Positions 1 to 36,743 of a DNA stretch of 36,743 nucleotides are shown piece by piece (the first letter of the stretch is position 1; each line of letters starts with the position of its first letter). The notes under the pieces are model-generated. The model made no database searches and had not been told where the DNA came from. It saw only the letters and a list, made by a program, of their open reading frames with translations. Origin of the DNA: Rhodospirillales bacterium (GTDB taxonomy: Bacteria > Pseudomonadota > Alphaproteobacteria > Rhodospirillales > Magnetovibrionaceae); NCBI GenBank assembly GCA_024653965.1, contig JANLGW010000009.1, positions 1 to 36,743 of the forward strand, given 5' to 3'. A program made the translations under genes and the position numbers.

Positions 1-294
1 TATCTTGAGTGCGCGCGCATCGGGCATCAACTGGGCCATGGATGGTTTTTGAATGTGCCCGGCCATCACCAGTTCTTCAACATGGTTGGCCTGCAGGTGT
101 TCAATGGTTTTACCAGCCTTGCCGATGTTTACCCAGGCATGCGCGACATTTTGCGTCGTTTCAAGATCGCACTGATCCTTGAACGCGATCACGAACACGT
201 CCCGCCCGGATTTTTGACAGGTTTCGATCAGCAGACGAGGAAGTTCCCCCCCGCCGGCCAGAATGCCCAGCTTGGCGGCCTTAGGCGGCATCAT
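1..294 (-). CDS. lpxI: UDP-2,3-diacylglucosamine pyrophosphatase LpxI, N-terminal part (cut by window edge)
   Basis: Open reading frame of 98 codons that starts at 294 (ATG-ATG, so 291 is also possible) and runs off the left edge. The N-terminus reads MMPPKAAKLGILAGGGELPR, the glycine-rich start typical of LpxI (formerly DUF1009), followed by LLIETCQKSGRDVFVIAFKD. LpxI hydrolyses UDP-2,3-diacylglucosamine to lipid X in lipid A synthesis and takes the place of LpxH in alphaproteobacteria. The start overlaps the end of lpxA by 14 bp, which suggests translational coupling. It sits in the standard place after lpxA. The C-terminal catalytic half is outside the window, so intactness cannot be judged. 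Confidence 0.9.
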   Translation of the reverse strand, partial: MMPPKAAKLGILAGGGELPRLLIETCQKSGRDVFVIAFKDQCDLETTQNVAHAWVNIGKAGKTIEHLQANHVEELVMAGHIQKPSMAQLMPDARALKI

Positions 295-1081
295 CCATTT
301 TCGGCTGGCAGATGGCGCGTGAGCTTTCGGAACTGATGAAGGTGACGATTTCCATCACCGGCTCGATGTCTTTGAACATCTCGGCCACATCGCGCACCCG
401 TTCGTCCATGGTGCCTTCCTGAGCGAACAGCAAGCGATAGGCGTTGCGCATGGCGTGGATGGTTTCCCGGTCGAACCCGCGCCGCTTGAGCCCCACCAGA
501 TTAAGCCCCGAAAGGTGCGCGCGATTGCCGGTCACGGTGCCGTAAGGGATAACGTCGTTTTCCACGCCGCTCATGCCGCCGATCATCGCGTGTTTGCCGA
601 TGCGCACAAACTGATGCACCGCCGAAAGCCCACCAACGATGGCGTATTCGTCCACTTCCACATGCCCCGCCAAGGTGGCGTTGTTGACCAAGATCACGTG
701 GTCGGCGATCTGGCAATCGTGCGCCACGTGCGCATTGACCATAAACAAGCAGTTGTTGCCGACCTTCGTGAGCAGCCCACCGCCTTCGGTGCCGGGATTC
801 ATGGTGACGTGTTCGCGGATCACGTTATTGCAGCCGATTTCAAGGCGCGATACTTCGCCCTTGAACTTCAAATCCTGAGGCTGCAAGCCGATGGACGCAA
901 ACGGGAAAATGCGCGTGTTGGCGCCGATGGACGTTTCCCCACCCACCACCACATGACTTTCCAGACGCACGCCGTCAGCCAATGTTACATGGGCGCCAAC
1001 GACACTATAGGGACCGATCACGACGTTTTCGCCAATTTGGGCGCCGTCTTCGATGATGGCGGTAGGATGAATGGTGCTCAT
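281..1081 (-). CDS. lpxA: Acyl-ACP--UDP-N-acetylglucosamine O-acyltransferase LpxA
   Basis: 266 residues, the usual length. Catalyses the first step of lipid A synthesis, transfer of a hydroxyacyl chain from ACP to the 3-OH of UDP-GlcNAc, in the cytoplasm. Residues 1-190 are hexapeptide repeats of a left-handed beta helix (IHPTAIIEDGAQIGENVVIG and on). The NAHVAHDCQ stretch at about 116-124 contains the catalytic histidine (H121, matching H125 of E. coli). The C-terminal helical domain follows (RGFDRETIHAMRNAYRLLF). The ATG at 1081 lies 1 bp after the fabZ stop codon and its 3' end overlaps lpxI, so fabZ-lpxA-lpxI are probably one transcript. Confidence 0.96.
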   Translation of the reverse strand: MSTIHPTAIIEDGAQIGENVVIGPYSVVGAHVTLADGVRLESHVVVGGETSIGANTRIFPFASIGLQPQDLKFKGEVSRLEIGCNNVIREHVTMNPGTEGGGLLTKVGNNCLFMVNAHVAHDCQIADHVILVNNATLAGHVEVDEYAIVGGLSAVHQFVRIGKHAMIGGMSGVENDVIPYGTVTGNRAHLSGLNLVGLKRRGFDRETIHAMRNAYRLLFAQEGTMDERVRDVAEMFKDIEPVMEIVTFISSESSRAICQPKMDDAA

Positions 1082-1082
1082 A

Positions 1083-1532
1083 TCAATGATCCATAATCAT
1101 GGCGGCAAATGTCGCCTCGGCCATGACAGTTTCACCCACTTTGGCGACGCCTTCAAATTTGAAAACGTTGCCGCGGGAACGGATTTTGGTGACGGCAATT
1201 TCCAGGGTGTCGCCGGGCACCACGGGTTTGCGAAAGCGCGCGTTATCAACGGTCATGAAATACACCAGCTTGCCTTCGGAAGCGGCGCCCAAGGTATGGA
1301 CCACCAACACGGCGGCAGTCTGCGCCATGGCTTCGATGATCAACACGCCCGGCATAATGGGATGACCCGGAAAATGCCCCTGGAAGTGCGGTTCGGTCGC
1401 GGTCACATTTTTAACGCCGACCGCGCTCTCGCCCGTTTTGATGTCTTTCACACGATCGATCATCAAGAACGGATACCGATGCGGAATCATTTCCATAATC
1501 CGCATCACGTCAATTTCGTTTTCCAAACTCAA
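1083..1532 (-). CDS. fabZ: 3-hydroxyacyl-[acyl-carrier-protein] dehydratase FabZ
   Basis: 149 residues, a single hot-dog fold. Dehydrates 3-hydroxyacyl-ACP in fatty acid elongation and draws on the same 3-hydroxyacyl-ACP pool as LpxA and LpxD, which explains the neighbourhood. The active-site block [19 protein letters not shown] is present, with catalytic H53 and E67. The chosen start is a TTG at 1532, three bases after the lpxD stop and preceded by an AGGGGA sequence about 9 bases upstream. The next ATG would be at residue 10 and would remove the short N-terminal segment seen in other FabZ proteins, so TTG is preferred but not certain. Confidence 0.95.
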
Positions 1533-1535
1533 GGT

Positions 1536-2567
1536 TCAAGTCCCCTTTTTCGTTTTGCTCAGTCGCCCCAATGCCGCAATCTGACGCCAATGTTCCTTGG
1601 CCGCAACGGCCGGCGAACCTGCTACCGTCTGGCCCGGCTCAATGTCGCGCATAATGCCGCTTTGCGCCACAATCTGCACACCATCCCCGATGGTCAAATG
1701 GCCGGCGATGCCAACCTGGCCGCCCATCATGACATAATTTCCGACTTTGGTGCTGCCGGAAATGCCGACTTGGGCGGCAAACAGGCAGCCCGCGCCGACT
1801 TCGACGTTGTGCCCGATCTGCACCAAATTATCGATCTTCGCGCCACGACGAATGATGGTGTCCGGTCCGGCGCCACGGTCGACACAGGAATTGGCGCCGA
1901 TTTCAACATCGTCTTCGATCACCACCCGGCCCAATTGCGGCACCTTAAGGTGCTGTGCGCCGGGCGCAAAACCGAACCCATCTTGACCGATGCGCACACC
2001 CGGATGAAAAACGCAGCGGTTGCCGATCAACGCAAACTGGATGGTCGCATTCGCGCCCACGGTGCAGCCGTCGCCCAACACCACGCCGGGGCCGATAGTG
2101 GAATTCGCCCCGATGACGCAATTTTTCCCGATCTCGGCTTTTGCTTCGATGACCGCACCCACTTCAACACGACAGCCCGCCCCTAAGGTGGCGGTATCGT
2201 GAACATGGGCGCCAGCATGAATGCCGGGCTCCGGCGCATGGGTGAAACAGGTTTTGGGATAAAACGCCTGGGCCACGCGGGCATAGGCCCGATAAGGCTC
2301 AGCGGTGACCAGCAACGCCATGCCTTGTGGCGCGCGCTCGGCGTACTTGGCGTCCACCAAACACGCACCCGCAGCGCTTTTCGCAAAAGCGTCGGCATAA
2401 AGTTTGTTTTCTAAAAAACTGACCTCGTCCGCACCGGCCGTCTGCAACGGCTGAACGTCACGAAACACCTGAGCAGGATCGCCGATGCGAATTTCCGCAT
2501 TCGCAATTTTGGCGAGTTCTGCCAGGGCGAACGGTCCTGCTTTCTCGAAGAACCTGGGGTCCGCCAT
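1536..2567 (-). CDS. lpxD: UDP-3-O-(3-hydroxyacyl)glucosamine N-acyltransferase LpxD
   Basis: 343 residues, normal length. Third step of lipid A synthesis: N-acylation of UDP-3-O-acylglucosamine. The N-terminal uridine-binding domain (about 1-105, with [23 protein letters not shown]) is followed by a hexapeptide-repeat beta helix (about 110-310). The [11 protein letters not shown] stretch carries the conserved histidine of the active site, and a C-terminal helix ([19 protein letters not shown]) follows. The ATG at 2567 has GGAGGG six bases upstream. It lies 15 bp after skp in the usual bamA-skp-lpxD-fabZ-lpxA order. Confidence 0.96.
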
Positions 2568-2582
2568 CGGCTACCCTCCGCG

Positions 2583-3194
2583 TTATTTCTTGGGCAAGGA
2601 CACCGTCACAGACGGCAATTCCTTGTTCAGGCGTTCCAAGACATACGCATCAATGGCATAGGCATCGGCGCGCAGCAAAACGCTCTGCGAAGGCAGAATC
2701 AAGGTCACGTTGTTTGCTTCCGCGTACTGAGAAATGATCTGAACAATCTTTTCATTGATCGGACCCATGGCATCCAGTTGCAGCTTGTTAATGGCTTTTT
2801 GCTGTTCTTGGGTTTTGCGTTGGAAATCGGCGACACGCTGCTCAAACTTTTTGCGTTCTTCGGCAAATGCTTCCGGGGCTAACAAGGTGCGTTTGCGGTT
2901 CAGCTCGGCGTTGGCGTCACGCAACGCCGTATCCTCTTTTTGCAAAGCTTGATTGCTGGTTTCGGCATAAGTCGTAATCTTTTCGCGCGCGGCGGCAAAT
3001 GCTTTCGATTGCCCGCGGATGGCATCGATATTCACGATACGGATGTTCAGCGGAGGCATAGCCTGGGCCGCCTGGGCCTGGGGGGCAGGATCCTTTGCCG
3101 CATTTTGCGCCAGAGCCGGGAGAGAATAAGTCGCTCCCAAAACGATCATACCCGTAATTGCAACCGTGAAGAACTTATTGTGGCTCAAGACCAT
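2583..3194 (-). CDS. skp: OmpH/Skp family periplasmic chaperone
   Basis: 203 residues with an N-terminal signal peptide (hydrophobic core about 10-27, ending SLPALAQ). It is followed by a long charged helical region of about 90 residues (FAAAREKITTYAETSNQALQ through QRVADFQRKTQEQQKAINKL) typical of the coiled-coil tentacles of Skp. Skp holds unfolded outer membrane proteins in the periplasm and passes them to BamA, encoded just upstream. Start choice is unusual: the only good ribosome site, AGGAG, directly abuts the ATG at 3194 with no spacing. A TTG at 3188 (giving MSHNKFF) would have a spacing of six and may be the real start. The AGGAG itself overlaps the bamA stop codon. Confidence 0.9.
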   Translation of the reverse strand: MVLSHNKFFTVAITGMIVLGATYSLPALAQNAAKDPAPQAQAAQAMPPLNIRIVNIDAIRGQSKAFAAAREKITTYAETSNQALQKEDTALRDANAELNRKRTLLAPEAFAEERKKFEQRVADFQRKTQEQQKAINKLQLDAMGPINEKIVQIISQYAEANNVTLILPSQSVLLRADAYAIDAYVLERLNKELPSVTVSLPKK

Positions 3195-3197
3195 CTC

Positions 3198-5477
3198 CTA
3201 AAATTTGGTACCAAAATTAACGCGCATCACTTCCGTCTCGTCATAACTTTCCTTTATCAGCGCTTGCCCGAAATCAAGACTGATGGGACCAATCGGCGAT
3301 ACCCAGGCAACACCGACACCTGCCGAGGCTCGGAGCGCTCCGCTGTCGAGCACATTCGCGCCGCTTGGGCTGACGGTTGTTACGGAGCCGACATCCGAAA
3401 ACACCTTACCGGAAATGCCCAATTCCTGCGGTAGCCCCAGGGGCACCATCAATTCGGCACCGCCGTTGTATACGACCTCGCCGCCTAATGCATCTCCGGT
3501 TAAGCGATCACGCGGTCCCAAACCTGCGTCGGCAAAACCACGCAGACTGTCGCCGCCGATGAAGTACCGATCCAACAGCCCCACGTCTTCGCCCAAGCCC
3601 GTGATGATGCCGCCCCGGCCCTTCACGTTCACCACCCAGCCTTCACTGATGGTGTAATGGTAAGCACCCGACAGCATATTGCGCAAATAATGAACGTCGC
3701 CGGCAAGCCCGGCCACGTCGTTGTTCATCCGCACGACATAACCTTCCGTCGGAGTGACGCGGCTGTTGCGACGGTCATATGACAACACATGCCCAACGGA
3801 GGAGACCAATTTGGCGCCCGCCTGCTCTTTAATATAAATGGACGCATCATCGGCAACGTTGGACACCTTGGAATCCTTAATCGTATAAGACCAGCCCTGG
3901 TTGATATACGACGTGATCGGATAGGCGGATCGTAACGTTAACCCCGTCTGTTCGGAATCAAACGAACTGGACGTCTGCAAGTCCGATGCCGTGTGATAAA
4001 TGTCAAACCCCGCCGCGACTTCGCGATTGAGGAAATACGGTTCGGTAAAGCTTAAATTGACCTGGCTCGAACGCTGAGAAATTCGAGCGCCGAGTGAAAG
4101 ATCCTGGCCCTTACCCAGCAGGTTGCGTTCGCGAATTGAAACTTCCGCCAATGCACCTTCGGCGCTGGAAAATCCACCGCCAACGGATAGGCTGCCGGTG
4201 GATTTTTCCTCGACTTCGACATCGATCACCGCCTTGTCGGGCGTGGAACCTTCCGCCTCGGTGACGGTGACCTTATTAAAGAAGTCCAGGTCTTCAACCC
4301 GGGTAACCGAGCGCCGAATCTTGGCCGCGTTGAAGGCATCACCCTCCACGACCCTAAATTCACGACGCACAACCTCATCAAGCGTGCGCACGTTGCCGTT
4401 GACGTTAATCCGTTCGACAAAAACGCGCCGACCTTCGGAAACCTCGAACGTCATATCGATAACGCCGGTTTCACGGTTGCGTTTTGCATCGGGGCGCACA
4501 TCGACAAAAGCGTAACCAAAATCCCCCACGGCATTCGTCAGCGCGTCAACACCGTCATCAACGAACGTAACGTCATACCAGTCGCCACTTTGAATCTTCA
4601 GCTTGCTCGCAAGATCTTCCGCCTTCAAATCGCGCAAATTGGCGTTGATCGCCACTTCGCCGAATTTATAGCGTTGGCCTTCTTCAACAGTAAACGTGAT
4701 GAAAAACTGTTTGCGATCCGGCGTAAGCTCCGCCTGTGCAGACAACACCTGAAAGTCCGCATAGCCATTTTTCAGATAATGACGGCGCAGCAGTTCCTTA
4801 TCGAACGTGATGCGATCCGGATCATAACGATCATCTTGGCTAAGGAAACGGTACCAGCGCGTTTGCTGGGTTCTGACCACGTCCAACAAATCGCTGTCGT
4901 CAAAGGCCCGGTTGCCGATGAATCGGATGTTTTGCACTTCCGTCAGCGCGCCTTCATCGATTTCAAAAACCAAATCGACGCGGTTTTGCGGCAACTGAAT
5001 GATTTTAGGTTCCACCGTCACGGCGAAACGACCGCTACGCTGATACAGGGTCTGAATGCGGTTAACGTCGGTTTGCACCTTTGATCGTGTATAGATCACG
5101 CGCGGTTTAAGCGAAACTTCCGTTGTCAATTCAGCATCGTCCAGGCGTTTATTGCCTTCAAACGCAATGCGATTGATCACCGGATTTTCCGTCACGCGCA
5201 CCACCAGGGTCGAGCCCTCTTGGGAAAGCGACACGTCGGCGAATAGGCCTGTGGCAAACAAGGACTTAAGGGAGCGATCGATGCGGATGGGATCAAACTC
5301 GTCGCCTTCGCGCACCAAAAGATAAGAGCGCACCGTTTCCGCTTCGACACGCTGCACACCTTCCACAGCGATGGCCGTAATCGTGTCGGCCTCTTGGGCG
5401 CGCGCGCCAAAAAGCGGCGTTGCCAGCATGACGGCCAACACAAACCCAGCACACAGAACGGAAATTACGCGACGCAC
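3198..5477 (-). CDS. bamA: Outer membrane protein assembly factor BamA
   Basis: Central Omp85 protein of the BAM complex, which folds beta-barrel proteins into the outer membrane. After a signal peptide (core CAGFVLAVMLATPLFG, cut near ARAQ) come five POTRA-type repeats to about residue 420, for example ITAIAVEGVQRVEAETVRSY and RVFVERINVNGNVRTLDEVV. A C-terminal barrel follows, including the lid-lock-like RGF in SLRGFADAGLGPRD, and the protein ends in phenylalanine (VNFGTKF) as barrel proteins do. The frame is open to 5525. I chose the GTG at 5477 because AGGGGGGG lies five bases in front of it and the signal peptide then starts properly (VRRVISVL). The ATG at 5522 has no clear ribosome site but remains possible and would give 774 residues. 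Confidence 0.95.
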   Translation of the reverse strand: MRRVISVLCAGFVLAVMLATPLFGARAQEADTITAIAVEGVQRVEAETVRSYLLVREGDEFDPIRIDRSLKSLFATGLFADVSLSQEGSTLVVRVTENPVINRIAFEGNKRLDDAELTTEVSLKPRVIYTRSKVQTDVNRIQTLYQRSGRFAVTVEPKIIQLPQNRVDLVFEIDEGALTEVQNIRFIGNRAFDDSDLLDVVRTQQTRWYRFLSQDDRYDPDRITFDKELLRRHYLKNGYADFQVLSAQAELTPDRKQFFITFTVEEGQRYKFGEVAINANLRDLKAEDLASKLKIQSGDWYDVTFVDDGVDALTNAVGDFGYAFVDVRPDAKRNRETGVIDMTFEVSEGRRVFVERINVNGNVRTLDEVVRREFRVVEGDAFNAAKIRRSVTRVEDLDFFNKVTVTEAEGSTPDKAVIDVEVEEKSTGSLSVGGGFSSAEGALAEVSIRERNLLGKGQDLSLGARISQRSSQVNLSFTEPYFLNREVAAGFDIYHTASDLQTSSSFDSEQTGLTLRSAYPITSYINQGWSYTIKDSKVSNVADDASIYIKEQAGAKLVSSVGHVLSYDRRNSRVTPTEGYVVRMNNDVAGLAGDVHYLRNMLSGAYHYTISEGWVVNVKGRGGIITGLGEDVGLLDRYFIGGDSLRGFADAGLGPRDRLTGDALGGEVVYNGGAELMVPLGLPQELGISGKVFSDVGSVTTVSPSGANVLDSGALRASAGVGVAWVSPIGPISLDFGQALIKESYDETEVMRVNFGTKF

Positions 5478-5642
5478 GGGCGCCCCCCCTAAACTTCTTT
5501 TTGTTTTCTTCGCACCCAGCATCACATTCGACCCAACAGCGACGCTTGAAAACCGTCACCTTCAAAACGGCACATCAAGAGCGCCAAAAACCGCCTTCGA
5601 AGCCTATATTTTCAGCGGGTCACTCCTTAGCCCAGGCAACAA

Positions 5643-6827
5643 TCAGCCAAGACCAAACCGCTCAAATAGACGCTCAAAGTCGTTCCAGGTCGCAAATAAC
5701 ATCAACAGCAATACCAAACCTAGGCCCAAACGGAAACCGTATTCTTGCACCCGGGCGCTTAAAGGTTTGCCGCGCAGACCCTCGGCGAGATAAAAAGCCA
5801 AGTGCCCGCCATCCAAAACCGGCACCGGAAACAGGTTGATCAGCCCCAAGTTGATGCTCAAAATGGCCAAAAACCGCAAGATTGACGATACTCCACCCTG
5901 CGCCGCGTCACCGGACACCTCAGCGATCATGATGACACCGCCCAATTCCTTGGCGCTGCGCTCGCCGGAAAACATTTCCCCCAACCCGCCCAAAATATTA
6001 ACGGTCAAGCCATAGGTCTGCTCAACGGCCAGTTTCAGGCCTTCGAGGATCCCCGCACGTTCGGTCGGCATAACGGAAATATCCGGACGCACCCCCAAAA
6101 GGCCGCGCTTAGGGGGCGTATCGCTGCTTTCATCGTCGTTATCCGCGTGATCGCCATTGTCGCCCGCCTGACCGGCCTTGCCTAAATCCTCGCTCCACGC
6201 CCGCGGCGTGGCAGTAAGGCTAAAAACCGTCTCACCGCGCTGAATTTCAAAATCCAGCGCATTGCCCGCATTTACGGAAACAATTTCACTCAATTCGCTA
6301 AAAAGCGTAATGGACTGACCGTTTACCGACAAAATCCGGTCGCCTACGGCCAGCCCCGCCTCCTCGGCGGCGGTATCTTCAATCACCTCGCCAACAATGG
6401 GCAACATGGTGGGCATACCGAGAATCGAGTTCACCGCCCACAACACCAGCACCGCGAACAAGAAGTTGGACGTCGGTCCCGCCGCGACGATTGCCGCACG
6501 CTGCCCCAAACGCTTGTAGTGAAACGACACCGCCTTTTCCGCATCCGTCATGGGACGCTCCTCGGTGTCATCGACACCGGTCATCACGTCCCCTTCGCCG
6601 AACATCTTCACATAACCGCCGAGCGGTACCGCACTAAAACGCCAGCGTGTGCCGTACTTGTCGTTAAAGCCCCAGATTTCTGTGCCGAAGCCGATGGAAA
6701 ACACTTCGACCCTTACGCCATGAAAGCGCGCCAGCAAAAAATGCCCCAGCTCGTGCACAAAAACGAGCACCGTCAATACCAGCAGAAACGGGATAAAGTA
6801 ATGCGTTATGAGGCTTAAAAATTCCAT
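5643..6827 (-). CDS. rseP: Site-2 intramembrane metalloprotease RseP (MmpA/EcfE type)
   Basis: 394 residues. Inner membrane zinc protease that cleaves transmembrane segments, for example of anti-sigma factors. The metal site HELGH is at residues 25-29 inside the first membrane segment, and the second motif, LDGGH with D339, lies in the C-terminal membrane region after NLFPVPV. One PDZ domain (about 125-210) contains GDRILSVNGQSITLFSEL. Odd feature: between the PDZ domain and the next segment there is an acidic, Asp/Asn/Gly-rich insert at about 218-240 (GDNGDHADNDDESSDTPPKR). The ATG at 6827 follows an unusually AT-rich 43-bp gap with no strong ribosome site. It lies between dxr and bamA, the normal place. 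Confidence 0.95.
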   Translation of the reverse strand: MEFLSLITHYFIPFLLVLTVLVFVHELGHFLLARFHGVRVEVFSIGFGTEIWGFNDKYGTRWRFSAVPLGGYVKMFGEGDVMTGVDDTEERPMTDAEKAVSFHYKRLGQRAAIVAAGPTSNFLFAVLVLWAVNSILGMPTMLPIVGEVIEDTAAEEAGLAVGDRILSVNGQSITLFSELSEIVSVNAGNALDFEIQRGETVFSLTATPRAWSEDLGKAGQAGDNGDHADNDDESSDTPPKRGLLGVRPDISVMPTERAGILEGLKLAVEQTYGLTVNILGGLGEMFSGERSAKELGGVIMIAEVSGDAAQGGVSSILRFLAILSINLGLINLFPVPVLDGGHLAFYLAEGLRGKPLSARVQEYGFRLGLGLVLLLMLFATWNDFERLFERFGLG

Positions 6828-6870
6828 TTTTTCAATTCTTTATTTAATTTTGTTAAATTCACGCATTACA

Positions 6871-8076
6871 TCAACGACAAGCGGCGCAAACCGTTTCGGC
6901 GCGCCTCCGCGCCAGGGCGTCGATCGCAAACACCTGTTCCAAATCGGCAAGCCTGCCCAATACGTTTTCGGCGCTGAGTTTATCCACCACCGTTGCCACC
7001 ACCCGCGCCACATCCAGAAATCCGATTTTACCCGCCAGAAACGCTGCGACGGCAATTTCATTGGCGGCGTTGAGCGCCGTGGGCGCGCCGCCCCCCGCCT
7101 GCAGGCATTCGCGCGCCAAGCGCAAGGCCGGGAACCGGGTTTCGTCAGGAGCTTCGAACGTCAGGGTGCCAATGTCCGCCAGGGCCAGCGTTGCGGCGGG
7201 CGTCGCCATACGCTCAGGCCACGCCAAGGCAAACGAGATCGGCGTGCGCATATCGGGCACCCCCAATTGCGCCAAAACCGAGCCGTCAACATAGCTGACC
7301 AAGCTATGCACCACCGATTGAGGGTGGACCAAAACCTCGATCGCGTCGGCGGCCACAGGAAACAAATGAAAGGCCTCGATCAGTTCCAGGCCCTTGTTCA
7401 TCATGGTCGCGCTATCGACGCTGATTTTTGCGCCCATGTCCCAGTTAGGGTGCGCCACGGCTTGGGCCGGGGTCATTTTTTCCATTTCAGCCAACGACTT
7501 GGTGCGAAACGGCCCGCCCGAAGCGGTAAGCGTAATCTTGGCCACGCTTTCAGGGCGTTCAAAATCGAACACTTGAAAGATGGCGCTATGCTCGGAATCC
7601 ACCGGGATCAAGACCGCGCCGCCTTTTTTGACCTCTTGGGTCATCAGCGAACCGGCGCTCACCAGCGTTTCCTTATTGGCCAAGCCCACCATCGCGCCGC
7701 GTTGCACCGCCTTCAAGGTCGGTTTCAGCCCTGCGGTGCCGACGATGGCGGCAACCACCACATCCGAAGGGCGACACGCCGCCTCAGCCACCGCGTTTGC
7801 ACCTGCAGCAGCCTCAATTCCCGTACCCGCAAGGCGATCTTGGAGTTCGCCGTACAACGCCTCATCGGCCACCACCGCCAACTTCGCGCCTAAAAGCTTG
7901 GCTTGCTCAGCCAAAAGCTTGACGTTGCGGTTGCCGGTCAGGGCCTCGACCTGATAAGCGCCCGGATTGCGCGCCAATAAATCCACGGTGTTGCTCCCGA
8001 CGGAGCCCGTGGAACCCAAAACCGTCACACGCCGAACCTTTAGCGCGGGGTGCAGAGATGCGCCGATTACAGCCAT
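6871..8076 (-). CDS. dxr: 1-deoxy-D-xylulose 5-phosphate reductoisomerase Dxr (IspC)
   Basis: 401 residues. Converts DXP to 2-C-methyl-D-erythritol 4-phosphate with NADPH, the committed step of the MEP isoprenoid pathway; the product feeds UppS encoded nearby. The NADPH site VLGSTGSVGSNT is at 19-30, PVDSEHSAIFQ carries the metal-binding Asp and Glu, and SVDSATMMNKGLELIEA is the second active-site block. The ATG at 8076 overlaps the 3' end of cdsA by 10 bp, which points to coupled translation. Confidence 0.97.
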   Translation of the reverse strand: MAVIGASLHPALKVRRVTVLGSTGSVGSNTVDLLARNPGAYQVEALTGNRNVKLLAEQAKLLGAKLAVVADEALYGELQDRLAGTGIEAAAGANAVAEAACRPSDVVVAAIVGTAGLKPTLKAVQRGAMVGLANKETLVSAGSLMTQEVKKGGAVLIPVDSEHSAIFQVFDFERPESVAKITLTASGGPFRTKSLAEMEKMTPAQAVAHPNWDMGAKISVDSATMMNKGLELIEAFHLFPVAADAIEVLVHPQSVVHSLVSYVDGSVLAQLGVPDMRTPISFALAWPERMATPAATLALADIGTLTFEAPDETRFPALRLARECLQAGGGAPTALNAANEIAVAAFLAGKIGFLDVARVVATVVDKLSAENVLGRLADLEQVFAIDALARRRAETVCAACR

Positions 8077-8756
8077 GCCAACACGTTGCTCTTAAAACCG
8101 ATATTGATCAAGGCCGTCGCCAAAGCCGCCGCCACCAGACCATCGACGCGGTCGAACAGGCCGCCATGTCCGGGAATAATCGCGCCGGAATCCTTAACGC
8201 CGAAGCGGCGTTTGATCCAACTTTCAAACAAATCGCCCATCTGGCTCGCCACACCGATGAGCGCGCTAAAAAGGACTATTTCCAGACCCGCTTCGCCTTT
8301 CATGTAAGTCACCATGGCCCAACCGCCCAAAGCGGCAACCAGCGTGCCGCCCATAAAGCCCGACCACGTTTTGTTGGGGCTGATGGCCGGGGCCAGCTTA
8401 GGCCCCCGAAACGCCATGCCGAAGGCGAACCCGCCGGTATCGGCGCCCCACACCACCGCCAGCAGCCAAAACAGGGTCATGCGCCCCCATTCCGGATCCA
8501 GGCGCAAGCGCCACAACGCCCAGCACGCCAACGCAATGTAAACCACGCCCAACGCCAGCCAGGCCGGGTGCTGGCCCACCATGCGCGCCCATTCCAAAGC
8601 CAAAATCACGGCCACCAGCCCGACCAAGCCCGTAAACGGCCAACCGCCAAAATAGACCAAGACCAGCACCACCGGCGCCAAAATAACGGCGGAAACGATG
8701 CGCGGCCCTAACGAACTTGGAAATCGGGAGGTTTTTTCAGACACCGATCGCACCAT
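8067..8756 (-). CDS. cdsA: Phosphatidate cytidylyltransferase CdsA
   Basis: About 229 residues, an integral membrane enzyme that makes CDP-diacylglycerol from phosphatidate and CTP. Several hydrophobic segments (IVSAVILAPVVLVLVYFGG; LVGLVAVILAL; VVYIALACWALW) precede the family signature near the C-terminus, KRRFGVKDSGAIIPGHGGLF followed by DRVDG, with its conserved Asp and His. The open frame extends to 8843 inside uppS, but I place the start at 8756 (ATG), 20 bp before the uppS stop. GTG codons at 8753 and 8744 are alternatives because an AGG sits only one base before the ATG. At about 229 residues it is somewhat short for the family, as is common in alphaproteobacteria. Confidence 0.92.
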   Translation of the reverse strand: MVRSVSEKTSRFPSSLGPRIVSAVILAPVVLVLVYFGGWPFTGLVGLVAVILALEWARMVGQHPAWLALGVVYIALACWALWRLRLDPEWGRMTLFWLLAVVWGADTGGFAFGMAFRGPKLAPAISPNKTWSGFMGGTLVAALGGWAMVTYMKGEAGLEIVLFSALIGVASQMGDLFESWIKRRFGVKDSGAIIPGHGGLFDRVDGLVAAALATALINIGFKSNVLAWL

Positions 8757-9489
8757 ACCTGCGTTCGCGCGAACGGTATTGGTCAATGGCATCACGGAAA
8801 TTCTGAGCCGTAAAATCGGGCCACAGCGTCTCGGTAAACACAAATTCGGTATAGGCGCATTGCCACAACAAGAAATTTGAAATGCGCTGCTCGCCGGAGG
8901 TACGGATCAACAGGTCAGGATCAGGGATACCGTTGGTTTCCAGGTGGCTTTCAAACACCGTTTCATCGATGGCCGTGGCATCGAGTTCACCCGCCTTGAC
9001 CTTTTCGGCCAATGCGCGCACCGCGCCCAAAATTTCCGCCCGCCCGCCATAACTCAGAGCCAGCACCAGATTAAGGCCGGTATTGTCCTGGGTTTGCCGT
9101 TCGGCGGCGACAATCAATTTTTGCACATCCTCGGGCAGGCGCGAGCGTTCGCCAATGACACGAAACCGCACGCCTTGTTTGTGTAATTCGGCCAATTCCT
9201 TGCGCAGATACAGACGCAACAACCCCATCAGATCCATCACTTCGCCGGTGGGACGCTTCCAGTTTTCCGACGAAAAGCCAAACAGCGTCAAGTATTCGAC
9301 ACCCAAACGCGAGGCCTCCTTGATCACTTCGCGCACGGATTCCGCACCCCGGCGATGGCCCTCGGCGCGCGGCAATCCCCGGCCCGCGGCCCAGCGCCCG
9401 TTACCGTCCATAATCACGCACACATGCACAGGCACAGCCGTGTCCTGGGCTGCGTTTTGGGGCGGAGAAACATGAGAGCTAGTAGACAT
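8737..9489 (-). CDS. uppS: Isoprenyl (undecaprenyl) diphosphate synthase UppS
   Basis: 250 residues. Cis-prenyltransferase that elongates farnesyl diphosphate to the C55 lipid carrier for peptidoglycan and LPS. VCVIMDGNGRWA at about 23-34 holds the catalytic aspartate (D28). Further family blocks are GHRRGAESVREV, LTLFGFSSENWKRP and, near the C-terminus, DPDLLIRTSGEQRISNFLLW. It sits between frr and cdsA in the classical pyrH-frr-uppS-cdsA-dxr order, 21 bp after frr. Confidence 0.97.
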   Translation of the reverse strand: MSTSSHVSPPQNAAQDTAVPVHVCVIMDGNGRWAAGRGLPRAEGHRRGAESVREVIKEASRLGVEYLTLFGFSSENWKRPTGEVMDLMGLLRLYLRKELAELHKQGVRFRVIGERSRLPEDVQKLIVAAERQTQDNTGLNLVLALSYGGRAEILGAVRALAEKVKAGELDATAIDETVFESHLETNGIPDPDLLIRTSGEQRISNFLLWQCAYTEFVFTETLWPDFTAQNFRDAIDQYRSRERRYGAIGV

Positions 9490-9510
9490 TAACCGATTAA
9501 ACCCAGACTC

Positions 9511-10074
9511 TTAGACCTGCATGATCTCAGCTTCCTTATGGGAAAGCGTCTCATCGATCTGTTTAACAAACCCATCCGTCAGCTTTTGCACTTCGTCGGA
9601 ATACTGGCGGTGCTCATCTTCGCTGATTCCACCGTCTTTTTCCGCTTTTTTCAGCTCATCCATGGCGTGACGGCGCACGTTACGCACCGCGACACGGGCT
9701 TCTTCGGAATACTTGCCGGCAACCTTCACCAACTCCTTGCGGCGTTCTTCATTGAGTGGCGGAACGGGAATGCGCACCAACTGCCCATCGGCCTGGGGGT
9801 TAAGGCCCAACCCGGCATCCATAATGGATTTTTCCACCGCCTTCACCATGCCTTTATCCCACACCTGGACCGTCAACATGCGCGGTTCAGGAACGCCGAC
9901 GGTGCCGACCTGGTTAAGCGGCATGGCCTGGCCATAGGCTTCAACGGTGACGGATTCAAGCAGGCTGGTCGAGGCGCGTCCGGTACGTAACCCGCCAAAT
10001 TCCTTGTGCAAAGCCTCGACGGCGCCTTCCATGCGACGCTTAGTTTCCGTTTTCAGTGCAGCAATGTCCGCCAC
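9511..10074 (-). CDS. frr: Ribosome recycling factor
   Basis: 187 residues, close to the family standard of 185. Splits the post-termination ribosome together with EF-G. Domain I is the three-helix bundle, with [20 protein letters not shown] at the N-terminus and [20 protein letters not shown] in the long C-terminal helices; domain II lies between ([20 protein letters not shown]). The start is GTG at 10074 with AGGGGA about seven bases upstream. It lies 51 bp downstream of pyrH. Confidence 0.97.
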
Positions 10075-10125
10075 GGTCTATCCCCTTAATCGATCTTGTT
10101 GCCTGTTTTAAGGCCTAAGGCCCTA

Positions 10126-10854
10126 TTATTCCACGCCTTTGTCCACGATGGTAAACGTGCCCTCGCCATTGACCACACGAGAAAATGCACCAGGATTGTG
10201 CAGCGAAAACACCAAAATCGGCAAGTCATTGTCACGCGCAAGCGCAATCGCCGAGGTGTCCATGACCCGCAAGTCGCACGCCAAAACGTCTTGATAACTT
10301 AGGCGATTATACCGTTTTGCAGTGGGGTCTTTTTTCGGATCGGCGGAATAAACACCGTCCACCTGGGTTCCCTTCAACAACGCATCGCAGCGCATTTCGC
10401 TGGCGCGCAACGCGGCGGCGGTGTCGGTGGTAAAAAACGGATTGCCCGTACCGGCGGCGAAGATCACCACCCGGTTCTTTTCCAAATGCCGCTCCGCCCG
10501 ACGGCGGATAAACGGTTCGCACACGGTATCCATCGGTATGGCGGACTGCACCCGGGTCTCGACGCCCTTGATTTCCAAGGCGCTTTGCATGGCCAAGGCG
10601 TTCATCACGGTGGCCAACATGCCCATATAATCCGCGCTGGTGCGCTCAATCGTCGACGCTGCGGCGGATATACCCCTAAAGATATTTCCGCCCCCGATCA
10701 CCAGACAAATCTGCACGCCCATGTCATGAACGGTCTTGATCTCGTCGGCGATACGATTGACGGTTTCGGTACACAGCCCGAATTCCTTATCCCCCATCAG
10801 TCCCTCGCCCGACAATTTGAGCAAAACGCGCCGGTATCGTAGGGAAGTAGACAT
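10126..10854 (-). CDS. pyrH: Uridylate (UMP) kinase PyrH
   Basis: 242 residues, amino-acid kinase fold. Phosphorylates UMP to UDP in pyrimidine nucleotide synthesis. The N-terminal [15 protein letters not shown] holds the phosphate-binding lysine and glycines, followed by [10 protein letters not shown], and then the UMP-binding region [20 protein letters not shown]. The ATG at 10854 has AAGGAA nine bases upstream. It is first in the block that runs to lpxI. A hairpin terminator of the upstream luxI transcript and a possible promoter lie in front of it, so it is probably transcribed separately from the lux genes. Confidence 0.97.
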
Positions 10855-10898
10855 GGGTTCCGGTTCCTTAAGGTATCAGCAGGATGCTGGGATTCTTG

Positions 10899-10918
10899 AA
10901 CCGGACAGACGTCCGGTT
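10899..10918 (-). promoter_or_regulatory. Perfect dyad (8-bp arms, 4-base loop) in the pyrH leader
   Basis: AACCGGAC and its exact complement GTCCGGTT flank four bases. The element sits 45 bp upstream of the pyrH start. If the proposed promoter at 10928-10955 is used, the hairpin lies within the first few nucleotides of the mRNA and could shield the 5' end from decay. It has no T-run after it on either strand, so it is not an intrinsic terminator. An operator is the alternative reading. Confidence 0.5.
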
Positions 10919-10927
10919 TGCGGGGGG

Positions 10928-10955
10928 ATATTACACCAAGACGCCCTTTTTTCCA
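10928..10955 (-). promoter_or_regulatory. Possible sigma-70 promoter of the pyrH block
   Basis: On the minus strand TGGAAA (10955-10950), a 16-base spacer, and TAATAT (10933-10928). The -35 match is only moderate. Support comes mainly from context: it lies between the luxI terminator and pyrH, where a promoter is needed. Confidence 0.3.
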
Positions 10956-10994
10956 GCCTTTTAGCACCCCTTTTATTCACCGTTTGGACGCACG

Positions 10995-11025
10995 AAAGCC
11001 GGGGAGCCCATTGCCCCCCGGCTTT
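10995..11025 (-). terminator. Hairpin terminator downstream of luxI
   Basis: Perfect 10-bp stem AAAGCCGGGG / CCCCGGCTTT with an 11-base loop, starting 30 bp after the luxI stop. On the minus strand only three T residues end the stem, so the U-tract is weak and termination may be partial. Confidence 0.65.
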
Positions 11026-11054
11026 ATGATCGCAAAGTCAGCGGTTAGGTCGCT

Positions 11055-11693
11055 TTAAGCCGCTTCGCGGGCCTGATCGAGGTGTTCGCCCAACAGCTGC
11101 AAGACGTTGCTCACCTTGGTGCGATGCCGCACGCTTTGCAGCGTTTCCATCGTCACCGGCAGGCGCGCGGCTTGCACCTCGATGCCGTCCTCGCGCCACA
11201 CCGGGCCCAATTCAACAGGCGGCCAGCCGTTGCGCGCGAACACGGCACGCCAAATGCCGACCGGCATGACGCCAATGATGTCGTCAATGCCATGCGCCGC
11301 AGCGTATTCCATATAACCGCACACCAACTCCTTGACGATGGCGTTGCGTTGGGCGGCGGGCAAACTGTGATCGACGCCGAATCGCGTGCCTTCCCACACC
11401 CGCTCCGATTGCGGCATGTCGATTTTGGTGATTTTATCCGGCCAAATTTCTTTAAGCATGTAGTTCACGCAAGTCGGCGCTAGACGCGCGATGCCACGCG
11501 CCACGCCGTTTTCATCGCGCCACACAAAATATTGCGTGGCCGGAGTGTCGAACTGGTCGTATTCCATCCCTTTCCAGCTCGGCACCTGATAGTCCACCCG
11601 TTCGATGAACACCTGATGACGCAGGCGAAACTGCGACGCCAAGGCATCTCCGTACAGATGAGCGGTAGTGACATTGAAACAATCGATGGACAT
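11055..11693 (-). CDS. LuxI-family acyl-homoserine-lactone synthase
   Basis: 212 residues from the ATG at 11693, which has GAAGGGG nine bases upstream. The frame stays open to a TTG at 11756, but that lies next to the lux box and lacks support. The protein carries the LuxI invariant residues at the standard positions: R25, F29, W40, D46, D49, R70, E101 and R104 (blocks LRHQVFIERVDY, EYDQFDTP, GIARLAPT, WEGTRFGVD). LuxI enzymes join S-adenosylmethionine to an acyl group from ACP or CoA to give a diffusible homoserine-lactone signal. The acyl group cannot be read from sequence. It lies downstream of the luxR gene on the same strand, with a lux box ending 64 bp before its start, so it is likely autoinduced. 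Confidence 0.95.
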   Translation of the reverse strand: MSIDCFNVTTAHLYGDALASQFRLRHQVFIERVDYQVPSWKGMEYDQFDTPATQYFVWRDENGVARGIARLAPTCVNYMLKEIWPDKITKIDMPQSERVWEGTRFGVDHSLPAAQRNAIVKELVCGYMEYAAAHGIDDIIGVMPVGIWRAVFARNGWPPVELGPVWREDGIEVQAARLPVTMETLQSVRHRTKVSNVLQLLGEHLDQAREAA

Positions 11694-11756
11694 AGCGTTG
11701 ACCCCTTCGTTCTCATTAACGATTGGGTCAATTTGCCTTTGATTGAAGGCGTGCAA

Positions 11757-11776
11757 ACCTACGCACCAACGTAGGA
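11757..11776 (-). promoter_or_regulatory. lux box upstream of luxI
   Basis: On the minus strand TCCTACGTTGGTGCGTAGGT: perfect 6-bp arms CCTACG / CGTAGG around a six-base spacer. It fits the general LuxR-site form NNCT(N12)AGNN. It ends 64 bp before the luxI start and lies between luxR and luxI, as expected for LuxR-dependent activation of luxI. Confidence 0.85.
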
Positions 11777-11802
11777 ATACGCCTTTAAGATGAAATAGTT
11801 AG

Positions 11803-12519
11803 CTATAGAACAATCAAGCCGGCGTGCAGCGCCTTGACGACGGCGGTGACGCGGGTATCGGCCTCAAGCTTGCGCAGGATATTGCGCATGTGAAAATCCA
11901 CGCCGTGTTCGCTGATGGCAAGGATTTCGCCGATGGCCCAATTGCTTTTGCCCACCGCGCACCATTTCAAGACCTCCCGTTCCCGCGCCGTGAGCGAGGC
12001 GCCGCGAACGTTGCGTTCACGGTCATGCAGCGCCGAATACAGCACATGAAACTGGGTCGAAAGCACCTGAATTTCTTTAACAAACCGGCTCACATCACGG
12101 TTGGCGACGCTGGACGCCATGCCCACCCCGTAAACCTCGCCCATGGGACCATGAAACGCCAACGCTAGGCCGTCGTTCAGCCCCGCCTCGTGGCCTTGGT
12201 TCATAAGCTTGCTTTGCGCAGGTGTTAGATCGCGAAACCGCATCATATCATCCCAAGTAAAAGCCGCACGCGCCCCAATGGCATGCTGGCACACGGGATC
12301 CAGGCGCACGTAATCATGCGCCATGTAATAATTGATCCAGTCCTTAGGATAACAATGCGAAATGCCGGGAACGTTGATTTCTTCGTCGGACGTATTGCGC
12401 AGCGCGCTATAGAGAACCCGGTCCACGCCGTATTCGTCGAGCGCGCCCAAATAACATGAAAACAACCGCTCCGGGTCGTCCAATTTAAGAGATTCATCGA
12501 TGAAATTCGCCAGTGACAT
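11803..12519 (-). CDS. LuxR-family autoinducer-binding transcriptional regulator
   Basis: 238 residues from the ATG at 12519, which has GGGGGA five bases upstream. The open frame reaches 12615, but the likely promoter at 12618-12645 would leave no leader for that start. The N-terminal autoinducer domain (about 1-165) keeps all six signal-pocket residues of LuxR/TraR: W61, Y65, D74, P75, W89 and G117, offset by +4 from TraR. The C-terminal LuxR helix-turn-helix (about 174-235) reads LTAREREVLKWCAVGKSNWA with E180, L184 and G190. It should bind the lactone made by the neighbouring LuxI and act on the two lux boxes found here. It is cognate by position, 109 bp upstream of luxI. Confidence 0.95.
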   Translation of the reverse strand: MSLANFIDESLKLDDPERLFSCYLGALDEYGVDRVLYSALRNTSDEEINVPGISHCYPKDWINYYMAHDYVRLDPVCQHAIGARAAFTWDDMMRFRDLTPAQSKLMNQGHEAGLNDGLALAFHGPMGEVYGVGMASSVANRDVSRFVKEIQVLSTQFHVLYSALHDRERNVRGASLTAREREVLKWCAVGKSNWAIGEILAISEHGVDFHMRNILRKLEADTRVTAVVKALHAGLIVL

Positions 12520-12617
12520 GGCGTTCCCCCGTCCCAATCCCTGCCCATCAGCCAAGGCAAGTGGCCCGATCCCCCAAACACACTCGACACGGAAAGTCCG
12601 TATCGGCCACAGCATTA

Positions 12618-12645
12618 ATCATACTCGTTTACTCATGGCTGACAA
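12618..12645 (-). promoter_or_regulatory. Sigma-70-type promoter of luxR
   Basis: On the minus strand TTGTCA (12645-12640), 16-base spacer, TATGAT (12623-12618); both hexamers match the consensus at five of six positions. The predicted start near 12611 gives a leader of about 90 bases to the ATG at 12519, which argues against the longer LuxR reading frame. The rest of the 326-bp gap 12520-12845 holds the AT-rich stretch 12655-12712, the 9-bp repeats, the second lux box and the leader of the orphan gene. Confidence 0.6.
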
Positions 12646-12742
12646 GTACAACGTGTTTAGAGTCCATAAAAATACATCAACCAATTGATTTTTTTATGAA
12701 ATTCGTACCTTAACGCGCCGTTGCCTTAGGGGACAGCTCGCC

Positions 12743-12769
12743 CGCCCTTCACGCCCTTCACGCCCTACG
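12743..12769 (+). repeat. Three 9-bp direct repeats running into the second lux box
   Basis: CGCCCTTCA, CGCCCTTCA and CGCCCTACG follow each other without gap. The third copy differs at its end and forms the left arm of the lux box at 12763-12782. Confidence 0.6.
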
Positions 12770-12782
12770 GGTGTGCGTAGCT
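12763..12782 (+). promoter_or_regulatory. Second lux box, upstream of the orphan gene
   Basis: CCCTACGGGTGTGCGTAGCT: arms CTACG / CGTAG around six bases, again of the form NNCT(N12)AGNN. Read in the direction of transcription it matches the luxI box at 15 of 20 positions. It ends 64 bp before the ATG at 12846, exactly the same distance as the luxI box has from luxI. A possible -10 (TCCTAT) lies at 12805-12810. Confidence 0.75.
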
Positions 12783-12845
12783 GCCCGAGCATTGGCGCTT
12801 GTGCTCCTATGGGTATGCGCCAGTGCAATGATAGGAGCCATCCCC

Positions 12846-13304
12846 ATGAAGAAAAAGCCCGCCACCAGACCGATTGATCGCATGTCGGATGCCGGCCTTG
12901 ATGCGGTACTCGAATACATGTCCGATGAGGTAGAAGCCGCTGAAAGCAAAGAAGATTTAATGTACGTCCTGGCTCTGGCGCGCGAACTGATCAATCCCAA
13001 TTCCATGCAAAACGCGGTGGTCGGTCTCAACAACATCCGCGCCGATGTCGATCGCCACGCCATCGCCAACGCTAAATCTGAATCGACTGGGTCGAAGCAG
13101 GCTCGGTCGAAACGGGCCGGGCCGATGCTGGCCGGATCAACGCAAGAATGCACGGTTCAGCTGGATGTGCCGCAAATTCTCAGTTCAACGTTCCAACAGC
13201 TGTCCGAACGCATGCGCACGCTGCAAAATGACGATCCCGACACCTTTGCCAACGCTACCAGCGCGTTAACATGGCTAGCTAACGGAACGATCCGCACCAG
13301 CTGA
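12846..13304 (+). CDS. Unknown protein, probable LuxR target, divergent from luxR
   Basis: 152 residues; I do not recognise the family. The start is the ATG at 12846, with AGGAG eight bases upstream. The frame is open to a GTG at 12771, but that codon falls inside the lux box. The protein starts MKKKPATRPIDRMSDAGLDA, has no signal peptide or membrane segment, and looks cytoplasmic. An acidic helical part (about 13-50, VLEYMSDEVEAAESKEDLMYVLALARELI) is followed by a basic, low-complexity link at about 82-96. That link is made of five-residue repeats (GSKQA, RSKRA, GPMLA) from 15-bp DNA repeats. A second helical part follows (LDVPQILSSTFQQLSERMRT). It is one of only two plus-strand genes, divergent from luxR, preceded by its own lux box and ended by a strong terminator. 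Confidence 0.75.
   Translation: MKKKPATRPIDRMSDAGLDAVLEYMSDEVEAAESKEDLMYVLALARELINPNSMQNAVVGLNNIRADVDRHAIANAKSESTGSKQARSKRAGPMLAGSTQECTVQLDVPQILSSTFQQLSERMRTLQNDDPDTFANATSALTWLANGTIRTS
13090..13134 (+). repeat. Three imperfect 15-bp tandem repeats inside the orphan gene
   Basis: Units GGTCGAAGCAGGCTC, GGTCGAAACGGGCCG and GGCCGATGCTGGCCG, in frame (15 = 5 codons), encode a basic five-residue repeat linker. Copy number could vary without a frameshift. Confidence 0.6.
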
Positions 13305-13327
13305 CCGTTACCCCTCCCCGTCAAAAC

Positions 13328-13357
13328 AAAAGGGGCGCCCCGCAGGACGCCCCTTTT
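13328..13357. terminator. Bidirectional terminator between the orphan gene and tsf
   Basis: Perfect 10-bp stem AAAAGGGGCG / CGCCCCTTTT with a 10-base loop. On plus it ends in five T (orphan gene, stop at 13304). On minus it is followed by TTTTGTTTT (tsf, stop at 13384). Strong on both strands. Confidence 0.9.
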
Positions 13358-13383
13358 TAACATCTGCGAAACGCGAAAGCGCG

Positions 13384-14280
13384 TTACACGCCGGCGGCGG
13401 CAGCCACTTCGGCGGCAAAGTCTTCCGATTTCTTTTCAATGCCTTCACCCAAACCGAAGCGCACAAATGCGGTAATTTGTGTGCCCGCAGCTTCGGCGGC
13501 CTTAGAAACCTTGCTTTCGCCGTCGATGACGAAGATTTGTTCCAACAGGCAAACTTCGCCATAGAACTTAGAAATGCGGCCCACGATCATCTTGGCGATG
13601 ATTTCTTCCGGTTTGCCCGATTCACGGGCCTGTTCGGTCAAAATTTGCTTTTCGCGTTCCACAATGGCCGGATCTAAGTCTTCGCGCGACAAGCTGGCCG
13701 GGTTGGTCGCCGCGACGTGCATCGCAACCTGTTTGCCGAAGCCCTGAACGTCACCGCCCTTGCCCGCGACCAACACGCCGATTTTGCCCAGTCCGTCAGC
13801 AACCGCGCCGTGAACGTAGGCGGCCACTTCGCCGCCATCAGCCGTAACCACCTGTACGCGGCGAATATTCATGTTTTCGCCGATGGTGGAAATCATGTGC
13901 GTCAGTTCTTCCGCCACGGTGCGGCCCGAGCCCGGGAAGTCCATGGTTTTAAGCGCTTCAATGTCGCCATTGGATTGCAAAGCCAGTTTGGCCACGGTGG
14001 ACACAAAACCCTGAAACTGCACGTTGCGAGCGACGAAATCGGTTTCGGAGTTGACTTCAACCACGGCGCCTTTGTTGCCCTCGACCGTAACGCCCACCAA
14101 ACCTTCGGCGGCAATGCGCCCGGATTTCTTGGCGGCGGCGGCAAGCCCCTTGGTGCGCAGCCAATCGACCGCGGCATCCATGTCGCCATCGGTTTCGGCC
14201 AACGCCTTTTTGCAGTCCATCATGCCCGCGCCAGACTTTTCGCGCAGGTCTTTCACCAGAGCGGCAGTGATTGCAGCCAT
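13384..14280 (-). CDS. tsf: Elongation factor Ts
   Basis: 298 residues. Guanine nucleotide exchange factor for EF-Tu. The N-terminal UBA-like domain has [16 protein letters not shown]; the core carries [10 protein letters not shown], the EF-Tu-contacting signature, at about 78-87. A second half repeats the fold ([20 protein letters not shown]). The ATG at 14280 has AGAGAGG upstream. It lies 51 bp after rpsB and most likely shares its transcript, ending at the bidirectional terminator. In many bacteria pyrH follows tsf directly; here the lux cassette lies between. Confidence 0.97.
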
Positions 14281-14331
14281 CTTAAACCTCTCTATAAGCT
14301 ATGTGCGATATCTTATTGATAACGCGTAAAA

Positions 14332-15129
14332 TTAAGCGGTTGCTTCCGGTGCGGCAGCAGCGGGGATTTCCTCGGCGGGCAGCACTTCGGCCATCGGCAC
14401 TTCCGCCGCGCCCAAATCGCCACCGGTCTTCACGACTTCAGCCTGAATACCGTCCAGCACCGAACCCGCGATCAGTTCGCAGTACGTGGTGATGGCGCGG
14501 ATGGCGTCGTCATTGCCCGGCACCGGATAATCGATGCCCTTGGGATCGGAATTGCTGTCGAGCACGCCGACCACGGGAATGCCCAGCTTGTTGGCTTCGG
14601 CGACCGCGTTGGCATCCTTGTTGGTGTCGATCACCACCAAGATGTCGGGCAGACCGCCCATATCCTTAATGCCGCCCAGCGCCATTTCCAGCTTGTCGCG
14701 TTCGCGGGTCAGCTGCAGCAGTTCCTTTTTGGTCAGACCTTCGGTCTTTTCCGGGGAACCAAACAGTTCTTCGAGTTCACGCAAGCGCTTGATCGAGCCG
14801 GAGATGGTCTGCCAATTGGTCATCATGCCGCCCAACCAGCGGTGATTGACGTAATACTGGCCGCAATTGCGGGCAGTTTCGGCGACCTTGTCGGCGGCCT
14901 GACGCTTGGTGCCAACGAACAGCACACGACCGCCATTGGCGACCACGTCGCGCACCGCGCCCATGGCGCGGCTGAGCAGCGGGACCGTCTGACCCAGATC
15001 GATGATGTGAATGCCGTTGCGGGCACCGAAGAGGAACGGAGCCATCTTCGGATTCCAGCGGCGAGTGTTGTGACCAAAGTGAACGCCGGCTTCAAGGAGC
15101 TGACGCATCGTAAAGGATGGCATTGCCAT
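14332..15129 (-). CDS. rpsB: 30S ribosomal protein S2
   Basis: 265 residues. The N-terminus [20 protein letters not shown] and the blocks [36 protein letters not shown] and [19 protein letters not shown] are those of S2. After about residue 235 there is an acidic Ala/Glu/Pro-rich tail ([20 protein letters not shown]), usual in alphaproteobacteria. The ATG at 15129 has AGGAAG about eight bases upstream; a second ATG two codons on is less well placed. It is preceded by a clear promoter and a leader of roughly 135 bases with three hairpins. Confidence 0.98.
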
Positions 15130-15265
15130 GTTTTTTTCTTCCTATTCCGGTTAAACGTCCACGAACTCTCGTCTTTTTAAAAGACACCGGAGCGACTGAG
15201 CTGGCGAATTTGCGCCAGAGCCGCACGTTCGTGTGCGAAATCGCGAGCCCGACATGGGAACGCGT
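15130..15265 (-). promoter_or_regulatory. Structured 5' leader of rpsB-tsf
   Basis: On the minus strand three consecutive hairpins are visible: CGCAC / GTGCG (15237-15222), CTGGCG / CGCCAG (15218-15201) and GTCTTT / AAAGAC (15185-15171). S2 in other bacteria represses its own messenger through the leader, so a similar role is possible. The hairpins are seen; the function is inferred. Confidence 0.45.
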
Positions 15266-15271
15266 GGCGGG

Positions 15272-15300
15272 TATGTAGCGGTTTCGGCGCTGAACTGCAA
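15272..15300 (-). promoter_or_regulatory. Sigma-70-type promoter of rpsB-tsf
   Basis: On the minus strand TTGCAG (15300-15295), 17-base spacer, TACATA (15277-15272). Good spacing and hexamers, upstream of a highly expressed gene pair. The predicted start is near 15265. The space 15301-15426 should hold the divergent promoter of the histidine kinase, but I see no clear one. Confidence 0.7.
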
Positions 15301-15426
15301 GGGATTATTCACATCATCCCCAGCGAAACCCTATTGTTTTCGCCTTGCCTCGCCCGATTAAATACCTAAAGATGGCAAAGCGCCCGGCGATAAACAGAAC
15401 GCCAACCCCACGAGTCCCGTCTCCCC

Positions 15427-17049
15427 ATGCAAAATCTCAAGATCGCCCATCAATTTTTAATCTTATTTGCCATATTGATCCTTGGCGCGTTGACACTTTT
15501 GGTCACGTTGACCCTGACGACCCGGCAAGTGGATGAGCAAATTAAATCCGTCAGTGAACAAACCCTATTGGTCACCCGGCAGCTGAACGATATCCGCGAT
15601 ACGGCCACGCAGATCGTCGGCGCGTTCCACCATAACGATGCACACCCAGCCGCAACGTCCGACCCCTCAATCGCCACCGCCCATGCCCAGGATATTGCGG
15701 ATATCCTATTAAAATTCAATATGTTCTTAAACCATTACAGCCACGTCATTGACGTTTATTTTCCCGAGGAAGCTTCGCTTCGCGACGCGGTCCTCAACCG
15801 GGCCTCGATCTTAAAGCAGCTTGCCGAGCGCCTGAGTTCAGGACAAAACGCAGCGCCATCCGCACCAGACGCAGCAGACCCGTTCGACGAGCTCATTCGG
15901 GCGCAGATCAATCTGCAAACGTCCGTCAGCGAAGCGATGGAGCATGAACAAAACGAACTGACCGAGCGCATTGAGCGCATCCGGGACGCGCTCCATCAAA
16001 CGAATCTGACCATATGGATGAGTTTTTTAGGCCTGAGCGTCCTAATCGCGGCGGCGGCGCTTTATGTGGCGCGCCGGATTGTGCGGCGCATCGAAACCCT
16101 GCGCACCGCCACACTTAAAGTGGGCGATACCAACCTCTCCATCAGGGTCGAAGACGACCAGCGCGATGAACTCGGCGATCTGGCCCGGTCTTTTAACGCC
16201 ATGACGGTCCAGCTGTCCGATATGATCGCCGGGCGCGACACGGCGGAAGGACGTTTGCGCGAACTGAACAACCACCTGGAAAGCCTGGTCAATTCCCGCA
16301 CTCAAGAATTTAAGCACGCCAAAGAGCAGGCCGAAGAAGCCAACCGCGCCAAAACCCGGTTCCTCGCTTCCATGGGTCATGAACTGCGCACCCCCCTAAA
16401 CGCCATCATGGGCTTCGCCCAAATGATTAAACTGTGCGAACTGTCCAAAGAAAAAGAAGAAGAATACGTCACCATCATCGTCGACAATTGCCGCACTTTA
16501 TTGGGCGAAATCAATCAGTTGCTGGTGCTGTCGAAACTTTCCGACACCGATAAGATGATCGAGCGCCAGCCCGTTTCCTTGAACCAGGCCATCGAAGGCA
16601 GCATCGCCCGTTCAACCCTGCTGGCGCGGCAATATGGCGTCAAAATCAAAAATGAGACAAACCGGGCCGCCCTGCCCAATGTTTTGGCGCAGGAAATCAC
16701 CCTAAACACCATTTTCGACAACCTGATGTCCAACGCGATCAAATACAACCGACCCAAAGACGGCCAAGTAACCCTTCGCGACCAAAGCCTATCCCGGTCC
16801 CTGCACCGGGTGTTCATCGAAGACACAGGAATGGGCTTTAAAGAAGCCTTCCCCGGCCAAGCGCTAGAGCCGTTCGAGCGCCTGAAACACTTTGGCGGTG
16901 CCATCGACGGGTGCGGCGTGGGGCTGACCATCGCCAGCAACTTCATCAACAGCATCAACGGCAAATTAGGCTACGAGCCCATCACCGAGGGCGGCATGCG
17001 GTTTTGGGTCGATTTGGAAGTCGCACCAAATAAAAGTCAAACTTCCTGA
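15427..17049 (+). CDS. Membrane sensor histidine kinase (orphan)
   Basis: 540 residues. Two membrane segments (about 8-30 and 196-218) enclose a sensor region of about 165 residues without an obvious known fold, rich in helix. Then come a HAMP domain (about 216-268, with DELGDLARSFNAMT), a coiled linker, a HisKA domain with the H-box ASMGHELRTPLNAIMGF (phosphorylated H318), and an ATPase domain with the N box (NLMSNAIKYN), G1 (DTGMGF) and G2 (GCGVGLTIA). There is no receiver domain and no response regulator in the window, so partner and signal are unknown. The start ATG at 15427 has no clear ribosome site. It is divergent from rpsB and its last 13 bp overlap the end of dnaE tail to tail. Confidence 0.93.
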   Translation: MQNLKIAHQFLILFAILILGALTLLVTLTLTTRQVDEQIKSVSEQTLLVTRQLNDIRDTATQIVGAFHHNDAHPAATSDPSIATAHAQDIADILLKFNMFLNHYSHVIDVYFPEEASLRDAVLNRASILKQLAERLSSGQNAAPSAPDAADPFDELIRAQINLQTSVSEAMEHEQNELTERIERIRDALHQTNLTIWMSFLGLSVLIAAAALYVARRIVRRIETLRTATLKVGDTNLSIRVEDDQRDELGDLARSFNAMTVQLSDMIAGRDTAEGRLRELNNHLESLVNSRTQEFKHAKEQAEEANRAKTRFLASMGHELRTPLNAIMGFAQMIKLCELSKEKEEEYVTIIVDNCRTLLGEINQLLVLSKLSDTDKMIERQPVSLNQAIEGSIARSTLLARQYGVKIKNETNRAALPNVLAQEITLNTIFDNLMSNAIKYNRPKDGQVTLRDQSLSRSLHRVFIEDTGMGFKEAFPGQALEPFERLKHFGGAIDGCGVGLTIASNFINSINGKLGYEPITEGGMRFWVDLEVAPNKSQTS

Positions 17050-20000
17050 ATCTCGACAATCCCGGGAATGGCATTGAGCGCGTGCAGCAGTTCGGGCGTG
17101 ACCGAAACGGGGCTATCCTTCAGCGCGATGGTGGTTTCATGGTGTGGCGTGCGGGCCAAAATAGAAACCTTGCCCCTGCCCCGTTTGGCTCCGTTCAACA
17201 CCTGCGCCAATTGCGCCAAAGGTTTATCGTCAATCACCGTGACCTTCAGTCCCGCCGCAGTCTGCGCCGCCAATTTATCGAGCGCCTTCAGCGATTGCGC
17301 GGTCAGGCGCGCGGTTTCGCCTTCAAATTGGGCGGTGGCCTTAATCAATACCGGCTGGCCGGGCACCAGCAATTCAGCCGCCGCACTGAGAATTTCCGAA
17401 AACAGCGTCACTTCAAACGCACCCGAGGCGTCGGAGCAGCTTAAAAACGCGTAGCGGTTGCCCTTTTGGCTGATGCGCTCTTTTTTCGACATCACCGTAC
17501 CGGCCAGGGTGAAGTTGCCCGATTGGCCACGGGCCAAAATGGCGGCATACGGCGTGACCTCCAGACGCTCCAGGCTTTTGCCGTAACTGTCGAGCGGGTG
17601 GGCGGAAAGGAAAAAGCCGATGGCGTCGAATTCTTCCTTGAGCCGTTCCATCGGCGGCCAATCGGCCACATCGGGCAGGCGAATGGCCTGCACCGGCTGG
17701 TCTTCGCCGCCGAACAGGCCAATCTGGCTGCTGGCGCGTTCCGCCGTCTGCGCCGAAGCCTCGCCCATGATGACCTCTAGGCCTAAAAACAACTTTTTGC
17801 GATTGGGCTCCAGGGCGTCGAACACACCCGAACGGATCATGTTTTCCATCTGACGTTTGTTGACTTGATGGGTGTCGAGGCGCGAGGCGAAATCGTTGAT
17901 GGATTTGAACGGCCCGCCCTTGGCGCGTTCAGTGATGAGAGTCTGCATCGCCGCTTGGCCGACGTTTTTCAACGCCGCCAGCGCGTAACGAATGGCGGTA
18001 GCTTTACCGTTGGCGTCGCGTTCGACCTTGAAATAGGTTTCCGACTTGTTGATGTCGGGGGTTTTCAGCTTCACCCCCATACGGTCCAATTCCTGGCGAT
18101 AGGCGTTGAGTTTGTCGGTATTGCTCAAATCCAACGTCATCGACGCGGCCATGAACTCATAAGGAAAATTAGCCTTCATATAGGCCGTATGATAGGCCAC
18201 CAACGCATACGCGGCAGCGTGCGATTTATTGAAGCCGTAACCCGCGAACTTGTTGACCTGATCGAAGATTTCGTTGGCCTTGGCCGCCGAAACGCCCCGG
18301 CCCTCGGCACCTTCGACAAAAATGGCGCGCTGCTGATCCATTTCTTCTTGGATCTTTTTACCCATGGCACGGCGCAGCAGATCGGCGCCGCCTAAGGTGT
18401 AACCGGAAAGCTCCTGGGCGATCTGCATGACCTGTTCTTGATAGATCATGATGCCGAAGGTTTCTTTTAAGATCGGCTCCAACGTCGGATAGAGATAATC
18501 CGGCTCTTCGTCGCCGTGTTTGCGGCGGATGTAAGCGGGAATGTTTTCCATCGGACCGGGACGATAGAGCGCCACGATCGCGATAATGTCTTCGAACGTG
18601 GTCGGACGCAGGCCGCGCAGCTGATCTTTCATGCCCGCACTTTCCAACTGGAACACACCCTGCGTTTCGGCGCGTTGCAGCAGATCGAACGAAGCCGGAT
18701 CATCCAGCGGCACGGTGGTCAGGTCCACCTTCGCGCCCCCTTCGGCGGCGAACTTCACCGCCATGTCCAGCACGGTGAGCGTCTTCAGACCCAAAAAGTC
18801 GAACTTCACCAGCCCAGCCTGTTCCACGTACTTCATATTGAAGCCGGTGACCGGCATGTCGGAGCGCGGATCGCGATAAAGCGGCACCAACTGATCCAAG
18901 GGCCGGTCGCCGATCACCACGCCCGCCGCATGGGTCGAAGCATGGCGATAAAGACCTTCCAGCGGCTTGGCGATTTCCATCAGGCGTGCGACTTCTTCTT
19001 CCTCGCGGATCATCTCGCGCAGCTGCGGTTCGGCGGTGATGGCTTCGGGCAGCGTCATGGCCTTGCCCGGATCGTTGGGTACCAATTTGCAGATGCGGTC
19101 CACCTGACCATAGGGCATTTCCAGCACCCGCCCGACATCGCGCAGCACCGCGCGCGCCTGCAATTTACCAAAGGTGATGATCTGCGCCACGTGATCGCGG
19201 CCATATTTTTCCTGCACGTAACGGATAACCTCGTCGCGGCGATCCTGGCAGAAGTCGATATCGAAGTCGGGCATGGAAACGCGTTCGGGGTTCAAGAAGC
19301 GCTCGAACAGCAAGCCAAAGCGCAGCGGATCCAAATCGGTAATGGTCAGCACCCACGCCACCACCGAGCCGGCACCCGAACCACGGCCCGGCCCCACGGG
19401 GATGCCCTGGTCCTTGGCCCATTTGATGAAGTCTGCCACGATCAGGAAATAACCGGGAAAGCCCATCTGGATGATCACACCCAGTTCGAACTCCAACCGT
19501 TCGCGGTAGGGCTTGGCGATCTCTTCTTTTTGCGCGTCGTTCATGCCCTCGGCAAAAACGTGGGTGCGCAGGCGATGTTCCAGCCCATCGATGGCCTGTT
19601 TGCGCAGCTCGTCTTGTTCGGTCAAGCCCGCGCCGCAATCGAACGGCGGCAGAATGGGAGCAACGTTTTTCACCTTGTAGGCGCAGCGCTGGGCCACCAC
19701 CAAGGTATTGGCGATGGCTTCCGGCACATCGGCGAACAGCACTTCCATTTCTTTAGGCGACTTAAAATAATGCTCCGGCGTCAGATGGCGGCGTTCGCTC
19801 TGACTGACATACGCGCCCTCGGCGATACAGATCAGCGCGTCGTGGGCTTCATACATGCCCTTGTCAGAAAAAAACGCCTCGTTGGTGGCGACCAACGGCA
19901 CGTTCAAGGCATAGGCCAGATCGATCTGGCGGTCTTCGATCTGCTTTTCATCCCGCAGGCCGTGGCGTTGCAATTCGATATACAGGCGGTCGCCAAACGC

Positions 20001-20510
20001 CGCGAGCAGACGCTCCAGCAAGGATCGCGCATGATCGTCTTGACCATCGAGCAACAAACGCCCCACCGGCCCCTTCACCCCGCCGCTGAGCAAGATCAGC
20101 CCGCCCGCATACTTTTCCAAATCGGCTAAAGTCACCTTGGGGTCTTCGACGTCTTCGCTATCCATGTACGCCACGCTCAACAGCTTGAGCAGATTGCGAT
20201 AGCCCAGATCGTCTTGCACCAGCACCACCACCTGATCGGGCGCAGCGTAATGGGCGATGCGGCCCGCCTGTGGTCCGGCCCCGCCTTCGCGTTCGACCGA
20301 CAACTGACAGCCGATGATGGGCTGCACGCCGTTGGATGCGGCGGCCAGCGAAAACTCCATCGCGCCAAACAAATTGTTGGTATCGGTAACGGCGACGGCG
20401 GGCATCTTTGCCGCCACGCACATGCCCGCCAGTTCCTTGATGCGGATCGCACCTTCGGAAAGAGAATAAGCGCTATGCACGCGCAAATGGACAAATCCGG
20501 CATGGGTCAT
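17037..20510 (-). CDS. dnaE: DNA polymerase III alpha subunit DnaE
   Basis: About 1157 residues, full length. Replicative polymerase subunit. An N-terminal PHP domain (from FVHLRVHSAYSLSEGAI) is followed by the polymerase palm with PDFDIDFCQDRRDEVIRY near residue 415 (catalytic aspartates) and the preceding VGPGRGSGAGS. Next come fingers with GLYRHASTHAAGVVIGD and KFDFLGLKTLTVLD, then a helix-hairpin-helix region and the C-terminal OB fold (FTLAGTVMSKKERISQKGN). Start: 20510 gives MTHAGFVHLRVHS, which fits the family N-terminus. The ATG at 20528 has AAAGG seven bases upstream and is also plausible; the frame stays open to a GTG at 20552. It follows lolD on the same strand. Confidence 0.96.
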   Translation of the reverse strand: MTHAGFVHLRVHSAYSLSEGAIRIKELAGMCVAAKMPAVAVTDTNNLFGAMEFSLAAASNGVQPIIGCQLSVEREGGAGPQAGRIAHYAAPDQVVVLVQDDLGYRNLLKLLSVAYMDSEDVEDPKVTLADLEKYAGGLILLSGGVKGPVGRLLLDGQDDHARSLLERLLAAFGDRLYIELQRHGLRDEKQIEDRQIDLAYALNVPLVATNEAFFSDKGMYEAHDALICIAEGAYVSQSERRHLTPEHYFKSPKEMEVLFADVPEAIANTLVVAQRCAYKVKNVAPILPPFDCGAGLTEQDELRKQAIDGLEHRLRTHVFAEGMNDAQKEEIAKPYRERLEFELGVIIQMGFPGYFLIVADFIKWAKDQGIPVGPGRGSGAGSVVAWVLTITDLDPLRFGLLFERFLNPERVSMPDFDIDFCQDRRDEVIRYVQEKYGRDHVAQIITFGKLQARAVLRDVGRVLEMPYGQVDRICKLVPNDPGKAMTLPEAITAEPQLREMIREEEEVARLMEIAKPLEGLYRHASTHAAGVVIGDRPLDQLVPLYRDPRSDMPVTGFNMKYVEQAGLVKFDFLGLKTLTVLDMAVKFAAEGGAKVDLTTVPLDDPASFDLLQRAETQGVFQLESAGMKDQLRGLRPTTFEDIIAIVALYRPGPMENIPAYIRRKHGDEEPDYLYPTLEPILKETFGIMIYQEQVMQIAQELSGYTLGGADLLRRAMGKKIQEEMDQQRAIFVEGAEGRGVSAAKANEIFDQVNKFAGYGFNKSHAAAYALVAYHTAYMKANFPYEFMAASMTLDLSNTDKLNAYRQELDRMGVKLKTPDINKSETYFKVERDANGKATAIRYALAALKNVGQAAMQTLITERAKGGPFKSINDFASRLDTHQVNKRQMENMIRSGVFDALEPNRKKLFLGLEVIMGEASAQTAERASSQIGLFGGEDQPVQAIRLPDVADWPPMERLKEEFDAIGFFLSAHPLDSYGKSLERLEVTPYAAILARGQSGNFTLAGTVMSKKERISQKGNRYAFLSCSDASGAFEVTLFSEILSAAAELLVPGQPVLIKATAQFEGETARLTAQSLKALDKLAAQTAAGLKVTVIDDKPLAQLAQVLNGAKRGRGKVSILARTPHHETTIALKDSPVSVTPELLHALNAIPGIVEIQEV

Positions 20511-20576
20511 GGGCAAAGAATTCCACATTCCGGCGCCTTTGTCAGGCGACACTTATCAACAAGCGGGGCCGATGCA

Positions 20577-21269
20577 TCACACTTCGACTAGGTGCCCGTC
20601 TTCCACACGCACGATACGATCCATGCGCGCTGCCAAGTCTGGATTATGGGTGGCGATCAGCGCCGTAAGTCCGGCCTGACGGGTCAACTTCAACAGCATG
20701 TTGAAGACTTCGTCGGCGGTTTCCGGGTCCAAATTTCCGGTGGGTTCGTCGGCCAGCAACAAATCCGGCGCATTGGCCAGCGCCCGACCGATGGCGACCC
20801 GTTGCTGTTCGCCGCCCGACAATTCGGCGGGACGATGGCTGGCGCGCGCGCTCAAATGCAAGGTGTTGAGCAACTGCATCGCGCGCTCTTTGGCCACGGT
20901 CTTACTTAAGCCCGCGATAATCTGCGGAATGGCGATGTTTTCCATCGCCGAAAACTCCGGCAACAGATGATGATACTGATAGACGAAGCCCAAATGTTTG
21001 CGCCGCAACTCGGTGCGCCGGTCATCGCCCAACTTGGACGCCGCTTCGCCCGAGATATAAACCTCGCCGCCGTCGGCGTGTTCCAGCAGGCCCGCGATCT
21101 GCAGCAGCGTCGATTTGCCCGAACCGCTCGGCCCCACCAATGCGACGATCTCACCCATCGAAAGGGTCAGGTTCGCTCCTTTAAGCACCTGAAGCTGGGT
21201 ATGGCCGCGACCGAACTGGCGCACTACGCCTTCCAGTTTGAGCACCGTTTTTTTCTGTGCATCACTCAT
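20577..21269 (-). CDS. lolD: Lipoprotein-releasing ABC transporter ATP-binding protein LolD
   Basis: 230 residues. ATPase of the LolCDE-type complex, which extracts outer-membrane lipoproteins from the inner membrane and hands them to LolA. Walker [10 protein letters not shown] at about 46-54, signature [15 protein letters not shown], Walker [13 protein letters not shown] and the switch histidine in [10 protein letters not shown]. The start overlaps the end of the permease gene by 8 bp, so the two are coupled. Confidence 0.96.
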
Positions 21270-22506
21270 AACGCAGCGCCTCCGCCGGATCGAGACGCGC
21301 GGCGCGCCAAGACGGATAAAGCGTCGCCAAGAATGACAGCCCCAAGCCCATCAGCACCGTGGCCAAAACCTCCATGGGATCGACCTTCGCGGGCAATTGC
21401 GACAGGAAATAGATTTCCGCCGCGAACAGTTCGGTGCCGGTGACGGATTGAATCCACTGGCGGATGCTTTCGATATTGAGCGAGAACCACAGCCCCAGCA
21501 CAAAGCCGCTAAACGTGCCGACCACGCCGATGCTGGCCCCGGCGATGAAGAAGATGCGCATGATGGAGCCGCGGGTCGCCCCCATGGTGCGCAAGATGGC
21601 GATGTCGCGCCCCTTGTCCTTCACCAACATGATCAGGCTGGAAATGATGTTGAACGCGGCGACCAAGATGATCAGCGTCAAAATCAAAAACATCACGTTG
21701 CGTTCCACCTGAATGGCGTTGAAGAAACTGGCGTTGGTTTTTTGCCAGTCGAACACCCGCGCCTGCTCGCCCATTGCAGCCTTGATGCTCTCGCCGATCT
21801 CGGTGGTCTTGGAGGTATCGTCGACAAAAACTTCTAGATTGCTGACCGCATCGGGCATTTGAAAATACACCTGGGCGGAGTGCAAGGGGATGAACGCAAA
21901 ACTGCTGTCGTATTCGAACATGCCGATGGAAAACGTCGCGACGACACGAAACGCCCGCATGCGCGGCACGGTGCCGAACGCGGTGGGCTGGCCGCTGGGC
22001 GAAATGATGGTGATCTTATCGCTCACCCGCACACCCAGACGCCGGGCCATTTCGGTGCCGATGATGATGGTGTCATCCGCACCGAAATCATCGAGCGACC
22101 CGGCTTGAATGTTACCGGCCAACATGGGCCGGGCGCGTAGGTCTTCGGATTTGATGCCGCGCATCACCGCGCCCCTCGCCTGCCCGGTCGCGGTCGCCAT
22201 CACTTGGCCTTCGATCAGGGGCGAAACGCTGAGCACGCCTTTGACGCCGCGCACGACAATGGCCTTGGCGTCGTAATCTTCCATCGAACCGATGGGCGCA
22301 TAAATGTTGACGTGACCGTTCAGGCCCAAAATGCGGCCCATCAATTCGCCGCGAAATCCGTTCATCACGCTCATGACGATGATCAGCGTCGCCACGCCGA
22401 TAGCGATGCCCAACAGCGAAAACCAGGTGATAACCGAAACGAAGCCCTCGCGCTTACGCGCGCGCAAATAGCGTATGGCCATCATCCATTCAAACGCAGA
22501 AAACAT
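21262..22506 (-). CDS. lolC: Lipoprotein-releasing ABC transporter permease (LolC/LolE family)
   Basis: 414 residues. One N-terminal membrane segment (about 23-46, [20 protein letters not shown]), a periplasmic MacB-like domain of about 210 residues, and three C-terminal membrane segments ([20 protein letters not shown] and after). The start [22 protein letters not shown] is characteristic. Alphaproteobacteria usually have one permease gene that forms a homodimer with LolD, as here; the symbol lolC is by convention and some annotations use lolE. A possible promoter is at 22570-22598. Confidence 0.94.
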
Positions 22507-22569
22507 CTAGGCAATGATCCTTCAAAAAATAAATTTTGCGGGCGGTGAAACGCCAGCCCGTGTCGTCTG

Positions 22570-22598
22570 ACTTTAGGATAACGCGCGCTTAGGGGCAA
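22570..22598 (-). promoter_or_regulatory. Possible promoter of lolC-lolD-dnaE
   Basis: On the minus strand TTGCCC (22598-22593), 17-base spacer, TAAAGT (22575-22570), 64 bp upstream of lolC. Moderate hexamer match in a 144-bp gap. Confidence 0.35.
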
Positions 22599-22650
22599 TG
22601 GCGGGGAGAAAAAGCGACGCGCCAAAGGGAGTACACGCCTTATTTGCCCC

Positions 22651-23130
22651 CTATTTGGCGGCTGGGGTGGCCTCAGCATCTTTGAGCATCGCGGCGCAGG
22701 CTTTACTCACCGCGCGCGAATCGTCTGGGTTCAGCGGCTTGCCGTTGACCGTCAACCCGCCCAGCGCCAGATCGTATTGGATAGTAAAAAGGTCCGCCGT
22801 GGCGGTATGCAGCCCTGCGCCGGAAATGCCGTAGCGCCCGGCAAAATCCATACCGAAATCGATGACGATTTTATCGGGCAGTGCGATCTCGCCCAACGTT
22901 TGCCCGGCATTGGCCGGAGCGACCGCCTTGCCACGAACATCCACGCCGGGTTTGTAGGCCACATCGTCACTCGGCGTATACTCGACTTGACGCTTGAGCA
23001 AGCGCTTGCAGTCTTCCTGCGAAACCGAGGCCACGCGGGGCGCATCTTTGGATGCTTCTTGGGCGAAGGCCGCCGACAGACAAAGGGGCGCTGAAAGGGC
23101 GATCACACAAAGGGAAGGAAAGATTTTCAT
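22651..23130 (-). CDS. Exported protein of unknown function
   Basis: 159 residues. The signal peptide at 1-23 (core CVIALSAPLCLSAAFA, cleavage likely before QEAS) sends it to the periplasm. The mature part has two cysteines (C41, C145) that could form a disulfide, and a conserved-looking block VAYKPGVDVRGKAVAPANAG at 57-76. A beta-rich stretch follows (IALPDKIVIDFGMDF; FTIQYDLALGGLTVNGKPL). It resembles uncharacterised alphaproteobacterial proteins with a PGVDV-G-VAPA motif, but I cannot name a function. It lies 23 bp after tag on the same strand. Confidence 0.8.
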   Translation of the reverse strand: MKIFPSLCVIALSAPLCLSAAFAQEASKDAPRVASVSQEDCKRLLKRQVEYTPSDDVAYKPGVDVRGKAVAPANAGQTLGEIALPDKIVIDFGMDFAGRYGISGAGLHTATADLFTIQYDLALGGLTVNGKPLNPDDSRAVSKACAAMLKDAEATPAAK

Positions 23131-23153
23131 GGCGACTTCACTCTATCAAGAGA

Positions 23154-23711
23154 TCAGGTTTTGCGAAGGGCTGAATGGGGCCGCATCCAAGCCGGTTTTT
23201 TGCGGGCGATCTTTTTGAACACCGGGCAGCTTTCCCGGTGCGCCCCTTCAAGATAACCCGTGCTCATTAAATATTCGTTCACCACCTCCGGCCCGGTGAA
23301 CTTAAAGGTCTTTTTGAACAACTTCACCCACCCTGCTAAATCCAACGGATGATGCGCCTCCAGCCACTTGGCGAGGCCGCCGTAGCTCACCCGCAGGTTT
23401 TGCACTACGGCCGCATTGTGGATGATGGACATGACTTTCAAGCGATTGCGAATGATGCCGGGATTTTCAAGCAGGCGGGCAACGTCGGTTTCGTCAAAGG
23501 CCGCCACGGCATCCACGTCGAAATCGGCGAACGCCGCCACCGTCTCGGCGCGTTTTTTCAACACCAATTCCCACGACAGTCCGGCTTGAAAAATTTCCAG
23601 GCTCAACAATTCGAACAGCGCGCGTTCATCTTTGCCGGGAAAACCGTATTCAAGATCGTGATAGGGGCCGTGCAGCGGATGACCCGGAGCCTTGTCGCAG
23701 TACCAGTTCAC
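23154..23711 (-). CDS. tag: DNA-3-methyladenine glycosylase I (Tag)
   Basis: 185 residues from a GTG at 23711 with GGGGTGGGG upstream (spacing six). The frame stays open to 23861 over the neighbouring small gene, but no homologous sequence is seen there. Removes 3-methyladenine from alkylated DNA in base excision repair. The zinc-snap residues are all present: C5 and H18 (WYCDKAPGHPLHGPYHDLEY) and H158 and C162 (GAHRESCPVF). E39 (SLEIFQAGLSW) matches the base-binding glutamate. It lies between mce and lolC, where many alphaproteobacteria carry proS. Confidence 0.93.
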   Translation of the reverse strand: MNWYCDKAPGHPLHGPYHDLEYGFPGKDERALFELLSLEIFQAGLSWELVLKKRAETVAAFADFDVDAVAAFDETDVARLLENPGIIRNRLKVMSIIHNAAVVQNLRVSYGGLAKWLEAHHPLDLAGWVKLFKKTFKFTGPEVVNEYLMSTGYLEGAHRESCPVFKKIARKKPAWMRPHSALRKT

Positions 23712-23737
23712 GATTGCCCCACCCCGGTTGAATGCGA

Positions 23738-23923
23738 TTAACGAAGCGGATGTTGCTTGGCGTACTCTGCCGATACGGGCCGGGCAACGGCGGAAACTTG
23801 AAACATCCAACCGACCCCCACCGTCAACACGACGATCATGGCCGTAATAATGCCGATCCATTTTTTATTGATGGTAATCTGGCTGACGCCGGTGATTTCC
23901 AGTTTCTTTTCTTTTTTGTCCAT
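23738..23923 (-). CDS. Small single-span membrane protein, unknown
   Basis: 61 residues. The start ATG at 23923 has an excellent ribosome site, GGGAGG at five bases, which supports translation. A charged lysine-rich N-terminus (MDKKEKKLEITGVSQ) is followed by one membrane segment at about 23-43 (IGIITAMIVVLTVGVGWMF) and a short tail ending KQHPLR. It lies 25 bp after mce and 26 bp before the tag start, so it is probably cotranscribed with both. In relatives a two-span DUF1467 protein often sits here; this one is shorter and has one span. No function can be assigned. Confidence 0.75.
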   Translation of the reverse strand: MDKKEKKLEITGVSQITINKKWIGIITAMIVVLTVGVGWMFQVSAVARPVSAEYAKQHPLR

Positions 23924-23948
23924 GGGCGCCTCCCGAACGCAGGTGGAC

Positions 23949-24353
23949 CTATTTTTGCTCTAACTCGATCAGGGTCGCGCAAAAATCCTTAGGGTGCAGA
24001 AACAAAACCGGCTTGTCATGTGCGCCCATGCGAATTCCGCCCGAACCTAAAATACGCACCCCTTGGGCCTGCAATGCGATCTGGGCTTGCTCGATGTCAT
24101 CAACCTCGAAACACAAATGATGCACCCCGCCTTCGGGGTTGCGCTCCAAGAACTTGGCGATGGGAGAATTTTCGCCCAGTGGCTCCATCAATTCAAGCTT
24201 GGTGTTGGGCAGCTCGATGAACACCGTGGTGACGCCATGCTCGGGCAATGCCAAAGGCGCGGATACTTTGGCGCCCAGTTTGTTTGCATAGATGGCCGAT
24301 GCCGCTTGCAAATCCGGCACCGCGATGGCGACATGGTTCAAGTTGCCGAGCAT
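23949..24353 (-). CDS. mce: Methylmalonyl-CoA epimerase
   Basis: 134 residues, two VOC (glyoxalase-fold) modules. Interconverts (S)- and (R)-methylmalonyl-CoA in propionyl-CoA metabolism. Candidate metal ligands are H7 (LNHVAIAV), a histidine at 78-79 (GGVHHLCFEV) and E130 (ATLIELEQ). The block GVTTVFIELPNTKLELMEPL is typical of the family. It lies 2 bp after the RNase J gene, an arrangement common in alphaproteobacteria. The mutase is not in the window. Confidence 0.94.
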   Translation of the reverse strand: MLGNLNHVAIAVPDLQAASAIYANKLGAKVSAPLALPEHGVTTVFIELPNTKLELMEPLGENSPIAKFLERNPEGGVHHLCFEVDDIEQAQIALQAQGVRILGSGGIRMGAHDKPVLFLHPKDFCATLIELEQK

Positions 24354-24355
24354 AT

Positions 24356-26029
24356 TCAGACCCTCACCAGATGGACCGTGGTCACGGGATTTTTATTGAA
24401 CGTCGAGCGGAAATACCGCCGCACCGCGATGCGCACGGCTTCCGCCACCTGATCGTCGTCCAAACGCGCCTTTTTGGACAGATGATCCACGGCGGCCTCG
24501 GCAACATCCAAGGCGGCGTCTTCGAAATCAAAGTCATCCGGCTCCAACAGGCCAGTAGTTGAGAGTTGCGCGTCCGCCACCAGCTCACCCTTTTCGTCGA
24601 TCACGATGGTCACCGTCGCGGTGCCGTTGAACAAACCGCGCACGCGCCCGCGCACCAGCTCGCCATCCAACTGCACCAGACGGTCGCCTTCCAACGCCAA
24701 ACGCCCGGACGGCACGGTTTCAATCACGCACGCCGGACCGGGGGCTAAGCGGATCATGCCGCCGTTTTCATTGACCACCGTTTCCTTGACCTGGCAGGTG
24801 CGCGCCAGACGCGCGTGCTCGGCCAAATGGCGCAATTCACCATGCACCGGAATGGATATTTTTGGTTTCACCGCCTGATACATTTCAAGCAGTTCATCGC
24901 GCGCCGGATGACCGGAAACATGAATGAAATGATCCTTATCGGTAATCACCTCGACGCCGCGACGCACCAAGCGATTTTGCATCAGCCCGATACCGACTTC
25001 ATTGCCGGGGATTTGGCGCGACGAAAAAATCACCGTATCACCCTCGCCGATGTAAATGCGCGGATGCTCGTCCGCCGCGATGCGCGCCAATGCCGCGCGC
25101 GGCTCGCCCTGAGAGCCGGTACAAATCACCAACAACTTGTCGTTGGGAATATGCCCGGCCATATCTTCATCCAAGTAATTGGGCGTGTCTTGCAGGTAGC
25201 CGTTTTCCTTGGCCGCGTCGATCATGCGGCGAAAGGACCGCCCCGCCAGCACAATCTCGCGCCCGCATGCGCGTGCGACTTTGGAAATCGTGTCGATGCG
25301 CGCAACGTTGGAAGCAAAACACGTCACCACCACGCGGCCCGTGCGCTCGGCCACCAAGGCCTTGAGGCTTTCAAACAAATCGCCTTCGGAACCGCTGGAA
25401 CCCGGCGTAAACACATTGGTGCTGTCGCACACGATGGCCAACACACCTTCATCACCAAGCTGGCGAAGGGCGGGCATATCGTAACCCGCGCCCAACACCG
25501 GATTGGGATCGAGTTTCCAATCTCCAGTATGCAGCACCGTGCCCAACGGGGTACGGATGGCGATGGCGTTAGGCTCGGGGATGGAGTGCGTCATCGTAAT
25601 CAAATCAAGTTCAAACGGCCCCAGCTTGAACGAACCGTTGAGCGCGATTTCATGGATGGTGACACGATCCAGCAATTCGGCTTCCGCCAGTTTATGTTTC
25701 AAAATCGAAACCGTGAACGGCGTGGCGTAGATGGGGCATTCAAAACGTTCCCACAAATACGCCACCGCGCCCAAGTGATCTTCGTGGGCGTGGGTCAGCA
25801 CGATGCCGAGCAACTGATCTTTGTGGTCTTCGATGTATTGGGGGTCGGCCATGATGACATCGACACCCGGATGCGTGCCGTCGCCAAACGTGATGCCCAA
25901 ATCGACCATCATCCATTCGGCCTTGCCCGGCTTGCCATAGCCGTACAGGTTCAGGTTCATGCCGATTTCACCGGCGCCGCCCAATGGCAAAAACAGCAGC
26001 TCGTCTTCGATCGGGTCTTTACCCGCCAT
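24356..26029 (-). CDS. rnj: Ribonuclease J
   Basis: 557 residues. Metallo-beta-lactamase/beta-CASP RNase with 5'-to-3' exonuclease and endonuclease activity in RNA maturation and decay. The motif LTHAHEDHLGA at 78-88 gives the zinc ligands H80, H82, D84 and H85, and MVDLGITFGD is motif 1. The beta-CASP region has CFASNVARIDTISKVAR and CTGSQGEPRAALARIA; HVSGHPARDELLEM and PVHGELRHLAEHARLA are the later histidine motifs. The C-terminal domain follows at about 460-557. It lies 2 bp after coaX. Confidence 0.96.
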   Translation of the reverse strand: MAGKDPIEDELLFLPLGGAGEIGMNLNLYGYGKPGKAEWMMVDLGITFGDGTHPGVDVIMADPQYIEDHKDQLLGIVLTHAHEDHLGAVAYLWERFECPIYATPFTVSILKHKLAEAELLDRVTIHEIALNGSFKLGPFELDLITMTHSIPEPNAIAIRTPLGTVLHTGDWKLDPNPVLGAGYDMPALRQLGDEGVLAIVCDSTNVFTPGSSGSEGDLFESLKALVAERTGRVVVTCFASNVARIDTISKVARACGREIVLAGRSFRRMIDAAKENGYLQDTPNYLDEDMAGHIPNDKLLVICTGSQGEPRAALARIAADEHPRIYIGEGDTVIFSSRQIPGNEVGIGLMQNRLVRRGVEVITDKDHFIHVSGHPARDELLEMYQAVKPKISIPVHGELRHLAEHARLARTCQVKETVVNENGGMIRLAPGPACVIETVPSGRLALEGDRLVQLDGELVRGRVRGLFNGTATVTIVIDEKGELVADAQLSTTGLLEPDDFDFEDAALDVAEAAVDHLSKKARLDDDQVAEAVRIAVRRYFRSTFNKNPVTTVHLVRV

Positions 26030-26031
26030 GC

Positions 26032-26817
26032 CTAACTCCGGTTCCGTTTGAAAATAGCGTAAAGGCCACGCAAGGTGATATCCTTATCGGTTCGTTCAAT
26101 AACATCGGTGGCTTTGGCGAACATCCCCGCCAGACCGCCGGTGGCGATAATTTTCATCGGCGCGCCGTATTCGTCTTGGATACGCTTGACCAAACCTTCG
26201 ATCATGGCGACATAGCCCCAATAGATGCCCGACTGCATGGCCGAGATGGTATCCGTACCGATAACCTTGGCCGGCCGTTCGACCGCCACACGCGGCAACT
26301 TGGCCGCTGCCATGTGCAAGGCTTCCAACGACAGATTGATGCCGGGCGCAATCGCGCCGCCCGCATAATCGCCGTCCGCGTCGATCACGTCGAAGGTGGT
26401 GGCGGTGCCAAAGTCGATACAGATCAGCGGCCCGCCGTAACTTTCCACCGCCGCGACCGCGTTGACCAAACGGTCCGCGCCGATTTCGGCAGGGTTGGCA
26501 AGTTTAATGCCGATGCCCAGCGCTACGCCTGCTTCACCGACCACCAAAGGCGTTGCGTTAAAATACTTCACGCACAACTGGGTCAGCGCGAACAGGTTGG
26601 CGGGCACCACAGTGGCGATGATGGCGTGAGAAATCTGCGTTGGCTCGATGCCCGCCATTTCCAGCACACGCAGCAGCCACACGCCGAACTCGTCCGCCGT
26701 GCGATTGGCTGCCGTCGAAGACCGCCATTCGCCCAACACTTTGCCCGCGTTTGGCCCATCTGCGCCGAACACGGCGAAGACGACATTGGTGTTGCCGCTG
26801 TCAATTGCCAATAACAT
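26032..26817 (-). CDS. coaX: Type III pantothenate kinase CoaX
   Basis: 261 residues from the ATG at 26817. Phosphorylates pantothenate, the first step of coenzyme A synthesis. MLLAIDSGNTNVVFAVFG at the N-terminus is the phosphate-binding segment with D6. GADRLVNAVAAVE and LICIDFGTATTFDVIDADGD are the other ASKHA-fold blocks. The ATG overlaps the birA stop in TAATG, so translation is coupled; the frame continues upstream to 26835 but without need. Confidence 0.95.
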   Translation of the reverse strand: MLLAIDSGNTNVVFAVFGADGPNAGKVLGEWRSSTAANRTADEFGVWLLRVLEMAGIEPTQISHAIIATVVPANLFALTQLCVKYFNATPLVVGEAGVALGIGIKLANPAEIGADRLVNAVAAVESYGGPLICIDFGTATTFDVIDADGDYAGGAIAPGINLSLEALHMAAAKLPRVAVERPAKVIGTDTISAMQSGIYWGYVAMIEGLVKRIQDEYGAPMKIIATGGLAGMFAKATDVIERTDKDITLRGLYAIFKRNRS

Positions 26818-27632
26818 TAGGGATGGGTAGCACAAACGCTCAAGTTTGTCGGCGGAAAAAATACATCTCCTGCCGTGATGCGGCAGCTGGGCCTGCCTTC
26901 TTGGTGCAACAGCAAAGCACCGTCTTCATCCAAGGCGGCAAAAGTGCCGTGCAGGGTTTCGTTGTTTAAACGCACCGTCACCGGGCCACCCAAGCCCTTG
27001 GCCCGCGCCAGCCAGTGGCTGCGAGCGGGGCCGAAACCTGAGTTCCGCCATACCGCCAGCCCCGCCAAAAAACGCTCGGCCAGGGCCTCAAGCATGGTCC
27101 GCACCTCCAACCCCGCACCTGTCACGCCCTGGGCGACAAGCGAGGTGGCCGGATATTCGCCGTCAGTATCGGCGGGATGGCTGTTGATGTTAATACCGAT
27201 GCCCAGCACCAGCCATTCGAGCTGGCCGGGCTTGGCCGCGTCCATCTCGGCTTCCATCAAGATGCCGGCGATTTTTTTATGTTCCACCAGCACGTCGTTG
27301 GGCCATTTGACGTTCACCGACGCGCCCTGAGGGGCGACCGCCTGCAGCGCATCGGCAATGGCGTTGGCCGCAACGAATCCCAACTGCATGACGTCGCGCA
27401 GCGGATACGGCAAGCGCAACACAATGGAAAAATACAGGTTGCCTTCGTCGGACACCCAGACCCGCCCGCGCCGCCCGCGCCCCGCCGTTTGGCGCTTGGC
27501 CCACACCAGCGTGCAATCGGGCGCGCCGGACTGGGCTAGACGTTTGGCTTCGGCATTGGTGCTGTCGATGCTCTCCACCTCCACCAGCCGGTAAGGGCTT
27601 GGGAGGTGGAGGCCGTGTGCATCGTCGTTCAA
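26817..27632 (-). CDS. birA: Biotin--[acetyl-CoA-carboxylase] ligase (BirA, no DNA-binding domain)
   Basis: 271 residues. Attaches biotin to the carboxyl carrier protein of biotin-dependent carboxylases. GRGRRGRVW at 51-59 binds biotinyl-AMP; KWPNDVLVEHKKIAGILMEA at about 109-128 completes the active site. A C-terminal SH3-like domain follows (GGPVTVRLNNETLHGTFAAL). It lacks the N-terminal helix-turn-helix of E. coli BirA, so it is not a repressor. The start is a TTG at 27632, 12 bp after nuoN, with a poor ribosome site. Confidence 0.93.
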   Translation of the reverse strand: MNDDAHGLHLPSPYRLVEVESIDSTNAEAKRLAQSGAPDCTLVWAKRQTAGRGRRGRVWVSDEGNLYFSIVLRLPYPLRDVMQLGFVAANAIADALQAVAPQGASVNVKWPNDVLVEHKKIAGILMEAEMDAAKPGQLEWLVLGIGININSHPADTDGEYPATSLVAQGVTGAGLEVRTMLEALAERFLAGLAVWRNSGFGPARSHWLARAKGLGGPVTVRLNNETLHGTFAALDEDGALLLHQEGRPSCRITAGDVFFPPTNLSVCATHP

Positions 27633-27644
27633 CGCGAAGCGGCT

Positions 27645-29108
27645 CTAAAACAGCGATTGAGCGGCGGCTTCGGCCGCGCGGATCACCGGGCTGGGGAACG
27701 CGAAGAACAACACGATCACCGCGCTGGTCACCGCCAATACCACCGTAATAGTAACCGGCAGCGGGGAATCCAAAGGATCAACCCCCGGCTCATCGAAGTA
27801 CATGACCTTAATGATACGTAGGTAATAATAGGCTGACACCACGCTCGCCAACACACCGATCACGGCGATAATATAATAACCCGCTTCGATCGCAGCCAAG
27901 AAAATGTAGAGCTTGCCGAAGAATCCCGCCAACGGCGGAATGCCCGCCATGGAAAACATCATCACCGCTAGCGCCGCCGCCATGCCGGGATGAGTCTTGG
28001 CAACGCCGCCCAGCTCAAAAATATGTTCCACCGCACGGCCGCCGCGGCGCATGGCCATGATGCACGCAAATGCGCCGACGTTCATGAACACATAAATGGT
28101 AAGATAGACCAACACGCCGGTAATGCCCGACACATCGGCAACCGCCAGACCGATCAACGAATAGCCCACATGACCGATGGAGCTGTATGCCATCATGCGT
28201 TTGATGTTGCTTTGCGCGATGGCGCCAAACGAACCTACTGCCATGGACAATACCGCCATGGTCATGATCACCTGCTGCCACTGCGCAGCCAAATCGCCGA
28301 ACGGCCCCATCATGACGCGCATGAACAATGCCAGCGCGGCAATCTTGGGCGCCACCGCAAAGAATGCAGTAACCGGCGTCGGCGCGCCTTCGTAAACGTC
28401 GGGTGTCCACATATGGAACGGCACGGCGCTGACCTTAAACGCCAGCCCCGCCGTGACAAACACCAATCCGACCAGCAGGCCGATGGAAGCCTCGCCCGCG
28501 ATTGCGGTGCGGATCACGGCAAAATCGGTGGTGCCGCTAAAGCCGTAGACCAACGACATGCCGTAAAGCATGAGGCCCGACGCCAACGCGCCCAGCACAA
28601 AATACTTCAGCGCCGATTCCGTGGAGCGCACGTCGTCACGCAGGAATGCCGCCAGCACATAAAGCGACAGCGATTGCAGTTCCAGCCCGATGTACAAAGA
28701 CATCAAGTTGAACGCCGACACCATCATCATCATGCCGACCGTCGCCAACAGCACCAGCACCGCGTATTCAAAACGATGCGCGCCCTGACGTTCCAGCCAG
28801 CCCTGCGCCAGCACCAGCGTAAAACCGCTGGCGACCAAAATCAGCACTTTGACATAACTGGCGAACGGGTCAGAAATGAACAGGCCGCCGAACGAAACCA
28901 AGGTTCCGCCCGACACCGTGAACACCAGCGCCAACGCCAGCACTAAGGACAACACGCCCAAGTTCGACGTCAACCGCGAGGCGCGCAACACGCCATCCGC
29001 CGTCTCGGCCTTTTGGAACACGCCCAACATCAGCAGCGTCATAGCCGCGAGGGCGAGAAAGATTTCCGGCATCGCCGGGATCAGGTTGGGGACTTCAGCC
29101 ATGGCCAT
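27645..29108 (-). CDS. nuoN: NADH-quinone oxidoreductase subunit N
   Basis: 487 residues, an antiporter-like membrane subunit of complex I with about 14 helices. Blocks such as LQSLSLYVLAAFLRDDVRST, FKVSAVPFHMWTPDVYEGAP and NIKRMMAYSSIGHVGYSLIG carry the conserved Glu, Lys and His of the proton channel. It is last of the nuo genes, then birA, as in many alphaproteobacteria. Confidence 0.97.
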   Translation of the reverse strand: MAMAEVPNLIPAMPEIFLALAAMTLLMLGVFQKAETADGVLRASRLTSNLGVLSLVLALALVFTVSGGTLVSFGGLFISDPFASYVKVLILVASGFTLVLAQGWLERQGAHRFEYAVLVLLATVGMMMMVSAFNLMSLYIGLELQSLSLYVLAAFLRDDVRSTESALKYFVLGALASGLMLYGMSLVYGFSGTTDFAVIRTAIAGEASIGLLVGLVFVTAGLAFKVSAVPFHMWTPDVYEGAPTPVTAFFAVAPKIAALALFMRVMMGPFGDLAAQWQQVIMTMAVLSMAVGSFGAIAQSNIKRMMAYSSIGHVGYSLIGLAVADVSGITGVLVYLTIYVFMNVGAFACIMAMRRGGRAVEHIFELGGVAKTHPGMAAALAVMMFSMAGIPPLAGFFGKLYIFLAAIEAGYYIIAVIGVLASVVSAYYYLRIIKVMYFDEPGVDPLDSPLPVTITVVLAVTSAVIVLFFAFPSPVIRAAEAAAQSLF

Positions 29109-29138
29109 CGTCCATCTACTCCTCTAACTCTTTCACCC

Positions 29139-30653
29139 TCAGCGTCCAGCCACGACGGCCGAACCGCTGGCTTCCAGGGCCACCTGCACATTGTTCAGCA
29201 GGTTATCCACGGAAACGTGCATCACATCCAAGAACGAAATCGGATATACGCCCATCCACAGCGTGAGAATGATCAGCGGTGCAAACACCGCCCATTCACG
29301 CGGGCTCATATCCATCATTTTCTTGAGCTCTTCTTTTTCCAACGCGCCGAACACCACCCGGCGATACAGGTACAGCATATACGCTGCACCCAAAATCACG
29401 CCCGTGGCCAAGAACGCCGCGACCCACGAATTGGCCTTGAACGCGCCGACCAGCACCAAGAACTCGCCGACGAACCCACCGGTCCCCGGCAAGCCTACCG
29501 ATGCCATCATGAACAGCATGAACACCAAGGCGTAGGAAGGCATTTTGTGCACCAGCCCGCCATAAGCGACGATCTCGCGGGTGTGCATACGGTCGTAAAT
29601 CACGCCGACACACAAGAACAAGGCTGCCGACACCACGCCGTGGCTGAGCATCTGAAACACCGCGCCCTCGACGCCTTGGGTCGTCAAGGTGAACGTACCC
29701 GCCGTCACAAAACCCATGTGGGCAATGGACGAATAGGCAATCAGCTTTTTCATGTCGTTTTGCACCAGCGCCACCAGCGAGGTGTACACCACCGCAACGA
29801 TGGACAGGCCATAGATCAACGGCGTGAAATACAGCGATGCATCCGGGAACATGGGCAGCGAAAACCGCAAGAAGCCATAACCGCCGAACTTCAGCAGCAC
29901 GCCCGCCAGAATAACCGACCCTGCGGTCGGCGCTTCCACGTGGGCGTCGGGCAGCCAGGTATGCACCGGCCACATCGGCACCTTGACCGCGAACGAAGCG
30001 AAGAACGCCAGCCACAGCCAGCGCTGCAACGATGGATCAAAATGCGCCTTCATCAGCTCTTGCATATCGGTGGTGCCCGTCTGCACGTACATCACCAAGA
30101 CCGCCAGCAGCATCAACACCGAACCCGCCAATGTATAAAGGAACAGCTTATACGACGCATACACGCGCCGTTTGCCGCCCCACACGCCGATGATCAAGAA
30201 CATCGGGATCAGCACCGCTTCAAAGAAGATATAGAAGACCACAATGTCGAGTGCGGCGAACATGCCCACCATCATGGTTTCCAGGATCAAGAACGCGATC
30301 ATGTATTCCTTGACGCGGTCTTTGATGCTTTCCCAGCTGGCCAACACGCACACCGGCGTCAGCAACGTGCTCAACAGCACAAACAGCATGGAAATGCCAT
30401 CCACGCCCAGGTGATACGAAATGTTGTAAGCGGGAATCCAATCGACCTTTTCCACGAACTGGAAGTTCGCGGTCGTATTGTCGAAATTGACCCACAGAAA
30501 CAACGACAGCACGAACGTCACGATGGACGTCCACAGCGCCACGTTTCGGGCGTTGCGCGCACCGATTTCGTCATCCCCCCGGATGGTGAGAATGAAACCC
30601 GCCCCCGCCAACGGCAGGAAAATCAGGAGCGATAGGATCGGAAAGTCAGCCAT
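29139..30653 (-). CDS. nuoM: NADH-quinone oxidoreductase subunit M
   Basis: 504 residues, a proton-pumping antiporter-like subunit of complex I. Typical blocks: [39 protein letters not shown] (functional Glu), [20 protein letters not shown] (functional Lys and His) and [19 protein letters not shown]. It lies 3 bp after nuoL and 30 bp before nuoN. Confidence 0.97.
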
Positions 30654-30656
30654 TCA

Positions 30657-32618
30657 TCACCCCACGTGTACGATCATGTACCAAGTCACCATGAGCACCA
30701 CGCCGATCAGCATGGCAAACGCATAGTGAAAGAGATATCCCGTCTGCAGGGCGCCGGTTTTTTCCGCCGTCTCCTGCGTTGCATGCGCGATTCCGTCTGG
30801 CCCCAGCCCATCGATGATCTGCTGGTCGCCCACCTTCCAAAAGCCATTGCCGATACCAAAGCAAGGCTTGACGAAGACGGCATCGTACAACTCGTCGAAA
30901 TACCACTTGTTGAAAACAAAAGTATGGATTGGCTTGATGGCCTGAACCACCTTGCCCGGCAGCGACGGCACGAACATATACATCACATAGGCCAAGGCGA
31001 TGCCCGCCCCGCCAACCACCAGCGGTAGGTACTTGACCCACGCCGGAACATGATGCGCATCTTCGAGCGCCGAATGCGTCGGCAGCACCAAAATAGCGTT
31101 ACCCCAGAAATGTTCGGCGTCATGGCCGACGAACCAATCATAGGCTCCCCAACCGGCGAAACACGCGCCCGCAGCCAACAGCAGCAACGGCAAGATCATC
31201 ACCTTGGGGCTTTCATGCACGTGCGCCATGGTCTTTTCATCGGCGCGCGGCGTGCCGTGGAACGTCATGATGATCAGACGCCAGCTATAGAACGCCGTAA
31301 GGAACGCCGCCGTAATGCCCAGCCAGAAAGCGTAGTTGCCCACCGACGTATGCGCCGCCCAGGCCGCTTCCAGGATAATGTCCTTGGAGAAATAGCCCGC
31401 GAACGGGAACACACCGGCAAGCGCCAACGAACCCACCCACATCAGGGCATAGGTCGCCGGAATCAGTTTCCACGTGCCGCCCATCTTGCGCATGTCTTGT
31501 TCGTCGGACATGGCGTGAATAACGGAGCCCGCGCCCAAAAACAGCAGCGCCTTGAAAAACGCGTGGGTCATCAGATGAAAGATCGCCGCCTGATAAGCCG
31601 ACACACCAATGGCGAAGAACATGTAACCCAGCTGCGAACAGGTCGAATACGCGATCACGCGTTTGATGTCGAACTGAGTGCAGCCCACAGTGGCGGCGAA
31701 AATCGCCGTCGAAGCGCCGACCACGGTCACGACCTGCAACGCTAGGTCCGAATACTCAAACAACGGCGACATACGCGCCACCATGAACACACCCGCCGTC
31801 ACCATGGTGGCGGCGTGGATCAATGCCGATACCGGCGTCGGGCCTTCCATCGCGTCGGGCAGCCATGTGTGTAGGCCCAACTGGGCGGATTTACCCATCG
31901 CGCCAACGAACAACAACAGGCAGATCACGGTAATGGCGTGAAACTCGCCGCTGAACACCAAGATGTTTGCGTTCGCCAAGGACGCGGCATTGCCGAAGAT
32001 CACGTCCAGATTGACACTGCCGAACATGATGAAGGTGGCGAAGATGCCGAGCGCAAAGCCGAAATCACCCACGCGGTTGACGACAAACGCCTTGATCGCG
32101 GCAGCATTGGCCGAAGGCTTGGAATACCAAAAACCGATCAGCAGATAAGACGCAAGCCCCACCCCTTCCCAACCGAAATACATCTGCACCAGATTGTCGG
32201 CGGTCACCAACATCAACATGCAAAACGTGAACAGGCTGAGATAGCTCATAAAGCGGGGCACATCGGGGTCGTGATGCATATAACCGATGGCATACACATG
32301 CACCATGGCCGACACGGTGCAGACCACCACCAACATCACGGCGGTCAGGGTATCGACCTTAAGCGCCCAGTTGAGGTTAATGTCGCCCGACTGAATCCAC
32401 GACAGCACCGTAACCGTATAAGCGTTGCCGCCTAAGCCCACGTCGGCGAACGTCATCCACGACATCGCCATACACACCAGCAAAAAGCAGGAGGTGATCC
32501 ACTGGGCGTAGGTGTCGATCCTGTGTTTGTAGTGTTTGTCCTTGCCCACCCGGACAAAGGCCAAGATGCCCGCGAACATCGCGCCTAACAGCGGCAAGAA
32601 AACGATGGCTTTAATCAT
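30657..32618 (-). CDS. nuoL: NADH-quinone oxidoreductase subunit L
   Basis: 653 residues, the distal antiporter-like subunit of complex I, with the long lateral C-terminal helix. Blocks: LKVDTLTAVMLVVVCTVSAM, QMYFGWEGVGLASYLLIGFW, LGLHTWLPDAMEGPTPVSAL and IKRVIAYSTCSQLGYMFFAI. It lies 12 bp after nuoK. Confidence 0.97.
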   Translation of the reverse strand: MIKAIVFLPLLGAMFAGILAFVRVGKDKHYKHRIDTYAQWITSCFLLVCMAMSWMTFADVGLGGNAYTVTVLSWIQSGDINLNWALKVDTLTAVMLVVVCTVSAMVHVYAIGYMHHDPDVPRFMSYLSLFTFCMLMLVTADNLVQMYFGWEGVGLASYLLIGFWYSKPSANAAAIKAFVVNRVGDFGFALGIFATFIMFGSVNLDVIFGNAASLANANILVFSGEFHAITVICLLLFVGAMGKSAQLGLHTWLPDAMEGPTPVSALIHAATMVTAGVFMVARMSPLFEYSDLALQVVTVVGASTAIFAATVGCTQFDIKRVIAYSTCSQLGYMFFAIGVSAYQAAIFHLMTHAFFKALLFLGAGSVIHAMSDEQDMRKMGGTWKLIPATYALMWVGSLALAGVFPFAGYFSKDIILEAAWAAHTSVGNYAFWLGITAAFLTAFYSWRLIIMTFHGTPRADEKTMAHVHESPKVMILPLLLLAAGACFAGWGAYDWFVGHDAEHFWGNAILVLPTHSALEDAHHVPAWVKYLPLVVGGAGIALAYVMYMFVPSLPGKVVQAIKPIHTFVFNKWYFDELYDAVFVKPCFGIGNGFWKVGDQQIIDGLGPDGIAHATQETAEKTGALQTGYLFHYAFAMLIGVVLMVTWYMIVHVG

Positions 32619-32630
32619 GCTCGGTTCCCC

Positions 32631-32954
32631 TTAGCCCTTCAGGCCGCTGATGTCTTTAACGGCGATAGAGCCACGGGCGCGGAAAAACACCACCAAGATG
32701 GCCAGCCCGATTGAGGCTTCGGCGGCGGCAACGGTGAGAATGAACAGAGTAAAGACCTGTCCCACCAGATCGCCAAGCTCAACCGAAAACGCCACCAAAT
32801 TGATGTTCACCGCCAGCAACAGCAATTCGATCGACATCAAAATGACGATCACGTTTTTGCGGTTCAGGAAGATTCCGAACACGCCGGTCGCGAACAAAAT
32901 CGCCCCGACGGTCAGATAATGCGCCAAGCCAATCGTGTGGCCGAAATCGCCCAT
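32631..32954 (-). CDS. nuoK: NADH-quinone oxidoreductase subunit K
   Basis: 107 residues, three membrane helices. Residues [20 protein letters not shown] include the conserved membrane glutamate (E43) of the proton path; the second glutamate lies in [17 protein letters not shown]. The ATG overlaps the nuoJ stop in TGATG, so the two are coupled. Confidence 0.97.
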
Positions 32955-33559
32955 CAGATGCCCCTCCCCGTTTCGACTTTTTTCAATTCAACGGATTGCT
33001 TGGCGGATCGCGCCAGTTGTTTGGCGATGACCTGCTTTTTAACGCCCGTGCGCTTGCGATGCGTCAACACAATCGCGCCGATCATGGCGACCAGCAACAC
33101 CAGCCCCGCCGCCTGGAACATATAAAGGTAATCGGTGTAAATGATGTGCCCCAGCAATACCGTATTTTGCCCATCGGCCTGCGTCGCCGCTTGAATGTTG
33201 GACTGCGCGCTCGGCGCCATGGTCCACGACAGGCCGACAAACGCGATTTCCGCCAAGAAGACCAAGCCCACGGCAGCGCCGATGGGCAGATAAGTCTGAA
33301 AGCCCTGTTTAAGTTCCGCCACCGTGATGTCGAGCATCATGACAACGAACAAGAACAGCACCGCCACCGCGCCGACGTAAACGATGACCAGCAGCATGGC
33401 GAGAAACTCCGCCCCCGCCAGCACAAACAACCCCGATGCGTTAAAAAACGCCAAGATCAGGAACAACACCGAATGCACCGGATTGCGTGACGTCACCACC
33501 ATGACACCGGAAATGATGCAAAACAGCGCAAACATGTAGAAGACCAAAGTCGCGATCAT
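32954..33559 (-). CDS. nuoJ: NADH-quinone oxidoreductase subunit J
   Basis: 201 residues, five membrane helices. [20 protein letters not shown] and [24 protein letters not shown] (helix 3 with the conserved tyrosine) are characteristic. The C-terminal tail is hydrophilic and lysine/arginine rich ([20 protein letters not shown]). Confidence 0.96.
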
Positions 33560-33574
33560 AATGGCATGGCCCCC

Positions 33575-34063
33575 TTACCGGTATTTCGCATCGAGACTGA
33601 GACGCTTGGCAATTTCGACTTCCCAGCGTGCGCCGTTTTCCAGCAGCTTGCTTTTGTCATAGAGCAGCTCTTCATGAGTCTCCGTTGCATATTCAAAATT
33701 CGGCCCCTCGACAATGGCGTCCACCGGACAGGCTTCTTCGCAAAAACCGCAGTAGATGCACTTGGTCATGTCGATGTCGTAACGCGTGGTGCGGCGCGAA
33801 CCGTCTTCACGCGGTTCGGCTTCGATGGTGATGGCCTGCGCCGGACACACCGCTTCGCACAGTTTGCACGCGATGCAGCGTTCCTCGCCATTGGCATAGC
33901 GGCGTAGCGCGTGTTCCCCCCGAAAGCGCGGGCTAAGCGGCCCCTTTTCATAAGGATAGTTCAGCGTCACCTTCGGGCGGAACATATAATGCAAGGTCAA
34001 AAACATGCCTTGCATCAGTTCCACCAGCAGGAAGGCGCGGATATGGCGATCGATAAAGCTCAT
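33575..34063 (-). CDS. nuoI: NADH-quinone oxidoreductase subunit I
   Basis: 162 residues from the ATG at 34063, the normal family length. The frame is open to 34168 inside nuoH, but the extra residues look unrelated. It carries clusters N6a and N6b on the way from NuoG to quinone: [12 protein letters not shown] (C63, C66, C69, C73) and [12 protein letters not shown] (C102, C105, C108, C112). An N-terminal amphipathic helix ([20 protein letters not shown]) docks it to the membrane arm. Confidence 0.97.
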
Positions 34064-34077
34064 TGACGCATCCCCCC

Positions 34078-35094
34078 TCAGTTCACGTGCGGCACGATGT
34101 CGAACGCGACCAGCACGCCCGAAACAACGACAACCGCCGTCAGCGACAAGGGCAGAAACACTTTCCAACCCAGCCGCATCAGCTGATCATAACGATAACG
34201 CGGGAAACTGGCGCGCACCCAGATGAAGATGAACAACAACGCCGCGATCTTGAACGCGAACCACACCGGCCCCGGAATCAGGTTCAACGGCGCGATATCC
34301 ATCGGCGGCAACCAGCCGCCTAAGAACAAGATGGAGGTCAAACCGCACATCAAGATCATGTTGGCGTATTCGCCCAAGAAGAACAAAGCAAACGTCATCG
34401 CCGAATATTCGACGTTGAAGCCCGCAACCAGTTCGGCTTCCGCTTCGGGAAGGTCGAACGGATGGCGGTTGGTTTCCGCTAGCGTGGAAATGAAGAAGAT
34501 CACCGCCATCGGGAATAGCGGAATGACAAACCACATGTCACGCTGCGCCTCGACGATGGCGGTCAGGTTCAACGACCCCACGCACAGCAAGACGGTGACG
34601 ATGACAAAACCCATCGACACTTCGTAACTCACCATCTGCGCCGCCGAGCGAACCGCGCCCATAAACGCATATTTAGAGTTCGACGCCCAACCGGCCATCA
34701 CGATGCCGTACACGCCCAACGATGAAATGGCGAACAGGTACAATACACCGACGTTGATATCGGCCAGCACCAAACCTTCACCAAGGGGGATCACCGCCCA
34801 GGCGATCAACGACAAGAAGAACGTCAACATCGGGGCGATCAAAAACACCACGCGGTTTGAACCCGACGGAATGATCGTCTCTTTCAAGAACAGCTTTGCG
34901 CCATCGGCAAACGGTTGCAGCAGGCCAAACGGCCCAACCACGTTGGGGCCTTTACGCAACTGCATCGCGCCGATGATCTTGCGTTCAAAATAAGTGATGT
35001 AGGCCACGGCGATCAGCACCGGCACGACAATGGCCAAGATCTTGATGACGATCCAAATCAGCGGCCACAGATATTCATTCCATAACTCAACCAT
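34078..35094 (-). CDS. nuoH: NADH-quinone oxidoreductase subunit H
   Basis: 338 residues from the ATG at 35094, which overlaps the nuoG stop by 8 bp (ATGGTTGA). Membrane subunit that forms the quinone entry chamber. Characteristic blocks: [59 protein letters not shown] and [20 protein letters not shown]. About eight membrane segments. Confidence 0.97.
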
Positions 35095-36743
35095 GGGTGC
35101 CGGTCCTCTCGCCTTCACCCAGGATTTCTGCAGTACACGCGGCCATCGTTTCGGACGCGCGGGAAATCGGGTCGGTCATGTAGTAGTTGCGCACAATCGA
35201 CGCAAACGGCTTGGTATCGATCTTGCCCGCCTTGCCAAAGCTTTTCCATTCGGCGGCACGGATTTCATCAACGCCGCCAAACAACGGATTGATTTCGACC
35301 ATGCGCGCACGCACTTGGGCAAGATTGTCATAGGGCAGCTTTTTGCCTAAGGCTTCGGAAAGGGCGCGCACGATGGCCCAATCCTCCTTCGCCTCGCCCA
35401 CCGGGAACACCGCCAGGCGTCCGCGCTGCACGCGGCCTTCGGTGTTGACGTAGGTGGCGTTCTTTTCAGTGTACGCGGCACCCGGCAAAATCACATCGGC
35501 CAAGTGCGCACCGCTGTCGCCATGATGGCCTTGATAGACGATGAAGGTGTCGGCCAGTTTCGCCGCTTCCATGCCGTCCGCGCCGAGCAGGTAGAGAACT
35601 TCCACCTTGCCGTCGCCGCACGCATCCAAAATGCCTGCCGTATCCAAACCACCGTCCGTCGGCGCAAAACCGATATCCAGACCGCCGACCCGCGACGCCG
35701 CAGTTTGCAGCACGTTAAAGCCGTTCCAGCCCTCACCGATCATGCCAAATTCGTCGGCGATGGCTTTGGCTTTGGCCAATACCGCAGCACCATCGGCACG
35801 CATCAATGCGCCAGTGCCTAAAATCAGCATCGGCTTTTGAGCACTTTTCAAAACCTTGGCGAAGACATGTTTGCCCGACAAGATTTCATCCAGCAGTTCC
35901 GGATCGTTGCCGAAGTTTTCGTGTTTGTAGGTCAGCTTCGTTTGCGGGCCGACAACGCCGACCTGGAACCCGCCCTTTAAATAACGCTTGCGAATGCGCG
36001 CATTCAGCACCGGCGCTTCGATGCGCGGGTTGGAACCAACGATCAACAGCGCGTCTGCCTGTTCGATCTCGGCAATGGTGGTGTTGAACAGGTACGACGC
36101 ACGCACGCTGGGGTCCACGGCGCTGCCTTCCTGGCGGCAATCCATGTTGTTCGAACCCAGCGCGCCCAGCAGGTCTTTCAGCGCGCACATCGCTTCGACG
36201 TCCGCCAGATCACCCGCAATGGCGGCGATCTTGGAACCATCCAAGCCCTTGAGCTTGGAGGCAATGGCGGCAAACGCTTCGTCCCAGGTGGCGGGCTGCA
36301 ACTTGCCGTTCTTTTTCACATACGGCTTATCCAACCGCTGACGCCCCAGCCCGTCGCAAGCAAAACGCGATTTGTCGCCAAGCCATTCTTCGTTCACGTC
36401 TTCATGGGTGCGCGGCACGATGCGCATCACTTCCGGGCCACGGCTATCGACACGAATGTTTGCGCCCACCGCGTCCAACACGTCGACGCTTTCGGTTTTT
36501 TTCAATTCCCACGGACGCGCCTTGAATGCATAGGGAAGCGACGTCAACGCGCCCACCGGGCACAGATCGATCATGCAGCCCGACAGTTCGGACGTAATCG
36601 TTTTGCCGACATAGGTGCCGATTTCCAGATGCTCACCACGGAACACGCCGCCCATTTCATGGGTGCCGGCAATTTCGCTGGCGAAACGCACACAGCGCGT
36701 GCAATGGATGCAGCGTGTCATCACGCCCCGGATCAACGGACCG
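35087..36743 (-). CDS. nuoG: NADH-quinone oxidoreductase subunit G, C-terminal part (cut by window edge)
   Basis: About 551 codons to the right edge; the frame is open beyond, so the N-terminal ferredoxin-like domain (clusters N1b and N5) is missing from the window. Visible are the cysteines of cluster N4 ([13 protein letters not shown] and [15 protein letters not shown]), then the molybdopterin-oxidoreductase-like domain ([60 protein letters not shown]). As in other NuoG proteins no cofactor is expected there. It hands electrons to NuoI. Confidence 0.97.

Follow-up and report, generated by a model that had tools for sequence, protein, structure and literature searches.

The window, a 36,743-nt stretch of DNA from a Rhodospirillales bacterium, contains a luxI gene and a luxR gene on one strand and an orphan gene on the other, with one palindrome of closely similar sequence in front of luxI and another in front of the orphan gene. 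The best explanation is that both palindromes are operators of the LuxR protein (LuxR1) and that the orphan gene is activated by LuxR1 and encodes an accessory protein, which may be a feedback modulator, and the sequence evidence presented below makes this probable. The features concerned are listed in Table 1.

Table 1. Features of the lux island and its borders in the window.
Feature	Coordinates	Strand	Basis or remarks
amino-acid-kinase family gene, edge of the lux-island slot	10126..10854	-	PF00696; synteny
luxI-type acyl-homoserine-lactone (AHL) synthase gene, 212 aa	11055..11693	-	PF00765, E 1.3e-24
predicted luxI lux box, CCTACGTTGGTGCGTAGG	11758..11775	-	18-bp core with perfectly palindromic 6-bp arms; 64 nt to the luxI ATG
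luxR-type AHL receptor gene (LuxR1), 238 aa	11803..12519	-	PF03472, E 5.5e-24; PF00196, E 1e-19
predicted orphan lux box, CCTACGGGTGTGCGTAGC	12764..12781	+	64 nt to the orphan ATG; also upstream of the divergent luxR, by 244 nt
orphan gene, 152 aa	12846..13304	+	relatives in five genomes of genus g4, Magnetovibrio
tsf (elongation factor Ts), opposite border of the lux-island slot	13384..14280	-	PF00889; synteny

Judged by their sequences, LuxI and LuxR1 are ordinary members of their families. LuxI passes the curated PF00765 cut-off (87.2 bits versus 24) and aligns with solved AHL synthases, the best being 3p2f (E 1.5e-17). LuxR1 has both the Autoind_bind and the GerE domain, as a LuxR-type AHL receptor requires, and its best match among solved structures is LasR (6mwz, E 1.4e-25). 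Residues W61, Y65, D74, P75, W89 and G117, which we take from TraR and LasR to be positions of the AHL pocket, are invariant in seven aligned LuxR1-type proteins, as is the SEHGV stretch of the helix-turn-helix (HTH). LuxR1 is the single PF03472 (Autoind_bind) match in its own genome, and there is likewise a single LuxI match. Orthologues of LuxR1 (52-66% identity) are present in 4 of the 17 other genomes of the family (G007, G013, G011 and G015). Including the window's own genome, LuxR1 is thus found in 5 of 18 family genomes, three of which have the cognate luxI, and in the other 13 the best LuxR1 match is ∼30% identical or confined to the HTH.

A lux box is an imperfect palindrome of 18-20 bp with the consensus CT-N12-AG, and both sites in the window are palindromes of this kind in front of a quorum-sensing gene. 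Their cores have the form CCTACG-N6-CGTAGG at luxI and CCTACG-N6-CGTAGC at the orphan gene. In the 20-bp frame of the preliminary description, the luxI site occupies positions 11757-11776 (minus-strand reading TCCTACGTTGGTGCGTAGGT) and the orphan site positions 12763-12782 (plus-strand reading CCCTACGGGTGTGCGTAGCT), and direct comparison bears out that the two have 15 of 20 bases in common. The start codons are also where that description placed them, at 11693 (luxI, minus strand) and 12846 (orphan, plus strand), and the distance from box to ATG is equal for both genes, with 63 bases between them in the 20-bp frame and 64 with the 18-bp core. The similarity had been regarded as hard to explain by chance, which holds for the placement of the sites in the lux locus, but not for the match itself: a pair of 20-mers with at least 15 matches arose in 59 of 2000 trials in which both 150-nt upstream regions were subjected to first-order shuffling (p ∼0.03), so the pairwise match alone is weak evidence. 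A scan of the window with CCTACGN6CGTAGS allowing up to two mismatches gave four matches versus a shuffle mean of 3.17, and 35 of 100 shuffles reached four; all four matches have no or one mismatch and represent the two sites, each read on both strands. A sigma-70-like promoter was detected at neither box, and the scan for promoters and terminators yielded no more than shuffled sequence does.

In the window's own genome (2,990,654 bases in 153 contigs), exact matches to CCTACGN6CGTAGS occur at two sites, the luxI box and the orphan box, and the relaxed pattern CTAYGN6CGTAG matches the same two places only in the whole 2.99 Mb. Scatter of the motif over the genome, which the preliminary description had named as evidence against its reading, was therefore not observed, both full-core sites being at the lux locus. 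The number of sites is unremarkable, as two were found where a first-order model predicts 0.4 and base composition 3.4, and the same is seen with reversed control patterns: CCTACGN6CGTAGN gave 2 and 1 matches versus 1 and 2 for its control, and CTAYGN6CGTAG gave 2 and 2 versus 12 and 15. The count of boxes was dropped as evidence on these grounds, and since it is not above expectation or control, only placement and conservation support the case. The probability that a site of such density falls within the 326-nt luxR-orphan interval is ∼5e-5 to 4e-4. Six further sites differ from CCTACGN6CGTAGS by one mismatch, and each lies inside a mechanically called open reading frame (ORF) of at least 260 aa. 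Because only two full-core sites were found in the genome, the direct regulon of LuxR1 may be very small.

The boxes recur in related genomes. All five genomes with LuxR1 have a box before an orphan copy (intact in G007, G013 and G011, degenerate in G015, ACTATGGAGTTCCGTAGT), and all three with a matching luxI have a box before that gene too, G007 and G013 being the two besides the window's own. Beyond these, the luxI box was found in G025, G052 and G117 and, with altered outer bases, in G150. These last four, which belong to four other families, emerged from a scan of 35 further LuxI loci as those whose box in front of luxI has the ten inner arm bases complete; wide flanks were examined for 40 of the LuxI matches. 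In G025 and G052 the LuxR1-type system includes a luxI box and is without an orphan gene. Across 11 genomes of the window's family, CCTACGN6CGTAGN identifies eight distinct sites in four genomes, seven of them at luxI or orphan promoters and the eighth in G007 contig 67, and it is absent from the six genomes without LuxR1 (G001, G002, G004, G005, G006 and G009); total counts are 6 forward and 6 reverse versus 13 and 16 for the reversed control. A search of five genomes with CTAYGN6CGTAG gave 10 distinct sites, 8 of which belong to luxI or orphan promoters, and the totals are 10 and 8 versus 83 and 88 for the control. Mean pairwise identity of the arms is 0.88 among five orphan promoters and 1.00 among six luxI promoters, values that are biased upward because the promoters compared were selected by their box, versus 0.21-0.31 for the 40-nt flanks, and the flanks around the relatives' boxes are unalignable.

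The distances from box to start codon behave differently in the two sets of promoters. For luxI they are 64 (window), 65, 63, 60, 65 and 66 nt, with 61 nt for the second box in G150. In G025, G052, G117 and G150 the start was assigned to the nearest ATG that follows the box, and the first G150 box was omitted because the ATG at a gap of 1 from it is a chance one. The spacing at luxI appears to be conserved. For the orphan gene in five genomes the distances are 64 (window), 111, 127, 73 and 65 nt. The significance attached earlier to an identical 64-bp geometry is not supported, as orphan spacing varies from 64 to 127 nt while luxI stays within 60-66 nt; exact equality is ruled out as evidence, and in the window it is most likely a coincidence. 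Neither is the sequence that follows the boxes held in common, mean identity being 0.31 within each promoter set. An ATATG motif ∼16 nt after the box is present in three of four relatives' orphan promoters and absent in the window. Variable orphan spacing and unshared sequence after the box reduce the proposed common promoter design to a common operator. The sequence evidence does support the claim that both boxes are operators of the adjacent LuxR, which is very likely, with the orphan gene as the second target and boxes before orphan copies in four Magnetovibrio genomes (one degenerate).

The orphan protein belongs to a family of ∼120-150 aa whose genes lie next to lux genes in all six genomes that have them and were found nowhere else. 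The protein from the window has no family in Pfam, NCBIfam or PHROGs. A sequence search recovered relatives in 6 of 199 genomes, the window's own and five of genus g4 in the same family, and a profile search of the order matched 7 of 317 genomes at E ≤0.05, one of these being a weak match of 27 residues. In 385 genomes drawn from the class, the profile matched the own genome and gave one weak match only. Weak single profile matches in G138 (E 0.047) and G571 (E 0.041) were treated as chance, as were those after luxI in genus g54 (L084, L085, L087 and L088; E 0.06-0.5). Two peptide patterns searched against GTDB contigs returned three loci, all from Magnetovibrio and including M. blakemorei MV-1. 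Eight orphan proteins have in common a C-terminal block that reads approximately VPESLVSTFYDLSDKMNQLQxEDPETFANASNALHWLANN. The window protein carries in addition an insert of ∼25 residues (∼72-96; positions ∼13059-13133) in which S, K, R and A are abundant and which is missing in all seven relatives, and the protein occupies a long branch in a mostly unresolved tree. Pfam searches with the eight members gave scattered weak matches to six families, the best being TraF with E 0.0033, below its cut-off, and none is a DNA-binding domain by name. The M. blakemorei relative has one weak PHROG match (E 0.019). AlphaFold models, for which five of the eight proteins were used, are helical and of low confidence (mean pLDDT 57.2 and 61.6; pTM 0.27 and 0.31), and Foldseek returned nothing with an orphan model, the best match having E 3.5.

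The neighbourhoods of the relatives vary around the lux genes. G007 and G013 have the layout of the window, with luxI and luxR on one strand, the orphan gene divergent, and boxes before luxI and the orphan gene. G011 keeps LuxR1, box and orphan gene, and the only LuxI found in it is distant (28% identity) and encoded in a separate luxR2-luxI2-orphan run. In G015, one strand carries in order luxR2, luxI2, orphan, luxR1, the degenerate box and a second orphan gene, and the only LuxI found is again distant (36% identity). G009 has luxR2, luxI2 and orphan only. The extra orphan copies in G009, G011 and G015 lie directly after another luxI and are without the LuxR1 box. The second LuxR-LuxI system of G009 (L065) has a different palindrome, CTTACGGGCAAACGTAAG, before luxI2. 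In five of the six orphan-containing genomes the lux island breaks the rpsB-tsf-pyrH-frr run between tsf and a pyrH-like gene, the amino-acid-kinase gene of the window being one that we take to be pyrH from the operon order; the contig of G013 stops shortly beyond the orphan gene and shows the pyrH side alone. In 8 of 12 genomes that lack the orphan gene, tsf and pyrH are adjacent (G005, G006, G008, G010, G012, G017, G025 and G052), which is presumed to be the ancestral state, and in G001, G002, G003 and G004 pyrH is outside the stretch examined, which is short in G004.

We propose that LuxR1 together with the lactone made by LuxI would bind both boxes, activating luxI in autoinduction and the orphan gene divergently. 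The orphan protein would be the main output besides the signal, and it may in turn influence the circuit, the likeliest way being a modulation of LuxR activity in the manner of antiactivators. Binding by LuxR1, activation and the response to lactone are very probable. An action of the orphan protein back on the circuit, most likely via LuxR activity, is proposed more tentatively and falls somewhat short of an even chance. Retention of the orphan gene beside the quorum-sensing genes of the relatives suggests that it is part of the circuit, and its link to two different LuxR systems, together with the lack of known domains, favours a role inside it. A further reading, which we regard as doubtful, is that LuxR, the box and this undescribed small-protein family make up a conserved module that outlives the synthase, the orphan protein being induced by the lactone and linking two LuxR circuits as a brake or adaptor. 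In G011 and G015, both Magnetovibrio, LuxR1, box and orphan gene persist after the apparent loss of the cognate luxI, beside a second LuxR-LuxI system with its own orphan copy.

The orphan protein might also be an effector or second-tier regulator that carries the quorum signal outward and leaves LuxR alone, the boxes being read as before. The model would be GinA, an 89-aa protein that is described in PMC7889782 as controlled by quorum sensing, encoded downstream of ginI and controlling other genes. Orphan copies in G009, G011 and G015 likewise follow a luxI directly, and the small number of genomic LuxR sites would suit a relay. However, the Pfam matches of the orphan proteins are weak and include no DNA-binding domain by name, and linkage to lux genes in every genome with an orphan gene suits a component of the circuit at least equally. 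An outward role of this type is possible, being nearly as likely as feedback directed at LuxR.

Two other explanations concern the orphan box itself. It could serve autoregulation of the divergent luxR, with the orphan gene as a bystander, as the box lies within the interval that both genes share, 244 nt from the luxR start. It is, however, much nearer to the orphan gene in the window, and in G015, where luxR1 shares a strand with the orphan gene and lies upstream of it, a degenerate box is again present in front of the orphan gene. This order of luxR1, box and orphan on one strand indicates that the box belongs with the orphan gene; a box for luxR only was rejected on this ground, and the bystander reading is unlikely. 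A chance resemblance, with a non-functional orphan box, would accommodate the frequency at which shuffles reach 15 of 20 matches, the 0.4-3.4 sites expected per genome and the counts within those of the controls. It would not explain why both genomic sites are in the lux locus, given the probability calculated for the orphan interval, nor the boxes at the equivalent place in four relatives, and we consider it very improbable.

Additional candidate targets were identified in the relatives. In ten genomes with a related LuxI, CCTACGN6CGTAGN has nine distinct sites in four genomes (two in G025, four in G052, one in G117 and two in G150), four of which are the luxI boxes, and the totals of 8 and 7 versus 25 and 28 for the control represent no excess. 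A gene for a hemerythrin-domain protein (PF01814) has a box in G025 (76 nt) and in G052 (50 nt, measured to the ORF start, the first ATG at 37 nt being in another frame) at loci L136 and L141, and the G052 hemerythrin box equals the luxI box in 18 of 18 bases; a literature search found no paper that joins a lux box with hemerythrin. The other G150 site (L130) precedes, at a distance of 68 nt, a 58-aa reading frame that has no Pfam family, and the remaining two G052 sites are inside ORFs. These sites hint, and no more, that this LuxR clade may drive luxI and a few lineage-specific genes. A third full box in M. blakemorei (G007, contig 67, 49437-49454) precedes a 178-aa ORF without a Pfam or PHROG family, and an ORF near it matches phrog_9646 (unknown function); the region is possibly prophage-like, or the site is possibly a chance one.

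These results indicate a lux box recognisable in several families and predict a small direct LuxR regulon that is readily testable. They also draw attention to a lux-linked family of uncharacterised proteins that occurs in Magnetovibrio and in a related genus. If the orphan protein is a feedback protein, it would join the short list of accessory LuxR regulators that includes RsaM, RsaL and TraM, and if the module reading is true, luxI and the orphan gene would be the only strong targets in the genome of the window. None of the paper titles listed in literature searches, in one case 12 of 2,485, concerns quorum-sensing genes of Magnetovibrio, and in the available part of PMC5088516 the term 'quorum sensing' appears in a reference title only.

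The arrangement resembles classical LuxR/LuxI autoinduction in its luxR and luxI families and in the CT-N12-AG palindrome 64 nt before luxI, and differs from it in the arms, CCTACG/CGTAGG, and in that only two full-core sites were found in the genome. TraM-type antiactivators are small helical proteins whose gene is under a lux-type box and which bind and inhibit a LuxR-type partner. The orphan protein is similarly small and, in the low-confidence model, helical, and its gene likewise lies under a predicted lux-type box; it was rejected as a TraM by sequence, as none was present among the PDB profile matches up to E 5 or the Pfam matches up to E 1. RsaM (PF16245), according to PMC10710839, is a small regulator encoded beside luxI and luxR, in intergenic or divergent position, without a known DNA-binding motif, and the orphan protein is comparable in all these respects. 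RsaM has a five-stranded antiparallel beta sheet with two helices; the models of the orphan protein are helical and of low confidence. Assignment of the orphan protein to RsaM was rejected, since PF16245 is not among the six families matched by the eight members up to E 1. GinA of Komagataeibacter (Gluconacetobacter) intermedius, compared here by its description in PMC7889782, is like the orphan protein small, lineage-specific, lux-linked and controlled by quorum sensing, as is predicted for the orphan gene, but GinA has 89 aa and is encoded downstream of ginI, whereas the orphan gene is divergent from luxR and has a predicted box of its own.
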